From Aristaeella hokkaidonensis (GTDB lineage Bacteria; Bacillota; Clostridia; Christensenellales; Aristaeellaceae): DNA of 64,000 nt. This document shows, piece by piece, positions 1 through 64,000 of this stretch. The notes under the pieces are model-generated. The model searched no databases, was not told the DNA's origin, and saw nothing but the letters and a program-made list of their open reading frames with translations. The DNA is taken from the NCBI RefSeq assembly GCF_018128945.1, contig NZ_CP068393.1:558001-622000 (forward strand), written 5' to 3'. Positions within the stretch are counted from its first letter, which is position 1, and each line of letters starts with the position of its first letter. Made by a program: the position numbers and the translations under genes.

Positions 1-1
1 C

Positions 2-502
2 CTGTTTTTTGTACTCCACGACAAGGGACGAGCTCCGTCTGCCGGCGAGGGAAGCTGCGGCAAAAATCTGTCCTGGAAGCTTGAACAGGGAACGCTGACC
101 ATTTCCGGAACCGGATCAATGGACAATTACAGCGAGATCCATCGCACCAAATACGGCGGCCAGCCGGACAGCGCTTCCATCGGTACAAACAGCCCCTGGG
201 ACCTGGAAGATATAAAACATGTTGTGGTTCAGGACGGGGTCACCTCCATCGGATACTGCGCTTTTTCCGGCCATCCGGAGCTGCTCAGCGTCCGGCTGCC
301 GGATACGGTGACCCAGATCGGCACCCTGGCTTTTCACAACTGTGCCGCGCTGAAAGACCTGAACCTGCCAGATTCGGTGGAGCGGATCGGGAAAGATGCG
401 TTCCAGAACTGCCTTGACCTGAAAAGCGTTACGGTGGGCAGGGGAAGCTATGCGGAACAGTATTGCAAGGAAAACGGCATGGAATGCAGGTATGAGGAAT
501 GA
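2..502 (+). CDS. BspA-type leucine-rich repeat protein, C-terminal part
   Basis: The frame is open from the left edge, so the start lies outside the window; 166 residues are readable. They begin with the entry motif common before BspA-type repeats (GTLTISGTGSM, then SPW) and continue into three LRR_5 units with the pattern IGxxAFxxCxxLxxLxLPDSV. The last unit ends in a tyrosine- and cysteine-containing tail (YAEQYCKENGMEC), usual for the final repeat. Such proteins are normally secreted or surface-bound adhesion or binding proteins; the signal peptide would lie upstream. A longer relative is at 45512-47905. Family assignment is firm; ligand and anchoring are unknown. Confidence 0.85.
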   Translation: MFFVLHDKGRAPSAGEGSCGKNLSWKLEQGTLTISGTGSMDNYSEIHRTKYGGQPDSASIGTNSPWDLEDIKHVVVQDGVTSIGYCAFSGHPELLSVRLPDTVTQIGTLAFHNCAALKDLNLPDSVERIGKDAFQNCLDLKSVTVGRGSYAEQYCKENGMECRYEE

Positions 503-667
503 AACCGCAGCGGAAGATGTGCGGGGTAAAAGAACAACATATTATGATGCTCACGGCTCCATTACGAAAACGTAAGCTCTATTTCAGGAAGCACACAGGT
601 GACCGGATCGTTGATTAAGCATCCGGAAAAACCGGATAAGAACTGATTGTGTTGAGGAGTTAATGGA

Positions 668-1303
668 ATGAAGAAGCTTTGTCTTTTGCTGATGACCGCT
701 GTACTGTGCTGCACAGCCTGCATGGCCGGGGCTGAAAAAGAAAAAACCATGCCCGAGGCCTATGAGCAGGTCCTGGACATGGTAAAGAAGGGCATGGCCG
801 GGGATCCGGATACGCTGGAAAATGAGGATTTCAATTCGGTCATTTATCTGGAGAACCACTACAGCAATCAGAAAGTCGGCTGGGCGCTTGAGGACCTGGA
901 TGAAGACGGGGAAGACGAGCTGCTGATCGGCCGTACCGCTTATGATCCGGAAACAGACGTCCTCTGGATTTTTGACATCTGGACCATGGCGGAAGGCAAA
1001 GCCCAGCTGTTTGAGCGGGGCTGGGAACGCAACCGCATGTACCTGACGGCGGAGGGCGGCAAAAAATGCTACGGCCTGTATTTCGAAGGCGCCAACAGTG
1101 CGTTTGAGAGCATTTTTGAGCACTGCCTGATCCGCGGCCTGGAGAAGAGCGAGCAGGAAACCATTATCTGCTTCACCGATATCGATACGGATACCGTCAC
1201 CTGGACGCTGAATGACGCGGAGATCGAAGAGGCGGAGGCCCTGAAGAAGATTGACGAATGGAGGAGCATCATCTGCCCCGTGGAGATGACGGTGCTGGAA
1301 TAA
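668..1303 (+). CDS. Secreted hypothetical protein with acidic DxDxDG motif
   Basis: 211 residues. The N-terminus is a typical export signal (MKK, then a hydrophobic stretch). It ends either in a weak lipobox (CTAC, Cys near residue 18) or a signal peptidase I site after MAGA, so lipoprotein status is uncertain. Residues about 75-90 read DLDEDGEDELLIG, like the calcium-binding loop of FG-GAP/EF-hand-like repeats found in many exported clostridial proteins. No catalytic motif is recognised. The ATG at 668 follows GAGGAG at 654-659. Its stop abuts the stop of the convergent kinase-like gene with no gap. The function is unknown. Confidence 0.75.
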   Translation: MKKLCLLLMTAVLCCTACMAGAEKEKTMPEAYEQVLDMVKKGMAGDPDTLENEDFNSVIYLENHYSNQKVGWALEDLDEDGEDELLIGRTAYDPETDVLWIFDIWTMAEGKAQLFERGWERNRMYLTAEGGKKCYGLYFEGANSAFESIFEHCLIRGLEKSEQETIICFTDIDTDTVTWTLNDAEIEEAEALKKIDEWRSIICPVEMTVLE

Positions 1304-2386
1304 TCAGATGACAGCCAGCTGCTCTTCGGGCAGTTCGGCAATCAATGAAAGCAGGCTGAGTATTTCACTTTTCTGATCGGTGCCGAGGGCATACCTGAAA
1401 TAGCATAATACCGGCCATTGGGCAATCATAACAATCCAGGCATACCATACGAGGGCCCGCCTTTCCAGATCATCAGCCTGATAGATCCGGAGCATGGCGC
1501 TCATTTGCTCCCGATAGGAAAGAAGCGCTTTATTCAGCCGGAGACTTGCAGTCTCCGGTTCTTTGTTTTCCTCATCGTAATCGAAGCCTGCCAGATTGAC
1601 CAGCTGATTAACAATGACTTCTGTTCCGGCCAGGTTGAAGTCGATAAATCCGGCAAAATGCTGATCCGCGTCGATCAGGATGTTGGAGAAGTTTTCATCA
1701 CCCTGGAAGACGCACTTCGGCAGCTCTCTGTATACGGATTTCAGTTTGCTCCGGATATCCTCATGCCGTGCCTGCAGCTTCTCCGTGAGAGCATCTTCCT
1801 TCAGATCCTTCAGGAGACTGATCAGCGTGTTGAAGTTCTCCTGCTTTTCATCAATGCCGCCGGGAAGGTCAAAAGGGGACAGGTTAAAAAGACTGTACAT
1901 ACCCATAACGGGCGACAGATCTGCATTTTTGTTTCTTTGTGCAAAGCAGGCAACGGAAGCCTGTATCTCATGCACAAGCTCCTGTTTATTCTTTATATTC
2001 TCGCTGCCGGCAAGCGGCATGTCGATATATTCGGTCAGGTAGCATTTCATTCCGTTCCAGGAATGCAGGTATTTGCCAAATGGATCAGTCAGGAAACGGG
2101 GACAGCAGATACCGGATTCCAGATATCTCTGCACCAGCCGGGACAGGTCATCCAGCCTTGATTCTGTCATATCCGGTGCGACACAGAAACGGAGCACCCA
2201 CTTGTTTCCGATGATATAGTTCAACCGGATATCAGAAGGGCTCCGCGTAGTATCGATCAGTCGTATTGCTCCTGTACAGGAAACGCCGTAATCCCTGAGG
2301 ATCGGGATAATATCCGCACGCCGGGGGACCGGAACCCCTTCGGGGAACCGGTCGCCTGTCTGAAAAGAATCTTGTGGACAGTTCAT
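1304..2386 (-). CDS. Aminoglycoside phosphotransferase-fold kinase-like protein
   Basis: 360 residues of the APH/choline kinase fold. The catalytic loop is at about 228-235 (QGDENFSN), with Asp230 as the expected base and Asn234 as a metal ligand. The metal-binding IDF is at about 248-250. The first residue of the usual HGD motif is Gln rather than His, which also occurs in some uncharacterised members, so activity is likely but the substrate is unknown. The ATG sits one base after the stop of the diguanylate cyclase gene and has no obvious ribosome binding site of its own, so translation is probably coupled. Resistance should not be inferred from the fold alone. Confidence 0.8.
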   Translation of the reverse strand: MNCPQDSFQTGDRFPEGVPVPRRADIIPILRDYGVSCTGAIRLIDTTRSPSDIRLNYIIGNKWVLRFCVAPDMTESRLDDLSRLVQRYLESGICCPRFLTDPFGKYLHSWNGMKCYLTEYIDMPLAGSENIKNKQELVHEIQASVACFAQRNKNADLSPVMGMYSLFNLSPFDLPGGIDEKQENFNTLISLLKDLKEDALTEKLQARHEDIRSKLKSVYRELPKCVFQGDENFSNILIDADQHFAGFIDFNLAGTEVIVNQLVNLAGFDYDEENKEPETASLRLNKALLSYREQMSAMLRIYQADDLERRALVWYAWIVMIAQWPVLCYFRYALGTDQKSEILSLLSLIAELPEEQLAVI

Positions 2387-2387
2387 A

Positions 2388-3593
2388 TTACATTGCCTTC
2401 AGGGCGCCTTTGCGGTCGTACATCCGCTGGTCGGCCCGCTCAAACACGCGGCGGTAGCTGTTGTCCTGGCCAGGACGGAAGATGGCAAGCCCGCTGGCCA
2501 CCACAGCCTTTCCGGAGTGCATGTTCATCTCCACGTGGGTTTCAAAAGCGGAGATCAGGATCTTGCGGTTCCGGTAATCCTCACCTTCCAGCAGGGCCAC
2601 AAACTCATCTCCGCCGATGCGGTATACGGGGCTGTGCTGAAACTGCCTGCAGATCATCCTGCACGCTTCCTGGATGTACCGGTCACCAGCTTCATGACCC
2701 TGGGTGTCGTTCACCTGCTTCAGCCCGTTCATGTCAAACACGACCACACCGAATTCCCGGATGCTGCCTTCAGCAATCCGCTCGTCCAGGTGTTTCTCTG
2801 TTTCAACATAGGCGTGGGTGTTTTTCACACCGGTCAGAGAATCTGTATAGGCCAGGTGCCTGGCGGAGCCGAGCTCCAGCTTCTGGCGCTGCTCCCGGGC
2901 CAGCATTTCCTCCAGTTCCCGCCGGCGGTCTTCTTTCATGTCGCCTACAACGAAGGTGTGCAGGATGCAGACGCTCAGCAGACAGCCCATGGAATACATG
3001 GGAAGCAGGGGATAGAGGATCTGGAGTGATACCATCACGGTCATCGTGAGTCCGAAGGATCCGATGGCCTTGTAATGGCGTTTGATCACTTTTTCAGCCT
3101 TGTGGGCAACAACGAATACATACACTGAGGTGGACAGGAACATCAGCACCTGAAGCCCCAGCAGGATGCTGCGCATCATGCCTCCGTGATAGTTGCCCGC
3201 GGGATCAAACCAGAACATCAGTGGTGCGAATATGTTCAGGAACAGCACCAGGGCAACCAGTACCAGGAACATCCATCCCGCAATGGAAAGCAGCTGCATC
3301 AGCTTGCCGTTCAGCTTCAGGTAGAGGAACACATACCGGGTCCACATGAATACGGTGGCGGCCATAGCCAGGAAATAAAATACCGTATCCGCGGTTGTAA
3401 GCGTGATAAGACGGGCATCATAGAAGATGCCCCAGAGAATATCAGCTATGTAAAACAGAATCACTGCCAGGATCATGCCGCGGTAGGAATCCGCGGCGGG
3501 GGTGCCCTTCTGGTAGTGAGCATTTCGGATTACGTCGTAGTTAACAATTACGTGAACAAGCAAGGCCAGCAGGCCGGTCGTCGAGTAGGACAT
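2388..3593 (-). CDS. Membrane-bound diguanylate cyclase (GGDEF)
   Basis: 401 residues. About seven hydrophobic segments fill residues 1-218, followed by a short charged linker (about 219-245) and a GGDEF domain. The domain has the DSLTG entry motif at 251-255 and an intact GGDEF signature at 327-331, so synthesis of cyclic di-GMP from GTP is predicted. The RxxD inhibitory site normally found just upstream of GGDEF is absent (the stretch reads CRQFQHSPVYR), suggesting no classical product inhibition. AGGAAG precedes the ATG. It is first in a two-gene operon with the kinase-like gene. The signal sensed by the membrane part is unknown; I saw no cyclic di-GMP riboswitch in the leader. Confidence 0.92.
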   Translation of the reverse strand: MSYSTTGLLALLVHVIVNYDVIRNAHYQKGTPAADSYRGMILAVILFYIADILWGIFYDARLITLTTADTVFYFLAMAATVFMWTRYVFLYLKLNGKLMQLLSIAGWMFLVLVALVLFLNIFAPLMFWFDPAGNYHGGMMRSILLGLQVLMFLSTSVYVFVVAHKAEKVIKRHYKAIGSFGLTMTVMVSLQILYPLLPMYSMGCLLSVCILHTFVVGDMKEDRRRELEEMLAREQRQKLELGSARHLAYTDSLTGVKNTHAYVETEKHLDERIAEGSIREFGVVVFDMNGLKQVNDTQGHEAGDRYIQEACRMICRQFQHSPVYRIGGDEFVALLEGEDYRNRKILISAFETHVEMNMHSGKAVVASGLAIFRPGQDNSYRRVFERADQRMYDRKGALKAM

Positions 3594-3747
3594 TAAAGCA
3601 ACTTCCTGACTATTTATTCAAAAGTTTCAGTCAATCGCCGGGACGAAAATGACCTGGAGAAAACGATTGCACCAAAACTGTCAGAATCGGTCTATCACAT
3701 GTGCCGGATATTACATCCGTAACTGGGATGCTTTCTGACATGTCACT

Positions 3748-3753
3748 ATTATA
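3748..3753 (-). promoter_or_regulatory. Extended -10 promoter of the diguanylate cyclase operon
   Basis: On the minus strand TATAAT is preceded by TGG, an extended -10. The -35 is weak (TTTTGG at a 17-base spacer). The predicted leader is about 145 bases. The rest of the 3594-3888 gap holds only this leader and the terminator at 3827-3858. Confidence 0.6.
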
Positions 3754-3826
3754 CCATATCAGGCGTAAATCCAAAAGCCTTATGTACATACATTTCAACG
3801 GTTTCAGCGTTTTTTTACAGAATTGT

Positions 3827-3858
3827 AAAAACCTGCGGAGTACAACTGAACACCGCAG
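3827..3858 (-). terminator. Intrinsic terminator of the MalY/PatB gene
   Basis: On the minus strand CTGCGG and CCGCAG form a 6-base-pair stem with a 14-base loop, followed by five T residues. It is a modest terminator placed just after the aminotransferase stop. Confidence 0.5.
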
Positions 3859-3888
3859 ATTTGGTTTGCTTTTGATCTGGCCTGAATA

Positions 3889-5094
3889 TCATGTCCGGAA
3901 TACGTACTGCTTCAGGCGGTTAAAGGCTTCCTGTACTTTTTGCAGGGGGAGGGCCAGGTTCATCCGGATGCTCCAGGGACCGTTGAACAGCCAGCCGGGC
4001 TGCCAGGCGACGCCCACGTCAGTTCCCAGAACCAGCAGTTCATCAATGGTCAGGTTATGGGCTTTGCACCATTCCTCGCAGTCCAGGAAGAGCATATAGG
4101 TACCCTCCGGCTTCATGAGTGTGACACCCGGGAAGTAATTCCGGATAAAGTCACAGGCGAAGTTGATGTTACCGCTCAGGGTCTCACGGAGCTCATCCAC
4201 CCATTCCTCACCCTCAGGACTGTAGGCGCCGAGGAGCGCATGCATGGAAAGGACGTTCATATTGTTATAGTCGCTCATGGTGGACGCCTTGGCCTGGCGA
4301 TCCCGGAGCCAGTCGTTATAGATGATGTGGTAGCTGCCTACCAGGCCGGCCAGGTTGAAGGTCTTGGAGGGGGCGTAGAAGGCGGCGGTGTGGTTCCGGG
4401 CATATTCGGAGACTGACTGAACAGGAGTGTGCTTATGTCCGTTGAGAGTCAGGTCAGACCAGATTTCATCCGAGACCACCCATACGTCATGTTTCTCGAA
4501 GATCTCCATGGCCTTCCTGATTTCCTCAGGCTCCCAGATCCGGCCGCAGGGATTGTGGGGAGCACAGAAAATGGCCGCGTGGATTTTGTTCTCCACGATT
4601 TTCTTTTCCATGTCCTCATAGTCCATACGCCAGATGCCGTCCGCATCCCTGACCAGCGGGTTGTGCACCAGCCGGTAACCGTTATACTGCAAGGCATGGG
4701 TGAAACCGATGTAGTGGGGCGTCTGGATCAGCACCGGGTCTCCGCGGGAACAAAGCACATTCAGGGTGGAGATGACGCCGCCCAGCACGCCGTTCTCGTA
4801 GCCGATATGTTTCTTTTCCAGGCCGGTAACGCCGTTACGTTTTTCCTGCCAGCGGATGATGGACTGGTAATATTTATCTGAAATATTGAAGTATCCGAAG
4901 GCCGGGTGCTGCACCCGGCGGATAATCTCTTCCTGAATCGCGGGGCAGGTGGCAAAGTTCATGTCTGCCACCCACATGGGGATGGCGTCAAAGCCTTCCT
5001 TCGGCGCGCCGGGGGCGCCTTCATGGCCGATGTCGTCCAGGGCAATGGCGTTTGTTCCGCGGCGGTCGGGAAGGGTGGTGAAATCGTATTTCAT
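3889..5094 (-). CDS. patB: MalY/PatB-family PLP-dependent C-S lyase / aminotransferase
   Basis: 401 residues, the usual length of fold-type I enzymes of the MalY/PatB group, which act as cystathionine beta-lyases and are annotated as class I/II aminotransferases. Visible motifs are the family start (YDFTTLPDRRGTN), WVADMNF at 41-47, HNPCGRIW at 180-187, SDEIWSDL at 208-215, and the PLP lysine Lys244 in SKTFNLAG. The likely reaction is elimination of cysteine S-conjugates or cystathionine to pyruvate, ammonia and a thiol. GGGAGG precedes the ATG. A TGC-extended TATAAT (minus strand, 5124-5129) is the probable promoter. It is monocistronic. The symbol reflects the family; a distinct substrate is possible. 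Confidence 0.9.
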   Translation of the reverse strand: MKYDFTTLPDRRGTNAIALDDIGHEGAPGAPKEGFDAIPMWVADMNFATCPAIQEEIIRRVQHPAFGYFNISDKYYQSIIRWQEKRNGVTGLEKKHIGYENGVLGGVISTLNVLCSRGDPVLIQTPHYIGFTHALQYNGYRLVHNPLVRDADGIWRMDYEDMEKKIVENKIHAAIFCAPHNPCGRIWEPEEIRKAMEIFEKHDVWVVSDEIWSDLTLNGHKHTPVQSVSEYARNHTAAFYAPSKTFNLAGLVGSYHIIYNDWLRDRQAKASTMSDYNNMNVLSMHALLGAYSPEGEEWVDELRETLSGNINFACDFIRNYFPGVTLMKPEGTYMLFLDCEEWCKAHNLTIDELLVLGTDVGVAWQPGWLFNGPWSIRMNLALPLQKVQEAFNRLKQYVFRT

Positions 5095-5149
5095 GTAAGT
5101 CCTCCCAAATAAGAGATGACAATATTATAGCATAGAGTAAGGGTGTAAA

Positions 5150-5283
5150 TGAAATAAATCAGCTTCGCTGATTTGTGAAATATTTGACTTCCGTCAAATA
5201 TGAAATATTGAGCCGCAAACGGCTCAATGTGAAATATCCGGGCTTACGCCGGATATGAGAGTAAGTTGTTTCCTGATTCTGTA
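5150..5283. repeat. Tandem-hairpin repeat, copy A
   Basis: Four short inverted repeats are separated by the spacer TGAAATAT: 5157-5173, 5180-5201 (9-base-pair arms ATATTTGAC/GTCAAATAT), 5207-5228 (ATTGAGCCG arms) and 5234-5256 (ATATCCGG arms). A related tail ends in CTGTAA. A second copy with altered stems and loops lies at 6320-6448. The two copies bracket the LytTR-DUF3021 operon. Confidence 0.8.
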
Positions 5284-5286
5284 AAA

Positions 5287-5314
5287 GAAAAACCGCCCGC
5301 GCGAAGCGGACGGT
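5287..5314 (-). terminator. Intrinsic terminator of the LytTR-DUF3021 operon
   Basis: On the minus strand ACCGTCCGC pairs with GCGGGCGGT around a TTCGC loop (one mismatch) and is followed by TTTTTC, just after the DUF3021 stop. Confidence 0.8.
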
Positions 5315-5319
5315 GAAGA

Positions 5320-5784
5320 TCATACGTTCTCTTTCATTTTCCGGTTCAGGTCGTTGACGCCTTTGCGCATACGGTTGTACTCAATAATCCAGATGGCCGC
5401 GTAGATCGCCAGGAAGATGCCGATGTAGGTCAGGAATCCGGTGAAGCTGTGCTTCATCCACTGCATGAAGTAAGCGATCGGCAGGGTGATGAGGGCAACC
5501 ACCAGCAGGTGAACCACGGTCATCTTCGTCAGGCTCCAGTCTGTTTCCCAGATTACGGTTGCACCGGCGAAGACCGCGCCGTACAGCAGGGAACAGATAA
5601 ACTGGATCAGCACGGCGTTGATTTCGGAGCCGCAGTCCTCAATCAGTGCGGGAACAACCGCATAGTAATGTCCGTCTCCCTTGCACAGGGAAATGATAAT
5701 GGTAATCACGGTGCTGATCAGCAGTCCGATGGGCATGCCGATCAGGGCGCGCCGCAGCGCTTTATTCCAGAGCTGTTTATTCAT
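5320..5784 (-). CDS. DUF3021 membrane protein, partner of LytTR regulator
   Basis: 154 residues with four hydrophobic segments (about 15-33, 55-78, 88-107 and 113-132) and a basic, charged tail. Sequence and position match DUF3021 proteins, which are almost always encoded just downstream of a LytTR regulator. In streptococcal relatives (HdrM, BrsM) the membrane protein is thought to hold the regulator inactive. The start overlaps the upstream stop by 4 bases (ATGA type), so the two are translationally coupled. A terminator follows directly. Confidence 0.88.
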   Translation of the reverse strand: MNKQLWNKALRRALIGMPIGLLISTVITIIISLCKGDGHYYAVVPALIEDCGSEINAVLIQFICSLLYGAVFAGATVIWETDWSLTKMTVVHLLVVALITLPIAYFMQWMKHSFTGFLTYIGIFLAIYAAIWIIEYNRMRKGVNDLNRKMKENV

Positions 5785-6221
5785 ATGCCCAATACCTCCT
5801 TGATTTTTGATACATAACGTCTTGAAACGTAGGTTTTGCTTCCGTCAGCCAGTATGACGCAGATTGTGCCGGTAAAGCTCAGGTCAAAGCTCCTGACCTT
5901 TTTCAGGTTGATGATTTCCGAGTTGGAAATCCGCACAAACCGCGAGGACTTCAGCCGCTCTTCCGCTTCGTATAAGCGAAGCCGGAGCAGGTATTCGCCC
6001 GTGGGCAGCACTGCATATACCTTGCCGTTCGCGGCATAAATCCTGAGGATATCCTTCTCATCCAGGACGGTGACAGTGTCCTCACGGAAACCGGCGATCA
6101 TCTTTGGCTCGGATTCAGACAATGCCTGTACCAGGGCATTGACTTCCTCCGTGAGCTCATTTGCCATGACAATCACCTTTGGTTCTGTGACCGATGGATC
6201 GATTCTGACTTCAACCTGCAC
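5781..6221 (-). CDS. LytTR DNA-binding transcriptional regulator
   Basis: 146 residues from a GTG start. The C-terminal half is a LytTR domain (FVRISNSEIINLKKVRSF, then DGSKTYVSRRYVSKIKEVLG). The N-terminal half lacks a receiver domain, as in the HdrR/BrsR type. I prefer GTG at 6221 over the ATG at 6281 because AAAGGAG lies 6 bases before the GTG, and because a TATAAT sits inside the longer version. It starts with the family-typical VQVEVRIDPS. It probably regulates itself and its coupled membrane partner. Confidence 0.85.
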   Translation of the reverse strand: MQVEVRIDPSVTEPKVIVMANELTEEVNALVQALSESEPKMIAGFREDTVTVLDEKDILRIYAANGKVYAVLPTGEYLLRLRLYEAEERLKSSRFVRISNSEIINLKKVRSFDLSFTGTICVILADGSKTYVSRRYVSKIKEVLGI

Positions 6222-6251
6222 TTTTCTGGCTCCTTTCTCCCGGGTGATTGC

Positions 6252-6298
6252 ATTATATGGGAAAGGGGAAAGGTTTTCCACTGTTTTGCGACAAGTGG
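6252..6298 (-). promoter_or_regulatory. LytTR operon promoter with upstream inverted repeat
   Basis: On the minus strand TATAAT is at 6257-6252, with a weak TGGAAA -35 at an 18-base spacer. Just upstream, CCACT and AGTGG arms at 6278-6298 are separated by 11 bases, about one helical turn centre to centre. This is a plausible LytTR autoregulatory site; the binding claim is inference. Confidence 0.55.
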
Positions 6299-6319
6299 TC
6301 GAAAAAGAAACATAAACGG

Positions 6320-6448
6320 ATGAAATATCGCTTCGCGATGTGAAATATTTGACTTCGTCAAATGTGAAATATTGAGCCTGCGGCTCAATGTGAAATATCC
6401 GTGCTTACGCCCGGATGTGAAAGTATGTTTTGCCTTGCCTCTGTAAGG
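6320..6448. repeat. Tandem-hairpin repeat, copy B
   Basis: Same architecture as copy A at 5150-5283, with spacer GTGAAATAT and four inverted repeats at 6327-6339, 6347-6363, 6371-6389 and 6397-6416. Stem cores are shared with copy A (ATTTGAC, ATTGAGCC, ATCCG) but loops are shorter and the first stem differs. The tail also ends in CTGTAA. Confidence 0.8.
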
Positions 6449-6512
6449 GGATGGGTGATATGATACTGAAAGACAGAAAGACAATCAAAAGAATATACAG
6501 GAGGATTCGACG

Positions 6513-7175
6513 ATGATGTATGCGCTGATCCCGGTATGCCTGTGCCTGATGGTATTGTTCCTGATGAAGGAAAGTAAGAAGGAATATGTTCCGGCGGTAA
6601 TCCTGAAGGGCCTGGCATCCGCCTGTTTTGTGATTCTGGGTTTCCTGCTTTCCAACGGGTCGAAAACCGCACAGCTGATCACAACCGGCCTGCTGCTGGG
6701 CGCCATTGCGGACGTGCTGCTGAATCTCCGTCTGGTCTTTCCTGAAAAAGGACAGCCCATCTTCCTGATCGGCATCCTGGTATTCCTCAGCGGGCACATC
6801 CTGTACCTGGTTGCGGTGCTGCAGGGCGCAGCGCACTGGTGGATCTGCGTGATCGCCGCGGTAATCCTCACGGCCTTGCTGATGACGTGGATCTTCAGAC
6901 AGATCACGGCAAAGAAGGCGTTCAAGATCTTCGGCGTGGTCTATATCGGCGCGATTGTACTGCTGAACTGCGTGGCCATCGGGAACCTGATTGTTTCGCC
7001 GTCCGCCTTCAATGCTGTGTTCGCAGCCGGAGCCATCCTGTTCCTGCTCAGCGATATTGTCCTCATCCTGAATACCTTCGGCAAGGAAACGAAGCAGAGC
7101 CTGCGGGTAACGAACATCAGCCTGTATTATGCCGGGCAGATCCTGATCGCCCTGAGCCTGATGTTTTTGAAGTGA
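6513..7175 (+). CDS. YhhN-family membrane protein (lysoplasmalogenase-like)
   Basis: 220 residues, nearly all hydrophobic, with about eight transmembrane helices. Conserved polar residues fit the YhhN/TMEM86 family: GLLLGAIADVLL at about 59-70, FLSGHILYL at about 91-99, LLSDIVLIL at about 178-186, and YYAGQILIALS at the end. TMEM86 members cleave the vinyl ether of lysoplasmalogens; bacterial members are mostly untested. Plasmalogens occur in many anaerobic clostridia, which makes that role reasonable here. AGGAGG precedes the first of two ATGs. A terminator follows at 7183. Confidence 0.85.
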   Translation: MMYALIPVCLCLMVLFLMKESKKEYVPAVILKGLASACFVILGFLLSNGSKTAQLITTGLLLGAIADVLLNLRLVFPEKGQPIFLIGILVFLSGHILYLVAVLQGAAHWWICVIAAVILTALLMTWIFRQITAKKAFKIFGVVYIGAIVLLNCVAIGNLIVSPSAFNAVFAAGAILFLLSDIVLILNTFGKETKQSLRVTNISLYYAGQILIALSLMFLK

Positions 7176-7182
7176 GAAACGG

Positions 7183-7211
7183 CAGCAGGAATGTATTTCC
7201 TGCTGTTTTTT
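7183..7211 (+). terminator. Intrinsic terminator of the YhhN-family gene
   Basis: CAGCAGGAA and TTCCTGCTG form a 9-base-pair stem with a 5-base loop, followed by TTTTTT. Confidence 0.85.
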
Positions 7212-7264
7212 ATTGGGAAGAAATGGATGCTGTATCCCGTTTCAATAAACGGAGGTGGCTGACG

Positions 7265-8734
7265 ATGAAAACCACAAAACAGAAACGTCTCTTTATGCTT
7301 GTGCCGGTATGGCTGCTGCTCTTTGGACTGCTTCTGTGGGCAGGGACAGCGTCGGCCGGCTCAAACCCGTTGCATGTGGCGGTGAAGAAAGGGAACGGGA
7401 TCTCCGTGTATACGGCTTCTTCAGGATCAACAAAGGCCGGAATCCTGTACAACGGATATGACAACGAGCTGTCCCTGGATCAGACCAACGGGAGATATGA
7501 ATGCTATCTGACCGGCAATTATTCGGTGTGGATCGATCTGAAAAAATCCTCCCAGATTCCGGAACCGGAATGGCACGACGGAATGGACAACGATCAATGG
7601 GATGCAGACTATGCTGAATGGGAAAAAAATCTGCCCTGCGATATCTTTCTGGCGGAGATCATTGAAGACGATTCGCCTGTTTACAGTACACCACAGAACA
7701 AACATGTATTGGTCCGCCATGCGAAAGGCACCCTGGTCAGGGTATGCGGTGAATTTGGAAACGATTACCTGGTGGAAGCCTATTCTGCGGGCTTTGTGGC
7801 GAAAAACGCGGTACGCAAAGTTTCTGACCTGACGACGGAACAGCGCGATTTCCCATTTATCTATGACAAACTCCCGGTTCAGACAGTTTATGCTTCCGAA
7901 AAAGAGCCGGTATACTTTACGACCTCGGCGAATGGATACAATGAACAGTCCACTTATTATGGATATACAGAAAATACGGAAGTGACGGTTCTGCGGGACC
8001 TGGGAGACTGGGTACAGCTGGAGTATGGGATGTTTGTGGAAAAACGCTTCCTGGATCCGGAAGGAGCACATTCCTATCCGACGGCCTGGGTGAAATGCGA
8101 AGGCGTCCTGGACCGGCTGAACGTCCGGTACTCCGCGGACAAGGACGCAGTTTCCCACGCGAAACTCTGTTCCGGCATACCGGTACATGTGATCTCCCAG
8201 AGCGACCAGTGGGCGGTGATCTTTTTCACCGGTCCGAACGGCGGATACAGGTTAACCGGTTGTGTTATGAAAGAGTATCTGTCCTTTGACGGTAAAAATA
8301 TAGAGCAGAGCGGCATCACCCAGGTGCGTCTGAAGCAGGACCTGGGCGGGGATGAGAGGGGCGTCCGCTTTTATGAAGATGGAGAATACGCGGGGCTGCC
8401 AGCGGGAACGCTGCTGAATGTGTTCGGCGTTGTGCCTCCCATGAGCAGCCATTCGGACACGACCGAAATCTATCTGTGCGAGACGGAGGACGGCCGTTAT
8501 ATCGAGATCTGGAAAAGCGGTGTGCTGGAGCCTGTGAATACGGAAACAGGCATCTTTGCCAAGGTCAGCTCCGCGGTCCGTATGCGGACGGAACCCGATC
8601 CGGAAGCCAAGGTGCTGTACCAGGTGAAGGCGAAGACGAAGGTGGAGGTCCTCCTGCGCGGGGAAATCTGGACAATCGTGAAATATAAGGGCGAAATCGG
8701 TTATATGATGAGCCGTTACCTGAGCTTCCCGTAA
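7265..8734 (+). CDS. Secreted protein with bacterial SH3-like domains
   Basis: 489 residues from the ATG behind GGAGGTGG. The frame is open further upstream, but that part is antisense-like noise over the previous gene. A signal peptide covers about residues 1-32 (hydrophobic core, then TASA). The C-terminal 60 residues form a clear SH3_3 unit (VRMRTEPDPEAKVLYQV, then GYMMSRYL). Two or three weaker SH3-like units precede it, for example around RLNVRYSADKD. Such domains usually bind cell wall or carbohydrate. No catalytic domain is visible, so this may be a wall-binding or sensing protein. A terminator follows at 8781. Confidence 0.85.
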   Translation: MKTTKQKRLFMLVPVWLLLFGLLLWAGTASAGSNPLHVAVKKGNGISVYTASSGSTKAGILYNGYDNELSLDQTNGRYECYLTGNYSVWIDLKKSSQIPEPEWHDGMDNDQWDADYAEWEKNLPCDIFLAEIIEDDSPVYSTPQNKHVLVRHAKGTLVRVCGEFGNDYLVEAYSAGFVAKNAVRKVSDLTTEQRDFPFIYDKLPVQTVYASEKEPVYFTTSANGYNEQSTYYGYTENTEVTVLRDLGDWVQLEYGMFVEKRFLDPEGAHSYPTAWVKCEGVLDRLNVRYSADKDAVSHAKLCSGIPVHVISQSDQWAVIFFTGPNGGYRLTGCVMKEYLSFDGKNIEQSGITQVRLKQDLGGDERGVRFYEDGEYAGLPAGTLLNVFGVVPPMSSHSDTTEIYLCETEDGRYIEIWKSGVLEPVNTETGIFAKVSSAVRMRTEPDPEAKVLYQVKAKTKVEVLLRGEIWTIVKYKGEIGYMMSRYLSFP

Positions 8735-8780
8735 GGCGTTTTCCGGATCAGGAAGAAAAAGGCGGTTTCAATCGTTAAGT

Positions 8781-8806
8781 TGACAGGACTTCCTGTCAGC
8801 TTTTTT
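8781..8806 (+). terminator. Intrinsic terminator after the SH3 gene
   Basis: TGACAGGA and TCCTGTCA are nearly back to back (2-base loop) and are followed by GC and six T residues. Confidence 0.8.
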
Positions 8807-8840
8807 CGTGTGACAATTTTTATGAATAAGGAGAGCGTAT

Positions 8841-9284
8841 ATGAGAGAGAAGAAGCTCTTAATCGCCGTGATCGCATTATGTGCACTGATCATCATCGGC
8901 TGGGTTTACGTCGGCGTCATTGCGCCCTATATCTCGTGCCGCCGGGCAGAAAGGGCCATCGAGGCCGTTAAGCTGCCGGAAGATACGCAGGTTTTTCTCA
9001 AAACACGGGCGGAGCAGTCGGAAGTAAACTGGGAGCATGTGCGGGGTGAAAAGGTGGTTTTCTGCGAAAACGGAACGGAATATGTCCGGCTGTTTGTTGA
9101 GGAAAACAATGATCCGGAAAAACTGAAATATATCCGTGTATGGTCGATGGATACCCCGGACGATATGAGCATCTATGCATACGACCGCATGGGATCGAAT
9201 CCTGTGGACAAAGAAACACAGAAAAAGATGCTGTTTGACGGGATGGACAAATACGTCAAGATCCTCTACCAGTATCCATACTGA
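8841..9284 (+). CDS. Membrane-anchored hypothetical protein
   Basis: 147 residues. One transmembrane helix at about residues 5-30 (LLIAVIALCALIIIGWVYVGV) is followed by a soluble domain predicted to be outside the cell. The soluble part is charged, has a central KYIRVWSMDTPDD stretch, and ends in KILYQYPY. I do not recognise the family. AAGGAG lies 8-9 bases before the ATG, and terminators flank the gene on both sides, so it is a single-gene unit. Size and topology resemble the envelope proteins at 56842-59085, but I see no clear sequence relation. Confidence 0.7.
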   Translation: MREKKLLIAVIALCALIIIGWVYVGVIAPYISCRRAERAIEAVKLPEDTQVFLKTRAEQSEVNWEHVRGEKVVFCENGTEYVRLFVEENNDPEKLKYIRVWSMDTPDDMSIYAYDRMGSNPVDKETQKKMLFDGMDKYVKILYQYPY

Positions 9285-9290
9285 TTTCCG

Positions 9291-9321
9291 AAGCTGACAG
9301 ATTATCCTGTCAGCTTTTTCC
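9291..9321 (+). terminator. Intrinsic terminator
   Basis: AAGCTGACAG and CTGTCAGCTT form a 10-base-pair stem with a 6-base loop and a T-rich tail. Confidence 0.85.
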
Positions 9322-9327
9322 TTTTAC

Positions 9328-9392
9328 TTGACAGAAAATAAAAAGGGGATTATGATACCTTCCACAATATATCAAAATGATATATTGTGGAA
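9328..9392 (+). promoter_or_regulatory. Promoter with perfect 15-bp inverted-repeat operator (PadR candidate)
   Basis: TTGACA (9328-9333), a 17-base spacer and TATGAT (9351-9356) form a near-consensus promoter. Immediately downstream, over the expected start site, lies a perfect inverted repeat: TTCCACAATATATCA at 9360-9374, then AAA, then its exact complement at 9378-9392. The second gene of this operon encodes a PadR repressor, so autorepression through this site is the simplest reading (inference). Confidence 0.8.
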
Positions 9393-9406
9393 GGAGTTTT
9401 ATTGTC

Positions 9407-10138
9407 ATGAGACAGAAAGTACGCAGAACCATTCTCTTTATCGCATTCCTGCTTTTCCCGGTCACGATCTGGTATTTTTCCCCGGCGCTGATTATCCAGG
9501 CCGCGTCTGAACATATCATGAACGGCAGCTTCTTTGTGTTTATGGCCATGCTGGCTGCGTCCCTGTTCCTGGGCCGCGCCTGGTGCGGCTGGCTCTGCCC
9601 GGCCGGCGGCATGCAGGAGTGCCTGATTCGCTGCAATGACAAGCCGGCGAAACAGGGCTGGCGCAATAATATCAAATATGTCATCTGGGTCGTCTGGATC
9701 ACCCTGGTGATCGTAACCTTCATCCTCGGAAAGAACAAGGTTACCGTTGATTTCTTTTACCAGACGGACCACGGTATCTCCGTCACGGAAATCCATAACT
9801 ATGTGGTATACTACGGAGTGCTGCTGATCCTTGTGCTGCCCGGCCTGATCCACGGCAGGAGAGGCGCCTGCCATTACCTGTGCTGGATGGCGCCCTTCAT
9901 GGTGATCGGCAGCACCGTCGGCCGTTTCCTGCACCTGCCCCAACTGCATATTGAGGCGGACAGGACGCAGTGCGTTTCCTGCGGAAAGTGCAGCAAGGTC
10001 TGTCCGATGGGCCTGGACGTGAAAGCAATGACGGAAAAAGGAATCAACGCAAAGTGCACCGAATGCATACAGTGCGGTGCCTGCGTGGATGAATGCCCGA
10101 AGAAAGCGCTGAAATACCGGATGAGCTGGAGGCGGTAA
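9407..10138 (+). CDS. NapH/YccM-type membrane 4Fe-4S protein
   Basis: 243 residues from the ATG behind AAGGAG. The N-terminal part has four or five transmembrane helices with the CGWLCPAGG motif typical of NapH/FixG-like proteins. The C-terminal 60 residues carry two ferredoxin-type cluster motifs (CVSCGKCSKVCP and CTECIQCGACVDECP). It probably moves electrons between the membrane and a redox partner; no partner is encoded nearby. It is co-transcribed with the PadR gene 5 bases downstream, so expression likely responds to the PadR ligand. The partner and substrate are unknown. Confidence 0.88.
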   Translation: MRQKVRRTILFIAFLLFPVTIWYFSPALIIQAASEHIMNGSFFVFMAMLAASLFLGRAWCGWLCPAGGMQECLIRCNDKPAKQGWRNNIKYVIWVVWITLVIVTFILGKNKVTVDFFYQTDHGISVTEIHNYVVYYGVLLILVLPGLIHGRRGACHYLCWMAPFMVIGSTVGRFLHLPQLHIEADRTQCVSCGKCSKVCPMGLDVKAMTEKGINAKCTECIQCGACVDECPKKALKYRMSWRR

Positions 10139-10143
10139 ACGAT

Positions 10144-10680
10144 ATGCCGAAGGACAGGAAGATTGATATGGTGATTCTGGGCTTGCTGGCCCATGAAGAC
10201 ATGACGGGATATGACATCAAAAAGCGGATTGACCATGAGATCAGCTTCTTCTGGAAGGGCAGCTTCGGGAGTATTTATCCTGCCCTGAGCGGCATGCTGG
10301 CGGCGGGGCAGGTGGAGAAAACCGGGGCGTCTTCCGGCTCCGGCCGGGAAAAGATCCTGTACCGGATTACCGCCGCGGGCAGGGAGACGCTGGAAAGCTG
10401 GCTGAAGGATTCCAAAGCAGACAATGACCTGAAGTATGAAACCCTGGTCAAGCTCTTTTTCGGCCGGTCTGCCGGGAAGGAAGTCACTATCAGGAATATC
10501 GAGATCTTTGAAAAACAGGTAGAGAAGGACCTGGCTGCCCTGCAGTTTTTCCGGAAAAACCTGGAGCAGGTGTTGCAGGAAGAGGATCATTTGTACTATT
10601 ATCTGACTGTGCTCTTCGGTATTGAAACATACGAAGCGTATCTGAAATGGTGTGTGAAAGCGAAAAAGCTTTTAATGTAA
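10144..10680 (+). CDS. PadR-family transcriptional regulator
   Basis: 178 residues from the ATG at 10144, preceded by GGAGGCGG. The winged helix covers residues 1-85 (MVILGLLAHEDMTGYDIKKR, then SFGSIYPALSGM). A helical C-terminal dimerisation region of the AphA/Vir type follows. PadR proteins are mostly repressors released by small aromatic or drug-like ligands. The operator at 9360-9392 and the operon with the iron-sulfur protein suggest autoregulation. The MFS exporter 140 bases downstream on the same strand could also be a target, though I see no second copy of the operator in front of it. Confidence 0.9.
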   Translation: MPKDRKIDMVILGLLAHEDMTGYDIKKRIDHEISFFWKGSFGSIYPALSGMLAAGQVEKTGASSGSGREKILYRITAAGRETLESWLKDSKADNDLKYETLVKLFFGRSAGKEVTIRNIEIFEKQVEKDLAALQFFRKNLEQVLQEEDHLYYYLTVLFGIETYEAYLKWCVKAKKLLM

Positions 10681-10820
10681 AGAAAAGGAAAGGTGAAGGG
10701 GAAATGTTCCTGGCCGTTGTCTCGGCTCCATGCAGGGTTTGAGGGACTGTATGGAGGAATAATATAAGCCTCAGACTTTGCTTCTAAAAAAGAAATAAGA
10801 AAAATAGGAGCAAAGGAAAA

Positions 10821-12116
10821 ATGAAATTCGATAAAATCAAATCTTTTGGAAAAGGTTTAAAAGACTTCCTGATTCTGTGGAGCACACAGAGTCTGTCTCA
10901 GCTTGGCAGTGCCATGACTTCGTTTGCGCTGACCCTGTGGCTTTATGAAACCACCGGATCGGCCCTGAAGACGGCGGCGCTGACCATCTGCTCATATGCA
11001 CCTTACGTCATTATGAGCATTTTTGCGGGCGCCTTGACGGACAAGTTTGACAAGAAAAAAACCATGCTCGTCTGCGACCTGCTGGCGGCGCTGTGCACCG
11101 TCACGGTGCTGGTGCTGTATCTGACTGACAATCTTGCAGTGTGGCACCTTTACGCAATCAATGCCTTCTCGGGCCTGATGAACACGGTGCAGCAGCCGGC
11201 CTCGGAAGTGGCAACCACCCTGCTGATCCCGAAGGAACAGTATCAGCGGGCGAGCGGGCTGCATTCCATGTCCAGGTCCATGATCTCCGTCCTGAATCCG
11301 CTGTTCGCGACGGCCCTGTACGGACTGGCCGGACTGAAGCTGGTGATTGCGGTGGACCTGGCCACCTTTGCGATCGCGTTCCTGGCGCTTCTTTTCCTGA
11401 TCCGGATTCCGGAGGTGCCGGTAACCCAGAAAGAGCGCATGTCTGTGCTGGTCAAAGAGGGCGTCGCGTATCTGAAGCGCACCCCCATGATCCTGACCAT
11501 GATCCTGTTCATGTCCGGCGTCAACCTGGTGGCGTCTGCCTTTGACGCGGCTTTGCCCGGCTACGTGATCCCGAATCCACGGGGCGGCACGTCCATGCTG
11601 GGGATTGTAACCGCCTTTTCAGGGATTGCCATGATCCTCGGAAGCCTTCTGGTCTCGGTTCTTCCCAGACCGAAAAACCGCATGCGGGTGGTCTATGTGA
11701 CGATGCTGATCTCCCTGAGCGTGGAGAACTTCCTGCTGGCTTTCTGCCGGATTCCGTGGATCTGGTGCCTGAGCCAGGTGGTCGGCTGGATCCTTGTTCC
11801 GGTGATGAGCGCGAACTATGATGTGATCTTCCGGAGCACCGTGCCGGTGGAGCTGCAGGGGCGGGTATATGCCTGCCGGAACTCGCTGCAGTTCTTTACC
11901 ATCCCCATCGGGATGCTGCTGGGCGGATGGATGGTGGACAGCGTCTTTGAACCCTTCATGGCCAGGTATGAAACCGTGGAGACCCTGACCTTCCTCTTTG
12001 GCTCGGGAAAAGGCTCCGGCGCGGCGGTGGTCATGTTTGTGCTGGGCGTGGCGGGAACGATCCACTGCCTGGTCTGGGGTCACCGGATGAAACAATTCCA
12101 TTACAGCGACAGATAA
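10821..12116 (+). CDS. MFS transporter, drug-efflux type
   Basis: 431 residues with about twelve transmembrane helices. The N-terminal part (FLILWSTQSLSQLGSAMTSFAL, then LWLYETTGS) and the loop TDKFDKKKTML after helix 2 match the MFS_3 group, which includes macrolide exporters of the Mef type. A proton-driven efflux role is likely; the substrate is not deducible. AAAGGA precedes the ATG. It follows a PadR gene, a common arrangement for exporters. A strong terminator follows the stop. Confidence 0.85.
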   Translation: MKFDKIKSFGKGLKDFLILWSTQSLSQLGSAMTSFALTLWLYETTGSALKTAALTICSYAPYVIMSIFAGALTDKFDKKKTMLVCDLLAALCTVTVLVLYLTDNLAVWHLYAINAFSGLMNTVQQPASEVATTLLIPKEQYQRASGLHSMSRSMISVLNPLFATALYGLAGLKLVIAVDLATFAIAFLALLFLIRIPEVPVTQKERMSVLVKEGVAYLKRTPMILTMILFMSGVNLVASAFDAALPGYVIPNPRGGTSMLGIVTAFSGIAMILGSLLVSVLPRPKNRMRVVYVTMLISLSVENFLLAFCRIPWIWCLSQVVGWILVPVMSANYDVIFRSTVPVELQGRVYACRNSLQFFTIPIGMLLGGWMVDSVFEPFMARYETVETLTFLFGSGKGSGAAVVMFVLGVAGTIHCLVWGHRMKQFHYSDR

Positions 12117-12155
12117 AAAAAGCAGCGGCAGGAGTGAAAGTTCCTGCCGCTTTTT
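12116..12155. terminator. Bidirectional terminator between MFS gene and small convergent gene
   Basis: AGCGGCAGGA (12124-12133) pairs with TCCTGCCGCT (12142-12151). A-rich sequence lies on the left and T-rich on the right, so it can stop transcription from both strands. Confidence 0.85.
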
Positions 12156-12162
12156 GCTGCGC

Positions 12163-12417
12163 TCAGCAGATCCGCCGGGTGTTGAGTACGCTGTTGACCG
12201 CCCAGCCCATGCAGCGAGCCTGGTGCAGCAATTCTTCGCTCTCGTTCCGGGTGTGGTTCCAGCGGGTTTCGGAACCGGCCTGGAGACGGCTGCGGAGGAA
12301 GACACCGATTTTTGCCATGAGGTTGGAGATAATGCTCCGGCGGGCATTCCGGCGGCTTCCTTCGAGTCCCATCATCTTCACAGTGTTGTTGCTCATCGTA
12401 GTCATGGCCATCATCAT
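12163..12417 (-). CDS. Small basic hypothetical protein
   Basis: 84 residues with no recognised family. The sequence is basic and partly amphipathic (RRNARRSIISNLMAKIGVFLR) and ends near a Cys (NTRRIC). Support for coding is GGAGGA placed 4 bases before the ATG (GGAGGAAACGATG) and a terminator directly after the stop. A competing frame on the other strand lacks a ribosome binding site. It may be a small regulatory or membrane-associated protein. Confidence 0.5.
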   Translation of the reverse strand: MMMAMTTMSNNTVKMMGLEGSRRNARRSIISNLMAKIGVFLRSRLQAGSETRWNHTRNESEELLHQARCMGWAVNSVLNTRRIC

Positions 12418-12587
12418 CGTTTCCTCCGTTCGCTTGATCTGATATCATGATAAACGGCCTGGTATGGAGATTGAACACCCAGTTCGTATAAAATGAAAAA
12501 TGATTTTTCTACAAAACGTAGAATAGGCGGCGTGAATGTGACAGCAGGGCTGTCCCTTTGTCACATGTGTATTGTGGAATGCTATTA

Positions 12588-12642
12588 TTTACACCATTGT
12601 TACAGGATGGTGATGACACTGAAACACGGTACCTGATACAAT
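12588..12642 (+). promoter_or_regulatory. WalR-like box and promoter (copy 1 of 4)
   Basis: TTTACA-N5-GTTACA at 12588-12604 reads TGTAAC-N5-TGTAAA on the other strand, matching the WalR (YycF) consensus TGTWAH-N5-TGTWAH. Eight bases later come ATGACA (12613-12618), an 18-base spacer and TACAAT (12637-12642). The same geometry occurs at 48003, 57476 and 60936. It drives the small membrane protein gene at 12673. Confidence 0.75.
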
Positions 12643-12672
12643 GGAAACTGCAGGAAGGGGAGGTGACCCGCT

Positions 12673-12981
12673 ATGAGTGAGAACAGGGGCAGGAGCAATT
12701 TCGCCCTCATGGACGAGATGGAAGAAAACGAGATGCTGGAAAGCCGCGGGACGGGATATATCGAGCGTTGGACAAAGCCCCGGGCATATCAGGGCCGCGT
12801 ATATGAGCTGCTGCGCAAGGTAGGGCTGACGCCGATGCTGGCGATGGGACTGGTCATGCTGATCCCGTGCCTGTTTCTTCCGCCGGTCTTCCTTGCGGCC
12901 TTCGGCTTCGGCGGGGTGCTCCTCGTGTTTGGAATATTTGAAAAGATCATCCTTGACAGGTCTGAGAAAAGGAAGAAATAA
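12673..12981 (+). CDS. Small membrane protein, MSEN-RSNF family
   Basis: 102 residues. A charged cytoplasmic-looking N-terminus (MSENRGRSNFALMDEMEE) is followed by two transmembrane helices (about 52-71 and 73-92) and a basic tail. The first 18 residues closely match those of the protein at 56527-56838, while the rest diverges, so the N-terminus is the conserved functional part. GGGGAGGTGA precedes the ATG. The WalR-like promoter at 12588 points to an envelope-related role. No domain is recognised. Confidence 0.75.
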   Translation: MSENRGRSNFALMDEMEENEMLESRGTGYIERWTKPRAYQGRVYELLRKVGLTPMLAMGLVMLIPCLFLPPVFLAAFGFGGVLLVFGIFEKIILDRSEKRKK

Positions 12982-13000
12982 TGGATTTTCCTCCTGAACA

Positions 13001-13038
13001 TAAAACGATCCGGCAGCAGATGCCGGATCGCCTTTTTG
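13001..13038. terminator. Bidirectional terminator
   Basis: CGATCCGGCA (13006-13015) pairs with TGCCGGATCG (13021-13030) around GCAGA, with a T-run on the plus side and TTTTA on the minus side. It separates two convergent genes. Confidence 0.85.
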
Positions 13039-13055
13039 TACAACCGGAACGGAGC

Positions 13056-13592
13056 TTATCTCCGGACCGTTTTTTCGAAAAGTTTTCTCAGTCCCATGGG
13101 GTACAGCAGCAGGATGGCAACCACCGCGCCAAAGCCGGCCTGGAGGATCTCAAAGGGAAGCTTCAGGATGGCATACTCAGGCGTGGAGTAGACATAGGCC
13201 CGACCCAGGGTATAGCCAATGGTCATGATGATCGCTCCGACGGTGACGCCGATGACGGAAGAAGCAGCCTGCTTTCCGAACAGCACCTTACGGGAAATCA
13301 GGGAGACCACTACTGCCTGCAGGCCATGGGTGACCAGGGAGACAAACATGGGCGCCGGATAGAAGAAGAAATCGCCCAGGAAGGAACCGACGCCGCCGAC
13401 CAGGAACGCGGCGAAGGGATCCAGCAGCACGGCGGCTGTGTTGATCACCACGTCGCAGAAATACAGGTGGCCGCCCGGCACCGGGATACTGAAAACGCTC
13501 AGGGAAAGAATAATGTTCATGCCCATAAAGAGGGCGGTCATGGTCAGCCAGATCAGGGAGCCCCTGCGGACGGAATAAGCTGCGGTCGTCAT
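13056..13592 (-). CDS. ECF transporter S component (substrate unknown)
   Basis: 178 residues from the ATG behind AAGGAGG; the frame extends upstream without a good start. About six transmembrane helices, with the family features FCDVVINTAAVLLDPFAAFLVGG, a glycine-rich GSFLGDF, and a conserved THGLQ in the middle. It fits the ECF_trnsprt group of substrate-binding subunits that work with a shared EcfAA'T module, here encoded elsewhere, to import a vitamin or similar cofactor. The substrate cannot be read from the sequence. An inverted repeat overlaps its promoter. Confidence 0.85.
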   Translation of the reverse strand: MTTAAYSVRRGSLIWLTMTALFMGMNIILSLSVFSIPVPGGHLYFCDVVINTAAVLLDPFAAFLVGGVGSFLGDFFFYPAPMFVSLVTHGLQAVVVSLISRKVLFGKQAASSVIGVTVGAIIMTIGYTLGRAYVYSTPEYAILKLPFEILQAGFGAVVAILLLYPMGLRKLFEKTVRR

Positions 13593-13630
13593 GGTCTGTT
13601 CCTCCTTCAACCTTGCTTGTGTTGGTGAGG

Positions 13631-13665
13631 AGTATAGACGGAAAGTGGCACTATGAAAAGTGCCA
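13631..13665 (-). promoter_or_regulatory. ECF S-component promoter with overlapping operator
   Basis: On the minus strand TATACT is at 13636-13631 with TTTTCA as -35 at a 17-base spacer. A palindrome with 7-base arms (TGGCACT / AGTGCCA, 13646-13665) covers the -35, as expected for a repressor site. The cognate factor is unknown. Confidence 0.55.
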
Positions 13666-13704
13666 GAATCAGATAAAAACATAAGGCCAGATTAAAAGCT
13701 GAAC

Positions 13705-13738
13705 AAAACAAAAGAACCGTTTTCTGAATGAAAACGGT
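13705..13738 (-). terminator. Intrinsic terminator of pyk
   Basis: On the minus strand ACCGTTTTC pairs with GAAAACGGT around ATTCA, followed by TCTTTTGTTTT. Confidence 0.85.
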
Positions 13739-13760
13739 CCGAAAAGAGCATTATTCAGTT

Positions 13761-15179
13761 TCAGCTGATGCACTCCACCTTGATGGTATTGGTGTTTCCG
13801 GGATCGCCGTTGATCTGGCCGCCGGTCAGCACCACGTTGTCGCCGGGTTCCAGGGTGAAGATTTCCCGGGCAATCTTCAGGTCCTGCCAGAACATGACGT
13901 CCATGGAGGAGTAGCTCTCCGTCAGCACCGGAGTGACGCCCCAGGACAGGTTCAGCTTCCGCCAGACCCGCTCATTGGTGGTGGTGCCGATGATATCCAC
14001 CGGGCAGCGGAAACGGGAAACCATGCGGGCCGTACGGCCGGAGATGGAGTTGACCACGATGGCCTTGGCCTTCACGTCCACGGCCATGGAGCAGATCGCG
14101 TGGGAAACGGAGTCCAGGTTGCTGTTGATGGAGAATTCCATGGTGCGGAAGCGCTTGGCATAGTTGATACCTGCTTCGGTGAATTGGGCCGTCTCGGCCA
14201 TGGTCTGCACCGCCTGGACAGGGAATTTGCCCGCGGCGGTTTCGCCGCTGAGCATGATGGCGGAAGAACCGTCATACACGGCGTTGGCCACGTCGGAGAT
14301 TTCGGCGCGGGTGGGACGGGGATTCTGGATCATGCTTTCCAGCATTTCCGTGGCGGTGATTACCCGCTTGCCCAGCATGCGGCACTTGCTGATCAGGTAC
14401 TTCTGCAGGGCAGGGACTTCCATGAAGGGAATTTCCACGCCCAGGTCGCCGCGGGCCACCATGATGCCGTCCGCGACCTCGCAGATTTCCTCCACGTTAT
14501 CCACGCCGCTGCGGTTCTCGATCTTGGCGATGATGTCGATGTCCTTGCCGCCGTTGGCGTTCAGCAGGTCACGCATGGCCTGCACATCGGACTTGGAGGA
14601 CACGAAGGAGGCGGCGACGAAGTCCACGCCGTTTTCAATGCCGAAGAGCAGGTCCTTCTTGTCCTGCTCGGACAGGAAATCCTGCTTCAGCACCTTGCCA
14701 GGGAAATTCATGCTCTTCCGGTCAGACAGGACGCCGCCGTTCTGCACGCGGCAGATGACGTCGTTGCCCTTGACCTCTTCCACCTTCATGATGACCAGTC
14801 CGTTGTTGATCAGCACGGTGTCTCCGGGGAACAGTTCATTCGTCAGGTTGGCGTAGGTTACGGCAACCCGCGTTTCATCTCCCAGGATATCCTCCGTGGT
14901 CAGGGTGAACAGATCTCCATCATGGAGCGTCACAGGACCGTTTGCGAAGGTCTTGATTCTGTATTCCGGTCCCTTTGTGTCCAGCATGATGGCGATGGGC
15001 AGGTTCAGCTTTTCCCGCACAGAGCGGATCAGCTGAATGCGCCGCAGGTGCTCCTCATAGGATCCGTGGGAAAAGTTCAGCCGGGCAACGTTCATACCCG
15101 CCTGACACATGGCGGTGAGGGTTTCTTCATTCTCACTCGCCGGGCCGATGGTACAGATGATTTTGGTTTTTCTAAGCAT
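13761..15179 (-). CDS. pyk: Pyruvate kinase
   Basis: 472 residues from the ATG behind TGGAGG, the normal length for a pyruvate kinase without the extra C-terminal PEP-utiliser domain of Bacillus enzymes. It converts PEP and ADP to pyruvate and ATP. Visible motifs are DTKGPEYR at 67-74, IAKIENRSG at 217-225 with catalytic Lys219 and metal-binding Glu221, MVARGDLGVEIP at 240-251, and ITATEMLESM at 274-283. The B-domain has INNGLV in place of the more common DDGL. It is monocistronic, with a strong promoter and a large palindrome at the start site (15213-15271). Confidence 0.97.
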   Translation of the reverse strand: MLRKTKIICTIGPASENEETLTAMCQAGMNVARLNFSHGSYEEHLRRIQLIRSVREKLNLPIAIMLDTKGPEYRIKTFANGPVTLHDGDLFTLTTEDILGDETRVAVTYANLTNELFPGDTVLINNGLVIMKVEEVKGNDVICRVQNGGVLSDRKSMNFPGKVLKQDFLSEQDKKDLLFGIENGVDFVAASFVSSKSDVQAMRDLLNANGGKDIDIIAKIENRSGVDNVEEICEVADGIMVARGDLGVEIPFMEVPALQKYLISKCRMLGKRVITATEMLESMIQNPRPTRAEISDVANAVYDGSSAIMLSGETAAGKFPVQAVQTMAETAQFTEAGINYAKRFRTMEFSINSNLDSVSHAICSMAVDVKAKAIVVNSISGRTARMVSRFRCPVDIIGTTTNERVWRKLNLSWGVTPVLTESYSSMDVMFWQDLKIAREIFTLEPGDNVVLTGGQINGDPGNTNTIKVECIS

Positions 15180-15212
15180 GATATTCCTCCAGGATAAAGT
15201 CAAAAACAGAAA

Positions 15213-15271
15213 AACAGTATCTGCGGTACTGCAGACACTGTTATTATAGTTGTTTTATTCGTTACAGGCAA
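15213..15271 (-). promoter_or_regulatory. pyk promoter with 12-bp-arm inverted repeat at the start site
   Basis: On the minus strand TTGCCT (15271-15266), a 17-base spacer and TATAAT (15248-15243) form a strong promoter. Directly after the -10 comes an inverted repeat at 15242-15213: AACAGTGTCTGC, 6 bases, GCAGATACTGTT (one G-T pair), then TTTTTC. It spans the expected start site. It could be a repressor operator, or partly a 5' hairpin or attenuator. Confidence 0.65.
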
Positions 15272-15300
15272 CTGTGAAAAATGTTTCAAAACGAGCCATT

Positions 15301-15462
15301 AATCACAATTCACAATTCATAATTCATAATTAGTTTTATTCTATGCAGAAGGATGTTCCTGTTACTTGAAGGTTTATATCTCCAGAGGAGGCCACAATGT
15401 GGCCTTGGTCAGGATGACAGGGAAGACATGTAGAATCATTGTACAATTATGAATTATGAATT
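15301..15462. repeat. AT-rich AATTCATAATTC repeats and flanking spacer
   Basis: Part of the 315-base gap between two minus-strand genes. AATTCACAATTCATAATTC-type sequence at 15305-15329 and its complement-like form at 15442-15461 flank a short segment with GGCCACAATGTGGCC and GTCAGGATGAC. The same AT-rich units recur at 20412, 21194, 31349 and 31531. No gene is seen here. Confidence 0.6.
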
Positions 15463-15463
15463 A

Positions 15464-15491
15464 AACGGACACTGGATAACCAGTGTCCGTT
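15464..15491 (-). terminator. Intrinsic terminator
   Basis: AACGGACACTGG pairs with CCAGTGTCCGTT around a 4-base loop. On the minus strand the stem ends in TT and continues TAATTC. It ends the operon running from 17594 down to 15495. Confidence 0.75.
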
Positions 15492-15494
15492 CGC

Positions 15495-16415
15495 TTACCA
15501 TTCAGGCCAGATTATCTCATGCCCTTCCGCCACGCAGATCCCGTCTTCCCGGGCAAGCTTAACGGTGAAGGATTCATCCTTCTTTCCGCAGATCTCCCGG
15601 ACGGAATCGCCGCCTTCATTTTCCGTTTCAATGACGAGGTATTCGGCCACGGGACGGGGAGAGAAGGTTTCCGGAACGCTGAGGGGATCATACTCATCAG
15701 AGCGGATCAGCTCGTGGTCAGCGTTGTACTGGTAAATGCTGACTTTCACAGGCTTGTCAGCCAGCAGCATTTTGACTTCCACGCGCATGGAGCGGGTGAA
15801 GGTTTTTATTCCTTCCGTCCAGCTCAGGTCCTGCGTTTTGTGGGTGGATACGGAAGAACAGAGCCCCAGGCTCGGCGCCATGCCGGAGGCAGTCCTGACG
15901 GCATAGACGTCGCCGTCCGCGGTCTGGTAGATTGGATTGAAAAAGAACAGGTAGTCGTCCTTTCCGCGGGCCAGGTAGAGGGTGCCGATGAGGCTCTCTT
16001 CGGTGACGTTATCGTTTGTCTGCGAAAGATAATGCTGAACGTCTGATACGGCACCGTCTGATATGGTGGTTGAGGTGTTTACGCCGTTTTCCCCCTTGGC
16101 ATCGGCAATCATGAACGGGAAGCCGTCAATGCCTTCGAAAACATATTCAACTTCCGTGTACGGCTCTTCCTCGTCGTCGACTTCGATGGTACCCTGCTTT
16201 TCAACCCGGGTGGCCGGATAGTGATAATCCGCGGCCTGGGTCAGCTGGCTGTCATCCTGATCCAGGCTGCTCTGCGTGATCAGGAAGCCGACGAGCCGGT
16301 CACTGTTTTTCACCTGGATGCCGGTGGACAGGTTGATCACGCCGGTCATGCCCAGGATAAAGGCTGCCGCCAGGATGCAGCAGGCAAGGATAATGATATA
16401 TTTCTTAGTCTTCAT
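15495..16415 (-). CDS. Membrane-anchored hypothetical protein downstream of XRE regulator
   Basis: 306 residues from the ATG behind GGAGG. One transmembrane helix (about residues 5-25) is followed by a long extracytoplasmic domain with no recognised family. That domain is acidic near residues 80-90 (VDDEEEPYTEV) and beta-rich, and the C-terminus ends HEIIWPEW. The gene overlaps the XRE regulator stop by 11 bases, so the DUF2975, XRE and this gene form a three-gene operon. It may be a sensor or target of that regulator; this is inference from position. Confidence 0.75.
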   Translation of the reverse strand: MKTKKYIIILACCILAAAFILGMTGVINLSTGIQVKNSDRLVGFLITQSSLDQDDSQLTQAADYHYPATRVEKQGTIEVDDEEEPYTEVEYVFEGIDGFPFMIADAKGENGVNTSTTISDGAVSDVQHYLSQTNDNVTEESLIGTLYLARGKDDYLFFFNPIYQTADGDVYAVRTASGMAPSLGLCSSVSTHKTQDLSWTEGIKTFTRSMRVEVKMLLADKPVKVSIYQYNADHELIRSDEYDPLSVPETFSPRPVAEYLVIETENEGGDSVREICGKKDESFTVKLAREDGICVAEGHEIIWPEW

Positions 16416-16632
16416 CGTCGTCCTCCAGAACTCCGTCAAACTTCAGGATATCACCCACGTCGCACTGCAGGTAATAACAGATCTTGTTAATTGTGCCAAA
16501 GCGGATGCCCTTTGCCTTTCCGCTGCGCAGAATGGACAGATTGGCCTCCGTGATTCCGATCAGCCCGCATAACTCTTTGGAAGTCATGCCGCGGGCTTTC
16601 AGCACGTCTTCCAGACATACCCGGATTGCCAT
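16405..16632 (-). CDS. Small XRE-type helix-turn-helix regulator
   Basis: 75 residues, consisting almost only of a Cro/CI helix-turn-helix (LKARGMTSKELCGLIGITEANLSILRSGKAKGIRF) followed by NKICYYLQCDVGDIL, as in the HTH_26/YozG group. An acidic tail (EDDDED) closes it. These small regulators are usually encoded right after a DUF2975 membrane protein, as here (17 bases apart). GGAGGGAGG precedes the ATG. The likely target is the inverted repeat in the operon promoter (17627-17656). Confidence 0.88.
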   Translation of the reverse strand: MAIRVCLEDVLKARGMTSKELCGLIGITEANLSILRSGKAKGIRFGTINKICYYLQCDVGDILKFDGVLEDDDED

Positions 16633-16649
16633 AGGACGCCTCCCTCCGG

Positions 16650-17594
16650 TCAGATAAACAGGCTGTTGTCATCCCGCAACTGTTTGTTTTCAATCAGCAG
16701 GCGGGACAGCAGCAGGATCACAAGGACAAAGAACAGATCCGTGATGGGCAGGTTTACTTCCGTGCTGACATTGGACAGCTGCGGCAGCAGGAGAACCTGC
16801 GCGATATACAGCAGGGCGGTAAGCCCGCTGGTAACGGCAAGGGTGATGCAGCTCAGGCGGCTGAGCTTTCCGGCAGCCTCAGTAAGGCCTTCCTGCTCTT
16901 CTGTGGCGGCTGTTTCCAGCAGGGCCAGCATACGCAGAGCCACCAGGATATCCAGCACCAGGGGGACAATCACCGCAATCAGGCTCAGCAGGCCATGGAT
17001 GAAGCCAGCCGTACTCATTTCGGTTCCCGCGGGCGTCAGGATACTGACAAACAGGTTAATGACAAGCTGTGCGGTGAAGTAGATGCACAGCGCGCACAGG
17101 ATATTCCGCAGGTAGCGGAAGAGCTGCTCCCGGTTACCGTTCCGGAACAGGCGGATCAGCCTGAGCACAACGAACAGGATGAGCACTGTCCAGACGGAAG
17201 TGGAGAGGAAAACCCGGAGCGCACGCTCGTAGCTTTCAATACCACCCGGGATCTTGCCGTAGAACATGCCGGGATTCAGGATGCCGTAGAGCGCCACCGG
17301 CAGGATAAGGGCCAGCACGAACAGGGCGATCCTTTCCGCCAGGGTTTCCCGGCCGCCAGGATAACGCAGGGCAAAGAAAAGCGGGATCAGGGCGGAAAGC
17401 GCGATCAGCAGCATTGCAACCCCGTTGCCGACGGTGCCGGTAAGGGAGAGGGATCTCATTCCCAGGGCAATCTGTTCCAGTGGGAAGGAGAGCAGGGAGG
17501 AAAAGAGCGTCGGAATCATCAGCGTCAGCAGGGACAATGCGGCCAGCAGAATCCCTTCCGCGATCAGCACCCGGATCAGCGTCTTCCGTTTCAA
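16650..17594 (-). CDS. DUF2975-type membrane protein
   Basis: 314 residues with about eight hydrophobic helices and the closing motif RLLIENKQLRDDNSLFI, typical of DUF2975 proteins paired with a small XRE regulator. Most members are near 160-200 residues; this one is longer, apparently with two four-helix halves. I favour the TTG start at 17594, with GGGGTGAT at a suitable distance, giving MKRKT; a GTG three codons upstream (17603) is the alternative. First gene of the operon. A membrane sensing role is supposed for the family. Confidence 0.8.
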   Translation of the reverse strand: MKRKTLIRVLIAEGILLAALSLLTLMIPTLFSSLLSFPLEQIALGMRSLSLTGTVGNGVAMLLIALSALIPLFFALRYPGGRETLAERIALFVLALILPVALYGILNPGMFYGKIPGGIESYERALRVFLSTSVWTVLILFVVLRLIRLFRNGNREQLFRYLRNILCALCIYFTAQLVINLFVSILTPAGTEMSTAGFIHGLLSLIAVIVPLVLDILVALRMLALLETAATEEQEGLTEAAGKLSRLSCITLAVTSGLTALLYIAQVLLLPQLSNVSTEVNLPITDLFFVLVILLLSRLLIENKQLRDDNSLFI

Positions 17595-17626
17595 AGAGAT
17601 CACCCCGTTTGATGAATTATTGTTTT

Positions 17627-17663
17627 ACGATAATCATAATATCATAAAATTATCGTTTGTCAA
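17627..17663 (-). promoter_or_regulatory. DUF2975-XRE operon promoter with overlapping inverted repeat
   Basis: On the minus strand TTGACA (17663-17658), a 16-base spacer and TATTAT (17641-17636). ACGATAAT and ATTATCGT arms (17656-17649 and 17634-17627) flank the -10. This is a good candidate site for autoregulation by the XRE protein of the operon. Confidence 0.7.
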
Positions 17664-17822
17664 TAATTTTCAAAACAAGTTTTGTGATTTTTTTGGATTA
17701 AGGCAATACCGGAAAAATAACGCTGTTTATTTTTCGGATGTGGTTCTGTATTCATCTGCCGAAATCGGGCACAATAATAGCAAAGAACGGAACATCCTGA
17801 CAGATGGAAGGAGGGGAACAGG

Positions 17823-18080
17823 ATGCGTAAAGGACTTTGGGACACCTATAATGCCGGGCAGGACGAGGAAAGGCTCAGAACAGCCAGGTGCCCGGAATGC
17901 GGCAGTGACAAAATCATTGAAGGCGATCTTATGGCGACCGCCGGCGTAGCTTTTGTTCCTGCCATCCAGGAGACGGTGGTTCCCCGGGGCTGCGGGGTGC
18001 GGGCGCTGGCCTGCCGGAAGTGCGGGGCGGTGTTCGGGCTGCGGCTGAAGGATAACAAGCATCTGATCGTTGAAGAATAA
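17823..18080 (+). CDS. Small zinc-ribbon protein
   Basis: 85 residues. Two CxxC pairs (CPECGS at about 23-28 and CRKCGAVFG at about 65-73) should bind one zinc ion. Between them lies a hydrophobic stretch ending in a conserved-looking VVPRGCGVRALAC. The family is not recognised. AAGGAGGGG precedes the ATG. The gene is alone, followed by a dispersed repeat and the convergent XRE-TPR gene. Confidence 0.7.
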   Translation: MRKGLWDTYNAGQDEERLRTARCPECGSDKIIEGDLMATAGVAFVPAIQETVVPRGCGVRALACRKCGAVFGLRLKDNKHLIVEE

Positions 18081-18084
18081 AAAA

Positions 18085-18115
18085 GTTGACAAGAGAACCG
18101 TCCCCTTGTCAACTG
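18085..18115. repeat. Dispersed CCGTCCCC-type palindromic repeat
   Basis: GTTGACAAG and CTTGTCAAC arms flank AGAACCGTCCC. One of at least ten related elements in the window (see findings). Placed between two convergent genes, it may act as a terminator. Confidence 0.65.
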
Positions 18116-18122
18116 GCTGGGT

Positions 18123-18794
18123 TTATTTGAGCGCCTGGAGGGAGTCCTTCAGTTCATCAAGATCCTGCAGGGCGGATTGAATAAATTGTTGCTGCTCATC
18201 TCCTGAAGTGATCCTGGACAGGACGATTTCCCGGGAGGAATAGAGGGAGGGCAGGGATTCTGCAATGTCCCTTGCCTCCTGCCGGCGGTCCAATTCCATC
18301 AGGCAATAGCACTTGGACATTTTTGCCTGTACTGTTCTTCCGGTTTCTCCGCAGTCCAGGAAAATTGTCCTGTCTGCCCAGGAGATGGCTTCCTCCAGCA
18401 GGCGGGTGCGGTCTGCACCGGTGCATTCCAGGGCGTACTGACGGGCTGTCCAGCTCATCAGGTGGTTTACGGAAACGGATAACTTCCACTGGTTCATGGA
18501 GGCTTTCAGCCGGGTGTAGGCTTCGGCTTTTTTCCCGGCTTCAGCCAGGGCGCGGATTTCCTTGCCGAGATTCCGGACGTCCTGCAGGCGCTGCGCGGCG
18601 TCATGCATCAGCAGGGAATCCGCTGACACCTGGAAATAGTCCGCCAGCAGGGGCAGGAGGGAAATATCCGGCATGGAGGCGCCGTTCTCCCACTTGCTCA
18701 CGGTCTGTGCGGATACATTGAGGCATTCGGCCAGGGCTTCCTGGGTCAGGTTTTTCTCCTTCCGGAGCTTTCTGAGATTGCTGCCAAAGTTCAT
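18123..18794 (-). CDS. XRE-family regulator with C-terminal helical repeats
   Basis: 223 residues from the ATG behind AAAGGAG. An N-terminal Cro/CI helix-turn-helix (residues 5-60: LRKLRKEKNLTQEALAECLN, then SAQTVSKWENGASMPD) is followed by about 150 residues of paired helices resembling TPR repeats, as in regulators that sense peptides or partner proteins. Target genes are not evident; the divergent methyltransferase gene at 19090 is a candidate. Confidence 0.87.
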   Translation of the reverse strand: MNFGSNLRKLRKEKNLTQEALAECLNVSAQTVSKWENGASMPDISLLPLLADYFQVSADSLLMHDAAQRLQDVRNLGKEIRALAEAGKKAEAYTRLKASMNQWKLSVSVNHLMSWTARQYALECTGADRTRLLEEAISWADRTIFLDCGETGRTVQAKMSKCYCLMELDRRQEARDIAESLPSLYSSREIVLSRITSGDEQQQFIQSALQDLDELKDSLQALK

Positions 18795-19089
18795 GGTCAG
18801 CTCCTTTCCGGCAAGCGGTTTGCTGCCTGCCTTCGCGTTGTTCCCCTGCAGGATACCCTGTGAGCCGGGAAAACAGAATACAGCGTCTCGCAACCTGTCT
18901 CCACCGGCAGTTGAATTATAACACTTAGCTGAAAGAGATGAACCCACATAAAAACGAGAAAACGACATTCCTGTAAAGATGTGTTTGCATAATTTGCAAT
19001 GTCGGTATAGAATAATGACAGAAGTCAAGTAAAAACGTATTAATTGGTGACAGAAGCTTTCTTTCTGTCACTAATAAACGACGGGTGAT

Positions 19090-19728
19090 ATGATGTATTG
19101 GGATGAAATCTGGGAAGCAATAGACCAGAAGCGGATCACGGCTTATGTGAAAAAGTGTGACCTGACGCCGGATGCGGTGATCAGGTACCTGCATAAGCGC
19201 GGAGCGGTATCGGTATGCGATGCCGGCTGTGGCTGCGGGCTGTTCTCCCTGAAACTGGCCGCGAACGGGTTCTCCGTATCCGGTTTTGATATTTCCGCGA
19301 AGGCGGCGGAGATCGCCTCGGATCTGTTGAAGAAGAAAGGGTATTACGGGGATTTCCGGGCGGCCGGGGTGATGGAAACCGGATATGAGGATCACGCTTT
19401 TGACGCGGTGGTATGCATGGACGTGCTGGATCATATGCCGCTGCAGGAAGCAAAGAAGGCCGTGCAGGAGCTGTGCCGGATTACCCGGCCGGGCGGCTGC
19501 GTGATTGCGTCGGTGGACGGGCCGGATGAAGAGTATGAGACGGAGCCCCATACCGTGAATGAGGACGGGGACTATCTCTATACGGAAGGCAAATGGAAAG
19601 GGAGAGTCCACCATCCCTATACTCCGGAGAAACTGGGGGAAATGACCGGGAAGCCGTATGTGATGCTGGACAATCCGGACGACCGGAAAGGACAATACAC
19701 GATGGTGATCCGGAACTGGGAAAGCTGA
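19090..19728 (+). CDS. Class I SAM-dependent methyltransferase
   Basis: 212 residues with the Rossmann methyltransferase motifs: motif I VCDAGCGCG at about 42-50, GFDIS for the acidic loop after strand 2, VCMDVLDHM for motif IV, and ITRPGGCVIASV for the post-motif. The substrate is unknown. Two adjacent ATGs (19090 and 19093) are possible starts; the ribosome binding site (GGGTGAT) is weak. A metallopeptidase-like gene starts 32 bases after the stop and may be co-transcribed. Confidence 0.87.
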   Translation: MMYWDEIWEAIDQKRITAYVKKCDLTPDAVIRYLHKRGAVSVCDAGCGCGLFSLKLAANGFSVSGFDISAKAAEIASDLLKKKGYYGDFRAAGVMETGYEDHAFDAVVCMDVLDHMPLQEAKKAVQELCRITRPGGCVIASVDGPDEEYETEPHTVNEDGDYLYTEGKWKGRVHHPYTPEKLGEMTGKPYVMLDNPDDRKGQYTMVIRNWES

Positions 19729-19760
19729 AAAAGCCAACCAAGCTGGAAGGAAAGCAAAGA

Positions 19761-20411
19761 ATGGAATGGAACTGCAGGGAGACAGAACACTATCTGCTTT
19801 ACTGCCGCCCTGAAAGCCTCGCAGAGGAGCACCTGGAAGAGATCGGGGACTGGCAGGAAAAGTGCTACACCCGGATCTCGAAAGCCCTCGGGGTAACGAT
19901 GGACAAAAAGATCAGGTTGTATCTATGCACAAGCCGGGAAGAAATTGAGAAAGAAACCGGCTGCCCGCCCTGCAACGGGATGTGCCTGGACTATGACCTG
20001 ATCTTTGCCGTATATAATCAGGAAACACAGTGCCTGGGACCGCACGAGGATGCCCACCTGCTGTCCTTCCAGATTGCAGTGCCGGAGTCTGTATTTCTTC
20101 GGGAAGGGTTGGCCATGTACTTTGACAAGGCCTATCACGGAAAAGAAAACCGGGCGTATGCTGCGGAATGGGTGAAAGAAAACACCGGGGTGAATGTGTT
20201 CAGTTATCTGGATAACGACCAATTCTACAGCCTGCCGGAGGAAGTGTCCTATCCACTTGCCGGGGCATTGACGGAATGGCTGATCGGCAGGTACGGCATG
20301 AAGAATTATAAGGAATTCTTCCGAACAAACGGAGATGCCGGAGCTGCGTTTCAGCAGCAAGCAGATAGCGTGAGTGCAGCTTTTAAATCAGAGATGAAAG
20401 CTTTGAATTAA
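19761..20411 (+). CDS. Peptidase MA-like zinc protease
   Basis: 216 residues from the ATG behind GGAAGG. The sequence carries HEDAH at 95-99, an HExxH zinc motif, and LREGLAMY at about 113-120, where Glu115 would be the third ligand of a gluzincin. This fits the peptidase MA-like group. There is no signal peptide or transmembrane helix, so it should be cytoplasmic. Its C-terminal segment (KEFFRTNGDAGAAFQQQ onward) has a decayed duplicate at 21082-21207, evidence of a past tandem duplication. The substrate is unknown. Confidence 0.78.
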   Translation: MEWNCRETEHYLLYCRPESLAEEHLEEIGDWQEKCYTRISKALGVTMDKKIRLYLCTSREEIEKETGCPPCNGMCLDYDLIFAVYNQETQCLGPHEDAHLLSFQIAVPESVFLREGLAMYFDKAYHGKENRAYAAEWVKENTGVNVFSYLDNDQFYSLPEEVSYPLAGALTEWLIGRYGMKNYKEFFRTNGDAGAAFQQQADSVSAAFKSEMKALN

Positions 20412-20425
20412 TCTCATTATGAATT

Positions 20426-20581
20426 GTGAATTATGAAGTGTTGGAACAGAAAGGCTTTGAAGGCCGGCTTCGCTGTTATGATGACGGGGTTCAGATGATT
20501 TACCTGCTCTATGGCAACGATGATTTCGCGCGGAAGCTGCAGACGATTATCGGAAAACCGGAGATGTTAAGCCAGGAATAA
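20426..20581 (+). pseudogene. Gene fragment, possibly 3' end of a lost gene
   Basis: A 51-residue frame (readable part VLEQKGFEGRLRCYDDGVQM, ending GKPEMLSQE) starts inside an AT-rich AATTATGAA repeat and has no convincing ribosome binding site. It looks like the C-terminal end of a protein whose front was lost at the repeat. It does not match its neighbours, so the parent is unknown. Confidence 0.4.
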
Positions 20582-20647
20582 ACTGTTGATTGAACATGGG
20601 AAAGTTGACAGGAGAATCGTCCCTTTGTCAATTTGGAGGATTGAAAA

Positions 20648-21097
20648 ATGAACCGGAAGATTAAAGCGGAACGCTATCAGGTTTTTTATCAGGATATGAT
20701 TCACGATACTTATACGATGGGTTGCGATTTTTACGAAGAGGATGAGGCGGAAATATACACAGAACCAATCGCTTTTTCATACACAGGTGTCATGGTGACT
20801 ACCAAAGAAGGCAGACTTGGAGATATTGAGATTATAATACCTAAGCTGCAGCCGGAACCTCCGGGGTTTTTCCGGAAGCCGATGCCTCTGGACGCGGAAA
20901 TCAAAGAATTTACGGTCCGGAGCAATCCTGAGACACAGGAATTCTTCTGTTTTGTGGATGAAGGAACGGTATTCTGGCAAGAGAATGCCGGCACCTGCGT
21001 AAAGGCAGTGGATTGCGGGGATATTGTGTTTTATCTTGATGAAGAAACAACGATGATAGGCTTCCTGATTAAGATAAAGGAATGGAATCCGGGATAA
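20648..21097 (+). CDS. Hypothetical protein
   Basis: 149 residues, soluble, acidic, predicted mostly beta (MVTTKEGRLGDIEIIIPKL, then FVRSNPETQEFFCFVDEGTVFW-like strands). No family is recognised. TTTGGAGGA lies 7 bases before the ATG. A dispersed palindromic repeat lies directly upstream and a fragment of a duplicated peptidase gene overlaps its end, so this is a rearranged neighbourhood. The cell role is unknown. Confidence 0.6.
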   Translation: MNRKIKAERYQVFYQDMIHDTYTMGCDFYEEDEAEIYTEPIAFSYTGVMVTTKEGRLGDIEIIIPKLQPEPPGFFRKPMPLDAEIKEFTVRSNPETQEFFCFVDEGTVFWQENAGTCVKAVDCGDIVFYLDEETTMIGFLIKIKEWNPG

Positions 21098-21207
21098 AGG
21101 AATTCTTCCGGACAAACGGGGATGTTCAAAGTGCTTTTGAACAGAAAACAGAAGACCTGAGTGCGGCTTTTGCATCGGAAATGGAAAACAGTAATGAATC
21201 ATTATGA
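21082..21207 (+). pseudogene. Truncated duplicate of the peptidase MA-like gene
   Basis: A 41-residue frame reads IKEFFRTNGDVQSAFEQ and on to SAAFASEMENS. This matches the last 33 residues of the intact peptidase at 19761-20411 (KEFFRTNGDAGAAFQQQ to SAAFKSEM). It overlaps the end of the hypothetical gene and stops in an AT-rich repeat. Only the 3' end of a former gene copy remains. Confidence 0.65.
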
Positions 21208-21235
21208 ATTATGAATTGTGAATTATGAATTCATC

Positions 21236-21259
21236 GGAATGCTTCGGCATTCCTTTTTT
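21236..21259 (+). terminator. Intrinsic terminator
   Basis: GGAATGC and GCATTCC with a TTCG tetraloop, followed by TTTTTTC. Confidence 0.85.
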
Positions 21260-21260
21260 C

Positions 21261-21288
21261 TTGCGTTTTTGGATTCCTCTGCTATAAT
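21261..21288 (+). promoter_or_regulatory. Promoter of the MATE transporter gene
   Basis: TTGCGT, a 16-base spacer and TATAAT with an extended TGC. It starts right after the preceding terminator. Confidence 0.6.
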
Positions 21289-21320
21289 GGGTGTCCACAT
21301 GAAAGGGAAGGGGGGATTCT

Positions 21321-22673
21321 GTGGCCCGGCTGGATCTGGATATGACCGAGGGAAATATCTGGAAGCATATGCTGCAATTCTCGATTCCCATGGCCATCGG
21401 ACTGCTCTTCCAACAACTGTACAATACGGTGGATACCCTGGTGGTGGGCCAGTTCGTCGGGCAGGAAGCCCAGGCGGCGGTCGGCTCCACGGGACCGATT
21501 ATCAATACGATTGTGGGCTTCTGCGCAGGCCTGGCCACCGGCGCGTCGGTGGTGATTTCCCAGCGGTACGGCGCCCATGATGACGAAGGCCTCAGCAAGG
21601 CCGTGCATACCACCGTGGCCCTGACCTTTGTGGTCAGCCTGCTGGCGACGGTTTTCGGCCTGATGATCATCAACCCCATGCTCCGCTTCATGCAGACGCC
21701 GGAGGACGTGATGCCGGAAAGCTCCTGCTATCTGACCATCTACTTCGGCGGGGTGTCCGGGGTGCTGTTCTATAATCTGGGCAGCGGTATCCTGCGGGCT
21801 GTGGGGGATTCCCGAAGACCCCTGGTTTTCCTGATTATTTCCGCCCTGCTGAACACGGTGCTGGATCTGCTGTTTGTGCTGGCCTTCGGCATGGGCGTGG
21901 ACGGCGTGGCCTACGCCACGGTGCTGTCCCAGATCCTGTCCGCCCTGCTGATCATGTTCACCCTGACAAAGGAGAAAGGGAACTACGGTATCCGCTGGAG
22001 AAAGCTCTGTGTGGACAAGCGATCCCTGTCGATGATCCTGAAGATCGGCCTGCCCAGCAGCATCCAGGCGGCGGTGACCTCCTTCTCCAATGTGTTCGTC
22101 CAGTCCTACATCAACCAGTTCGGCTCCGCCTGCATGGCGGGCTACGGAGTGTATGGCAAGATCGACGCCTTTGCCCTGATCCCGGTACAGAGCATCAGCA
22201 TGTCCTCCACCACCTTTGTGGGTCAAAACTGGGGCGCGAAGAAGATTCCGCGGGCCCGGGAAGGCGTGCGGACAGCCACGGTGATGAGCCTGGTCTCCAC
22301 CGCGGTGCTGGGCCTGATGGTATTCCTGCTGGCCCGGCCGCTGATGAATTTCTTCTCCCCAGAGGAAGAAGTGATTGATTACGGCATCCGTTTTATCCGG
22401 ATTGTGACGCCGTTCTATATCGCGATCTGCTTCAACCAGATCTATGCCGGTGCTCTGCGGGGCGTGGGAGACGCCACCATGCCGACGGTAATCATGCTGG
22501 CTTCCTTTGTGGTATTCCGGCAGATTTACCTGGCGGTGACGAAGGCGCTGGGCGCAGGGTTCCTGGCCGTGGCGCTGGCTTATCCCGTGGGATGGATCCT
22601 GTGTTCCACGCTGCTGATTATCCGGTATTCACGCAGTGTGCTGGTGAAGGGAAAAACGGAAACAGCTGAATAA
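21321..22673 (+). CDS. MATE-family efflux transporter
   Basis: 450 residues with twelve transmembrane helices in two similar halves. Characteristic features are FSIPMAIGLLFQQLYNTVDTL near the start, the VGSTGP/INTIVGF region, and in the second half GLPSSIQAAVTSFSNVFVQ and GVGDATMPTVIM. It exports organic cations or drugs by cation antiport; the substrate is unknown. It starts at GTG after a purine-rich AAGGGGGGATT. It sits behind its own promoter, and a candidate small-RNA gene begins just after the stop. Confidence 0.92.
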   Translation: MARLDLDMTEGNIWKHMLQFSIPMAIGLLFQQLYNTVDTLVVGQFVGQEAQAAVGSTGPIINTIVGFCAGLATGASVVISQRYGAHDDEGLSKAVHTTVALTFVVSLLATVFGLMIINPMLRFMQTPEDVMPESSCYLTIYFGGVSGVLFYNLGSGILRAVGDSRRPLVFLIISALLNTVLDLLFVLAFGMGVDGVAYATVLSQILSALLIMFTLTKEKGNYGIRWRKLCVDKRSLSMILKIGLPSSIQAAVTSFSNVFVQSYINQFGSACMAGYGVYGKIDAFALIPVQSISMSSTTFVGQNWGAKKIPRAREGVRTATVMSLVSTAVLGLMVFLLARPLMNFFSPEEEVIDYGIRFIRIVTPFYIAICFNQIYAGALRGVGDATMPTVIMLASFVVFRQIYLAVTKALGAGFLAVALAYPVGWILCSTLLIIRYSRSVLVKGKTETAE

Positions 22674-22690
22674 AAAAGTGATATTTTCTG

Positions 22691-22719
22691 TTGACGAAGG
22701 GAGAATAATTTGATATCAT
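22691..22719 (+). promoter_or_regulatory. Promoter of candidate small RNA
   Basis: TTGACG, a 17-base spacer and TATCAT give a good sigma-A-type promoter, 18 bases after the MATE stop and not followed by any gene on this strand. Confidence 0.6.
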
Positions 22720-22725
22720 GTCAAC

Positions 22726-22846
22726 GGTTAGATTAGTCTAACTGCCAAGCGGTATCAATCGGGATATGCCAGCCCGAATGATATACCATGAACATACCTC
22801 CAAAGAAATGGGATGCTGCCTTGCGACAGCATCCTGTTTTCTTTGA
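22726..22846 (+). ncRNA. Candidate small RNA with exposed ACCTCC
   Basis: About 120 bases between a promoter (22691-22719) and an intrinsic terminator (GGATGCTG/CAGCATCC at 22811-22834, extended by CAAAGAAA/TTTCTTTG). Upstream of the terminator are two hairpins: GTTAGA/TCTAAC, then a longer one starting GGTATCA. An apparently unpaired segment follows with ACCTCC at about 22797, complementary to Shine-Dalgarno sequences. No open reading frame of note. I do not recognise a known RNA family. Confidence 0.5.
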
Positions 22847-22861
22847 CTGTTTCTTTGTGCC

Positions 22862-24352
22862 TCAGCCATAGGTGTTTTCAAAGTGGGATTCGCAGGCTTT
22901 TTCCAGCGCTTCCACAATAATCCGCAGGGCTTTGATCCGGGCGTAGTGTTTGTCGTTGGATTCTATGATGAACCAGGGGGCGTTTTCCGTGCTGGTTTTC
23001 TGGAGCATTTCGTCCACCGCGGTTTCATACTGGGGCCACTTTTCCCGGTTCCGCCAGTCCTCTTCGGTGATCTTCCACTGTTTTTCCGGGGTGTTCTGCC
23101 GCTCGTTGAACCGGGCCAGCTGGGTATCCTGGTCAATGTGGATCCAGAACTTGAGCAGCACGGCGCCCCAGTCGGTCAGCTGGCGCTCAAACTCGTTGAT
23201 CTCGTTATAGGCCCGTTTCCAGTCCTTCTCAGAGCAGAAACCTTCCAGCCGTTCCACCATGACCCGGCCGTACCAGGTGCGGTCAAAGATGCAGATGTGC
23301 CCGGTGCGAGGCAGCCGTGTCCAGAAACGCCAGAGGTACTGGCGGTTCAGTTCGTGGGGTTCGGGGGAGGCAATGGGATGCACGTCAAAGCCCCGGGGAT
23401 CCAGCGGATAGGCAACCCGGCGGATGTTGCCGCCCTTGCCGGCGGCGTCCCAGCCCTCATAGCAGAGGATCACAGGGATCTTCTTACGGTAAATGACGTT
23501 GTGCAGCTCGCTCAGGCGTTTCTGCAGCTTCTTCAGCTCTTTCTTATATTCCTCTTCCTCAATGGCGGGGGACAGGTCCACCTCGGAAAGCTTGGGCATC
23601 TTCAGCAGGGGGAATTCTTCCTCAAAGGGTTCGCCGGTATAGCGGCCCTTTTCCAGCGCCTTGTCGATCTTTTCCACCAGCAGCTTCATGGCGTCCCGGA
23701 CAGCGGCCTTTTTCTTTGTGCCGTCCAGGATATGCCACTTCACGGTTTCATCAGTCTTTTCCATGAAGTCGTCATAAGCCTTCATGAACTGCTTGTACTC
23801 CCGGTGCTGCCACAGGTCGTCCGCAGTGACCCGCCACTCGGTATCCGCGCTTTCCGTCAGGGCGTTCAGGCGCTCAAACTGCTCCTTTTTATCGATGTGC
23901 AGGAAGATCTTCAGCACCAGGTAGCCGCCGTCCCGCAGCTGGCGCTCAAACTCGTTCACAGCCCGGACCCGGCGCTTATATTCCTCCTTGGAAATCTCCA
24001 GCCGCAGCTGCTTGCGCACCACGTTCTCCATCCAGCCGGAATCCAGGAAGATGAGCTTTCCGTTTTCCGGGATCGCGGAGGCATAGGGGTACAGGAAAGG
24101 ATACCGGGATTCACTTTCCGGAATCACGGCCGGGGAAACCACATTATAGAAGCGGGGATCGATCTCGCTGATAATCTCCTTGATGAGGCTGCCTTTGCCG
24201 GCTGCGGCCCAGCCTTCGATCAGCACCAGCACCGGCAGCTTTTTCTCCCGCAACAGCTGCTGTGTGGCAATCAGGCGGGCACGCAGCTCTTTGATTTCCG
24301 CGTTGAGGGTATCTTTATCCTCTGGTTTGCATTTCTCAAAATCCTGAAGCAT
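22862..24352 (-). CDS. pap: Polyphosphate:AMP phosphotransferase (two-domain PPK2)
   Basis: 496 residues with two fused PPK2 domains, the layout of PAP, which makes ADP from AMP and polyphosphate. Walker A motifs are GWAAAGKG at 47-54 and GWDAAGKG at 300-307. The C-terminal domain has the complete FDRTWYGRV at 356-364 and a proper lid (VERLEGF). In the N-terminal domain the matching stretch reads FLDSGWMENVV, so catalysis likely lies in the second half. AGGAGG precedes the ATG. It has its own promoter at 24409-24437. Probable role: nucleotide balance and phosphate use under energy stress. Confidence 0.92.
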   Translation of the reverse strand: MLQDFEKCKPEDKDTLNAEIKELRARLIATQQLLREKKLPVLVLIEGWAAAGKGSLIKEIISEIDPRFYNVVSPAVIPESESRYPFLYPYASAIPENGKLIFLDSGWMENVVRKQLRLEISKEEYKRRVRAVNEFERQLRDGGYLVLKIFLHIDKKEQFERLNALTESADTEWRVTADDLWQHREYKQFMKAYDDFMEKTDETVKWHILDGTKKKAAVRDAMKLLVEKIDKALEKGRYTGEPFEEEFPLLKMPKLSEVDLSPAIEEEEYKKELKKLQKRLSELHNVIYRKKIPVILCYEGWDAAGKGGNIRRVAYPLDPRGFDVHPIASPEPHELNRQYLWRFWTRLPRTGHICIFDRTWYGRVMVERLEGFCSEKDWKRAYNEINEFERQLTDWGAVLLKFWIHIDQDTQLARFNERQNTPEKQWKITEEDWRNREKWPQYETAVDEMLQKTSTENAPWFIIESNDKHYARIKALRIIVEALEKACESHFENTYG

Positions 24353-24408
24353 AAATAAGAACCTCCTTCAGTCCGCAGGGGGAAATGTGCAGTTTTGCAG
24401 GTGAGGAT

Positions 24409-24437
24409 ATTATAGCGGATTTGGGTTGATGTTTCAA
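24409..24437 (-). promoter_or_regulatory. Promoter of the PPK2 gene
   Basis: On the minus strand TTGAAA (24437-24432), a 17-base spacer and TATAAT (24414-24409). Confidence 0.75.
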
Positions 24438-24452
24438 CCGAATGGAATAGGA

Positions 24453-24526
24453 CGTGACAGAGGGACAGACCTTCTGTCACATTTTTTTCAAAAATCGTGA
24501 CAGGAACGTACTGTCCCTACAGTCAC
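24453..24526. repeat. Pair of dispersed GTGACAG palindromic repeats
   Basis: Two adjacent inverted repeats, GTGACAG...CTGTCAC around 24453-24481 and GTGACAGGAACG...CAGTCAC around 24498-24526, separated by a T-rich stretch. Related to the CCGTCCCC repeat family. They sit between divergent genes. Confidence 0.6.
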
Positions 24527-24559
24527 GTCCATTTTCGACCGGGAAGCATAAATAATCTC

Positions 24560-24590
24560 TTGACTTAAAGCTTGCTCTAAGATATATCAT
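24560..24590 (+). promoter_or_regulatory. MerR-type promoter with 19-bp spacer
   Basis: TTGACT (24560-24565), 19 bases, TATCAT (24585-24590). The long spacer contains the pseudo-palindrome CTTAAAGCTTGCTCTAAG (24564-24581). A 19-base spacer filled by a palindrome is the hallmark of MerR-activated promoters, and the half-sites resemble AdhR-type sites. No merR gene is in the window. Controls the GH3 gene. Confidence 0.65.
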
Positions 24591-24635
24591 ACCTTGGTGA
24601 CTGAAAAAACGGTGGAATAGTTCAGGAGGATCTGT

Positions 24636-27041
24636 ATGGAGAAGTGGATTCGCGCGCGTTATCTGCCCGGTATTCCCCTTGGAAAAGACGGAAAGCGGGT
24701 AACCGCAGGCAAGGAAAATATTGTCCTTTCCCGCAGGGCTGCGGGGGAAGGTATGGTGCTGCTCAAAAACCAGGGCGTTCTGCCGCTGCGGCATGGCTGC
24801 AGGGTGGCGCTCTTCGGTAAAGCGTCCGCGGACTATGTCAAGGGCGGCGGCGGAAGCGGTGACGTGACCGTGGCCTACGTCCGGGACATGTTTGACGGGA
24901 TGATTGAAGTAATGGGCGAGGAAGCCGTTTATCCGGGCACCATGAAGTATTACCGGAACTATGTGGCCGCCCAGTATGAGGATCACTGGGTGCCGGGTAT
25001 GGTGGCGGAGCCGCCGGTGCCGGAAGTCCTGCTGCAGGAAGCCCGGGAGTTTACGGATACCGCCGTTATCTCCATCAGCCGTTTCTCCGGCGAGGACTGG
25101 GATCGGAAGTCTGACCGGGCGAAGATCACCCGGAAGGATCCGGTGACCGGCGACGCGGTCAGTATGAGCGACGTGCTCTTTGAACGGGGGGATTTCTATC
25201 TTTCCGACGCAGAGCGCACTATGGTGGAAACTGTCAGCCAAGCCTTTGACAAGGTCATCGTGGTGCTGAATACCGGCGGGATGATGGAAACTGCCTGCTT
25301 CCGGAACAATCCCCGGATCCAGGGCCTGCTCCTGGCCTTCCAGGGCGGCATGGAGGGAGCCTGCGCCGCGGCGGAGCTGCTGGCCGGCGTGACCTGCCCT
25401 TCCGGCAAACTGCCGGATACCCTGGCGGAAAATCTGGATGATTATCCCGGATGTGTGGATTTTTATGACAGCGACACCTATGTGAACTATACAGAGGATA
25501 TCTACGTCGGCTACCGGTACTTTGAGACCATTGCCGGGGCGGCGGAGAAAGTGGTTTATCCCTTCGGTTTCGGCCTCAGCTACACCCGCTTCTCCCTCTC
25601 GGAGCAGCAGGTGAGCTTCACGGAGGACGAGGTTGAAGTCCGGGTGAAGGTGACCAATGACGGAGGCTGCCCGGGCCGGGAGGTTGTGCAGGTTTACTTC
25701 AGCGCGCCCCAGGGCCTGCTGGGCAAGCCGGCGAAGGAACTGGCCGGATACAGGAAGACAAAGCTCCTGGCGCCCGGTGAGACGGAAGAGATTGCAATCC
25801 GTTTCCCGCTTTCCCAGATGGCCAGCTATGACGACCTGGGCAAGGTGGTCCGTTCCGCCCGCGTGCTGGAAAAGGGCGAATACCGGTTCTTCATCGGCAC
25901 CAGCGTCCGGGACGGCGCCTGGGCAGAGGAAACCTGGATTCTGGCGGAAGACCGGGTGACCGAACAGCTGACTGCCCGCATGGTGCCCACTAACCTGGAG
26001 AAGCGTCTCCGGGCGGACGGCAGCTATGAGGAGCTGCCCACTGCCCCCTGCAATGATTTCAACTATACCGCGCTGGCACCCATGACGCCGGAAGTGCTCT
26101 TTGCCAATCCGGAGACCCGGGCGATTCCGCGGATCAGCCATTTTGCCCCCAAGGACGGCATGAAGCTGAAGGACGTGGCGGAAGGGAAGATGACCCTGGA
26201 GGCCTTTGTGGCCGCGCTGCCGGCGGAAGACCTGGCGGCCCTGCTGGGCGGACAGCCCAATGTGGGCCTGGCAAACACCTTCGGCTATGGTAACAACCCG
26301 GTTTACGGCATTCCCAACATCATGACGGCGGACGGCCCTGCGGGCATCCGCTTCCATAAGAACATCGGCGTGACCACCACCGCCTTCCCCTGCTCCACGC
26401 TGCTGGCAGCTTCCTGGGATCCGGAACTGTGTGGCGAGGTAGGTACCGCGGTGGCGCAGGAAGCCAAGGAAAACAACATCATGGTCTGGCTGGCGCCCGG
26501 GGTGAACATTCACCGGAACCCGCTGTGCGGCCGGAACTTTGAGTATTATTCCGAGGATCCGCTGCTGGCGGGCAAGCAGGCCGCGGGCCTGGTACGGGGC
26601 GTACAGAGCGAGCATATCGCGGCCACGCCGAAGCACTTTGCCCTGAACAACAAGGAAACCAACCGCCGCAACTGCGACGCCCGGGTTTCCGAGCGGGCCA
26701 TCCGGGAAATCTACCTGCGGCAGTTTGAGATCGTGGTGAAGGAAGCCCATCCCTGGTCCCTCATGTCCAGCTACAACATCGTGAACGGCCACCGGGCCAG
26801 CGAATACAAGGACATGCTGACCGGCATCCTCCGGGAGGAGTGGGGCTTTGACGGCATGGTGACCACCGACTGGTGGACCCTGGGCGAGCACTACAAGGAA
26901 GTGGCGGCCGGAAACGACATGAAGATGGCCACCGGCTTCCCGGAAAGGCTGCTGGAGGCCCTGGAGAAGGGCGTGCTGACGCGGGAAGAAATGGAAAAAG
27001 CCGCAATCAACGTTCTGCGGCTGATCCTGAGGATTGACTGA
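24636..27041 (+). CDS. Glycoside hydrolase family 3, permuted domain order (beta-glucosidase-like)
   Basis: 801 residues. The alpha/beta sandwich (GH3_C) and fibronectin-III-like domains come first and the TIM-barrel (GH3_N) last, the circularly permuted order known from Ruminococcus albus and Butyrivibrio beta-glucosidases. The barrel has PKHFALNN and the nucleophile Asp745 in FDGMVTTDWW. A candidate acid/base is Glu153 in RFSGEDWDR. There is no signal peptide, so imported oligosaccharides are the likely substrates. CAGGAGG precedes the ATG. It is monocistronic behind a MerR-type promoter, an unusual regulator for a glycosidase. Sugar specificity is not certain. Confidence 0.93.
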   Translation: MEKWIRARYLPGIPLGKDGKRVTAGKENIVLSRRAAGEGMVLLKNQGVLPLRHGCRVALFGKASADYVKGGGGSGDVTVAYVRDMFDGMIEVMGEEAVYPGTMKYYRNYVAAQYEDHWVPGMVAEPPVPEVLLQEAREFTDTAVISISRFSGEDWDRKSDRAKITRKDPVTGDAVSMSDVLFERGDFYLSDAERTMVETVSQAFDKVIVVLNTGGMMETACFRNNPRIQGLLLAFQGGMEGACAAAELLAGVTCPSGKLPDTLAENLDDYPGCVDFYDSDTYVNYTEDIYVGYRYFETIAGAAEKVVYPFGFGLSYTRFSLSEQQVSFTEDEVEVRVKVTNDGGCPGREVVQVYFSAPQGLLGKPAKELAGYRKTKLLAPGETEEIAIRFPLSQMASYDDLGKVVRSARVLEKGEYRFFIGTSVRDGAWAEETWILAEDRVTEQLTARMVPTNLEKRLRADGSYEELPTAPCNDFNYTALAPMTPEVLFANPETRAIPRISHFAPKDGMKLKDVAEGKMTLEAFVAALPAEDLAALLGGQPNVGLANTFGYGNNPVYGIPNIMTADGPAGIRFHKNIGVTTTAFPCSTLLAASWDPELCGEVGTAVAQEAKENNIMVWLAPGVNIHRNPLCGRNFEYYSEDPLLAGKQAAGLVRGVQSEHIAATPKHFALNNKETNRRNCDARVSERAIREIYLRQFEIVVKEAHPWSLMSSYNIVNGHRASEYKDMLTGILREEWGFDGMVTTDWWTLGEHYKEVAAGNDMKMATGFPERLLEALEKGVLTREEMEKAAINVLRLILRID

Positions 27042-27052
27042 GAATCTGAATC

Positions 27053-27134
27053 CGGACGAGGAACCGTCCCCTGTCCGGATTCCCCGGTATCCCCGAGTTT
27101 TTTCTTGTACTGGCGCGCAAAAATATGATATACT
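27053..27134 (+). promoter_or_regulatory. Dispersed repeat followed by promoter of the GNAT-PPDK operon
   Basis: CCGGAC and GTCCGG arms around GAGGAACCGTCCCCT (27053-27080) form a copy of the dispersed repeat and may terminate the GH3 transcript. TTGTAC (27105-27110), an 18-base spacer and TATACT (27129-27134) follow. Confidence 0.6.
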
Positions 27135-27200
27135 TTGTTTGACGGCAAGGGAGTCAGATTTGATTCCTTTGTCTTTTTGTTACCGGAGGAATGAATTTTA

Positions 27201-27659
27201 ATGGCACTGAGATTCACATGGACTGACGGAAATGACAAGGTTTTCAGGGATTTTTACCTGATCACGGAAGCGTATTACAGCCGGATTGTCGGCGGAGAGG
27301 AGAACCGGCGGCAGTTTATCCCTTACAACCTGTCTTCCGCGGTGGAAGACGTGCTGCTGGTATACAGGAACGGAACCCCGGTGGGCTGCGCCGGGCTGAA
27401 ACGGTATTCTGATACGGATGTTGAGATCAAGCGGGTCTGGGTGGAACCGGCCTGCAGGGGACGCCGGATCGCTACCCTGATGATGGCGATCCTGGAAGAT
27501 AAGGCAAAAGCGAGGGGCTGCAGGCGGACGGTGCTGCAGACCCGGGAGATCATGAAGGACGCCGTTGCGCTTTATACGAAACTGGGCTATCAACGGATTG
27601 ACAACTACCCTCCGTATGACAAGCTGGAGGGCGCGGTATGCTTCGCGAAGGAGCTTTGA
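27201..27659 (+). CDS. GNAT-family N-acetyltransferase
   Basis: 152 residues with a full GNAT fold: the beta-4 strand DVEIKRVWVEP is followed by the acetyl-CoA loop CRGRRIATLMM (about 86-97, R/QxxGxG/A type), and the typical YTKLGYQRID closes it. It transfers an acetyl group from acetyl-CoA to an unknown amine or protein. CGGAGGAA lies upstream of the ATG. It is co-transcribed with the large PEP/pyruvate-binding protein 23 bases downstream. Confidence 0.9.
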   Translation: MALRFTWTDGNDKVFRDFYLITEAYYSRIVGGEENRRQFIPYNLSSAVEDVLLVYRNGTPVGCAGLKRYSDTDVEIKRVWVEPACRGRRIATLMMAILEDKAKARGCRRTVLQTREIMKDAVALYTKLGYQRIDNYPPYDKLEGAVCFAKEL

Positions 27660-27682
27660 GCTGACAGGGAGGAGGCTTCCTC

Positions 27683-30259
27683 ATGGCTGCGTTTGACCGG
27701 GTGCTTTCGGGTATTCCGGCGCTGGATCAGGTGCTGGACAATATCCGGATGGGAGACAATGTGGTCTGGCGTGTGTCAGACCTGGATGAATTCCGCCGTT
27801 TCGCGGATCCCTTTGTGGAACAGGCGAAGAAGGACGGGCGGAACATCATCTATTTCCGGTTTGCGAGCCATCCGGAGCTGGTGCCGGAGTGCCCGGAGGT
27901 CAAGCGGATCTGTGTGCCGCTGTCCCACCGGTTTGAAACCTTCACGGTGGAGATCCACAAGGCGATTGAGCAGGAAGGCCGGGACGCTTTCTACGTGTTT
28001 GACTGCCTTTCTGAGCTGCAGACTGCCTGGGCCACAGACCTGATGATGGGCAACTTCTTCCGGGTCACCTGTCCCTTCCTGTTTATCCTGGATACGGTGG
28101 CCTTTTTCCCGATCATCCGGGGCAGGCATTCCTTTAACGCGATCACCAAGATCATGAACACCACCCAGCTGTTCCTGGATGTATATTCAGATGCCGGGCG
28201 GGAAACGGTGTATATCCGTCCCCAGAAGGTGTGGAACCGGAGTTCCGAAACCATGTTCCTGCCGCATCTGTACAAGCCGACGGAGGGAACGATCAGACCC
28301 ATCCAGGACGGCGTGCAGACCAGCCGCTTCTACCAGGTGATGAACAGCTACCAGCGCACGCTGGAGGAGCAGTATGTGGACTCCTGGGACCGGTTCTTCA
28401 CCCAGGCGAAGGTGCTGCATGAAAACCGCATTCCCGTGGAGGAACAGTGCGGCCGGATGTGCAACATCATGATGACCCGGGATGAGCGGCTGCGGGTGCT
28501 GGTCAAGAAGCATTTCAAGCCGGAAGACTATTTCCGGGTACGGGATCACATGGTGGGTACTGGCATGGTGGGTGGCAAGACCTGCGGCATGCTGCTGGCC
28601 CGGGCGATCATCCGGAACCTGGCGCCGGACATTGACAGTGTGCTGGAACCCCACGATTCCTTCTATGTGGGGTCCGACGTGTTCTATACCTACATTGTGG
28701 ATAACGACTTCTGGGATATCCGGGTCCGGCAGCGGACGGAGGAGGGGTACTTCCCCCTGGCCGGGGAGCTGGCGGAGCGGTTGCGGACCGGGCATTTCTC
28801 CCGGGAGATCCAGGAGCAGTTCACTCATATCCTGGAGTATTACGGGCAGGATCCCTATATCGTCCGATCCAGCAGTATCCTGGAGGACGGTTTTGACAAC
28901 GCCTTCGCGGGCAAATATGAATCCGTGTTCTGCGCCAACCGGGGCACGCCGGAGGAGCGGCTGGAAGAGTTTGAGAACGCGGTGCGGACAGTATATGCCA
29001 GCTCCGCAAGCCTATCCGCCCTGGACTACCGGAAACGCCGGGGACTGGATAAGCGGGATGAGCAGATGGCCCTGCTGGTGATGCGGGTTTCCGGCTCGGC
29101 CTATGGGTCCTACTATATGCCCTGCGCCGCGGGCGTGGGCTACTCCTTCAGCCCCTACAAGTTCCTGAACGATATTGATTCCTCCGCAGGCATGCTGCGG
29201 CTGGTGGCAGGCCTGGGCACTTCCGCCGTGGACCGTACGGAAGGTTCCTATCCGCGGCTGGTGAGCCTGGACAAGCCGGAGGTGACCAACTTTACCACCG
29301 TGGCGGAGAAGCATCAGTTTTCCCAGCGGAAGGCGGAGGTTGTGGACCTGAAAACCCGGAGCCTGAACCGGGTGCCCCTGGACGACCTGGAACCGGTGCT
29401 GCCGGCCTATGTGAAGAACCAGGTGCTGGAGCATGACACGGAGGCGGAGGCTTCGCTGCATGAGCGGGGCGTCTGGCGGAATATCTGTTTTATCTCCTGC
29501 CTGGGCCTGGTCCGGAACCGGGAGATGATGGAGAAGATGCAGCGGATGATGCAGCTGATCCAGAAGGAATACGGCGAGCCGGTGGATATCGAGTTCACGA
29601 TCAACGTATCGGAAAGCCGGGAGTACATGATCAACCTCCTGCAGTGCAGGCCGCTGCAGGTGTTCAAGGACGGCGGGGGAGTCGCCGTGCCGGAGAATGT
29701 GCCGGCGGAGGATATTCTGCTGGAAACGCGGCATGCCTCCATGGGCCTGTCCCGCCAGGTGAAGGTGGATCGGATTGTCTATGTGGATCCGGTGAAGTAT
29801 TACCAACTGCCCTATAACGAAAAGACGGCAATTGCCGCCCTGATCGGCCGGATCAACTGGAAATACAGGGACACAGGGATGCATTTGATGCTGCTGGTGC
29901 CCGGACGGATCGGGACCTCCTCGCCGGAGCTGGGCGTGCCCACGGCCTTCTCGGATATCAGCGGGTTTGACGCGGTGTGCGAGATCGCTGAAAGCCGGAC
30001 CGGGTACAACCCGGAACTGTCCTACGGCAGCCATATTTTCCAGGATTTAGTGGAGGCGCAGATTCTCTATACCGCGGTCTTCCCGGGAGAGCGGACCATC
30101 CACTTCCGGCCGGAACTGCTGCGGCAGGTACCGAACCGCATCGGGGAGATACCCGGCGGGGAGGAAAAGCAGGACGTGGTCTGCCTGGCAGACGTCAGCG
30201 CCCTGGACTGCCGGCTGTATCATGACCTGACCAATGAACATATCCTGCTGAAGTTCTGA
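27683..30259 (+). CDS. KaiC/RAD55-like domain fused to PEP/pyruvate-binding (PPDK_N) domain
   Basis: 858 residues. Residues 1 to about 200 resemble a RecA/KaiC-type ATPase (LSGIPALDQVLDNIRMGDNV at the entry) but lack a Walker A motif. From about 285 on there is a PPDK N-terminal ATP-grasp domain: GTGMVGGKTCGML, IVRSSSILEDGFDNAFAG, and near 650 LQCRPLQVF. The phosphohistidine and PEP-binding domains of true PPDK or PEP synthase are absent, so it is not a complete enzyme of that type. The last 200 residues are unassigned. GGGAGGAGG precedes the ATG. The role may be phosphotransfer to an unknown partner. Confidence 0.8.
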   Translation: MAAFDRVLSGIPALDQVLDNIRMGDNVVWRVSDLDEFRRFADPFVEQAKKDGRNIIYFRFASHPELVPECPEVKRICVPLSHRFETFTVEIHKAIEQEGRDAFYVFDCLSELQTAWATDLMMGNFFRVTCPFLFILDTVAFFPIIRGRHSFNAITKIMNTTQLFLDVYSDAGRETVYIRPQKVWNRSSETMFLPHLYKPTEGTIRPIQDGVQTSRFYQVMNSYQRTLEEQYVDSWDRFFTQAKVLHENRIPVEEQCGRMCNIMMTRDERLRVLVKKHFKPEDYFRVRDHMVGTGMVGGKTCGMLLARAIIRNLAPDIDSVLEPHDSFYVGSDVFYTYIVDNDFWDIRVRQRTEEGYFPLAGELAERLRTGHFSREIQEQFTHILEYYGQDPYIVRSSSILEDGFDNAFAGKYESVFCANRGTPEERLEEFENAVRTVYASSASLSALDYRKRRGLDKRDEQMALLVMRVSGSAYGSYYMPCAAGVGYSFSPYKFLNDIDSSAGMLRLVAGLGTSAVDRTEGSYPRLVSLDKPEVTNFTTVAEKHQFSQRKAEVVDLKTRSLNRVPLDDLEPVLPAYVKNQVLEHDTEAEASLHERGVWRNICFISCLGLVRNREMMEKMQRMMQLIQKEYGEPVDIEFTINVSESREYMINLLQCRPLQVFKDGGGVAVPENVPAEDILLETRHASMGLSRQVKVDRIVYVDPVKYYQLPYNEKTAIAALIGRINWKYRDTGMHLMLLVPGRIGTSSPELGVPTAFSDISGFDAVCEIAESRTGYNPELSYGSHIFQDLVEAQILYTAVFPGERTIHFRPELLRQVPNRIGEIPGGEEKQDVVCLADVSALDCRLYHDLTNEHILLKF

Positions 30260-30280
30260 ATAAAGAAAAGAGAATCGTTT

Positions 30281-30315
30281 TCCGGACCAGGAACCGTCCC
30301 CTGTCCGGATTCTTT
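30281..30315 (+). terminator. Terminator formed by a dispersed repeat
   Basis: TCCGGAC and GTCCGGA arms around CAGGAACCGTCCCCT, followed by TTCTTTT, directly after the PPDK-like gene. One of the clearer cases of this repeat family acting as a terminator. Confidence 0.65.
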
Positions 30316-30343
30316 TATTCTGTCGTTTTATTGTGTGAGATGG

Positions 30344-30349
30344 TATAAT
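30344..30349 (+). promoter_or_regulatory. Extended -10 promoter
   Basis: TGGTATAAT with no clear -35, 43 bases before the start of the UPF0178-GNAT gene. Confidence 0.5.
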
Positions 30350-30391
30350 GATGCCGTTTCTGAGACCGTTGAAGAACCACAGGAGAAGTAT

Positions 30392-31321
30392 ATGACGATC
30401 TATATTGACGCGGATGCCTGTCCGGTGACGAGGATTGCCGAGCGCATCGCGAAGGAGCACGGCATTCCGGTAACACTGCTGTGCGACACCAACCATCTGC
30501 TGACGTCGGATTACAGCACGGTCCGGACCATCGGGGCCGGGGCGGACGCCGTGGACCTGGCCCTCATCAACCTCTGCCGCCGGGGCGATATCGTGATCAC
30601 CCAGGATTACGGCGTCGCGGCCCTGGCGCTGGGAAAGGGCGCGAAGGCAATCCACCAGAGCGGCATGCGGTACACGGATGACAACATTGACCGCCTGCTG
30701 ATGGAACGGCACCTGGCCAGGAAAGCCCGGCAGAGCGGGAAGCATCACCTGAAGGGTCCGGCAAAACGCACGGAGGAGGATGACCGGCGCTTCGCGGAGA
30801 GCTTTGAAAAACTTATTTCTGAAAACGAATATGTGTGCCGGACCGCGACCCGGGAAGAGATGGAGCGGAAGTGGAACGCGGAAATCGAGCGCAATGCAGA
30901 GAACCGGGAAAACTGGATCGTCTGGAAGGCAATGGCCATCAAAAACGCGGAGGACGGCGCCAGCATCCCGTATTACGGATTACTTGGACAGGAGATTATC
31001 TGCGAGGCTACAGCGGTTCTGAAACCGGAATATGTGCAGAACGGCGAAGGACTGGCGGACGAGCATACGGCGTATCTGTGCGCCTTCAGGACAAACGAGG
31101 CTTACCGGGGACAAGGATACTTCTCAGCACTCATGAAGTTCATGCTGGAGGATCTCCGGCGGAAGGGATATACAAAGGTGACAGTGGGCGTGGAGCCGGA
31201 AGAGGAAACCAACCGGCAGATCTATGACCACTGGGGATTCAGCGAGTTTATCAAAAGCTCGCGGGAAAGCTATCCAGACGGGACGGAGATCGAAGTGGAA
31301 TACTACGGGAAGAGGCTGTGA
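30392..31321 (+). CDS. UPF0178 (YaiI/YqxD) domain fused to GNAT acetyltransferase
   Basis: 309 residues from the ATG behind AGGAGAAG. Residues 1-150 are a complete UPF0178 (DUF188, PIN-like) protein: start TIYIDADACPVT, then VITQDYGVAALAL and the closing ESFEKLI. Residues about 155-309 are a GNAT domain, with the acetyl-CoA loop YRGQGYFSALMKF and the end NRQIYDHWGFSEF. In most bacteria UPF0178 stands alone at about 150 residues, so this is a real fusion; no stop or frameshift separates the halves. It may link a nuclease-like or RNA-binding function to acetylation. The function is unknown. Confidence 0.85.
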   Translation: MTIYIDADACPVTRIAERIAKEHGIPVTLLCDTNHLLTSDYSTVRTIGAGADAVDLALINLCRRGDIVITQDYGVAALALGKGAKAIHQSGMRYTDDNIDRLLMERHLARKARQSGKHHLKGPAKRTEEDDRRFAESFEKLISENEYVCRTATREEMERKWNAEIERNAENRENWIVWKAMAIKNAEDGASIPYYGLLGQEIICEATAVLKPEYVQNGEGLADEHTAYLCAFRTNEAYRGQGYFSALMKFMLEDLRRKGYTKVTVGVEPEEETNRQIYDHWGFSEFIKSSRESYPDGTEIEVEYYGKRL

Positions 31322-31339
31322 ACCGGACACAAGGGAGTC

Positions 31340-31570
31340 CGGTTAATTCAGAATTCACAATTCATAATTCATAATTATCGCCTGCGGGCGGGGAGATTTC
31401 TCCACTCCGCCTTCGGCTCCGGTCGAAATGACAACGAGAGCGCAACGGTTTTTCCATAGCCAATGAATACCTCAGCTTATGGCTGTCATTCCGACTAAGG
31501 CCGAAGGCCGCATGGAGGAATCCCTTACTATTAATTCTGAGTTCTGAATTCATAATTCTGCATTGTCATC
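31340..31570. repeat. Intergenic repeat block without genes
   Basis: Fills most of the 402-base gap before the sigma factor gene. AT-rich AATTCATAATTC units at 31349-31378 and 31531-31561 bracket a segment with CTTCGGCTC, GAAATGACA, TGTCATTCCGAC and GGCCGAAGGCC, parts of an inverted element. Similar pieces occur at 15380-15420 and 58170-58215. It looks like a non-coding mobile or recombination-prone repeat. No frame with a ribosome binding site is present. Confidence 0.6.
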
Positions 31571-31666
31571 GCCTCAGACGATGACGTGGTCTCCTCCGGA
31601 GATGTAAATCCTCAACATATACGGAATTTCTTATGTAAAGAATCCAAAAAACTCCTCATTTTTCCC

Positions 31667-31694
31667 AACCTTTTTCAGACTGGTGTGTCTGTAT
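31667..31694 (+). promoter_or_regulatory. Possible ECF-type promoter of the sigma factor gene
   Basis: AACCTTTTT (31667-31675) and GTCTGTAT (31687-31694) are spaced like ECF -35 and -10 elements. Autoregulation is typical for ECF sigma factors. This is a weak call. Confidence 0.35.
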
Positions 31695-31723
31695 AGGTGA
31701 AAGCTTTCAGAAAGGAGGATCTC

Positions 31724-33328
31724 ATGAGGAAACAGGAAGCGGAGAAAGTCCTGGAATCCTGGCTGAATCCGGTGCTCGGATTTGCACTGAAGCGGTGCAA
31801 AACCCCGGAAGACGCTGAGGACCTTTCCCAGGAGATCATCCTGCGGGTTTACAGAGCGCTCCTTCTGCGTGACGACGTGGAAGACGTGAGTAAATTCATC
31901 TGGACTGTGGCGCACAACGCCCTGTGCAACTACTACCGGAGCGCATCAAAGAACATGATCGGCATTCCGGTGGAAGCCCTGGCGGATCTCCCGGCCGAAT
32001 CCGCAGAAGACGCGGAAGAGGACGCGGAGACGGTGGAGCGCCTGAAGAAGGAGATTGCCTATCTGTCCGGACTGCAGCGGAAGATCGTGATCGCCTATTA
32101 CATCGACCACAAAAAGCAGGAACAGATTGCCCGGGAGCTCGGCATTCCCGTCGGAACCGTGAAATGGCATCTGTTCGAGGCGAAGAAAGAGCTGAAGAAA
32201 GGAATGGGAAAAATGAGAGAAGCAAGCAGCCTGAAATATAATCCCGTCCGGTTTGTAACCCGGGGAATTACCGGGAGCCTTGGACGGAAAGATGTATATG
32301 ATATGTTCGGCAGCCCGCTGGTGCAGAATCTCTGCTATGCGGTAAGGGATACCTGGAAAACCGTGAATGAGATTGCGGATGACCTGGGCGTTTCTCCGGT
32401 TTACCTGGAGGACGAGGCTGCCCGTCTGGAGGAGTTTGGCTTCCTGAAAAAGAAGGGCGATAAGTACCTGGCGGACTTCCTGCTGGAGGAGCCGAGTCTG
32501 GACTTCCTGCGGCTGGAAAATGATACTTACAAGGCGGCGGCGGATCTGTTTGCCGATGAACTTTATGCACGGCTGACGGAGAGGGGCGTCCTGGATTCCC
32601 CGGCTATTACCGGTAGATGGAAGACGGATAAAAACTTCCTGCTGTGGGCGCTGATTCCCTATATTGCGGCCTGCTCCGGTGACAGCGTCCGGGAGATGAA
32701 GATTTCCTTTGAGGAAGCCGCGACGGTCCGGAAGGACGGCGGAACCAACATCTTTCACGCGCAGGTCCGGGAAGCAGTGCCGGAAGAATATGAGGCGATG
32801 AACGGCTGGTTCGGCCCCTGCTGGAACGGGGACGGGAAACACATCCTGTGGCAGGTGGGCAGCGAATGGTCAGACAACCTGCAGGAACGGGCAATGAACT
32901 ATCAGGAAGACGCGGCGAAAATCCTTGCCCTGTATGAAAGGGAACAACAGGAAAAGCTTTCCGTGGATGAGTATGCCTGGCTGGCCCAGATGGGACAGAT
33001 TGTCCTGGACAGTGAGGACCGGGCGCAATGGCAGATCGTGGTGCTGGACAATCAGCAGATCCGGGAGGAACTGCTGGCCATCGGCACAAAGATCCGGGAA
33101 GAAAAAGCAGCGGAATTCAGGAAGCTGAAGGAAGCCTATACCCGGGCTGCACTGAAGGATCTGCCCGCGCAGATGCGGAAGATGAAGGAGTTTGAACTGC
33201 AATTCCTGTTTAATTCAGATGGGCGGTTTGTATATCACTGCCTGAAGAAACTGGTGAACAGCGGGAAACTGACGCCTCCGCCGGAGGAACAGAAGAAGGC
33301 TATGTCCACGCTGATTATGCCTGCGTGA
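31724..33328 (+). CDS. ECF-like sigma factor with long C-terminal extension
   Basis: 534 residues from the ATG behind AAAGGAGG. Residues about 10-80 are sigma region 2 (DAEDLSQEIILRVYRALL, then WTVAHNALCNYYR). About 115-165 are region 4 (LSGLQRKIVIAYY, then EQIARELGIPVGTVKWHL). Standard ECF factors end there at about 180 residues. Here a further 360 residues follow, starting with a predicted winged helix (TVNEIADDLGVSPVYLEDEAARL) and then a helical domain of unknown fold. No anti-sigma gene is adjacent, so the extension may do the sensing or autoinhibition. Confidence 0.85.
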   Translation: MRKQEAEKVLESWLNPVLGFALKRCKTPEDAEDLSQEIILRVYRALLLRDDVEDVSKFIWTVAHNALCNYYRSASKNMIGIPVEALADLPAESAEDAEEDAETVERLKKEIAYLSGLQRKIVIAYYIDHKKQEQIARELGIPVGTVKWHLFEAKKELKKGMGKMREASSLKYNPVRFVTRGITGSLGRKDVYDMFGSPLVQNLCYAVRDTWKTVNEIADDLGVSPVYLEDEAARLEEFGFLKKKGDKYLADFLLEEPSLDFLRLENDTYKAAADLFADELYARLTERGVLDSPAITGRWKTDKNFLLWALIPYIAACSGDSVREMKISFEEAATVRKDGGTNIFHAQVREAVPEEYEAMNGWFGPCWNGDGKHILWQVGSEWSDNLQERAMNYQEDAAKILALYEREQQEKLSVDEYAWLAQMGQIVLDSEDRAQWQIVVLDNQQIREELLAIGTKIREEKAAEFRKLKEAYTRAALKDLPAQMRKMKEFELQFLFNSDGRFVYHCLKKLVNSGKLTPPPEEQKKAMSTLIMPA

Positions 33329-33346
33329 AAAAACTGCAAAAAAGTG

Positions 33347-33376
33347 TTGACACAGGGTAAGGCCCCGTAGTATAGT
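33347..33376 (+). promoter_or_regulatory. Strong promoter of leader peptide-methyltransferase unit
   Basis: TTGACA, an 18-base spacer and TATAGT, just after the sigma factor stop. Confidence 0.8.
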
Positions 33377-33411
33377 CTGTCCAATATATTCAGAAAGGAG
33401 CTCTCCTCAGG

Positions 33412-33519
33412 ATGAAGTACGGATACATCGCTCTGGCTCTGCTGCTTGCGAACACGCTGAAGCTTGTCCGTGCTATTCTGCTGTGCCCGTACAGAGATAA
33501 GAGGAGAGTCACCTGGTAA
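33412..33519 (+). CDS. 35-residue leader peptide
   Basis: A short frame begins MKYGYIALALLLANTLK, continues into LVRAILLCPY and ends in the basic RDKRRVTW. AAAGGAG (33394-33400) lies upstream, and the site is part of a small palindrome (AGGAG-CT-CTCCT). It sits between a strong promoter and a terminator hairpin in front of a methyltransferase gene, the usual layout of a regulatory leader peptide. The last codons contain the sequence that can pair with the terminator. The alternative is a small membrane protein, since residues 4-27 are hydrophobic. Confidence 0.65.
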   Translation: MKYGYIALALLLANTLKLVRAILLCPYRDKRRVTW

Positions 33520-33573
33520 TATTTTATCAGTTAACAAGCCGCTTATCTCTTATCAGATAAGCGGCTTTATTTT
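33496..33573 (+). promoter_or_regulatory. Transcription attenuator before the methyltransferase gene
   Basis: A 13-base-pair terminator stem (33536-33548 with 33555-33567, 6-base loop, tail TATTTTA) lies between the leader peptide and the methyltransferase start. GATAAGAG at 33496-33503, inside the end of the leader frame, is exactly complementary to CTCTTATC at 33547-33554, which spans the end of the 5' arm and the loop. The two pairings exclude each other. Ribosome stalling or progress on the leader could thus decide read-through. Confidence 0.65.
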
Positions 33574-33597
33574 ATCTATCCAAAGGAGGAGAGAAAA

Positions 33598-34416
33598 ATG
33601 ACAGACTTCGACAGGGTAAAAGAGTACTACAGGTTCTTTGATGAAAAGAACCGGCTGGTGAACAGCGGCAGTGGCAAGCTGGAGTTTTTGATGAGCATGG
33701 AACTGCTGAAACGCTGGCTGCCTGGGAAAGGGTCAATCCTTGACCTGGGCGGCGGGGCCGGCGCTTATTCCTTCCCGCTGGCGGCGGAAGGGTATAAGGT
33801 GTTCCTGGCCGACCTGTCGGAGGAACTGATTCAGCAGGCAGAGGAGCAGAACAGGGAGGTTGAACACCCCGTAATCTGTAATGTGGTGAATGCCATCGAC
33901 CTGAGCCTGTATAATGACGGCCAGTTTGATACCGTGCTCGTGATGGGTCCTCTGTATCATTTGCTGGAGGCGTCCGAGCGGGAACAGTGTATTGCAGAAG
34001 TCAACCGGGTCTTAAAGCCGGGCGGCATCGTGTTTGCAACTTTCCTGCCTTATCTGTCCGGAAGCGTCGGCGTTGTGGAGCGGTTCTTCGGCCATCCGAA
34101 TCAGGTGGACGCGGATACCATCCGGGAGGTTTTCCGGTCTGGTAAATTCAGCAACCTGACCAATGCAGGTTTCCAGGAAGGTTACTATCCGACCTCGGAG
34201 GAGATCGAGGAACTGTTCCGGAATCACGGGTTCAGCAAACAGCAGATCCGATCCATCCGCGGCTTCGGCTGGAAACGGGAAGAAGTGCTCTTCCGGGCGC
34301 AGGAGAAGGATCCGGATATGTTTAAGGTCATGATCGACATGATCAATGAAACGGCTGAAAACAAGGCGATCGTTGAGACCTGCGGCCACGCGGTATACGT
34401 GGGGAAGAAGGCGTAA
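33598..34416 (+). CDS. Class I SAM-dependent methyltransferase under attenuation control
   Basis: 272 residues. Motif I ILDLGGGAG is at 47-55, LADLS marks the acidic loop, TVLVMGPLYHLL is motif IV and VLKPGGIVFATFL the next strand. It belongs to the general methyltransferase_11/25 group; a C-terminal extension after residue 190 (FGWKREEVLF) is conserved-looking. AAAGGAGGAG precedes the ATG. The leader peptide and attenuator recall inducible antibiotic-response genes, so a ribosome- or antibiotic-related substrate is possible but not shown. It does not carry Erm-type motifs. Confidence 0.85.
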   Translation: MTDFDRVKEYYRFFDEKNRLVNSGSGKLEFLMSMELLKRWLPGKGSILDLGGGAGAYSFPLAAEGYKVFLADLSEELIQQAEEQNREVEHPVICNVVNAIDLSLYNDGQFDTVLVMGPLYHLLEASEREQCIAEVNRVLKPGGIVFATFLPYLSGSVGVVERFFGHPNQVDADTIREVFRSGKFSNLTNAGFQEGYYPTSEEIEELFRNHGFSKQQIRSIRGFGWKREEVLFRAQEKDPDMFKVMIDMINETAENKAIVETCGHAVYVGKKA

Positions 34417-34492
34417 CGGTTTTCCGGGGATGATTTTGGCCATGTGATTCGTTCTATTTTCAGTATCCCATATGAATCTCTGGAGGTGAAAT

Positions 34493-34708
34493 ATGAAAGT
34501 ACTGAAACTCATAGGCGGATATATCGCACTGGCAGGATTCTTCATCTTTGTGGACCAGTCGGGCATCGGAATCCAGAAAAACATAAATGCCGTAAAGAAG
34601 TGGGCGGCCGGGGAAACCGAGAAGCTGCACTTCATCCAATATTGGAAAGAACAGGCAAAGCTGAAGGAAAAACCCGAGCAGCCGTATGAAAGCGGCAGCG
34701 AAGAGTAA
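34493..34708 (+). CDS. Small membrane protein
   Basis: 71 residues. One transmembrane helix at about residues 4-24 (KLIGGYIALAGFFIFV) is followed by a charged, helix-prone tail rich in Lys and Glu. The family is not recognised. CTGGAGGTGA precedes the ATG and a terminator follows 6 bases after the stop, so it is a compact gene unit, possibly sharing the methyltransferase transcript (76-base gap). Confidence 0.65.
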   Translation: MKVLKLIGGYIALAGFFIFVDQSGIGIQKNINAVKKWAAGETEKLHFIQYWKEQAKLKEKPEQPYESGSEE

Positions 34709-34713
34709 AAACG

Positions 34714-34746
34714 AGCGGCGGGGAGTCAAACTCCCTGCCGCTTTAT
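34714..34746. terminator. Bidirectional terminator
   Basis: AGCGGCGGGGAGT and ACTCCCTGCCGCT (one mismatch) with T-rich flanks on both strands, between convergent genes. Confidence 0.8.
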
Positions 34747-34762
34747 TGTGTTTCTGTATTGA

Positions 34763-35458
34763 CTACGCTTTGAATTCCCGGATGGAACCGAAGAGGAGGG
34801 TCAGCTTGTCGATATCCTTTTCCGTATGGAAATGCCCGGCGTACCAGTGCCTGTAGGTCAGCCGATCCTCAATGCTGTCCAGCCAGATCTCGGTGGTCTT
34901 GTCCACCACGCGCTGGTCAATGAAGGTGAGGAATACCTCCGTGGGCACATATTTGAGCGGCGTGGTGTGGGACAGTACCACGTCCACCTGCCAGCTCCGG
35001 GCGGCCAGGGTGCTTTCCACCTTCTGTTTGATGGCGTCGGACGGCTGCTCATCCGCCCACCAGTTCCAGCCGTTGGCCAGGCGGTAGAACTTGTCCACGC
35101 TGTAGGCGCCGCCGATGACCACGGTCTGGATGCCGCCCAGGTCGTAGATCTCGCCGTCCATGGCAAAGAGCAGGTTCGGGTAGGCGGCTTCCACGTAGAC
35201 TTTGCCGCCGTGCCAGTCGGTAACACGGTAGGAGGGCAGGGTGGCCGGGCGCATCTCATGATTGCCGTGGATGGAGAAGACCGTGATCGGCAGCTCGGAA
35301 ACGTTGTGCTTGCTGTTCTGATCCCGCTGTCCGCCGAAGAAGTTGAAGCCGGCGTCGCCCAGGATGATCATGATATCCTCCCGGGTGGTTTCAAAACGCT
35401 GGCAGAACGCAAAAAGGCGGCTGAAATCGCCATGCGTATCTCCGGTAATGTAAATCAT
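34763..35458 (-). CDS. Calcineurin-like metallophosphoesterase
   Basis: 231 residues with all five metal motifs: GDTHGD at 6-11, GDAG, GNHE, SHTTP and GHFH. It hydrolyses a phosphoester; the substrate may be a nucleotide or phosphoprotein. I prefer the ATG at 35458 because GGAGGTGAG lies about 7 bases upstream; a GTG four codons earlier overlaps that site. It is monocistronic, with a terminator shared with the convergent small gene. Confidence 0.9.
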   Translation of the reverse strand: MIYITGDTHGDFSRLFAFCQRFETTREDIMIILGDAGFNFFGGQRDQNSKHNVSELPITVFSIHGNHEMRPATLPSYRVTDWHGGKVYVEAAYPNLLFAMDGEIYDLGGIQTVVIGGAYSVDKFYRLANGWNWWADEQPSDAIKQKVESTLAARSWQVDVVLSHTTPLKYVPTEVFLTFIDQRVVDKTTEIWLDSIEDRLTYRHWYAGHFHTEKDIDKLTLLFGSIREFKA

Positions 35459-35570
35459 ATTCCTGCTCACCTCCGCTTCTGTGGATAGGCTGAAAGGCCG
35501 TTCATTTCTTCTGTAAACAGTATATCATGAAACAGCGGGACTGTCCCGGATTATATGGTTTCCGGCATGA

Positions 35571-35600
35571 AAAAACCGAACCCTGGGCAGGTCCGGTTTT
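35571..35600. terminator. Intrinsic terminator of the HAD hydrolase gene
   Basis: AAAACCGAACC pairs with GGTCCGGTTTT (one mismatch). On the minus strand it is followed by TTTTTT. Confidence 0.75.
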
Positions 35601-35605
35601 GATGT

Positions 35606-36298
35606 TCAGCTTTGGAGTATTTCCAGCACCTCGTGGAGGTCGGAGATGGTGTAGTCGATGGCATAACCGGGTCTGGCGGGCAGACGGTCCGGGTTATACC
35701 AGCAGGTTTTGATACCGGCGTTGTTGCCGCCGCGGATATCGCTGGTGAGGGAATCACCGACGATCAGGATCTTTGACAGATCCGTGGGCCGGAGGACATC
35801 AAACACAGCGTTGAAGAAGCCCATGTTGGGCTTTTCAGCGCCCACGCCTTCAGAAAGGAAGGCACCGTCCAGCAGATCCTTCAAGCCGGAATGAGTCAGT
35901 TTTTTATTCTGGGCGGCCACGGTTCCATTGGTGACGGCATACTGCTTCACTTTGCCCCGGAGGGACCGGACGATATTGATACTGTCATCCCGGAAGACGA
36001 TGGTGTCACCCAGGGCAAGCTGGTACCGGTCATTGAACGCCGGTGCCAGGGAGGCAGGAACGCCGATCTCGGTGAAGAACTGCGCAAACCGGCCTACCAG
36101 GATCTGGGGCTTGGTGAGTTCGTTCCGCTCCAGCCGCTCCCAGAAAACTTCGTTGATTCGTGAGTAGTGCCGCACCATTTCATCCGTACATTCGCCAAGG
36201 CCGAATTCCCGGAACAGGGCCTGGACGGCCGCTTTCTCTGCGGCCTTGAAATCCAGGAGGGTGCCGTCCACATCCCAGAGAATGGTTGTGAATTTCAT
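35606..36298 (-). CDS. HAD-family hydrolase, YjjG-like nucleotidase
   Basis: 230 residues from the ATG at 36298 (GAGGT 9 bases upstream). HAD motifs: DVDGTLLD at 9-16, AVTNGT, GAEKPNMGFF with the motif III Lys, and LIVGDSLTSDIRGG. Length and motifs match the YjjG group of noncanonical pyrimidine nucleotidases, which dephosphorylate damaged or unusual nucleoside monophosphates; phosphoglycolate phosphatase is an alternative. It starts 10 bases after a methyltransferase gene and forms an operon with it. Confidence 0.9.
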   Translation of the reverse strand: MKFTTILWDVDGTLLDFKAAEKAAVQALFREFGLGECTDEMVRHYSRINEVFWERLERNELTKPQILVGRFAQFFTEIGVPASLAPAFNDRYQLALGDTIVFRDDSINIVRSLRGKVKQYAVTNGTVAAQNKKLTHSGLKDLLDGAFLSEGVGAEKPNMGFFNAVFDVLRPTDLSKILIVGDSLTSDIRGGNNAGIKTCWYNPDRLPARPGYAIDYTISDLHEVLEILQS

Positions 36299-36308
36299 GT
36301 CACGGACC

Positions 36309-36911
36309 TCATTCGGCTTTCTCAGCAATGCAGAACATGTTGACCCAGCTCTCATCCTGGCGTTCCGGACGGGCGTCATGGGTCAGCCACATGTCCGTGA
36401 TCCGGAAACCGCCGACTTCATCCGTCAGGGCGCGGAGGGATTCCTCCGTGAAGTCGGAGAAGAGCCTGCCGTTCTTCTCCCGCTCTTCCGTTCCGTATTT
36501 GAAGGAGGCGTAGAAGACGCCGTCCGGCTTCAGGGCGCGGTGAATGCGGCGGAAGATGTCGGGCAGGTCGGATTTGCACACGTGCAGAAGGGAAGCGCAG
36601 GCCCAGACCGCGTCAAAGGTATTGGTGTAGTCCAGCTCTTCAAAGAACATATGCCGGACAGGGCAGCCGACGCGCTTCCGGGTGAAATCGCACAGCTCCT
36701 TGCAGCCGTCTACGGCCAGCACCTGGTAACCATTCCGAGTGAAATACAAAGAGGCTTTGCCGGCGCCGCAGCCGAGATCCAGGATGTGTCCGCCCGGGGC
36801 AACCTGCTCCAGGAAACGGTTGTAATGCGCGGTCATATCCACGTCCGCAGTGCGGGCGATAAACTCTTCGGTGTGATCCTGATACCATTTCAGGGAATCG
36901 TTCTGGTTCAT
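36309..36911 (-). CDS. Class I SAM-dependent methyltransferase
   Basis: 200 residues. Motif I HILDLGCGAG is at 42-51, then LAVDGCKELC, AVWACASLLHV as motif IV and ALKPDGVFYASF. Similar to TehB-like and methyltransferase_25 proteins. The substrate is unknown. CAGGAG precedes the ATG. First gene of a two-gene operon with the HAD hydrolase. Confidence 0.88.
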   Translation of the reverse strand: MNQNDSLKWYQDHTEEFIARTADVDMTAHYNRFLEQVAPGGHILDLGCGAGKASLYFTRNGYQVLAVDGCKELCDFTRKRVGCPVRHMFFEELDYTNTFDAVWACASLLHVCKSDLPDIFRRIHRALKPDGVFYASFKYGTEEREKNGRLFSDFTEESLRALTDEVGGFRITDMWLTHDARPERQDESWVNMFCIAEKAE

Positions 36912-36989
36912 GGTTTGTTCTCCTGATAATTATTGATGAAGTGAGTACCGGGAAATGATAGCACAGCACAACCAGGAAAGTAAATAAAA

Positions 36990-37031
36990 CCGTGACAAGA
37001 GAACCGTCCCCTTGTCAGTCCCCTTGTCACG
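36990..37031. repeat. Double copy of the dispersed CCGTCCCC repeat
   Basis: CCGTGACAAG...CTTGTC followed by a partial second copy ending CCTTGTCACGG. The outer arms CCGTGACAAG/CTTGTCACGG pair. It lies between two minus-strand genes and may terminate the thioredoxin-like gene. Confidence 0.6.
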
Positions 37032-37052
37032 GTGGTGAACTTAAATCAGGGA

Positions 37053-38357
37053 TCAGTCCTTGCGGACGAGGATATCCCACTCGCCGAAAGCATCACCGGT
37101 ATAGAACTCAAAGTCAGGATCGAAGCTGTAGCCTTCCGGCACCTTGAGCAGCTGGACGTGGTAGTTTTCCACCGGGGCATTGAAGCAAACCAGGCCGTTT
37201 TCATCGGCAATCTGCAGGGTGCAGGCAGCGTCCGTACAGAAGTTTGCCTTTACATCCGGCACAGGGGAGCCGTACTGGTCAATGAAATGCAGGAGATAGG
37301 CTTCTGATTGCGCGGCCTTTGACTCTTCATCCTTCACATATTCCCAGCTGATGTCCGGAGCGTCTTCACGGTACCAGTCCGTGAATTCATCAACGGCTTT
37401 TTCATCAGGAAACAGAAGGATGAAAACCGATTGATCATCAATTGTGCGGGATTCAAAAACACTCATCACGACACGATGACCGTAAGTCAACAGGTTTATG
37501 GGTTGTTCATAAACATAGACATTCCTGTCCGGATCCAGCAGAGAAGACAGCGCATGAAGTGATTTATCGGTATCGGCCTGAATCCAATAGCACATATCGG
37601 CAGGCTGCACTTCAGGAGATATTTCAAAACGAAGATGGGCAATATCGTCAGGGACGATGTAGCCGAATTCGACATTGCCGTCATCGTCATTATAACGGAT
37701 AGCGACCTTTCGGGCACTTTCATTCTCTACATAATATGCGAGGGTTCCGGAAACCGGGAAAGCACAGGTGGACGCTTTCATGGGGATACAATTCAGTATT
37801 CTGGATTCGGTGTAATCATCACCCACAAAGGTATCCAGCACCCGGGCCAATTCCTCCGCACTTTCAAACGCATTGCTGTGCATGAAACACAGATTGCCGA
37901 AACGGTCTATCACCACGGTCTGCGGAAGCCGGAAAACCCCGAGATACTCGTTCAGCCCTGTGCCGGCGGTTTTGCTCATGGGAAAGGGAACTTTGTTTTC
38001 GATACGGATTTCCGCAATATCCAGGAGGGTGTCATCCGGTTCAAAATCCAGACCGATGAACGCCACCCGGTCTCCATACTGTTTGTATAATTCGTTCAGA
38101 AGCGGCAGTTCACGGATACAGGGACCGCACCAGGAGGCGAAGAAGTTAATCAGCACTGCTTCGTGATCCTTCAGTGCCTCGGACAGCGTGAACTCATTCT
38201 TTTTGGTATCCTTTACCGTGAAGTCGGGAAAAGGTTTGCCCAGAACATCGGCCTCGCCTTCGCCGAAGAGACGAATGAGGGGATCTTCCGCCCAGGCAAC
38301 AGGGAGAATAGAGGAAAGGAACATGACAGCCAGCAGGAAAATTAGCGCTTTTTTCAT
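37053..38357 (-). CDS. Exported TlpA-like thioredoxin-fold protein with C-terminal extension
   Basis: 434 residues from the ATG behind AAAGGAG. A signal peptide covers 1-23 (LPVAWA). Residues about 40-180 are a redoxin/TlpA domain with FFASWCGPCIRELP and the cis-proline stretch RLPQTVVID. About 250 further residues have no recognised domain; the end (FCTDAACTLQIADENGLVCF) resembles a small prealbumin-like or Ig-like module. It probably reduces or isomerises disulfides outside the membrane. The promoter on the minus strand has an extended TGGTATATT with TTGCAA. It may serve the cysteine-rich exported proteins of this region. Confidence 0.85.
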   Translation of the reverse strand: MKKALIFLLAVMFLSSILPVAWAEDPLIRLFGEGEADVLGKPFPDFTVKDTKKNEFTLSEALKDHEAVLINFFASWCGPCIRELPLLNELYKQYGDRVAFIGLDFEPDDTLLDIAEIRIENKVPFPMSKTAGTGLNEYLGVFRLPQTVVIDRFGNLCFMHSNAFESAEELARVLDTFVGDDYTESRILNCIPMKASTCAFPVSGTLAYYVENESARKVAIRYNDDDGNVEFGYIVPDDIAHLRFEISPEVQPADMCYWIQADTDKSLHALSSLLDPDRNVYVYEQPINLLTYGHRVVMSVFESRTIDDQSVFILLFPDEKAVDEFTDWYREDAPDISWEYVKDEESKAAQSEAYLLHFIDQYGSPVPDVKANFCTDAACTLQIADENGLVCFNAPVENYHVQLLKVPEGYSFDPDFEFYTGDAFGEWDILVRKD

Positions 38358-38468
38358 TGTGGTGTTCTCCTTTGTGAAGATACAGATCTGATGGGGTTTA
38401 TTTCTGCAGATAATATACCACAGACAATGCATAAATTGCAAAGAAAAACGAGTTGTACGAACAATAAA

Positions 38469-38500
38469 ACAAAGGGACAGCTTTGCTGTCCCTTTGTCAT
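38469..38500 (-). terminator. Intrinsic terminator of the AmmeMemoRadiSam operon
   Basis: ACAAAGGGACAG and CTGTCCCTTTGT with a 5-base loop. The minus strand tail is TTTTATT. It is also a member of the dispersed GGGACAG repeat family. Confidence 0.8.
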
Positions 38501-38512
38501 TATTCAGATCAC

Positions 38513-39373
38513 TTACACATTCCCCGGATAGACATAAAGTAAATGCTTCTGGGCGGCCTGGACCAGAGAATAAATGGTGGTGATGTCGGTGGGGTTCCTG
38601 TCCGTCATGTGGTGACGGGGGAAGAAGCGGGAAATATGCAGGGGGATTTCCCGGCCCTGCTTGCCGCCCTGGACGTTCTTCAGGCCGGCGACCCATTCGC
38701 TGAGGGCGAGCATCTCGTCCACGTTGTCATTTTCTCCGGGCACGATGAGGGTGGTCAGTTCCACATGGCAGCGCTTCACGGCTTCCTGGATAAAGTTCAT
38801 GACGGTCTGCCGGTCTCCGCCGAGGACCTCTTTGTAATACCGGTCGGTAAACCCTTTCAGGTCTATATTCATCGCGTCAATATGCGGAAGAAGCTGGCTG
38901 AGGATATCCAGGTTCGCGGTGCCGTTGGTGACCATGACGTTGAGCATCCGGTTTTTGTGCACCAGTTTCGCGGTATCCCGGACGTATTCCCAGCAGACCA
39001 GCGGCTCATTGTAGGTGTAGGCTACGCCGATGTTTTTGCTGGGCAGATAGTAGGTGGCCAGGTCGGCCAGCCTCTCCGGGGACATGCACTCTGTCTTGAT
39101 GGTGAAATCGCGATTACCGTCCCGCTGGGCGATTTCATGATTCTGGCAGAAGGGGCAGCGGAGATTGCAGCCCAGGCTGCCCACGGACAGGATCATTTTG
39201 CCTGGGTGAAACTGCTTCAGCGGTTTTTTCTCGATGGGATCAAGGGCCAGAGAGGAAATCCGGCCGTAATACAGCGGTTCAACCCGGCCGCTGACTGCGG
39301 CTCTCGCGCCGCAGGGGCCGGTCTGTCCGTCGTGCAGCTCGCAGTGCCTGAAACATACGTTGCAGAAAGCCAT
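38513..39373 (-). CDS. amrS: AmmeMemoRadiSam system radical SAM enzyme
   Basis: 286 residues. The radical SAM cluster motif is CNLRCPFC (Cys69, Cys73, Cys76). Family markers are the Cys-rich start (CNVCFRHC, then GPCGARA), YTYNEPLVCWEYV, and VMVTNGTANLDIL. The family always occurs with the AMMECR1 and Memo-like proteins; an RNA- or protein-modifying role has been proposed but the reaction is not established. It starts 17 bases after the fused partner gene, confirming the system. Confidence 0.93.
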   Translation of the reverse strand: MAFCNVCFRHCELHDGQTGPCGARAAVSGRVEPLYYGRISSLALDPIEKKPLKQFHPGKMILSVGSLGCNLRCPFCQNHEIAQRDGNRDFTIKTECMSPERLADLATYYLPSKNIGVAYTYNEPLVCWEYVRDTAKLVHKNRMLNVMVTNGTANLDILSQLLPHIDAMNIDLKGFTDRYYKEVLGGDRQTVMNFIQEAVKRCHVELTTLIVPGENDNVDEMLALSEWVAGLKNVQGGKQGREIPLHISRFFPRHHMTDRNPTDITTIYSLVQAAQKHLLYVYPGNV

Positions 39374-39390
39374 CTCTCAATACCGTCCTG

Positions 39391-40776
39391 TCAATAATGC
39401 CTTACCACTTCAAAACGCTCCAGTGTAACAGGTTCATTCTCCCGGATGCCGCCCTTGCGCCGGGCGATATCCACCTGCTCCTCCACGGTGTCCACACCGT
39501 CCAGGTCCGGCAGCAGGAGGCCTCGCCTGGATCCGCAGCTGACGATGACGCCGTAGCGGCGGACGTCCAGCTCTGCCATACTGCTGATTTTTTCCGGCGC
39601 GGAGAGGACGTCCACATTGATTTCCAGCCACTTCAGCTCCTCCGGTCCGATGGGATCAAACCGGGGATCCCGGGTGGAGGCGCTGACGGCGTTGCTGATA
39701 ATCTCCTTCGCGATGTTCTCCCGGGTCGGCAGGAAGGTGCCGATGCAGCCCCGGAGCTTGCCCTCCTTGTGGATGGAGACAAACACGCCGGCCTGCTTCT
39801 GCTTCATCTCGTCCGTGGCCCAGTCCGGAACCTCCGGCGTTGTCCGCTCCAGCACATAGGATTCCACGGTTTCCCGGGCCAGGCGGACAAAGGGATCTTC
39901 CGCCTCATGACGCCTGCGGAGCTTTTCCTCCTGCGCTGCCCGGTACTGCTCCAGAAAGTGACGGCTTTCATCCGGCCCTGCGGGATGGAAGGAGCAGATG
40001 CCGTAGCCGACACCGGTGACGTCCTCATGGGAGTACACCTTCGCGTCCACGGCCAGCCCGTCCAGGGCGCCGGCCATGATCACAAAGGAGCGGTGGCCGC
40101 ATTCGGCTGCCTTGTCACAGAAAGTTTCGTCAAATTCCAGCATCTCGCCGAAGGCAGCCCGTCCGGCCACGTCCATGATCCGGGCGTCATATTCAGGCCC
40201 TTCCTTGGCAAAGCCGTAGGGACCGTAGGTTTGCAGTTTATGGGACAGGTCTCCGCTGGCGATGAGGACTGCCTTGCGGCCGGTTTGTTCAGCAGCTTGG
40301 CGGAGCATCATTCCGAAGGTATAGTGATCCGCCAGGGAAAGGCCGGATAGCCCGATTCGCACCAGGCGGTAATCTGTGTATTGCTGGTCCACAAAGTAGA
40401 GGGGCACCATGGTGCCGTGATCCAGGTGCCTGTCCCGTTCTCCCAGGGTGCCGGCTGGGAAACCCTCCGCCCTGGCAAGGGCACAGAGGGCCTTCACCAG
40501 TTCCGTATCATACTGCTTGCGGAAGGAAACCTCCGGCGCCCGGAAGTTCCCGAAATCTCCGGAGGCGTGATCTCCGGGAGAGATATGGAAATAATCGGCA
40601 TACAGCACACTGTGGGGGCTGGTCACGATAATGGTTTCCGGTTTGATTTCCGCGATCTCCGAGGCAACAGCTTCATAGGCCTGAATGGTTTTCAGGACCT
40701 GGCTTTCACTTCCTCTGCCCACCTGGGGAACGATCATCGGGGGATGGGGAACCATATATGCAGCAGCGATGGACAC
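39391..40776 (-). CDS. amrA: AmmeMemoRadiSam system protein: LigB/Memo-type domain fused to AMMECR1
   Basis: 461 residues. The N-terminal 265 residues are a class III extradiol dioxygenase-like (LigB) domain, starting AYMVPHPPMIVPQVG, with ASGDLSHKLQTYGPYGF and DHGTMVPLYF. Residues about 290-461 are AMMECR1 (VFVSIHKEGKLRGCIGTF, then ISNAVSASTRDPRF). It is the A/B partner of the radical SAM enzyme encoded next. AAAAGGAGG precedes the ATG. The metal-binding histidines of the dioxygenase fold appear present; substrate and reaction are unknown. Confidence 0.92.
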   Translation of the reverse strand: MSIAAAYMVPHPPMIVPQVGRGSESQVLKTIQAYEAVASEIAEIKPETIIVTSPHSVLYADYFHISPGDHASGDFGNFRAPEVSFRKQYDTELVKALCALARAEGFPAGTLGERDRHLDHGTMVPLYFVDQQYTDYRLVRIGLSGLSLADHYTFGMMLRQAAEQTGRKAVLIASGDLSHKLQTYGPYGFAKEGPEYDARIMDVAGRAAFGEMLEFDETFCDKAAECGHRSFVIMAGALDGLAVDAKVYSHEDVTGVGYGICSFHPAGPDESRHFLEQYRAAQEEKLRRRHEAEDPFVRLARETVESYVLERTTPEVPDWATDEMKQKQAGVFVSIHKEGKLRGCIGTFLPTRENIAKEIISNAVSASTRDPRFDPIGPEELKWLEINVDVLSAPEKISSMAELDVRRYGVIVSCGSRRGLLLPDLDGVDTVEEQVDIARRKGGIRENEPVTLERFEVVRHY

Positions 40777-40910
40777 AGGGATGCCTCCTTTTCCGTCTTC
40801 TGCTTCGTATCAACTTATGGGAGCTTTTGAAATACACCTACAATACTTCTACAGGAACAGGGAAGTTACCTGCCGGGTAAAAAGGAAAATATAGGCTTTT
40901 GATGCAACAA

Positions 40911-40942
40911 AAAAGGGAACGATAATCATTTCTATCGTTCCC
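40911..40942 (-). terminator. Intrinsic terminator
   Basis: GGGAACGATA and TATCGTTCCC with an 8-base loop. The minus strand tail is TTTTTTG. It ends the small membrane protein gene at 40966. Confidence 0.85.
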
Positions 40943-40965
40943 CCGGTATAGCTGCCAGTGATTGC

Positions 40966-41328
40966 TCAGCTGTTGCAGCTGCGAGCCTGAACCGTGATGA
41001 AGTCGTTCTTTTCTTCCTCTTCAACCGCGGAGGCGCTTTCCCGATTTTTCCTGCTCCTGTAATACCAGAGCAGGCCGATCACCATGCCGATGGCAAGGCT
41101 CTTCATTCCGAGCAGGCTGCCAAGGACAGACGGTGCGATGTCAACCAGCAGGCCGAACACAGGGATGATTACGAATACCACCGAAAGAATCAGTGCGATG
41201 GCTGCGGCGAGGATAATCCAACCGCCCATCATCAGTACAAGCAGGCCGGCCAGAAAGCCGCCAACTGATCCTCTGTGTCCATGCAAGCGGCCACGAGGAC
41301 CCATGTTCATGTTCTTCATCAAGATCAT
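40966..41328 (-). CDS. Small glycine-rich membrane protein
   Basis: 120 residues. A His/Gly/Arg-rich start (GPRGRLHGHRGSVGG) precedes three hydrophobic segments (about 24-40, 41-63 and 68-88), then an acidic tail (VEEEEKND) and a Cys near the end. No family is recognised; it looks like a small envelope-stress or LiaI-like membrane protein, a weak comparison only. AAAGGAGGATCC precedes the ATG. A single-gene unit with a strong terminator. Confidence 0.65.
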   Translation of the reverse strand: MILMKNMNMGPRGRLHGHRGSVGGFLAGLLVLMMGGWIILAAAIALILSVVFVIIPVFGLLVDIAPSVLGSLLGMKSLAIGMVIGLLWYYRSRKNRESASAVEEEEKNDFITVQARSCNS

Positions 41329-41458
41329 TTTCAGGATCCTCCTTTACATCATTCGGCAGGGCTCATTCCCTTACCGTGATCCAAGGATAACATGGATCCC
41401 CATCCCAATACAGAACGAAAAGGGACGAATAACCGCAGTTATTTTTCCAAAGAGCTGA

Positions 41459-41490
41459 AAGTCCGGACAAGGAACCGTCCCCTGTCCGGA
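41459..41490 (-). terminator. Dispersed repeat acting as terminator
   Basis: GTCCGGACA and TGTCCGGA arms around AGGAACCGTCCCC, right after the secreted protein stop. A member of the dispersed repeat family. Confidence 0.6.
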
Positions 41491-41496
41491 ACACTT

Positions 41497-42270
41497 TTAC
41501 TTCTGATCAGGCAGCTCCTCGGAAAACTTGTTTGCAGAGAGAACAATCAGCTTCTGGAAGCCATCATCCTGCAATATGTTGCTGTACATTTCCATTATTG
41601 CCTGGGCAACTGCGGCATTCTCCATAAGATTCATGCCGGATTCATAGGGAATGGTTTTCCTGTCGCTGAGGTCAAACAGCGGTTCTTCTGCATCACAGTA
41701 ATCTAAGCTGCAGATACACTCAATTTCTTCAGAAGGCATTGTCAGATGAGCCTTGATCCGCCCGTCTTCGAGCTTTTCAAAGCGGCAAACCAACTGGCCG
41801 TAATTGTACGTGCCAGGAGTTAATGCCGGAGTAGTTTCGGCATTGAACAGGGGTTTTAAAAGCTCCGGCAAGGCAGGCACTTTTTCAGGGTCAATACTTG
41901 GAATATAGGTCTTAAATAGTTTTGCCAAGAATACTCGCGGGGGACATTCATCACCGCGGAAAAAGACCCTTTCACTGCAATTGGACAGCGTCAGGCTTCC
42001 GTTTCCGTCCGGAAGTTCTTCCACCCAGAGTGCCAGCAGCTCCTGTCCGTTCCGCTCCATACTGAGTGAAAGCTGTACCTGATCAAATTGATCCGTGGTA
42101 AGAAGACGATAATGCGCGGAAGGCATATCAATGCGTTCATTGTTGACGATAAAGATCAGCTCGTCAAAATCCAAAGCCATGCCGCGGGTATACTGAACAG
42201 GGATTTCAGCCAGTGCGGCCTGCCCGCACAGAAGGATCAGAACCAATTTGCATGCGAGAAATCGTTTCAT
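41497..42270 (-). CDS. Secreted hypothetical protein
   Basis: 257 residues. Signal peptide at 1-21 (LVLILLCGQAALA). The mature part has no recognised domain; it contains four scattered Cys residues that could form disulfides (NCSERVFFRGDECPP and ECICSLDYC). GGGGTTAGGA precedes the ATG. A single gene between a repeat terminator and the divergent CDF transporter promoter. The role is unknown. Confidence 0.7.
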   Translation of the reverse strand: MKRFLACKLVLILLCGQAALAEIPVQYTRGMALDFDELIFIVNNERIDMPSAHYRLLTTDQFDQVQLSLSMERNGQELLALWVEELPDGNGSLTLSNCSERVFFRGDECPPRVFLAKLFKTYIPSIDPEKVPALPELLKPLFNAETTPALTPGTYNYGQLVCRFEKLEDGRIKAHLTMPSEEIECICSLDYCDAEEPLFDLSDRKTIPYESGMNLMENAAVAQAIMEMYSNILQDDGFQKLIVLSANKFSEELPDQK

Positions 42271-42432
42271 TTCCTAACCCCTTTTAAACAACGAGATTTG
42301 CAATTGCTTATCCGATTGTACCACGGATAAACCGCTGGCACAAATTGGGAAGCACCCGCTTTTGTTCCCCTTGTTATTTCTCCGCTTTGACGTATAATAT
42401 CTTTAATACTCCAGACACAGGAGGACAGATCA

Positions 42433-43578
42433 ATGAATAAGACTTCCATTCAGACAGAAGAGAATGCCCAGGAAACATCCCGGGAGAAAATTATTGTCAG
42501 GACCAGTATCATCGGCATCATCGCCAATGTGCTGCTGGCGGCGTTCAAGGCGGCGGTCGGCCTGCTGAGCCACTCCATCGCCGTCATCCTGGACGCGGTC
42601 AACAACATCTCCGACGCGGGCAGCTCTGTGATTACCATCGTCGGGGCCAAGCTGGCGGGACGTGAACCGGACAAGAAGCATCCCTTCGGCTACGGCCGCA
42701 TTGAATACCTGAGCGCCATGGTCATCTCCGTGATTGTGCTGTACGCCGGCGTGACCTCTCTGGTGGAATCCATCAAGAAGATCATCAATCCGGAAGCCCC
42801 GGATTACTCCGCCGTTTCCCTGATCATCATCGGGGTGGCTGTGCTGGTGAAGTTCTTCCTGGGCCGGTATGTGAAGGCCACGGGCGAGAAGGTGAACAGC
42901 GACTCCCTGATTAACTCCGGTGAGGACGCCCGGCTGGACGCGGTTATCTCCGCCTCCACGCTGGTGGCTGCCGCCATCTTCCTGATTTTCCATATCTCCC
43001 TTGAAGCCTGGCTGGGTGCCCTGATCTCCCTGGTGATCATCAAATCCGGCGTGGAGATGCTGAAGGACACCATTTCCCGGATCCTGGGCGAAGGCAACGA
43101 TCCGGAACTGGCCAAGGGCATCAAGCAGACAGTCCGGAGCTTCCCGGACGTACAGGGAGCCTATGACCTGGTGCTGCACAACTACGGCCCGGAAGCCTGG
43201 AACGGCTCCATCCATATCGAGATTCCGGATACCTATTCCGCGGACAAGCTGGACGCCCTGATCCGGGATATTGAGGAAACCGTCTATAAAAAGCATAACG
43301 TGATCCTGACCGCCGTGGGCGTCTACTCCATGAACACGAAGGATCCCTTCATCACCGAGACCCGGAAAAAGGTACAGAGCATCGTGCTGGCCCATGAACA
43401 TGTGAAGGGCATGCACGGCTTCTACCTGGACCAGGAGAACAAGCATATGCGCTTTGACGTGGTGATCAGCTTTGACGCCCAGGACCGTACCGCGGTCTGG
43501 CAGCAGATTGTGGCGGATGTGCAGGAAGCCTTCCCGGACTATGAGCTCCGCATCGCCATGGACCTGGACTTCTCGTAA
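42433..43578 (+). CDS. Cation diffusion facilitator, manganese-type signature
   Basis: 381 residues: six transmembrane helices, a cytoplasmic ferredoxin-like CDF domain, and a second similar C-terminal domain. The metal site reads NxxxD in helix 2 (Asn57, Asp61 in DAVNNISD) and DxxxD in helix 5 (Asp165, Asp169 in EDARLDAV). Zinc exporters usually have His/Asp here; Asn-Asp/Asp-Asp is the pattern of the manganese exporter MntE, so Mn(II) efflux is my best guess. CAGGAGG precedes the ATG; the promoter has TATAAT near 42392. The following GNAT gene is 14 bases away. Confidence 0.9.
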   Translation: MNKTSIQTEENAQETSREKIIVRTSIIGIIANVLLAAFKAAVGLLSHSIAVILDAVNNISDAGSSVITIVGAKLAGREPDKKHPFGYGRIEYLSAMVISVIVLYAGVTSLVESIKKIINPEAPDYSAVSLIIIGVAVLVKFFLGRYVKATGEKVNSDSLINSGEDARLDAVISASTLVAAAIFLIFHISLEAWLGALISLVIIKSGVEMLKDTISRILGEGNDPELAKGIKQTVRSFPDVQGAYDLVLHNYGPEAWNGSIHIEIPDTYSADKLDALIRDIEETVYKKHNVILTAVGVYSMNTKDPFITETRKKVQSIVLAHEHVKGMHGFYLDQENKHMRFDVVISFDAQDRTAVWQQIVADVQEAFPDYELRIAMDLDFS

Positions 43579-43592
43579 AAAGGACACAGGAA

Positions 43593-44087
43593 ATGAATTA
43601 TACGATCAGAAAAATGACAAGGGACGACTGCAGTGCAGTCGCCCATGTCATATCAGTCTCCTGGAAGGAAACCTACCGGGGAATCATTCCGGAGGAAGAA
43701 CTGAACCGGACCGATGAGCAGACCATTGCGGAAAACAGCCGGAAAAACTTCCCGGAGGACAACCACCAGTTTGTGCTGGAAGCGGACGGCGCCATCGCGG
43801 GCTACATGAACGTGGGCCTGACAGATGAGAAGGAATATGAGCGCTGCGGGGAAATCCATGCTGTCTATCTCCTGAAGGAGTTCAAGGGCAAAGGCTTCGG
43901 CCGGAAGATGGTTGAGGCCGGTATCGCCGAACTGAAGGCCATGGGCTGCGATAAGATGGTGATCGGCTGCCTGGCGGGGAATCCATCCAACAGCTTCTAT
44001 GAGCACATCGGCGGGGAACTGATCAAAACCAGGATTTACGAACGGCTTCAGCTGCCGGAGAACGTATACTTCTTTGAAAGGATCTGA
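43593..44087 (+). CDS. GNAT-family N-acetyltransferase
   Basis: 164 residues: IRKMTRDDCSAVAHV at the start, the beta-4 strand EIHAVYLLKEFKGKGFGRKM with the acetyl-CoA loop KGKGFG, then NPSNSFYEHIGGEL. Closest in form to ribosomal-protein- or small-molecule-acetylating GNATs; the substrate is unknown. The second gene in a probable operon with the CDF exporter; the next gene begins 4 bases after its stop. Confidence 0.9.
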   Translation: MNYTIRKMTRDDCSAVAHVISVSWKETYRGIIPEEELNRTDEQTIAENSRKNFPEDNHQFVLEADGAIAGYMNVGLTDEKEYERCGEIHAVYLLKEFKGKGFGRKMVEAGIAELKAMGCDKMVIGCLAGNPSNSFYEHIGGELIKTRIYERLQLPENVYFFERI

Positions 44088-44091
44088 GCAG

Positions 44092-44511
44092 ATGGATCTG
44101 AAAGAGATTGAGCGCTTTGTCGGAAAACAGGATGTGAGCTTCGTCTGCTCCGTGGACGATGACGGTTTCCCGAACGTTAAGGCCATGCTTAAGCCCCGGA
44201 AACGGAACGACCTGAAGGAGTTCTGGTTCTCCACCAACACCTCTTCCATGCGGGTGCGGCAGTACCAGGACAACCCCAAAGCCAGCATCTATTTCTATCA
44301 CAAAGGACTGATCCGCTATGAGGGCGTGATGCTCAAGGGCACCATGGAGGTGCTCACAGACCAGGCGACCAAGGACATGATCTGGCGGAAAGGGGACAGC
44401 GTCTTCTACAAGAAAGGCGCGACCGATCCGGATTACTGTGTTCTGAAGTTCACCGCGGAAAGCGGAAGATACTACAAGGACCTGAAGACAGAAAGCTTCA
44501 GTGTGGAGTAA
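44092..44511 (+). CDS. Pyridoxamine 5'-phosphate oxidase-fold flavin-binding protein
   Basis: 139 residues with the split-barrel fold: SFVCSVDDDGFPNVKAM at the start, EFWFSTNTSSMRVRQYQ, and YEGVMLKGTMEVLTD. This matches the general-stress-protein-26-like and PNPOx-like groups that bind FMN or F420. The ATG at 44092 follows AAAGGA, which overlaps the end of the GNAT gene. The substrate is unknown; not necessarily vitamin B6 oxidation. Confidence 0.88.
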   Translation: MDLKEIERFVGKQDVSFVCSVDDDGFPNVKAMLKPRKRNDLKEFWFSTNTSSMRVRQYQDNPKASIYFYHKGLIRYEGVMLKGTMEVLTDQATKDMIWRKGDSVFYKKGATDPDYCVLKFTAESGRYYKDLKTESFSVE

Positions 44512-44532
44512 AACCGACAAAACGGAGATCGT

Positions 44533-45435
44533 ATGAACAGGCAGATGGTGGCAGAACAGGTCAGGAAAACACTGACCATCCTGAAGGAAAAGAATCAGGA
44601 TGGCAAACTGTCATATTTTGTTCGTAAATACATCAAACAGCTGAATAATCTGGAAGGTGCCGGAAAGGTTCATAACTACCTGAAAGGCACTACAAATACG
44701 TTTTACAAAAAAGCCAGGCCTTCAGGGGAAAACCGTCTGATTGCCCTTGGCTGGGAAGCAAATGAGACGGAAAATTTGATGACTCTGTTTGTGACAGACA
44801 AGCAGAGCGTAATCAAAAAGATCAGGAAAGTACTGAAAGTGCTCCGGGAAAAGAATAAAGACGGGGCATGCGCGGAGTATGTCCGGAAATATGAGACGCA
44901 GCTTGATGAACTGGAGCATGCGGAGTTCATTCATAACTATATCCGCGGCATATATTATGATCTGTATCATAATCATACAGAGCTGTATGAGGGCGAGAGC
45001 GATCCATTTCTGCATGAATTAGCCGATGCGGAGGACGCGCTGAATGTGTACCTGCATCTGCATCCGGAAGCAGGAAATGCATACGGTGAGGTTCCCGAAA
45101 AGGATCCGCGAACCATGCTGGTTACGGTGGATGGATCGAAAATACACAGCTATGAGGATTTCGTCAGCGTCATGCAGAAGGAACTGCAGTTTCCCCGGGA
45201 CTGTGAGGGCATGGTGGATCGCTATCTGGACTGGATCAGGGATCTGTCCTGGTTTGATTATGACCGCTACGTATTTACCATCCAAAACACTCAGCAGATG
45301 ATGCAGAACAGCGAGCATGACGCAAAAGCTATCATTGATCATTTCTACAGGATGATTATTCCGTTCTGGGATCATAAATATAAGCATTGCATTGTCTGTG
45401 GAATGCGGAAGGATATCATTCTGAACCTGGAATGA
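44533..45435 (+). CDS. Protein with duplicated N-terminal motif and barstar-like C-terminus
   Basis: 300 residues. Two copies of a 42-residue unit occur at about 11-52 (LTILKEKNQDGKLSYFVRKY) and 99-140 (LKVLREKNKDGACAEYVRKY), each closing with HNYLKG or HNYIRG. Residues about 195-285 resemble barstar: VTVDGSKIHSYEDFVSVM, LQFPRDCEGMVDRYLDWI, DYDRYVFTI. Barstar-type proteins inhibit barnase-like ribonucleases; no such nuclease is next to it, so it may be an orphan immunity protein. The upstream spacer is 21 bases after the oxidase gene, with GGAGATC before the ATG. Confidence 0.7.
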   Translation: MNRQMVAEQVRKTLTILKEKNQDGKLSYFVRKYIKQLNNLEGAGKVHNYLKGTTNTFYKKARPSGENRLIALGWEANETENLMTLFVTDKQSVIKKIRKVLKVLREKNKDGACAEYVRKYETQLDELEHAEFIHNYIRGIYYDLYHNHTELYEGESDPFLHELADAEDALNVYLHLHPEAGNAYGEVPEKDPRTMLVTVDGSKIHSYEDFVSVMQKELQFPRDCEGMVDRYLDWIRDLSWFDYDRYVFTIQNTQQMMQNSEHDAKAIIDHFYRMIIPFWDHKYKHCIVCGMRKDIILNLE

Positions 45436-45460
45436 CACAGAAACAGACCAGGCAGGACAG

Positions 45461-45497
45461 CAAAACGAAAAGAGCAGTGCCGCATAGCACTGCTCTT
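45461..45497. terminator. Terminator between convergent genes
   Basis: AAGAGCAGTGC and GCACTGCTCTT with a 6-base loop. The minus-strand tail TTTTCGTTTT is the better one. Confidence 0.85.
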
Positions 45498-45511
45498 GCT
45501 GTTTGGTGATT

Positions 45512-47905
45512 TTACTCCATGCAGGCCGGATAGAAGACCGGGGTGGGTTCTGGATCGGGCTGCTTGACATTGGGGTCTTTTTCCGGAGCCGGACCAAGGG
45601 AACTGAATGGCAGATCCAGCTTCTCTGCGTAGGTCTGGGCTGTGCTGCCTTCATATCCGCAGAGAAGAGCACGGGGAGATTCGTCAACGATATTGAAATT
45701 GTAGTCTTCGTTGATCTTTGATTCGTCCAGGCGGAGGTTTGCTTCCGGATTCAGGATGGTAACCTCTTTCAGGTTGGGACAGTCTGCAAAGGCAAATGCG
45801 TCAATGTTCCGCACACTGGCCGGAACAGTGATGCTTTCCAGGGCGTCTACCCAGGTGAAGCACATCCAGCCAATGGATTCCAGTCCATCCGGGAGCTCAA
45901 CGGTCTTCAGGTGATGAACACTCTGGAATGCCCAGGGGCCGAGGATTTTGGTTTCCGCGGGGAAATCATCCTTGCCCAGATGCTCTGTTTTCCGTCCGGC
46001 AGGATATGAAACCAGGGTGCCGGCGTTATCAAACAGGATGCCGTCCACAGACTTGCAGGTTTTGTTATCCGGGGAGACGTTGATGTCCGTCAGGTTGGGC
46101 ATGGAAGAAAAATGGTTGTAGAAGGACGCTCCGTTAAACGAGGCTGGAATCTCAATAACAGAAATCTGAGCACCACTGAGAGCGGCGCCTCCGAACCGTG
46201 TGGTTCCTTCCGGAACGGCATAGGTTCCGTTCACGTTCTTTCCGTCAGGATAATACAGCAGGACTGTCCTGTCAGCATTGAAGAGCACGCCGTCCACGGA
46301 GACAAAGTGTTTGTTGCCCTGTGCCACTTTGAACCGCTTGAGGGCGGGGGTGATATTGAAGGCCTGCATGGAACCGAGCGTCTTCAGGGAGGCAGGCAGG
46401 GTGATGTCAGAGAGGTTCGGGCAGTTGAAGAAGCAGTAGCACTGAATCTCCTTCAGGGTTTCGGGCAGGATGATTTTCCTGGCAATACATCCGTCGAACG
46501 CCCATTCACCCAGCACCTCAATCCCGTCAGGTACGGTGACCACTTCTTCATTGCCGGTATAACGCATCAGGGTTTTGTCCCGGACCTCGAAAACACCGCT
46601 TGTTTCCGGCTCGGCGGACTCGGTAATATCAGCTGTGTCAGTGTGAAGCACGATTGTATCAGGAGTCGGGACCGCAGAAGCAATGTCCTCGCTGTCTGCA
46701 GCAGTCTGTACACTGATTTCATCGGTTACTGTAAGATCAGTTGCTTCAGTGCTGACTGCTTCTGTATCGGCATCCAGAGCTTCAAACGCAATACCCCATC
46801 TGTCTGCATAAGCCTGCACACTGCTGTCTGCGGGTGCGCAGAGAACGACGCCGCTCCTGGCACCGGAGAAGATGTCATCTCCGGTGCCATCGAGTTCAGT
46901 ATCCGGGAAGCCGACGCTATTACTCCGGATGGTGACGCGTTCCAGCTTGTCGCAGTAACCGAAAACATAGCCGGAGATATAGCTCAAGGTTGACGGGAGG
47001 GTTACGCTTTTCAGGGAGTGTGCTCCGTCAAAGGCCATCCAGTCCACAGTCTGGAGCCCCTCCGGAAACTCGATCGACTTCAGGTTCCGGTTATCCTGGA
47101 AGGCAAACGCACTGATGCTGGTCAGTCCTTTGGGGAAATAATCTTTATCGAGTTCAGTCCCTGCTTTCCAGGCAGGATACAGTATCAACGATCCGTATCG
47201 GTCATACAGCACATCGTCCACCGTATAGAACCGACTGTTGCCTTCAGCTACGGAGATCTTCAGCAGTCCGGAGACACCGGTGAAGTCGCCGCCTTCGGAA
47301 TGCAGCTGGGTCAGGGTGGAGGGGAATTCGATAGCGGTCAGATCAGCACCGTCGAAGGCAGTGTATCCGAGCTCCTCCGTTCCCTCCGGAATGGCGTACC
47401 GGCCGCCTGCGTTTTTGCCGGCCGGATAGTAAAACAGCTTTTTACCGTCGGCGGAAAACAGCACACCGTCTATGGATTTATAGTGCTGATTGCCTTCCGC
47501 CACGTTGATGGCCTGAAGTTTCGGGTTGTTGTAGAAAACCTGTGCCTGGGTAATCTGGTCGCCATAGGTGTCGTCAATGTAATATTCCAGGTTCGTCAGG
47601 GAAGCAGGCAGGGTGATTTCCTCCAGCTCCGCACAGGAATAGAAAGCATAGCTGCGGATTTCCTCCAGGGTTTCGGGCAGGATCACCTTTGTCACGGGGC
47701 TATATTGAAAAGCCCATTCACCGATTTCCGTGACCCCGTCTGGAACGGTGACCTCACCGCCTCCCCCTGTATATTTCACCAGGGTTGTTCCTTTGATTTG
47801 AAAATTGTTGTCAGCGCTTGCCGCAGACACGGTGAAGCAGAGCATACACACAAGCAATATGCTGATGATAAGAGAAAAGAGTTTACATCCAGCCTGACGT
47901 TCCAT
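45512..47905 (-). CDS. Large exported BspA-type leucine-rich repeat protein
   Basis: 797 residues. Signal peptide at 1-31 (cleavage after TVSAASA). Two LRR_5 arrays follow, about 40-385 and 445-760. Both open with the same pattern, a basic VKYTGGGGEVTVPDGVTEIGEWAFQ-type entry, and contain the signature VAEGNxxxxSxDGVLFxxDxxxLxYYPxGK. A Thr/Ser/Asp-rich linker separates them (about 390-440). The Pro-rich tail may carry the attachment region, but no LPxTG sorting motif is visible. Likely surface-exposed and adhesive. It lies next to the cysteine-rich gene cluster. Confidence 0.9.
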   Translation of the reverse strand: MERQAGCKLFSLIISILLVCMLCFTVSAASADNNFQIKGTTLVKYTGGGGEVTVPDGVTEIGEWAFQYSPVTKVILPETLEEIRSYAFYSCAELEEITLPASLTNLEYYIDDTYGDQITQAQVFYNNPKLQAINVAEGNQHYKSIDGVLFSADGKKLFYYPAGKNAGGRYAIPEGTEELGYTAFDGADLTAIEFPSTLTQLHSEGGDFTGVSGLLKISVAEGNSRFYTVDDVLYDRYGSLILYPAWKAGTELDKDYFPKGLTSISAFAFQDNRNLKSIEFPEGLQTVDWMAFDGAHSLKSVTLPSTLSYISGYVFGYCDKLERVTIRSNSVGFPDTELDGTGDDIFSGARSGVVLCAPADSSVQAYADRWGIAFEALDADTEAVSTEATDLTVTDEISVQTAADSEDIASAVPTPDTIVLHTDTADITESAEPETSGVFEVRDKTLMRYTGNEEVVTVPDGIEVLGEWAFDGCIARKIILPETLKEIQCYCFFNCPNLSDITLPASLKTLGSMQAFNITPALKRFKVAQGNKHFVSVDGVLFNADRTVLLYYPDGKNVNGTYAVPEGTTRFGGAALSGAQISVIEIPASFNGASFYNHFSSMPNLTDINVSPDNKTCKSVDGILFDNAGTLVSYPAGRKTEHLGKDDFPAETKILGPWAFQSVHHLKTVELPDGLESIGWMCFTWVDALESITVPASVRNIDAFAFADCPNLKEVTILNPEANLRLDESKINEDYNFNIVDESPRALLCGYEGSTAQTYAEKLDLPFSSLGPAPEKDPNVKQPDPEPTPVFYPACME

Positions 47906-48002
47906 TGCGGCACATCCTTTCTGTGTTTCCTTTGCCCCTCACTGAGGCCTACATATATATAGACGCGGAAGACTTCCTTTTTGTTCTCGAAACGAAAATT
48001 TG

Positions 48003-48057
48003 TTTACACCATTGTTACATCTCCGTGAAAACACGGCAAAAGCATACATGGTATATC
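48003..48057 (+). promoter_or_regulatory. WalR-like box and promoter without gene (copy 2 of 4)
   Basis: TTTACA-N5-GTTACA at 48003-48019, then 8 bases, AAAACA (48028-48033), an 18-base spacer and TATATC (48052-48057). Same geometry as the other three copies but nothing convincing lies downstream on this strand before the palindrome at 48094-48120. Read on the minus strand the box (TGTAAC-N5-TGTAAA) lies about 100 bases before the LRR gene start, so it could serve that gene. Confidence 0.6.
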
Positions 48058-48080
48058 CAATCATGTCAAAAATGAATCAG

Positions 48081-48233
48081 AGAAAAAGAAATCGAGCGGC
48101 ACCGGTAACCGGTGCCGCTCTTTGTGGGGGAAGGGGATAGGGAAAAAGGGAAATGTATGAAGAAACATCCTGCCGAATTCCGCCGGCAGTATCGGGATAA
48201 GCTTGATCAGGGCCGGCCGTTGTCCCTGTTGAC
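48081..48233 (-). ncRNA. Small-RNA gene, family copy 1 of 3
   Basis: Transcription is read on the minus strand from the promoter at 48271-48240. In order: a hairpin with CAGGG/CCCTG stem and CGGCCG in the loop (core at 48220-48208), a variable hairpin with CTGCCG/CGGCAG stem, the conserved GATGTTTCTTCATAC (48169-48155), a pyrimidine-rich stretch, and a 13-base-pair terminator palindrome (48120-48094) with TTTCTTTTT. Copies 2 and 3 keep all parts although the spacers diverge. No conserved frame exists. The family is unknown to me. Confidence 0.7.
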
Positions 48234-48239
48234 TAGGAC

Positions 48240-48271
48240 AGTATATCCCGGGAACCTTAAGTGAAGCTTAA
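48240..48271 (-). promoter_or_regulatory. Small-RNA promoter with tandem TTAAG boxes, copy 1
   Basis: On the minus strand two TTAAG boxes 11 bases apart (48271-48267 and 48260-48256), then 10 bases and TATACT (48245-48240). There is no good -35, which suggests an activator of the response-regulator type. Confidence 0.65.
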
Positions 48272-48323
48272 AGGAAAAAAAGAAAAAAGGGATCCTGAAA
48301 AGGATCCCGGGAAACAGCAAACC

Positions 48324-48617
48324 TTAATGCGGCCCGCAGGTGCAGTAGGTGCGGATATCCACGGTATACTCTGACACTACCCAGCTTTTATGACAGTAAT
48401 CGCAGGTATCCGTTCCGGTTACTTTCCAGAATTCCCGGATATGGGTATGCGGCCCATAATTATACTGGCAGAACCCGCAGTATACCGGAGCGTCTTTCTT
48501 CTGCCAGCTTTCCCTGTAGGTACAGTTCTTATGGGTACAGGCCAGCGCCGCAAAACACACCGACACAGCGGACAGCACCAAAGCAGCGGCAAGGATAAAC
48601 GCCAGAAGCTTTTTCAT
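48324..48617 (-). CDS. Small secreted cysteine-rich protein 1
   Basis: 97 residues. Signal peptide at 1-24 (ending CFAALA). The mature part has nine Cys residues, including CGFC, CDYC and CTCGPH, and several His, a pattern able to bind zinc or form disulfides. AGGAGAATAATACC precedes the ATG. It is a member of a tandem group of five paralogues (48324-50206) sharing the MKK-type signal, CxxC pairs and often a CPC end. The function is unknown; not a recognised bacteriocin. Confidence 0.75.
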   Translation of the reverse strand: MKKLLAFILAAALVLSAVSVCFAALACTHKNCTYRESWQKKDAPVYCGFCQYNYGPHTHIREFWKVTGTDTCDYCHKSWVVSEYTVDIRTYCTCGPH

Positions 48618-48729
48618 GGTATTATTCTCCTGTCAATGAAGAATTGGAATGATCCGCACCAGGCGAATCATTCCATAAAAACATTATGAATTTGCTGTTG
48701 AGATGCGTCTTGTAAACAAATGGGGTGGT

Positions 48730-49080
48730 TTAGTTCATATAGGTTGTCTGTTCGTGGATCTTTTCACCGCAGACACCGCAAAGGTCATATTCATAGAGCA
48801 GGTGCGGGGTGAGCCACTGAGTACGATGCTTCAGGTTGCAGTGATTCTGATAGGTTGTTGTGGTTTCCCAGTAGAGCGAATGGCAGCTTGAGCAGTAGAT
48901 CTGTTTGGAGGTGACGATTTTGTGCTGGGTACTGCCGGTGCTCGTAATGGTTTTCTGCGTATCAACGACGCCCGCAGTGTATTTTCCGCAGCGGCCGCAA
49001 CGCATGTTGCCTGCAAAACACAGGCTGGCGACAGAAAGAACCAGGACCAGGGCGAGACACAATGCGATAACCTTTTTCAT
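48730..49080 (-). CDS. Small secreted cysteine-rich protein 2
   Basis: 116 residues, the most divergent of the five. Signal peptide at 1-23 (SLCFAG). Three CxxC pairs: CGRC right after the signal, CSSC, and CGVC near the end. Between them lies a Thr-rich segment. It lacks the CPC terminus of copies 3-5. AAAAGGAGGATAG precedes the ATG. The CxxC pairs look like rubredoxin- or zinc-ribbon-like knuckles exposed outside the cell. The function is unknown. Confidence 0.72.
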   Translation of the reverse strand: MKKVIALCLALVLVLSVASLCFAGNMRCGRCGKYTAGVVDTQKTITSTGSTQHKIVTSKQIYCSSCHSLYWETTTTYQNHCNLKHRTQWLTPHLLYEYDLCGVCGEKIHEQTTYMN

Positions 49081-49178
49081 GATACTATCCTCCTTTTTTT
49101 ATTAGAACGATCCGCGGCAGACGGACCGTTTCTTAACCTGATATACAAACATCAGTCAGAATGTTGACAATCGACAGC

Positions 49179-49460
49179 TCAGTGAGCGCAGGGGCAGGTC
49201 TCGCTGAGCAGAACTGTCTTTGTTGTGGTGTAGTAATCATGGCAGTTCGGGCAGGAGTACACAGTGATGATATCCTTGTAGCTCATGGTGTGCGCATGGG
49301 TATAGGAATTATACCCGCACTTTGTCCATTTGGGCTTGGTATAATACGACGTTGTCTGATAAGTTTTCGTGTAATAATGGTTGGCGCACGCAGCCAAAGC
49401 TGTTACTGCAATGGAACAGATCAGGACCAATGCACAGATGAGAGCCACAGACTTTTTCAT
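49179..49460 (-). CDS. Small secreted cysteine-rich protein 3
   Basis: 93 residues from the ATG behind AAGGAGGG; the frame is open further upstream but has no start signal. Signal peptide at 1-23 (TALAACA). The mature part has WTKCGYNSYTHAHTMSYKD, then CPNCHDYY and a closing CPCAH. The motif CxYNxYxHxH and the end xxCPCxH are shared with copies 4 and 5. Cys and His spacing suggests one or two zinc sites, or disulfides. The function is unknown. Confidence 0.75.
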   Translation of the reverse strand: MKKSVALICALVLICSIAVTALAACANHYYTKTYQTTSYYTKPKWTKCGYNSYTHAHTMSYKDIITVYSCPNCHDYYTTTKTVLLSETCPCAH

Positions 49461-49550
49461 GGAATAACCCTCCTTAATATAAAATAATAGTTTAACCCGG
49501 TTTACACGAAACCGGAAAAGAGACAATGATCAGAAAACATCATCAGACAA

Positions 49551-49835
49551 TCAGGGCTGGCAAGGGCAGCTCTGGTTGATAAACGTCTTGACGATCTTGG
49601 TATAGGTATCACCGCACTTCGGGCAGTAGTACACATACACCTTATCTTCATAGTTCAGAAAATGTGGATGGACATACTGGTTATATTCACAGGTTGTCAT
49701 GCAGTAGGGAACGGAAGATGTACCTGCAACTGTTTCGTGAACCAGAATATACGTGTGGGTGCATGCGGCCAGAGCAGTTGCCACAACGGAACAAACCAGA
49801 ACTAGAGCACAGATGAGAGCCAGGAACTTTTTCAC
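49551..49835 (-). CDS. Small secreted cysteine-rich protein 4
   Basis: 94 residues from a GTG start with AAGGAGGAG upstream. Signal peptide at 1-24 (TALAAC). Mature part: TCEYNQYVHPHFLNYED, CPKCGDTY and a CPCQP end. Closely aligned with copies 3 and 5 in length and motif order. The likely fold is a small treble- or knuckle-like domain; the function is unknown. Confidence 0.75.
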   Translation of the reverse strand: MKKFLALICALVLVCSVVATALAACTHTYILVHETVAGTSSVPYCMTTCEYNQYVHPHFLNYEDKVYVYYCPKCGDTYTKIVKTFINQSCPCQP

Positions 49836-49921
49836 GGGGTACTCCTCCTTATAAAAGATTTGTTAGGGAACCGGGGAAGAAATAACGAACAGAGAACTAA
49901 TAGCAGACAATTATCTTTATG

Positions 49922-50206
49922 TCAGTGTACGCAGGGGCATGTTTCACTAAGAAAAACCGTAATGTATTTCACATAAGAGCGGTCACAGATGTGACAGTAA
50001 TACACATTGGCTTTTTCCATGTACTTGATGGTATGCGCATGCATGTAGGGATTATACGCACACTGAACCCATCGGGGCTCTGTCCAGGTTCTGGTAATGG
50101 TTGAATAGACAAGTGTTTGGCCAGGGTGATCACATGCAGCCAGAGTCACTGCCGCGATGGAGCAGACCAATACCAGGGCACAGATGAAAGCGATAAACTT
50201 TTTCAT
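49922..50206 (-). CDS. Small secreted cysteine-rich protein 5
   Basis: 94 residues from the ATG behind GGGAGGG; an in-frame upstream extension lacks a start signal. Signal peptide at 1-24 (AVTLAAC). Mature part: WVQCAYNPYMHAHTIKYME, CHICDRSY and a CPCVH end. It is the first gene in the transcription direction, so a promoter for the cluster should lie between 50207 and about 50370. The nearest recognisable upstream element is small-RNA copy 2. Confidence 0.75.
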   Translation of the reverse strand: MKKFIAFICALVLVCSIAAVTLAACDHPGQTLVYSTITRTWTEPRWVQCAYNPYMHAHTIKYMEKANVYYCHICDRSYVKYITVFLSETCPCVH

Positions 50207-50372
50207 TGACAGACCCTCCCAATAAAGTATTAAGTTATTGCCGACAACGCAGAGAGCATACACAAAAAGGCATCCCAATACTACCCAACCTGCACAACTG
50301 GTCAGTTTATCTGCATCATTGGAAGAGAATTAATCAAACAAACTGAAAAACTGCTCATTCTTTGTGATGACA

Positions 50373-50506
50373 TAAAGAAAAGACAGCGCCTGCTGCGCTG
50401 CCTGAAGGAGGAGAAAAAGAGTATGAAGAAACATCTGCTGCTGGGGCCCTGGTCCGGCAGGGAGATGGTATTCACTAGATCAGGGTCGGCCGTTTCCCCT
50501 GTGAAC
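50373..50506 (-). ncRNA. Small-RNA gene, family copy 2 of 3
   Basis: Minus strand. Stem CAGGG/CCCTG with CGGCCG in the loop (core 50493-50481), a variable hairpin beginning CATCT and ending AGATG, the conserved GATGTTTCTTCATAC (50435-50421), then a pyrimidine run containing TCTCCTCCTTC (50414-50404), an anti-Shine-Dalgarno sequence. The terminator stem is CAGCGC/GCGCTG (50400-50384) with TTTTCTTTA. It lies directly upstream of the cysteine-rich gene cluster. Confidence 0.7.
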
Positions 50507-50512
50507 AACTGT

Positions 50513-50544
50513 AATATAATTGGCGAACCTTAAATGAGTCTTAA
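50513..50544 (-). promoter_or_regulatory. Small-RNA promoter with tandem TTAAG boxes, copy 2
   Basis: On the minus strand TTAAG at 50544-50540 and 50533-50529 (11 bases apart), then 10 bases and TATATT (50518-50513). Confidence 0.65.
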
Positions 50545-50567
50545 CAAAACAATACAAATTAAAAAAT

Positions 50568-50612
50568 GAGTTCAATTTGGTCATTTCCCCCCAAAATGAC
50601 TAAATTGAACTC
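50568..50612. repeat. Long inverted repeat, 19-bp arms
   Basis: GAGTTCAATTTGGTCATTT (50568-50586) pairs with 50594-50612 with one G-T pair; the 7-base loop is C-rich. It is the main feature of 50545-50850 apart from a short GGGGGCAG/TGCCTCC stem. No poly-T end on either strand, so not a simple terminator. It could be a regulatory RNA, a mobile-element end or a regulator site. Confidence 0.6.
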
Positions 50613-50853
50613 GGGAATGATGCAATTGAAAAGGGGGCAGCATCCCTGAATACTGCCTCCATACATAAGAAGGAGAGCATGAAGAAACTCTCTGCTTGCG
50701 TACACAGTATACGCCCAGAACACCCCCGGAACCACTGAACCTGCATAAGTGGTCGAAAAAACTGCAGAATTGGTAAAAACAGTATCCAAACGCTTCCGGC
50801 GTGTTACAAGTATTGCGGCGAAGTAACATTGGTGTAAAATCCCGCCAAACCTG

Positions 50854-50882
50854 TTGTTTTCAAACTTTCCGCATGATATATT
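50854..50882 (+). promoter_or_regulatory. Promoter of the rhomboid gene
   Basis: TTGTTT, a 17-base spacer and TATATT, 39 bases before the rhomboid start. Confidence 0.6.
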
Positions 50883-50921
50883 GCAAACAGACCCGGAGTA
50901 TAAACACAACAGGAGACGAGT

Positions 50922-51635
50922 ATGGCTGGTTCAGTAATCATCACTTGCAAGAAATGCGGCATGCCGCTGAAGAAGGGTACCAAGGTCTGCTCCTACTGCA
51001 GGCAGGATACCGGTTATCTGATTAACCGTGCCCCGAAGGAAAAGAAAACAGGCATCCGGATCCTGGGACACACGATCCGGCTTCCCTGGGTCACTTTGAT
51101 CCTTGTTCTCCTGAATGCCCTTGCGGGCATTTACAAGCTGGCCGGGGGAGAATATGACGTACTCCGCAACTTCGGTATGTACCAGGGTGCCCTCCAGCAG
51201 GGAGAGTATGGCAGGATTATCCTGAGCAGCTTCCTGCACCTGGGCTTCCCGCACTTTATCGGCAACATGTACGCCCTGCTGACCTACGGCTTCGTCTTTG
51301 AGAACCGCATCGGCAGGTGGAAGTACCTGGCCATCTACCTGGTCTCCATGCTTGGTTCCGCCCTGCTCATCAACTTCGTGGGCGGTAACGCCATCCATGC
51401 CGGTGCCAGCGGCGCCATCTGGGGCCTCATGGCAGCCAACCTCCTCTATTGCATCTTCACCCGCAGGAAGTTCCTCTATATGCTCTATGCCCTCCATGCG
51501 GTCATCGGTAACGTCCTTTACACCTTCTCCTCCCACGTCAGCTGGCAGGGCCACTTCGGCGGAGCCATCGCCGGAGCCCTGATCGCCCTTCTGCTCTTCG
51601 CCAAGGAAAGAAAAGAAAGTAAACCGATCTTCTGA
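50922..51635 (+). CDS. Rhomboid intramembrane serine protease with N-terminal zinc ribbon
   Basis: 237 residues. Residues 9-26 form a zinc ribbon (CKKCGMPLKKGTKVCSYC). Six transmembrane helices follow. The rhomboid active site is Ser163 in GASGAIWG and His211 in GHFGG, with HFIGNMYAL (HxxxN) at 111-119, so it should be active. It cleaves transmembrane substrates within the membrane. ACAGGAG precedes the ATG. Neighbouring small membrane and secreted proteins are possible substrates, an inference from position only. A strong terminator follows. Confidence 0.93.
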   Translation: MAGSVIITCKKCGMPLKKGTKVCSYCRQDTGYLINRAPKEKKTGIRILGHTIRLPWVTLILVLLNALAGIYKLAGGEYDVLRNFGMYQGALQQGEYGRIILSSFLHLGFPHFIGNMYALLTYGFVFENRIGRWKYLAIYLVSMLGSALLINFVGGNAIHAGASGAIWGLMAANLLYCIFTRRKFLYMLYALHAVIGNVLYTFSSHVSWQGHFGGAIAGALIALLLFAKERKESKPIF

Positions 51636-51675
51636 AAAACAACAGACATAAAATAACAAACACAACAAAAGTAGC

Positions 51676-51699
51676 ATCCCGGCAGCTGCCGGGATTTTT
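51676..51699 (+). terminator. Intrinsic terminator of the rhomboid gene
   Basis: A 20-base perfect palindrome (ATCCCGGCAGCTGCCGGGAT) followed by TTTTC. Confidence 0.85.
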
Positions 51700-51704
51700 C
51701 ATGT

Positions 51705-51839
51705 AAAAAAGAAGGCAGCGAATCCGCTGCCTAAAGGGGAAAAGGGGAAGAGAAAGTATGAAGAAACATCACACCGGCGGAAAGAAAACCGGAAGTGATG
51801 GAATCCGCTAGACCAGGGTCGGCCGTTTGCCCAGTTGAC
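51705..51839 (-). ncRNA. Small-RNA gene, family copy 3 of 3
   Basis: Minus strand. Conserved hairpin with GGG/CCC stem and CGGCCG loop (core 51826-51814), a variable hairpin with CATCAC/GTGATG outer stem, GATGTTTCTTCATAC (51770-51756), a run of T and C (TCTTCCCCTTTTCCCC), and the terminator AGGCAGCG/CGCTGCCT (51732-51713) with TTCTTTTTT. It ends just before the rhomboid terminator on the other strand. Length about 135 bases. Confidence 0.7.
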
Positions 51840-51845
51840 GGGAAT

Positions 51846-51877
51846 AATATAACCCGGGTTTCTTAAATGTACCTTAA
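51846..51877 (-). promoter_or_regulatory. Small-RNA promoter with tandem TTAAG boxes, copy 3
   Basis: On the minus strand TTAAG at 51877-51873 and 51866-51862, then 10 bases and TATATT (51851-51846). Spacing is identical to copies 1 and 2. Confidence 0.65.
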
Positions 51878-52020
51878 GGGAATAACTTGATTTATATGAT
51901 AATGCTTTGGTCTTTGGCTGTATGATTACTTTTTTCCTATGAATAAATATGTTAATATACCAACAGATTATTATAATTAGCGCATTCAGTATTGTTGAAA
52001 TACATCAAGGAGTCATTTCC

Positions 52021-52344
52021 ATGAACGAAATCCGTGAATTGATGCAGGAAGTAATGACTTTTTCAGAAGAACGGGACTGGGATCAGTTCCATTCTCCGGT
52101 TAATCTGGCTAAATCTATTGCAATAGAGGCGGGAGAACTCCTTGAATGTTATCAGTGGAGTGATATTGCTGATCCTGAAGCAGTTGAAGAAGAGCTTGCG
52201 GATGTGCTGAACTATTGCTTACAGATGGCTGCGAAGCTGAATCTTGATCCTGCGGAGATCGTTCGAAAGAAAATGAAGAAAAATGCTGAGAAGTATCCTG
52301 TAGAAAAGAGCAGGGGGAGAAGCACGAAGTATGATCAACTTTGA
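52021..52344 (+). CDS. MazG-like nucleotide pyrophosphohydrolase
   Basis: 107 residues from the ATG behind AAGGAG. MazG/MazG-like fold: AKSIAIEAGELLECYQW (ExxE metal ligands) followed by EELADVLNYCLQMA (ExxD). It hydrolyses a (d)NTP to (d)NMP and pyrophosphate. The frame extends upstream but without a start signal. It overlaps the helicase gene by 14 bases, so the two are made together. The pair is richer in A+T than its neighbours by eye, a sign of transfer. In defence systems such enzymes deplete or alter nucleotides. Confidence 0.9.
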   Translation: MNEIRELMQEVMTFSEERDWDQFHSPVNLAKSIAIEAGELLECYQWSDIADPEAVEEELADVLNYCLQMAAKLNLDPAEIVRKKMKKNAEKYPVEKSRGRSTKYDQL

Positions 52345-54115
52345 CGTCAAAATCCGTGATTTTCCTTTTGACGGAACCAGTCAGTCCAGCATCGAACAGT
52401 GGAAAAGCGGAGACAGAGAATATGGCGCCAATTGGCCTGTTGTATATCTGATTCATAATGATGATACAAAAGAGGCTTATATTGGTGAAACTCTGAACGC
52501 CGGAAAACGGGCGGCACAACACTGGCAGGTTGAAGAACGGAAGCGCCTGAAGACCATTCATATTATGACGGATGACACCTTCAATAAATCCGTCATTCTG
52601 GATCTGGAATCTTTCCTGATCAAATACATATCCGCTGATGGGAAATATAAACTACAGAACGGTAATACCGGTTTGTCTGATTTCGACTATTACGACCGGC
52701 ATGAGTATGAAGATCAGTTTGGAAAGATATGGGCAAGCCTGAAGGAACTTGGCCTGGCAGAGAGCACAATTACAGATATTGAAAATTCGGATCTGTACAA
52801 ATATTCTCCCTATAAGACACTGACCAAGGATCAGGAAAAGGTTCTGGCTAAGATCCTTAGTTTCCTGACGTTCTGCCTGAGCGAGAACATGGAAGAGACT
52901 GTTGTTGTGAAGGGTGGAGCCGGAACGGGAAAGACGATCCTGGCGGTATTCCTTCTTAAACTCCTGAATGATCTGAAGAATAAGACCTATGAGGATAAAG
53001 AGGAAGAAGAGTCGGACATCAAGGTAAACAGACTTCAGTCCATTCTCGCGGAGAGACAATTGAAGATCGGCTTTATAGTTCCCCAGCAGTCTTTGCGGAA
53101 AACACTGAAGAAGGTTTTCAACCATATGCAAGGCATCCCGGAGAGCTTAATCATGACGCCAACTGAAGCAGCAATAGCAGCAAAAGACGAACCTTTTGAT
53201 TTGCTTGTTTGCGATGAAGCTCACAGACTGCGCAGGAGAGCAGCACTGAGCCAGTATCCGGCTTACGACAAAGTTAATCAGGAGTTGAATCTGTCAAAGG
53301 ATGCAACCGAACTGGACTGGATTATTCGATCCAGTAAAATGCAGGTGTTATTCTACGATTCTGCACAGTCCGTACGGCCTTCAGATATTCCGAAGGATGA
53401 TTTCACACATGTGCTGAACAGCCAGGATAACAGACAGATACTGAATCTGACATCCCAGCTTCGATGCCTGGGTGGAGATGACTATATCCAGTACGTTCAT
53501 GAAGTGCTAAATTACAAAGGATTCCTGAATGGACAAAAGCCACAGGAAACGGATTCTTTTGTTCTTAAAGAAGACGGGAACATGTGGCTTGCACCGCATG
53601 GTGAGTTTGAGGATTATACGCTCAAGTTCTATGATGATGTTGATCAGATGATGGATGAAATCGACAAGCTGAACAAGAAGTATGATCTGTGCTGTGCAGT
53701 TGCTGGTTACGCCTGGGAATGGATTACCAGAGGTGAACCCAGAGATACGACAAAACGAGATATTAACATCGGCAAGGGATACCTTTGGAACAGGACATAT
53801 ACTGACTGGATTAATTCAGATAGACTGCCTTACGAAATTGGATGTATTCATACAGTCCAGGGATATGACCTGAATTATGTAGGCGTCATATTTGGACCGG
53901 AAATCTATTATGACAAAAAAGCGAAGAGAATAGAAGTTGACAAGAACAAGTATAAAGATAATCTGGGCAAGGCTGTTGGAAATGATTATGAAGCGCTTCG
54001 CTCATATATACTGAACATATATGCTACACTTTTAACCAGAGGCATTCATGGCGCACTGGTTTATGTATGTGATCCGGATCTGAGGGAATATTTGAGACCG
54101 TATTTCAAATCATAA
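52331..54115 (+). CDS. GIY-YIG nuclease domain fused to DUF2075/Schlafen-like helicase
   Basis: 594 residues. N-terminal GIY-YIG domain at about 35-110: VVYLIHNDDTKEAYIGET, then AGKRAAQHW with the catalytic Arg60, and Glu93 in DLESFLIKY. The SF1-type ATPase (DUF2075) follows: Walker A GGAGTGKT at 195-202, DEAH at 295-298, TSQLRC, and a late HTVQGYDLNYVGVIFG motif. It should cut and translocate on nucleic acid. It overlaps a MazG-like gene. No methylase is nearby, so it is not a classical restriction system; anti-phage defence is the leading idea. Confidence 0.9.
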   Translation: MINFDVKIRDFPFDGTSQSSIEQWKSGDREYGANWPVVYLIHNDDTKEAYIGETLNAGKRAAQHWQVEERKRLKTIHIMTDDTFNKSVILDLESFLIKYISADGKYKLQNGNTGLSDFDYYDRHEYEDQFGKIWASLKELGLAESTITDIENSDLYKYSPYKTLTKDQEKVLAKILSFLTFCLSENMEETVVVKGGAGTGKTILAVFLLKLLNDLKNKTYEDKEEEESDIKVNRLQSILAERQLKIGFIVPQQSLRKTLKKVFNHMQGIPESLIMTPTEAAIAAKDEPFDLLVCDEAHRLRRRAALSQYPAYDKVNQELNLSKDATELDWIIRSSKMQVLFYDSAQSVRPSDIPKDDFTHVLNSQDNRQILNLTSQLRCLGGDDYIQYVHEVLNYKGFLNGQKPQETDSFVLKEDGNMWLAPHGEFEDYTLKFYDDVDQMMDEIDKLNKKYDLCCAVAGYAWEWITRGEPRDTTKRDINIGKGYLWNRTYTDWINSDRLPYEIGCIHTVQGYDLNYVGVIFGPEIYYDKKAKRIEVDKNKYKDNLGKAVGNDYEALRSYILNIYATLLTRGIHGALVYVCDPDLREYLRPYFKS

Positions 54116-54211
54116 TTGAAAAGGTAAGAACGATTTATGAGATCATTTTATGCCAAATGCAGTGAACTGTTTGTAAATTGATATCCAGTTTAACGGAAGA
54201 GGGCAGCGGGA

Positions 54212-54805
54212 ATGAAAAAGTGTGCAGGATGCGGCGCGGAGTTTGACGACACCAGCAAGTACTGTCCTAACTGCGGGGCGGAATACGGAGAGGCGGCACC
54301 GGCATATCAGCCCAGTATTGCGGAAGAATACGGCTGGCATCCGGAAAGGACGAAGAAGGCAGAGAAGGTCATCAACAGCGACCAGGGGATGATCTGGCAC
54401 AGGGTTCTGCTCTTCTTCCTGATCGTGAACGCCATCTGGAGCATTATCACCGGCATTGGATATATGAACCGGTATCGTGATCCGGAATGGATTGTTTTCT
54501 TCAAAACGGTTAAGGGGCTACAGACCTATACTGTTTTCTGCGGCGTGGCACAGATTGCCATCGGGGTGTTTGCGATCACGGTGTATAACAGGCTGCGGAG
54601 ATACAAGAAAGAGGGCCCTTCTTCCCTGAAAGTGATGTATATCATCTGCATCATTGTGCCCATGGTTCTGCAGGTCTGGCAGGGAAGGATTCTCCCACAG
54701 TCGAAAATTGACAGGCTTACGCTCCTGGATATCATGAAGAACATCATAATGCTGGGGATCAACAGCACCTATTATGCCAGACGCAAGAACCTGTTTGTGA
54801 ACTGA
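54212..54805 (+). CDS. Zinc-ribbon membrane protein
   Basis: 197 residues. An N-terminal zinc ribbon (CAGCGAEFDDTSKYCPNCGAE) at 4-24 is followed by a linker and four transmembrane helices (about 64-84, 102-125, 140-160 and 168-188). This is a common type in Clostridia, with no known function. The ribosome binding site is weak (GGAAGAGGGC about 12 bases upstream). The next gene starts 14 bases after the stop. Confidence 0.78.
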   Translation: MKKCAGCGAEFDDTSKYCPNCGAEYGEAAPAYQPSIAEEYGWHPERTKKAEKVINSDQGMIWHRVLLFFLIVNAIWSIITGIGYMNRYRDPEWIVFFKTVKGLQTYTVFCGVAQIAIGVFAITVYNRLRRYKKEGPSSLKVMYIICIIVPMVLQVWQGRILPQSKIDRLTLLDIMKNIIMLGINSTYYARRKNLFVN

Positions 54806-54819
54806 GAGGGACAAGGGAT

Positions 54820-55224
54820 ATGCTGATTCACGCGACACGCTCCAGCGTGTGCCTGGGGGATGACTTCGCCGGACCGGAGGAAAGGGATCTGGTTCTGGAC
54901 GAGCAGGCGCGTCTGTCGGAACTGATGAAGCAGCTGGCCGGATATGTGCCGTATTTCGGCAATGTGGTATGGAGTATCCGGTGCGGCGACAAGGTTATCG
55001 GCTACCTGTACAGCCCCGGGGAAAAAGCAGCTTACCGGTATAAACTGACGGCAGGGAATAAGCGGGTGTCTGAGCTGGGAGAAGAGACTGTTTTCTGCAG
55101 GTATTACTCCGGCAAAGATATCCTGATCAGGAATATAAAGGTCTTTTCCCTTCCGGGAACGATAAACCTGAAAAAGGTCATGCTGTACGAGGAGCAGCAG
55201 AGGAAGGAAGGCATGCTCTTCTGA
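54820..55224 (+). CDS. Hypothetical protein
   Basis: 134 residues, soluble, mostly beta (FGNVVWSIRCGDKVIGYLYS, then KVFSLPGTINLKKVMLYEEQQ). No family is recognised. GGGACAAGGGAT precedes the ATG. It forms a short run with the zinc-ribbon membrane gene upstream and peptidase T downstream (48 bases). The function is unknown. Confidence 0.62.
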   Translation: MLIHATRSSVCLGDDFAGPEERDLVLDEQARLSELMKQLAGYVPYFGNVVWSIRCGDKVIGYLYSPGEKAAYRYKLTAGNKRVSELGEETVFCRYYSGKDILIRNIKVFSLPGTINLKKVMLYEEQQRKEGMLF

Positions 55225-55272
55225 CGGCGGCAGCAACAACAGAGAAAGCAAAAGAAAAGAGGCAATCAATCC

Positions 55273-56475
55273 ATGAGCAGTGTGAAAGAACGTTTTTTAA
55301 GATATGTACAGGTGGAGACCACCAGTTGTGAGGCCAATGAGTGCTGCCCTTCCACACCGGGACAGAAGGTGCTGGGAGAAATGCTGGTGAAGGAAATGCA
55401 GGCAATGGGTGTGAGCGGCGCCCGGATGGATGAGCACGGCTATGTGTACGGATTCATCCCCGCAAAGGGAAAGACGGACGCGCCGGCCATCGGGCTGATC
55501 GCCCACATGGATACCTCAGACGCGGTGCCCGGAAAGACTGTGCCCCAGGTGATTGAGCACTATGACGGCGGTGTGATCCGTCTGAAGAACGGGGTAGAGA
55601 TCAGCGGATTCAGCTTCCTGGAAAGCCTGAAAGGCCAGGACCTGATCGTGACCTCCGGGGATTCCGTGCTTGGAGCGGATGACAAGGCCGGGGTTGCGGA
55701 AATCATGACCCTGTGTGAAAAGATGCTGGCGCCGGACGCACCGGACCACGGGAAGATCTGCGTGGCATTCACGCCGGACGAGGAGATCGGCCGGGGTGCG
55801 GATCTGTTTGACATTCCCGGCTTCGGGGCGGAGTTCGCCTATACGGTGGACGGAGGCGCCCTGGGCGAACTGGAATATGAGTGCTTCAACGCCGCTTCCT
55901 GCAAGGTGACGGTGAAGGGCGTGAATATCCATCCCGGCAGCGCAAAGAACCAGATGATCAACGCGTCCCTGGTGGCAATGGAGTTTGCCGGCATGCTGCC
56001 GCCCTGGGAGCGGCCGGAGCATACCGAAGGGTATGAAGGGTTCTATCACCTGATGGAAATGAGCGGAAATGAGGAAGCCGCAGAACTAAAGTACATCCTG
56101 CGGGATCATGATATCCGGAAGCTGGATGCACGCAAGCAGATGATGAACACTGCCTGCGAAGTGCTCAATAAGAAGTACGGGGACGGAACGGTCTTGGTTG
56201 AACTGAGGGATTCCTACCGGAACATGAAGGAGATTGTGGAGCAGCATCCGGAAATCCTGGAACGGGCAAAAGCGGCTTTCCTGGCCAACGGCGTGGAACC
56301 CATTGTGAAGGCCATTCGGGGTGGAACGGACGGCGCCCAGCTGTCCTTCCGGGGACTGCCGTGTCCCAACCTGTCCACCGGCGGATACAATTTCCACGGA
56401 AGGAAAGAACTGGTGCCGGTGCAGGCAATGGAAAAGATGACGGAAGTACTGGTAACACTCGTGAGTGTGAAATGA
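55273..56475 (+). CDS. pepT: Peptidase T (tripeptide aminopeptidase)
   Basis: 400 residues, near the usual 405-410 of PepT. M20 metal ligands: AHMDTSD at 77-83 (His78, Asp80), GADDKAG at 134-140, and TPDEEIGRG at 167-175 (catalytic Glu170, ligand Glu171). YTVDGG and NIHPGSAKNQM follow, and the C-terminus has GYNFHGRKE with the last His. It cleaves the N-terminal residue of tripeptides in the cytoplasm. It starts 48 bases after the previous gene, with AAAAGAGGC upstream. Firm identification. Confidence 0.96.
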   Translation: MSSVKERFLRYVQVETTSCEANECCPSTPGQKVLGEMLVKEMQAMGVSGARMDEHGYVYGFIPAKGKTDAPAIGLIAHMDTSDAVPGKTVPQVIEHYDGGVIRLKNGVEISGFSFLESLKGQDLIVTSGDSVLGADDKAGVAEIMTLCEKMLAPDAPDHGKICVAFTPDEEIGRGADLFDIPGFGAEFAYTVDGGALGELEYECFNAASCKVTVKGVNIHPGSAKNQMINASLVAMEFAGMLPPWERPEHTEGYEGFYHLMEMSGNEEAAELKYILRDHDIRKLDARKQMMNTACEVLNKKYGDGTVLVELRDSYRNMKEIVEQHPEILERAKAAFLANGVEPIVKAIRGGTDGAQLSFRGLPCPNLSTGGYNFHGRKELVPVQAMEKMTEVLVTLVSVK

Positions 56476-56526
56476 AACAATGGCAGCAAGCCAATATGAC
56501 AGTTACTGTGACTACGGAGGGTTAAC

Positions 56527-56838
56527 GTGTCTGAGAATGGAAAAAGGTCCAACTTCGAACTCCTTGATGAGATGGAGCAGAAGCAACAGCTGACGTTTAA
56601 GGACGAAACGTTTGTTGATCCGCAGCCGGATGGAATAAGGTATATCAGGAAATGGCGCTGGATCAGGCCTGACGCAAAGCTGACTTTTCCGGTGGTTGTG
56701 CTGATTGCCTGGTTTATTCTGTGGCTGACAGGCTATATACCGGGGCTTTCCTGGCTGGGTGATCTTTGCATGGTGGTTATGGGCATCGGCATTGTGGGAA
56801 GTATCTGGGAGATCTGGTTTAAGAAGAAAGGTGAATAA
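56527..56838 (+). CDS. Small membrane protein, MSEN-RSNF family (second copy)
   Basis: 103 residues from a GTG start behind CGGAGGG. The first 17 residues (MSENGKRSNFELLDEME) match the protein at 12673. After that a different region leads to two transmembrane helices (about 55-72 and 76-95) and a KKKGE tail. It is followed after 3 bases by the first of three envelope paralogues, so probably one operon with it. Confidence 0.75.
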   Translation: MSENGKRSNFELLDEMEQKQQLTFKDETFVDPQPDGIRYIRKWRWIRPDAKLTFPVVVLIAWFILWLTGYIPGLSWLGDLCMVVMGIGIVGSIWEIWFKKKGE

Positions 56839-56841
56839 CAC

Positions 56842-57417
56842 ATGCAGAACTACGACAATTTCTCTATGGAGAGGGACAAGATCAGAAAAAGAGGGAGAAC
56901 CAACCTGCGGGTGATCATATTCGTTCTTGCGGTTGTTATCCTGGGCGGAGCGCTGGTCCGGAATGAAACACAGGAAACTGAACGGAAGGTGGCACTGGAC
57001 GGAGAAGTGCTGCTGAACGGGGATATCAGTTTTGAGGAAGCGGATAAGAAACTGAGAGAAGCCGGGTTTGTGCCCATGGACGGCAATATCTTCCAGCTGG
57101 ATGGACAGATACAGGACTACGAGGGCCGGGAAGTATACGGCCATAAGGCGACTCTCAGCGTCCTGGGGTATACCGCTGTCGGCGAAAAGAGCAATATGCT
57201 GGCAATTATGCACTATTTCCTGGAAGATTCGTCGGCAAACAGGGAGCACCCCGGAAAAAGCTTTACGGATGTCCGGGAGAAACTGACGCAGAGCCTGGGA
57301 AAGGAACCGAAAGAGGAAGAAGGCTTCCTGTTCTGGGAACTGAAAGGCAGTTCATCTGCGATGATGGGCTATGTGCAGGACGGGCTCTGGATGCTGGTTT
57401 ACGCGTATAGCAAGTGA
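56842..57417 (+). CDS. Membrane-anchored envelope paralogue 1
   Basis: 191 residues. One transmembrane helix (about 23-41) is followed by an extracytoplasmic domain opening with DGEVLLNGDISFEEADKKLREAGF. This PGEVxLxGxxSxEEADxKxxEAG motif is shared with 57563 and 58498. The rest contains HPGKSFTDVREKLTQSLG and ends in LWMLVYAYSK. No known domain. Start with GAAAGGTGA upstream. A terminator follows. The group may be three copies of a small secreted or anchored module. Confidence 0.72.
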   Translation: MQNYDNFSMERDKIRKRGRTNLRVIIFVLAVVILGGALVRNETQETERKVALDGEVLLNGDISFEEADKKLREAGFVPMDGNIFQLDGQIQDYEGREVYGHKATLSVLGYTAVGEKSNMLAIMHYFLEDSSANREHPGKSFTDVREKLTQSLGKEPKEEEGFLFWELKGSSSAMMGYVQDGLWMLVYAYSK

Positions 57418-57445
57418 AAAGCATAACGGCCGGAAAAGGGAAAAA

Positions 57446-57473
57446 AGAATCCTGAGAAAGGATTCTTTTTTTG
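57446..57473 (+). terminator. Intrinsic terminator
   Basis: AGAATCC and GGATTCT with a 7-base loop, then seven T residues. Confidence 0.85.
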
Positions 57474-57475
57474 AT

Positions 57476-57530
57476 TTTACATGGCTGTTACATCACAGTG
57501 ATGACATTGAAACAGGAGGCAGATTATCAT
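57476..57530 (+). promoter_or_regulatory. WalR-like box and promoter (copy 3 of 4)
   Basis: TTTACA-N5-GTTACA at 57476-57492, 8 bases, ATGACA (57501-57506), an 18-base spacer, TATCAT (57525-57530). Geometry identical to 12588, 48003 and 60936. Drives envelope paralogue 2. Confidence 0.75.
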
Positions 57531-57562
57531 GGGAGTATCATAACAGAGAGACAGGTGAAAGA

Positions 57563-58138
57563 ATGCAGAAGAATGACGATGCCGTAAAGAAGATTGCGCG
57601 CCGGGAAACAGGTAAGGCGCTTATACTCGCGGCCGTGTTTGTTCTGATCATATGCTTCGCCTGGATGGCGTACAGATGGAGCACACAGAGACATGAGGCG
57701 CTGCCCGGGGAAGTGATCCTGAACGGACGCATGAGCTTTGAAAAGGCGGATGAGAAACTGAAAGACGCCGGGTTTAAACCGATGGGAGTAAGCCGACAGT
57801 ACAAGAACGTTACGAATCAGTATTACGAGGGTGTGGACGTCTGTGGCTACAAAACAGAGTACAGCTATCTGTCAGAAAACCAGAATCCGGAAAACCGAAG
57901 CCTGGAGATTGTGCATGTGTTCAAGGATACGAAGGAATCCAACCTGGATAACCCGGGAGAGATCTGCAAGACGGTTGTGGAAGAACTGACAAAGATCATC
58001 GGCAAAGAACCGGAGGAAGGGAAAGACGGTTACGGAACGGAGAAGTACCTGTTCTGGACGCTGAAGGCCAGTACCGAAGCTGTGTTGCTGTATATGGGAG
58101 ACGAGAACCTGATGCTGATGTACGTTTATAATAAATAG
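57563..58138 (+). CDS. Membrane-anchored envelope paralogue 2
   Basis: 191 residues from the ATG behind AGGTGAAAG. Transmembrane helix at about 17-37. The outer domain opens with LPGEVILNGRMSFEKADEKL and continues to ENPGEICKTVVEELTKIIGKEP and a closing LMLMYVYNK. It matches paralogues 1 and 3 over the whole length at low identity. Expression starts from a WalR-like promoter. The function is unknown; a role in wall or membrane stress is plausible from the regulator. Confidence 0.75.
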   Translation: MQKNDDAVKKIARRETGKALILAAVFVLIICFAWMAYRWSTQRHEALPGEVILNGRMSFEKADEKLKDAGFKPMGVSRQYKNVTNQYYEGVDVCGYKTEYSYLSENQNPENRSLEIVHVFKDTKESNLDNPGEICKTVVEELTKIIGKEPEEGKDGYGTEKYLFWTLKASTEAVLLYMGDENLMLMYVYNK

Positions 58139-58164
58139 ACGAACTTAAAACTTAAGACTCAAAA

Positions 58165-58215
58165 CTAGATCCTTCGGCTGCGCTCCCTTCGTACCCCTTG
58201 CTCAGGATGACATTT
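58165..58215. repeat. CTTCGGCTGCGCTC / CAGGATGAC repeat
   Basis: ATCCTTCGGCTGCGCTC, then GCTCAGGATGACA. This is a small element related to pieces at 31420-31500 and 15400-15420. It lies in a gene-free spacer of 166 bases. Confidence 0.5.
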
Positions 58216-58304
58216 TTATCGGAAATCATTCATAAAAAAATGAATGATGTGGTAGCTACGGCGAGGGAAATGTGATTTGCGTAAATACTGAACGGAGAAT
58301 GAAG

Positions 58305-58424
58305 ATGATTATGAAGTCTGGTGTGCTAAAGTCTGTGGCAATTGTGCTGGCGTGCGTGGTGGTTTATGCTGTCATCGGAAAGGCCATAGGGGCTGCGATA
58401 GACGGAATGCTGGTTGTGATGTAA
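58305..58424 (+). CDS. Small hydrophobic membrane peptide
   Basis: 39 residues. Residues 8-28 form a single transmembrane helix (LKSVAIVLACVVVYAVIGKAIG). CGGAGAA lies 5-8 bases before the ATG; a second in-frame ATG follows two codons later. It sits between envelope paralogues 2 and 3, in the same direction. It may be a small regulator of membrane proteins. Short frames are easily spurious; the ribosome binding site and the hydrophobic composition are the support. Confidence 0.45.
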   Translation: MIMKSGVLKSVAIVLACVVVYAVIGKAIGAAIDGMLVVM

Positions 58425-58497
58425 AGGAATATTGCGTGCGGCAAGTGTGAAAGATATAATGGCTCCAATGATGTGACAGATACGGAAGGACAACAAA

Positions 58498-59085
58498 ATG
58501 GATAGCAGAACGGATGAAAAATGGTATAAAAACGAATACGAGATGGACATCAAAAGAGTTCTCAGGATTCTGGCGATTGTTGTGATCGTGGCTGCTGCTT
58601 CATGGGGAATCGGTGCATGGATGGAAGCACGGCATGTGCCTGCACTGCCCGGGGAAGTGATACTGAAAGGAAACATGAGCCTTGAAGAAGCGGACAGGAA
58701 GGTAAGGGAAGCTGGGTATATTCCCAAGGGTGAAGTTTCCCGGGATGAAGAAGGAAGCTATAGCCAGGCTTATAAAAGCAGCGAGGCCTTTGGTTATGAT
58801 ACAAAAGGCAGTGTGCTTGGGGTTAAGGAGTCCGGTGGGAATAAATACGTCTTGCGTTTCCTGTATTTTGATGAGAGCAGTGTGGAGTATAAAGCAGATA
58901 ACCCGGGGAAAGTTTTTAATGATATTCTGAACGAATTGACCAGCAGAATCGGAGCTGACCCCGTGATCATATATGAGGCGTCATTTGGAAACAGATGGTG
59001 CTGGGATTTAAAAGGGAAAACAACGGTCAATCTGTGCTATGTAGCGGACGGTGTTGTGAGTGTGGGATACAGCTACAAAGAGTGA
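58498..59085 (+). CDS. Membrane-anchored envelope paralogue 3
   Basis: 195 residues. Transmembrane helix at about 22-42. The outer domain starts with LPGEVILKGNMSLEEADRKV and ends with VADGVVSVGYSYKE. It contains ADNPGKVFNDILNELTSRIG, as in the other two copies. A TATAAT near 58457 is a likely -10. There is no WalR-like box here, unlike paralogue 2, so the copies may be regulated differently. The function is unknown. Confidence 0.73.
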   Translation: MDSRTDEKWYKNEYEMDIKRVLRILAIVVIVAAASWGIGAWMEARHVPALPGEVILKGNMSLEEADRKVREAGYIPKGEVSRDEEGSYSQAYKSSEAFGYDTKGSVLGVKESGGNKYVLRFLYFDESSVEYKADNPGKVFNDILNELTSRIGADPVIIYEASFGNRWCWDLKGKTTVNLCYVADGVVSVGYSYKE

Positions 59086-59173
59086 CTGAAAACGACAAGT
59101 ATACAGGGGAAATAACCGGTCATTTGCCTGGAAGAAAATAGATTTTATTCAATGACTGCGGAGGAAAAGAAAC

Positions 59174-60862
59174 ATGAAAAAGAGCCTGGTGTTGCTGCTG
59201 ATTCTGGTGCTGCTTGCTGCGGTCTGCGGCGTGAGCTGCGGGGAGTCACTGACAGAGAAGATCGCCGGAACATGGTATGAGAATGAAGAGATCGTAGGCG
59301 GCAGACTGTCCGAAACAAGCAGGACGGGATATACGTTCGCATTCAATGAAGACGGAACGGGGAAAGTGACCGGGCAGAATACGAGTGGTGATACCCAGGA
59401 TGCTGAAATTAAGTGGCAGGAGGAGAAAAACGGTATAACCATCGAGTTGGAAATCAATGAAAAACAGTACAGATACCGGCTGCTGCCTTATAAGGACATG
59501 GTTCTTTTCAACAGGGGAAACTACATAAGCATTTTAGGGAAAAAGCTGGGAGAAAAGTCCGGAATCCGGTATGGCTCCTTCGCAGAGTATTCTTGTGAGC
59601 CGCTGGAGGGGACGGACGAGATCACGGATGAACTGCTGGATACAACTGTTTCCATCCTGAAAACACGGATGGAGCAGAAGGGATATGAGGATGCGAATGT
59701 TGAACGGCTCGGAGAAGACAGGATCCGTATCGAAGTAGAGGGCAAACAGGATGATGATGCGTTTACTCTGGCGGATGCACAAGGGAACATGGAATTCCTG
59801 GACCCGGAGGGAAAAGTGTTTATGGGCCGGGAAGAAATTGCTTCCGTAGAGTACGATAATGGAATGGGCAGCTTCAATCTTCTGTTTACCCTGACGGATG
59901 AGGGGAGAAAGATCTTTGCTGAAGAAACCGAAAAAGATGTCGGGAAGATGATTTCGATCCGAATGGATGATGAAATACTGGTGCAGGCTACGGTTAGCAG
60001 CGCCATTCCATATGGAAATGTTGTGCTGCACAATAACACCTGGGAACGCGCAAAGGGAATGATCGCAGTCCTGAACACTCCGGTGCTGCCGGTAAAACTG
60101 AGCATAGTCGGGAATGGCAGCTATTCTGACGTTGAGTTTGCGGAGCATGAAGAAGACGTCGGTCCGGTGGGTGACATTACGGTTGTGCTGAAAATGGGCG
60201 ATCGTGAAATGACACAGTATGAACTGAATCAGGCAATTCAGAAGGAAACAGAATACGCGAAAGCATATGCAGGCATGATGAATAACGCATATATGTATCC
60301 TGTTGGAATCCAGGAACAGGTCATTGCAGATATAAAGAAAGAATGGACCCTGGACGCCAAAGTGAAGGAACTGCATCTGGACCAGCTGACAGAAGAAGAT
60401 ATGGAGACGGTCCGTCGGGAAGCACAGGCCTACTATGACTCCATCCTGGATTACGCAAAAGTCTATGTCAAGACGGATGGACTGGATGAGGAAGGCATTG
60501 ATCAGGCGGCCAGGGATATGATGCTGGAATATGGATATACCCTTGAGTCAGTTACAGAAGAGCAGACCGGGAAGCTGATAAACAAGAAGCTCCGGGATTA
60601 TATTATCAATGACGTTACGGTAACGGACGAAGAGATCCGGGCAGAAAGGGACAAAAGGGCCGAAGCAGGCAGAACCGGGGATGAACTGGAGGAAAGCCTG
60701 ATTAAGGAAACACTGCTCAGTGCAAAGCAGGACAAGGTATACCAGGAAACCGTGGAAGAATGGATTCAGAATGCTGGGATTATCGACAAGCTGCAGACAG
60801 CAGAGAATAAGACAAATCTTTCCCTGCTGGACCTGGTGAATATAATGACTGAGAACAAATAA
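59174..60862 (+). CDS. Lipoprotein combining a SecD head-like domain and a SurA/PrsA-like domain
   Basis: 562 residues with a lipoprotein-type signal (LLAAVCGVSC, lipid Cys at about 22). An N-terminal lipocalin-like beta segment (about 25-110) carries a KIAGTWYENEE motif. About 135-330 resemble the P1 head of SecD: TVSILKTRMEQKGYEDANVE, RIRIEVEGK, NMEFLDPEG and SIRMDDEILVQATVSS. About 340-550 are helical and resemble SurA/PrsA chaperone N-domains. No transmembrane pore part is present. It may assist export or folding outside the membrane. GGAGGAAAAGAAAC precedes the ATG. Confidence 0.78.
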   Translation: MKKSLVLLLILVLLAAVCGVSCGESLTEKIAGTWYENEEIVGGRLSETSRTGYTFAFNEDGTGKVTGQNTSGDTQDAEIKWQEEKNGITIELEINEKQYRYRLLPYKDMVLFNRGNYISILGKKLGEKSGIRYGSFAEYSCEPLEGTDEITDELLDTTVSILKTRMEQKGYEDANVERLGEDRIRIEVEGKQDDDAFTLADAQGNMEFLDPEGKVFMGREEIASVEYDNGMGSFNLLFTLTDEGRKIFAEETEKDVGKMISIRMDDEILVQATVSSAIPYGNVVLHNNTWERAKGMIAVLNTPVLPVKLSIVGNGSYSDVEFAEHEEDVGPVGDITVVLKMGDREMTQYELNQAIQKETEYAKAYAGMMNNAYMYPVGIQEQVIADIKKEWTLDAKVKELHLDQLTEEDMETVRREAQAYYDSILDYAKVYVKTDGLDEEGIDQAARDMMLEYGYTLESVTEEQTGKLINKKLRDYIINDVTVTDEEIRAERDKRAEAGRTGDELEESLIKETLLSAKQDKVYQETVEEWIQNAGIIDKLQTAENKTNLSLLDLVNIMTENK

Positions 60863-60892
60863 AAACACTGACTTTGCCGAAACAGCGGATAC

Positions 60893-60935
60893 TGAAGGCA
60901 TACGGATTATCATCAATCCGGTATGCCTTTTAAAA
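60893..60935 (+). terminator. Intrinsic terminator
   Basis: AAGGCATACGGATT and AATCCGGTATGCCTT form a long stem (one mismatch) with a 6-base loop, then TTTAAAATTT. Confidence 0.8.
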
Positions 60936-60990
60936 TTTACACCTTTGTTACATCACTGTGGAGACTTTGAAACGCCTGACGCGTTATGTT
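60936..60990 (+). promoter_or_regulatory. WalR-like box and promoter (copy 4 of 4)
   Basis: TTTACA-N5-GTTACA at 60936-60952, 8 bases, GAGACT (60961-60966), an 18-base spacer, TATGTT (60985-60990). The -35 is the least conserved of the four. Drives the LRR gene at 61027. Confidence 0.7.
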
Positions 60991-61026
60991 TTATGTGGTG
61001 AAAAAACCGGGAACGGGAGAATGAGC

Positions 61027-64000
61027 ATGAAAAAGAATTCTCGGGTGCTTTGGGTGCTGGCGGGGATCGTCGTCTGCCTGCTTATCTGTGCGGTGATTGG
61101 TTGTGCAGTCTTTGAAAAAAACGGAAGGGTTGCAATTGATGAGGAGCACTTTCCGGATGCGGCCCTGCGGGAAGCTGTGACTGAATACGACCAGAACCAG
61201 GATGGTATACTCGGCGTAAAAGAAGCGAACAAGGCAGAGTATATTAACGTGCATAACAGGAACGTGACAACGCTTCAGGGGATAGAATACCTGCGCGGGC
61301 TGAAAGAACTATCCTGTTATGAGAATGAACTGACCGAACTGGATCTCAGCCGGAACACAAGACTGGAAAGGCTGAACTGCCTTGGCAATCAGCTGACAAA
61401 GCTGGATGTGAGCCGGAATACCGAACTTGTCGACCTGAACTGTAACTATAACCAGATAGAAAGCCTGGATATCAGTCATCTCAGGAAGCTGGAACACCTG
61501 CTTTGCTATAAAAACCATCTGACAGAACTGAATATAAGCGATAGTTCTGTCCTTGCGGCACTGGCTCGTGAGAACGAACCTGAGGAGGAAGACAACAAGC
61601 TGATGTGGGAAAAGCGGGAAAACGGGAAAGCCATTCTCGCAGAACTGCGTGTTGACGAAAATGTAGAAGTGATCATAGGGGAAGGACAGAAAAGAACGGC
61701 ATCCGGGAACGGAAATCAAAAAGGAGTCAGGATTAATTCAGAGCACTTTCCGGATATGGAGCTCTGGAAGACTGTGAAGAAATATGACCGGGATGACAAT
61801 GGATACCTCAGCAGGGAAGAAGCTGAAAGTGCCGTTGTGATCGACCTGCAGGAGAAGAACGTGGAAAGCCTGAAGGGAATTGAACACCTGACCGCACTGG
61901 AGACGCTGAACTGTGAAAACAACAAACTGACTGAACTGGATCTGAGCCTGAATACAGAGCTGAAAAGTCTTAACTGTGGTAATAACCAGCTGACGGCACT
62001 GAATGTAAAAGAGAGTGCGCGGCTGGAAAACCTGTCCTGCGAAAAAAATAAACTGACAGAACTGGATCTGAGCGGGAATCCGGCACTGGTGAAACTGGAG
62101 TGCAGTGAGAACCGGCTGGCGAAGCTGGATCTGAGCCAGAATACGAACCTGGTCAGTTTGTATTGTATAGAAAACTTCATAGAAGAAATAGATCTGAGCC
62201 GGAATACTGAACTGACAGAGGTGTATCTCCAGTATAACAGGCTGAAAAAGCTGGATGTGAGTGGATGCCTAAAGCTGACGGAACTATACTGTTCGATTGG
62301 AAACATTGAGGAGCTGAATGTGAGCCGGTGTCCGGAACTGAAAGTGCTGCATTGTTATGATAATGCACTGAAGGAACTGGATCTGAGCCGAAACCTAAAA
62401 CTGAAAGAGCTTTATTGCTCAAGCAACAAATTGACGGAACTGGATATAAGCAAAAACGCGGAACTGGAGAAACTGTTTTGTTTTTCGAACAACATCAGTG
62501 AGCTGGACATCAGCAGCTGTCCGGATCTTCAGGTACTTGACTGTGAGAATTGCGCACTGGCTGAGCTGGATATCAGCGGCTGTAAAGCGATTGCTGATCT
62601 GACAGAAAACAATGAGCCGGAGATGATCAGGGAAACCCTGGAATGGAGCACCCGGGACGAAGACAGAAGGTATGTAACCGCCCTGGTGCTGAACTGGAGT
62701 ACGAAGATCCGTAAGGGTAACGGAGAATACGTGGAAAGCGGGGTTCCGGAGCCTGTATATGTGAAGATTGACGAGGTGAATTTTCCGGATCGCGCTCTCC
62801 GGGAATGTGTGAGCCGGTATGACCTAAGCGGGGACGGACTGCTGGGCGAGTTTGAGAACTCCAGAATTACGGAAATAACAATTGGAGAAGAAAAAATAAC
62901 AACCCTGAAGGGTATTGAGTACCTGACGGCTTTGACATATCTTTACTGCGACGATAATGAACTGACAGAACTGGACGTAAGCCGGAACACTGAACTGACA
63001 TATCTGTCCTGCAACAATAATAAACTGAAGACTCTGGACTTGAGCCAGAACACTCAATTGACAGAGCTTTACTGTTATGGGAATGAAATGACAGAACTGG
63101 ACTTGAGCCGGAACACTGAACTGACAGATATTAATTGTGCCCGGAATAAGCTGGTAAAGCTGGATGTGGGCGAAAACACTAAACTGGAAGAATTGCAGTG
63201 TAATGATAATCAAATTCCGGAACTGAACGTAAACAATCATCCCGGAATGAAAAGGATGATCATATCCAGGAACCAGCTGACGAAGCTGGATACCAGCGGC
63301 TGCCATGATCTGGAATGGTTATGGTGCGATCAAAACAGACTGGCAGAACTGGACGTGAGCACCAATCCAGAATTGAGAAATTTGCTATGCAGATCCAATG
63401 GAATGAGAAAACTGATAATAAGCAATAATACCAGACTGGAGGAGCTTGAGTGCACAGGGAACCAACTGACAGAACTGGATATCAGCTCCAACCCGGTGAT
63501 GATTACGCTGTTTGAGAACGGAAATCCTACAGAAACGGATGAGGGCGGACTGCTATGGATTACCAGGTATGGATGGGGCAGTAAAGTGCTGCAGACCGAC
63601 AAAAACGTGATAGTGTATACGGGAAACGGTACAACAGCAAAGACGGAAAAAAAAGAAAACAAAGGGGCATATCCGGAAATCCTGTATGACGATATCAAAA
63701 GAATCCTGTGGGATTTCTTCTGCAAATGGGCACAGGGTGACGCGGATAATATGCCTGAAAGTTTTATGCCAGAACAAAGGGTCCGGATGGAAAAAACAAA
63801 GGCGCTTGTCAGGGAACTGATGGAAAGCGGAATACCGCTGAGTTACCAGATCAACAGCGTGGAAGGAAAAACCGGAGATGACAGACTGAAGTATACCTGT
63901 ACGGTGTTACTGGATCATGAAGACGGAACATTACAATATGAGAAAATGATAATCGAGCTGATGAAAGGCGGTTCAAACAGGGGTGTGTTCTACTATATTG
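61027..64000 (+). CDS. Exported leucine-rich repeat protein, runs off the window
   Basis: Open from ATG 61027 (GGGAGA 6 bases upstream; an ATG two codons earlier is too close to it) to the right edge, 991 residues without a stop. A membrane or signal helix at about 7-27 ends in a Cys. Three blocks each open with an HFPDxxLxxxVxxYDxxxDGxL segment, an EF-hand-like calcium loop, at about residues 38, 237 and 580. Each is followed by tandem 21-residue repeats (LTELDLSxNxxLxxLxCxxN). After about residue 860 a non-repeat domain (YDDIKRILWDFFCKWAQGD) begins that resembles NTF2/DUF4878-like modules. Likely a surface protein. Confidence 0.88.
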   Translation, partial: MKKNSRVLWVLAGIVVCLLICAVIGCAVFEKNGRVAIDEEHFPDAALREAVTEYDQNQDGILGVKEANKAEYINVHNRNVTTLQGIEYLRGLKELSCYENELTELDLSRNTRLERLNCLGNQLTKLDVSRNTELVDLNCNYNQIESLDISHLRKLEHLLCYKNHLTELNISDSSVLAALARENEPEEEDNKLMWEKRENGKAILAELRVDENVEVIIGEGQKRTASGNGNQKGVRINSEHFPDMELWKTVKKYDRDDNGYLSREEAESAVVIDLQEKNVESLKGIEHLTALETLNCENNKLTELDLSLNTELKSLNCGNNQLTALNVKESARLENLSCEKNKLTELDLSGNPALVKLECSENRLAKLDLSQNTNLVSLYCIENFIEEIDLSRNTELTEVYLQYNRLKKLDVSGCLKLTELYCSIGNIEELNVSRCPELKVLHCYDNALKELDLSRNLKLKELYCSSNKLTELDISKNAELEKLFCFSNNISELDISSCPDLQVLDCENCALAELDISGCKAIADLTENNEPEMIRETLEWSTRDEDRRYVTALVLNWSTKIRKGNGEYVESGVPEPVYVKIDEVNFPDRALRECVSRYDLSGDGLLGEFENSRITEITIGEEKITTLKGIEYLTALTYLYCDDNELTELDVSRNTELTYLSCNNNKLKTLDLSQNTQLTELYCYGNEMTELDLSRNTELTDINCARNKLVKLDVGENTKLEELQCNDNQIPELNVNNHPGMKRMIISRNQLTKLDTSGCHDLEWLWCDQNRLAELDVSTNPELRNLLCRSNGMRKLIISNNTRLEELECTGNQLTELDISSNPVMITLFENGNPTETDEGGLLWITRYGWGSKVLQTDKNVIVYTGNGTTAKTEKKENKGAYPEILYDDIKRILWDFFCKWAQGDADNMPESFMPEQRVRMEKTKALVRELMESGIPLSYQINSVEGKTGDDRLKYTCTVLLDHEDGTLQYEKMIIELMKGGSNRGVFYYI

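Follow-up and report, generated by a model that had tools for sequence, protein, structure and literature searches.

The window, that is, the whole 64,000-nucleotide stretch of DNA analysed here, contains three minus-strand units (48081-48271, 50373-50544 and 51705-51877) that are best read as small-RNA genes, and that a preliminary description had placed at these positions and on this strand. Five small genes for cysteine-rich proteins and a further small-RNA-like unit, u4, lie in the same region. In the list below, the promoters of copies 1 to 3 are pattern matches, and the ends of every RNA are predicted (for copy 1, a start 7 nt past the -10 box and an end at the T-rich tail).

48240-48271, minus: copy 1 promoter, TTAAG-N6-TTAAG-N10-TATACT
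48081-48233, minus: copy 1 small RNA, about 153 nt
48208-48228, minus: copy 1 hairpin H1, loop with CGGCCG
48166-48194, minus: copy 1 central hairpin H2, with GATG at its end
48157-48165, minus: copy 1 anti-start TTTCTTCAT, the antisense of ATGAAGAAA, then a C-rich run to 48121
48081-48120, minus: copy 1 terminator hairpin and T-rich tail
50513-50544, minus: copy 2 promoter, TTAAG-N6-TTAAG-N10-TATATT
50373-50506, minus: copy 2 small RNA, about 134 nt
50481-50501, minus: copy 2 hairpin H1
50432-50467, minus: copy 2 hairpin H2
50423-50431, minus: copy 2 anti-start TTTCTTCAT, with anti-SD CTCCTCC within 50404-50422
51846-51877, minus: copy 3 promoter, TTAAG-N6-TTAAG-N10-TATATT
51705-51839, minus: copy 3 small RNA, about 135 nt
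51767-51800, minus: copy 3 hairpin H2
51758-51766, minus: copy 3 anti-start TTTCTTCAT, with a C-rich run at 51733-51757
50705-50773, minus: u4 promoter, two CCA..T.TGCAG-type repeats 21 bases apart (50773, 50752) and a -10 box TATACT
About 50628-50698, minus: u4, about 70 nt by these ends
48324-50209, minus: five small secreted cysteine-rich genes (starts 50209, 49835, 49460, 49080 and 48617)

Anatomy and conservation of the units

The shared promoter proposed earlier is found in all three copies, with TTAAG boxes 11 bases apart from start to start and a -10 box 10 bases later. Without mismatches, TTAAG-N6-TTAAG-N10-TATANT has three matches in the 3.39 Mb genome, which are the three units only; when up to two mismatches are allowed, six genome matches stand against 10 for a reversed-pattern control, and the weaker box matches (L009 and L010) are no better than the reversed-control level. 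The block GATGTTTCTTCATAC, described as invariant, likewise occurs exactly three times in the genome, in the three units, and a single mismatch admits one fourth match, antisense within a coding sequence. A central hairpin of varying sequence and a pyrimidine-rich run are found in every unit, the three terminator hairpins are present and unalike in sequence, and the linker between H2 and the terminator reads 5'-UUUCUUCAU-AC-(pyrimidines with CUCC or CCCC)-3'. The 5' hairpin fared less well: its CGGCCG loop is present in the copies, but the stem of copy 3 has a U-U mismatch, and the single-sequence minimum-energy folds of copies 1 and 3 lack the hairpin as it had been drawn. For copies 1, 2 and 3, the z-scores of the fold are -3.9, -0.8 and -2.5, respectively.

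The three units are real, but the notion of a three-copy family was too narrow, as a covariance-model search revealed a fourth homologue in the same genome (C1:3127320-3127441) and u4 represents a different unit. Covariance models, the check that the preliminary description had called for, recovered further homologues whose hairpins covary, in 11 of 45 congeneric genomes (10 by R1, with G011 added by R2), and the order promoter-H1-H2-linker-terminator is kept in these homologues. Counted on a 26-row alignment fitted to the model, nine pairs are altered on both sides (17 such cells), none of 500 shuffles reaches any of the five measures, and the structure is 84.5% paired, against 31-57% when slid. 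In other genera, R2 matched 11 loci in 10 genomes, one of which (L044) is an RNA, the other 10 being judged by eye to be promoters of protein genes. A scan of named genomes gave 25 matched stretches, seven of them (in five genome bins) judged to be the RNA; eight of the 18 remaining stretches were inspected by eye, and these (L181, L188, L190, L195, L198, L199, L201 and L202), which lack both boxes and H2, were rejected; in L199 a -10-like sequence precedes the match. All named records found to carry the RNA are bins of Clostridia, none of them streptococcal, and they share their genus with the window's genome.

The CGGCCG loop might be the business end of the molecule, through kissing loops or as a protein site, in which case the RNA would dimerize or sponge a protein and the linker would be a mere spacer. 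Retention of the loop in 18 of the 26 aligned homologues while the H1 stem below it changes (CAGGG/CCCTG to GGGAG/CTCCC or GGGGG/CCCCC) would fit such a role, but eight rows, G043 among them, lack the loop sequence, as do the RNAs of another genus described below, and we consider this reading improbable.

An antisense translation start in the linker

Together, GATGTTTCTTCATAC and the pyrimidine run are the antisense of a Shine-Dalgarno (SD) sequence, a spacer and AUG-AAG-AAA, in order and spacing. Because the linker reads UUUCUUCAU-AC-pyrimidines, its predicted pairing takes in the SD, the AUG and the lysine codons that come first. The sequence thus supports the earlier proposal that the pyrimidine run could pair with SD sites, and sharpens it to include the AUG and first lysine codons; that description had missed the antisense start, the likely regulator and the extra copies. 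By a rule that was noticed first and tested after, the reverse complement of 14 of 26 linkers contains SD-spacer-ATG-purines, against 4.2 expected from shuffles. The linkers that lack an anti-start by this rule are those of the fourth copy in the genome together with its three relatives, of two RNAs in G001 and three in G043, and of G036, G007 and G011. In the genome, AGG-N4-12-ATGAAGAAA gives 99 rows with 83 distinct starts (nine for the reversed control), a set that includes copies 1 to 3 and u4, each read in antisense.

These antisense matches could simply follow from a meaningful plus strand, on which each copy and u4 display ATGAAGAAA behind SD-like purines, as expected of genes for small MKK... 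peptides with good ribosome sites. The corresponding frames, of 17, 35, 36 and 19 codons, are however mutually unlike, so that a conserved protein frame, which the preliminary description had named as evidence against RNA genes, does not explain the conservation; the lengths of the three units differ by 2, 5 and 7 bases over the part compared. It is the minus strand that the promoter, the terminators and the covarying stems agree with, and homologues without the ATG still keep promoter and hairpins. The peptide reading was rejected, and we give it hardly any credence.

A more serious competitor holds that the linker mainly binds the SD sites of many mRNAs through its pyrimidine run, the AUG-AAG-AAA match being a by-product with no secretory target class. 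It is in keeping with the pyrimidine-rich linkers found across the family, with the absence of the anti-start from 12 of the 26 homologous linkers, and with the several linkers that bind non-MKK starts equally or nearly so. It sits poorly, however, with TTTCTTCAT, which is invariant in nine copies from three species amid varying flanks and is seen again in u4, G017 and a different genus. Duplex energies also speak against it: with start regions of the window's genome standing in for those of the relatives, none of 30 shuffled linkers of the same composition equalled c2, u4, G017 or G248 in mean energy to 29 Met-Lys/Arg-Lys starts. All 30 were likewise beaten by G026b, G026c, G007 and G043a; G026a beat 29 of them, c1 and c3 each beat 28, and cp4, G001a, G001b, G027, G043b and G036 were not clearly better (7 to 30 of 30 shuffles as good). 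The best predicted duplexes span SD, AUG and AAGAAA together. On balance, we regard pairing mainly with SD sites as unlikely, and favor pairing with the whole translation start. Predicted accessibility of the linker in c1-c3 is only moderate: mean unpaired probabilities are 0.88, 0.50 and 0.67 for the motif and 0.41, 0.67 and 0.75 for the 20 bases after it, compared with about 0.5 for the whole RNA.

The anti-start also occurs in putative RNAs of other build. In u4, TTCTTCAT occupies the loop of a hairpin (stem GAGAG/CTCTC) accompanied by a terminator-like hairpin; G006 retains 38 of 39 core bases within a matched stretch of 80% identity, and the anti-SD part is predicted to be mostly paired (unpaired probability 0.19). 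A repeat pair like that of the u4 promoter, also 21 bases apart (50322, 50301), lies upstream of the cysteine-rich gene starting at 50209. In another genus, three RNAs (G248, G263 and G209) have a different 5' hairpin, without the CGGCCG loop, and carry the anti-starts TTTTTCAT, TTTCTTCAT and TTCTTCAT, followed by the pyrimidine-rich CTCCCTCC, CTTCCTTTC and CCCCCTCC, respectively, and then by a terminator-like hairpin.

Candidate regulator and predicted targets

An OmpR-family regulator gene (C1:2097485-2098165), with a kinase gene after it, shares the promoter-like paired box, which lies upstream of the regulator gene in 8 of 8 orthologues found; four of these have ATAAG as their first box and a poor -10 box. 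The RNA (by R1) is found in 7 of 8 regulator-positive and 3 of 37 regulator-negative genomes of the genus (p 2e-5, a value that overstates the association because the genomes compared are related and not independent). RNAs are present and a close regulator orthologue absent in G007, G011, G026 and G043, and the nearest regulator in G248 showed no box within the 260 bases inspected. This two-component system is the likely activator of the RNAs, as judged from the shared box and co-occurrence.

A signal-peptide-like segment stands at the beginning of 40 of the 55 frames examined that start with AGG..ATGAAGAAA, compared with 97 of 395 genes in the background set (Fisher 5e-12). Those that look exported include a solute-binding protein and FMN-binding flavoproteins, and the kinase gene of the candidate system itself has an SD-AUG-AAG-AAA start. 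The cysteine-rich genes, of which four start with ATGAAAAAG and one with GTGAAAAAG, are indeed adjacent to the units, as described earlier, but the relation is one of position only, the genes being just average predicted targets. They were rejected as main targets at -7.8 to -19.6 kcal/mol (five genes by three linkers), the background mean being about -14.

A csRNA-like family in Clostridia

In streptococci, the CiaRH regulon includes the csRNAs (ccnA-E and kin), intergenic RNAs of 51-202 nt with several siblings per genome, TTTAAG-N5-TTTAAG direct-repeat promoters and genes that end in a terminator (PMC3091779). The units share a direct-repeat promoter of this type before a -10 box, and the predicted RNAs are likewise short and intergenic, with an intrinsic terminator. 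Complementarity to SD and AUG is also present in the three copies, but is missing in 12 of 26 homologues, and the anti-start differs in reaching into the AAG-AAA codons. The RNAs are clostridial rather than streptococcal, with a CGGCCG-loop H1 and a covarying H2. The csRNAs are CiaR-controlled; the candidate regulator here is an OmpR-family protein whose own promoter carries a similar box. By analogy, architecture and proposed mechanism match those of csRNAs. The comparison with RsaE, which represents the C-rich anti-SD idea in Firmicutes, is weaker, RsaE differing in promoter, hairpins and anti-AUG block. Rfam includes LhrC and RsaE families; a search of 4227 Rfam families at the gathering score gave no match for the units, with neither LhrC nor RsaE among the matches listed; at copy 1, a plus-strand match to the ylbH leader was weak and was rejected (27.1 bits, threshold 50). 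Literature searches, which covered open-licence papers, turned up no description of this small-RNA family. LhrC1-5 of Listeria are multicopy siblings under the LisRK envelope-stress two-component system, and LhrC binds lapB mRNA, which encodes a cell-wall protein; each has three CU-rich motifs, and, unlike for the RNAs described here, no anti-AUG block is named in the extract used (PMC4132741).

Judged on their sequences, the units constitute a new csRNA-like family. We propose that they would be transcribed as trans-acting RNAs, activated by the OmpR-family system, which would act at the TTAAG-N6-TTAAG boxes, spaced by one helical turn and set 10 bases ahead of the -10 box; the regulator's own gene is preceded by a similar box. 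Behind H1 and the covarying H2, and ahead of the terminator, the linker would pair at once with SD, AUG and first lysine codons of SD-AUG-AAG-AAA mRNAs in the cell and block ribosome binding, which may lessen the secreted-protein load while the system is active, perhaps upon an envelope-stress signal. That csRNA-like RNAs under an OmpR-type system repress such starts is the reading we hold to be reasonably probable, and we consider it likely that secretory genes would be repressed through base pairing. A broader version is offered more tentatively, as a possibility that we would not yet back: two-component-driven sibling RNAs would recognize an entire class of proteins, rather than individual genes, by the SD-AUG-AAR-AAA start of the Met-Lys-Lys n-region and lower much of the secretome along with their own kinase, the anti-start having also been taken up by u4, a separate hairpin with another promoter, and by RNAs of a second genus.

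Envelope-stress RNAs lower the synthesis of outer-membrane proteins. If the proposed mechanism is true, the RNAs described here would be, in logic, a Gram-positive counterpart of those acting on outer-membrane proteins, and would reveal a csRNA-type network outside streptococci, in little-studied Clostridia of the ruminant gut. The predicted pairing suggests that a single RNA family could reduce the output of many exported proteins simultaneously, by a small-RNA rule that would be aimed at exported proteins as a class, via codons common to many signal peptides.

Three small-RNA-like units and their relatives

The three minus-strand units are borne out as the preliminary description gave them. 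They and their neighbours in the window are:

48081-48271 (-), copy 1
50373-50544 (-), copy 2
51705-51877 (-), copy 3
~50698-50628 (-), u4, a further small-RNA-like unit
48324-50209 (-), tandem array of five small cysteine-rich secreted proteins
45512-47905 (-), BspA-type leucine-rich-repeat protein, immediately downstream of copy 1
51949-52344 (+), MazG-like protein, adjoining the Schlafen-domain protein
52331-54115 (+), Schlafen group 3 helicase domain protein with a weak GIY-YIG match
5147-5240 (+), Gut-1 RNA (RF01706), scoring 50.8 bits (gathering threshold 50)

None of the five cysteine-rich proteins gave a Pfam or NCBIfam match above cut-off, and zinc-ribbon-like matches were weak. The Schlafen-domain and MazG-like proteins are possibly a defence or mobile pair.

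Across the single contig searched, which contains the window (3,390,518 bases; genome 97.9 percent complete), the promoter pattern (TTAAG-N6-TTAAG boxes and a -10 TATANT) occurs three times without mismatch, always at the three units, to which the three occurrences of the exact 15-mer GATGTTTCTTCATAC are also confined. At its 3' end, every unit has a hairpin and, after it, a T-rich stretch. A covariance model built on the three copies (R1) matched 10 of 45 genus genomes. Of 300 family genomes, 21 were matched by a 13-sequence model (R2). Eleven belong to the genus and contain the RNA; in the other 10, 10 of the 11 matches were judged by eye to be protein-gene promoters. With R2 and fuller scoring of seven chosen genomes, the window's genome, G006 and G031 have four copies apiece. 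Where the RNA falls in a named record, that record is a Clostridia bin: two from goat omasum (RGIG2719, RGIG2654), one from sheep duodenum (RGIG5663), plus RUG095 and a CAMKEI bin.

Covarying stems in further homologues, proposed as a check in the preliminary description, were found in both the 5' hairpin (H1) and the central hairpin (H2). Over 26 aligned rows, H1 and H2 were 84.5 percent paired, both sides had changed in nine pairs and 0 of 500 shuffles did as well, counts biased in the model's favour by an alignment fitted to it. Most of this support comes from H2; in the window's clade the H1 register is shifted, with 71 percent paired.

Most homologues run in the order boxes, -10, GTCAA (likely the transcript start), H1, H2 with a GATG end, linker and terminator. 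The boxes are missing from L055, L060 and L061, and the usual H1 from these three, L039 and L065; by a loose rule, every one of the 26 rows has a hairpin with a T-rich tail behind its linker, though that of L055 is weak. Two G026 loci, L060 (514-641, -) and L055 (35-178, +), keep H2 and the linker motif described below but have no TTAAG boxes, as though the body of the RNA had come under other promoters; L060 carries a palindrome-like AAAGTTTGCA..TGCAAACTTT instead. In G043, L018, L025 and L061 keep H2, the boxes being retained in two of the three, while the H1 loop (AAAGGATG or AAGGGTCG) or the entire H1 departs from CGGCCG.

Linkers resembling the antisense of translation starts

The copy 2 linker, TTTCTTCAT-AC-TCTTTTT-CTCCTCC, has the reverse complement GGAGGAG-AAAAAGA-GT-ATGAAGAAA, in which a putative ribosome site and a spacer lead up to a start codon and two Lys codons. 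We defined an anti-start rule, applied to reverse complements, as an SD-like triplet separated by 2-13 bases from an ATG with five purines after it; 14 of the 26 linkers satisfy it, compared with 4.2 expected from shuffled ones. The window trio, counted in three species, makes up nine of these 14; the rest come from G017 and, four times, G026. The 12 others are the fourth genomic copy and its relatives in G031, G006 and G027, two of G001, three of G043, and those of G036, G007 and G011. Duplex energies agree broadly with the rule, except that the G007 and G043a linkers fail it and yet outperform all shuffles; the G036 linker has no clear advantage over shuffled linkers in duplex energy.

The motif recurs in u4, a separate hairpin unit with a different promoter, present in 3 of 45 genus genomes: near-identical in G031 (one difference seen across 201 bases), and in G006 with 38 of 39 core bases kept in a matched stretch 80 percent identical. 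A repeat pair resembling that of u4 stands before the first cysteine-rich gene. In a second genus, 5 of 28 genomes were matched, one upstream of a protein gene, one as a match only and three as RNAs (G248, G263, G209), which share the box promoter, anti-start, pyrimidine run and terminator with the window's family but differ in the 5' hairpin.

The CiaRH-controlled csRNAs of streptococci match the units in architecture and in the mechanism inferred here (PMC3091779, PMC4507080), and the LisRK-controlled LhrC RNAs of Listeria resemble them more loosely in both (PMC4132741). We call the units csRNA-like rather than csRNAs because the host is not streptococcal and control by CiaR is only a possibility. 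Our confidence in this reading is moderate, a little reduced by the G036 linker and by the four weaker regulator promoters described below.

Candidate targets and regulator

The pattern AGG-N4-12-ATGAAGAAA marks 83 distinct starts genome-wide. Among 65 inspected, four lie antisense to the three copies and u4, six are other short frames and 55 are longer frames (at least 60 codons or running past the fetched stretch, some uncertain as true starts). A rough home-made gene caller and hydrophobicity rule predicted a strongly hydrophobic N-terminal segment in 40 of the 55; in a background of 395 sampled genes that start otherwise, the window's among them, the number was 97. Duplexes with these 55 starts had mean energies of -18.5, -21.4 and -19.4 kcal/mol for copies 1, 2 and 3, versus -14.3, -14.1 and -13.4 kcal/mol over 404 sampled genes. 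Ten proteins picked from these candidates included four with FMN_bind domains and one solute-binding protein; three had no Pfam match.

A further promoter match, with one mismatch, lies immediately upstream of genes for an OmpR-family regulator and its kinase. Regulator orthologues (at least 80 percent identity) occur in 8 of 45 genus genomes, all eight with an upstream paired TAAG-N6-TTAAG box, although four of these promoters are weaker (first box ATAAG, poor -10). A 48 percent relative in G043 has a similar box; none was found in the 260 bases read for the G248 relative. By R1, the RNA is present in 7 of 8 regulator-positive versus 3 of 37 other genus genomes. The kinase gene of this candidate regulator itself starts with ATGAAGAAA behind GGAGG (duplex -23.3 kcal/mol), which may point to feedback. 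In other genera, box promoters precede secreted proteins, VTC-domain proteins and one membrane-fusion-like protein (so assigned by eye from its resemblance to the membrane-fusion protein of L010), which suggests an envelope regulon.
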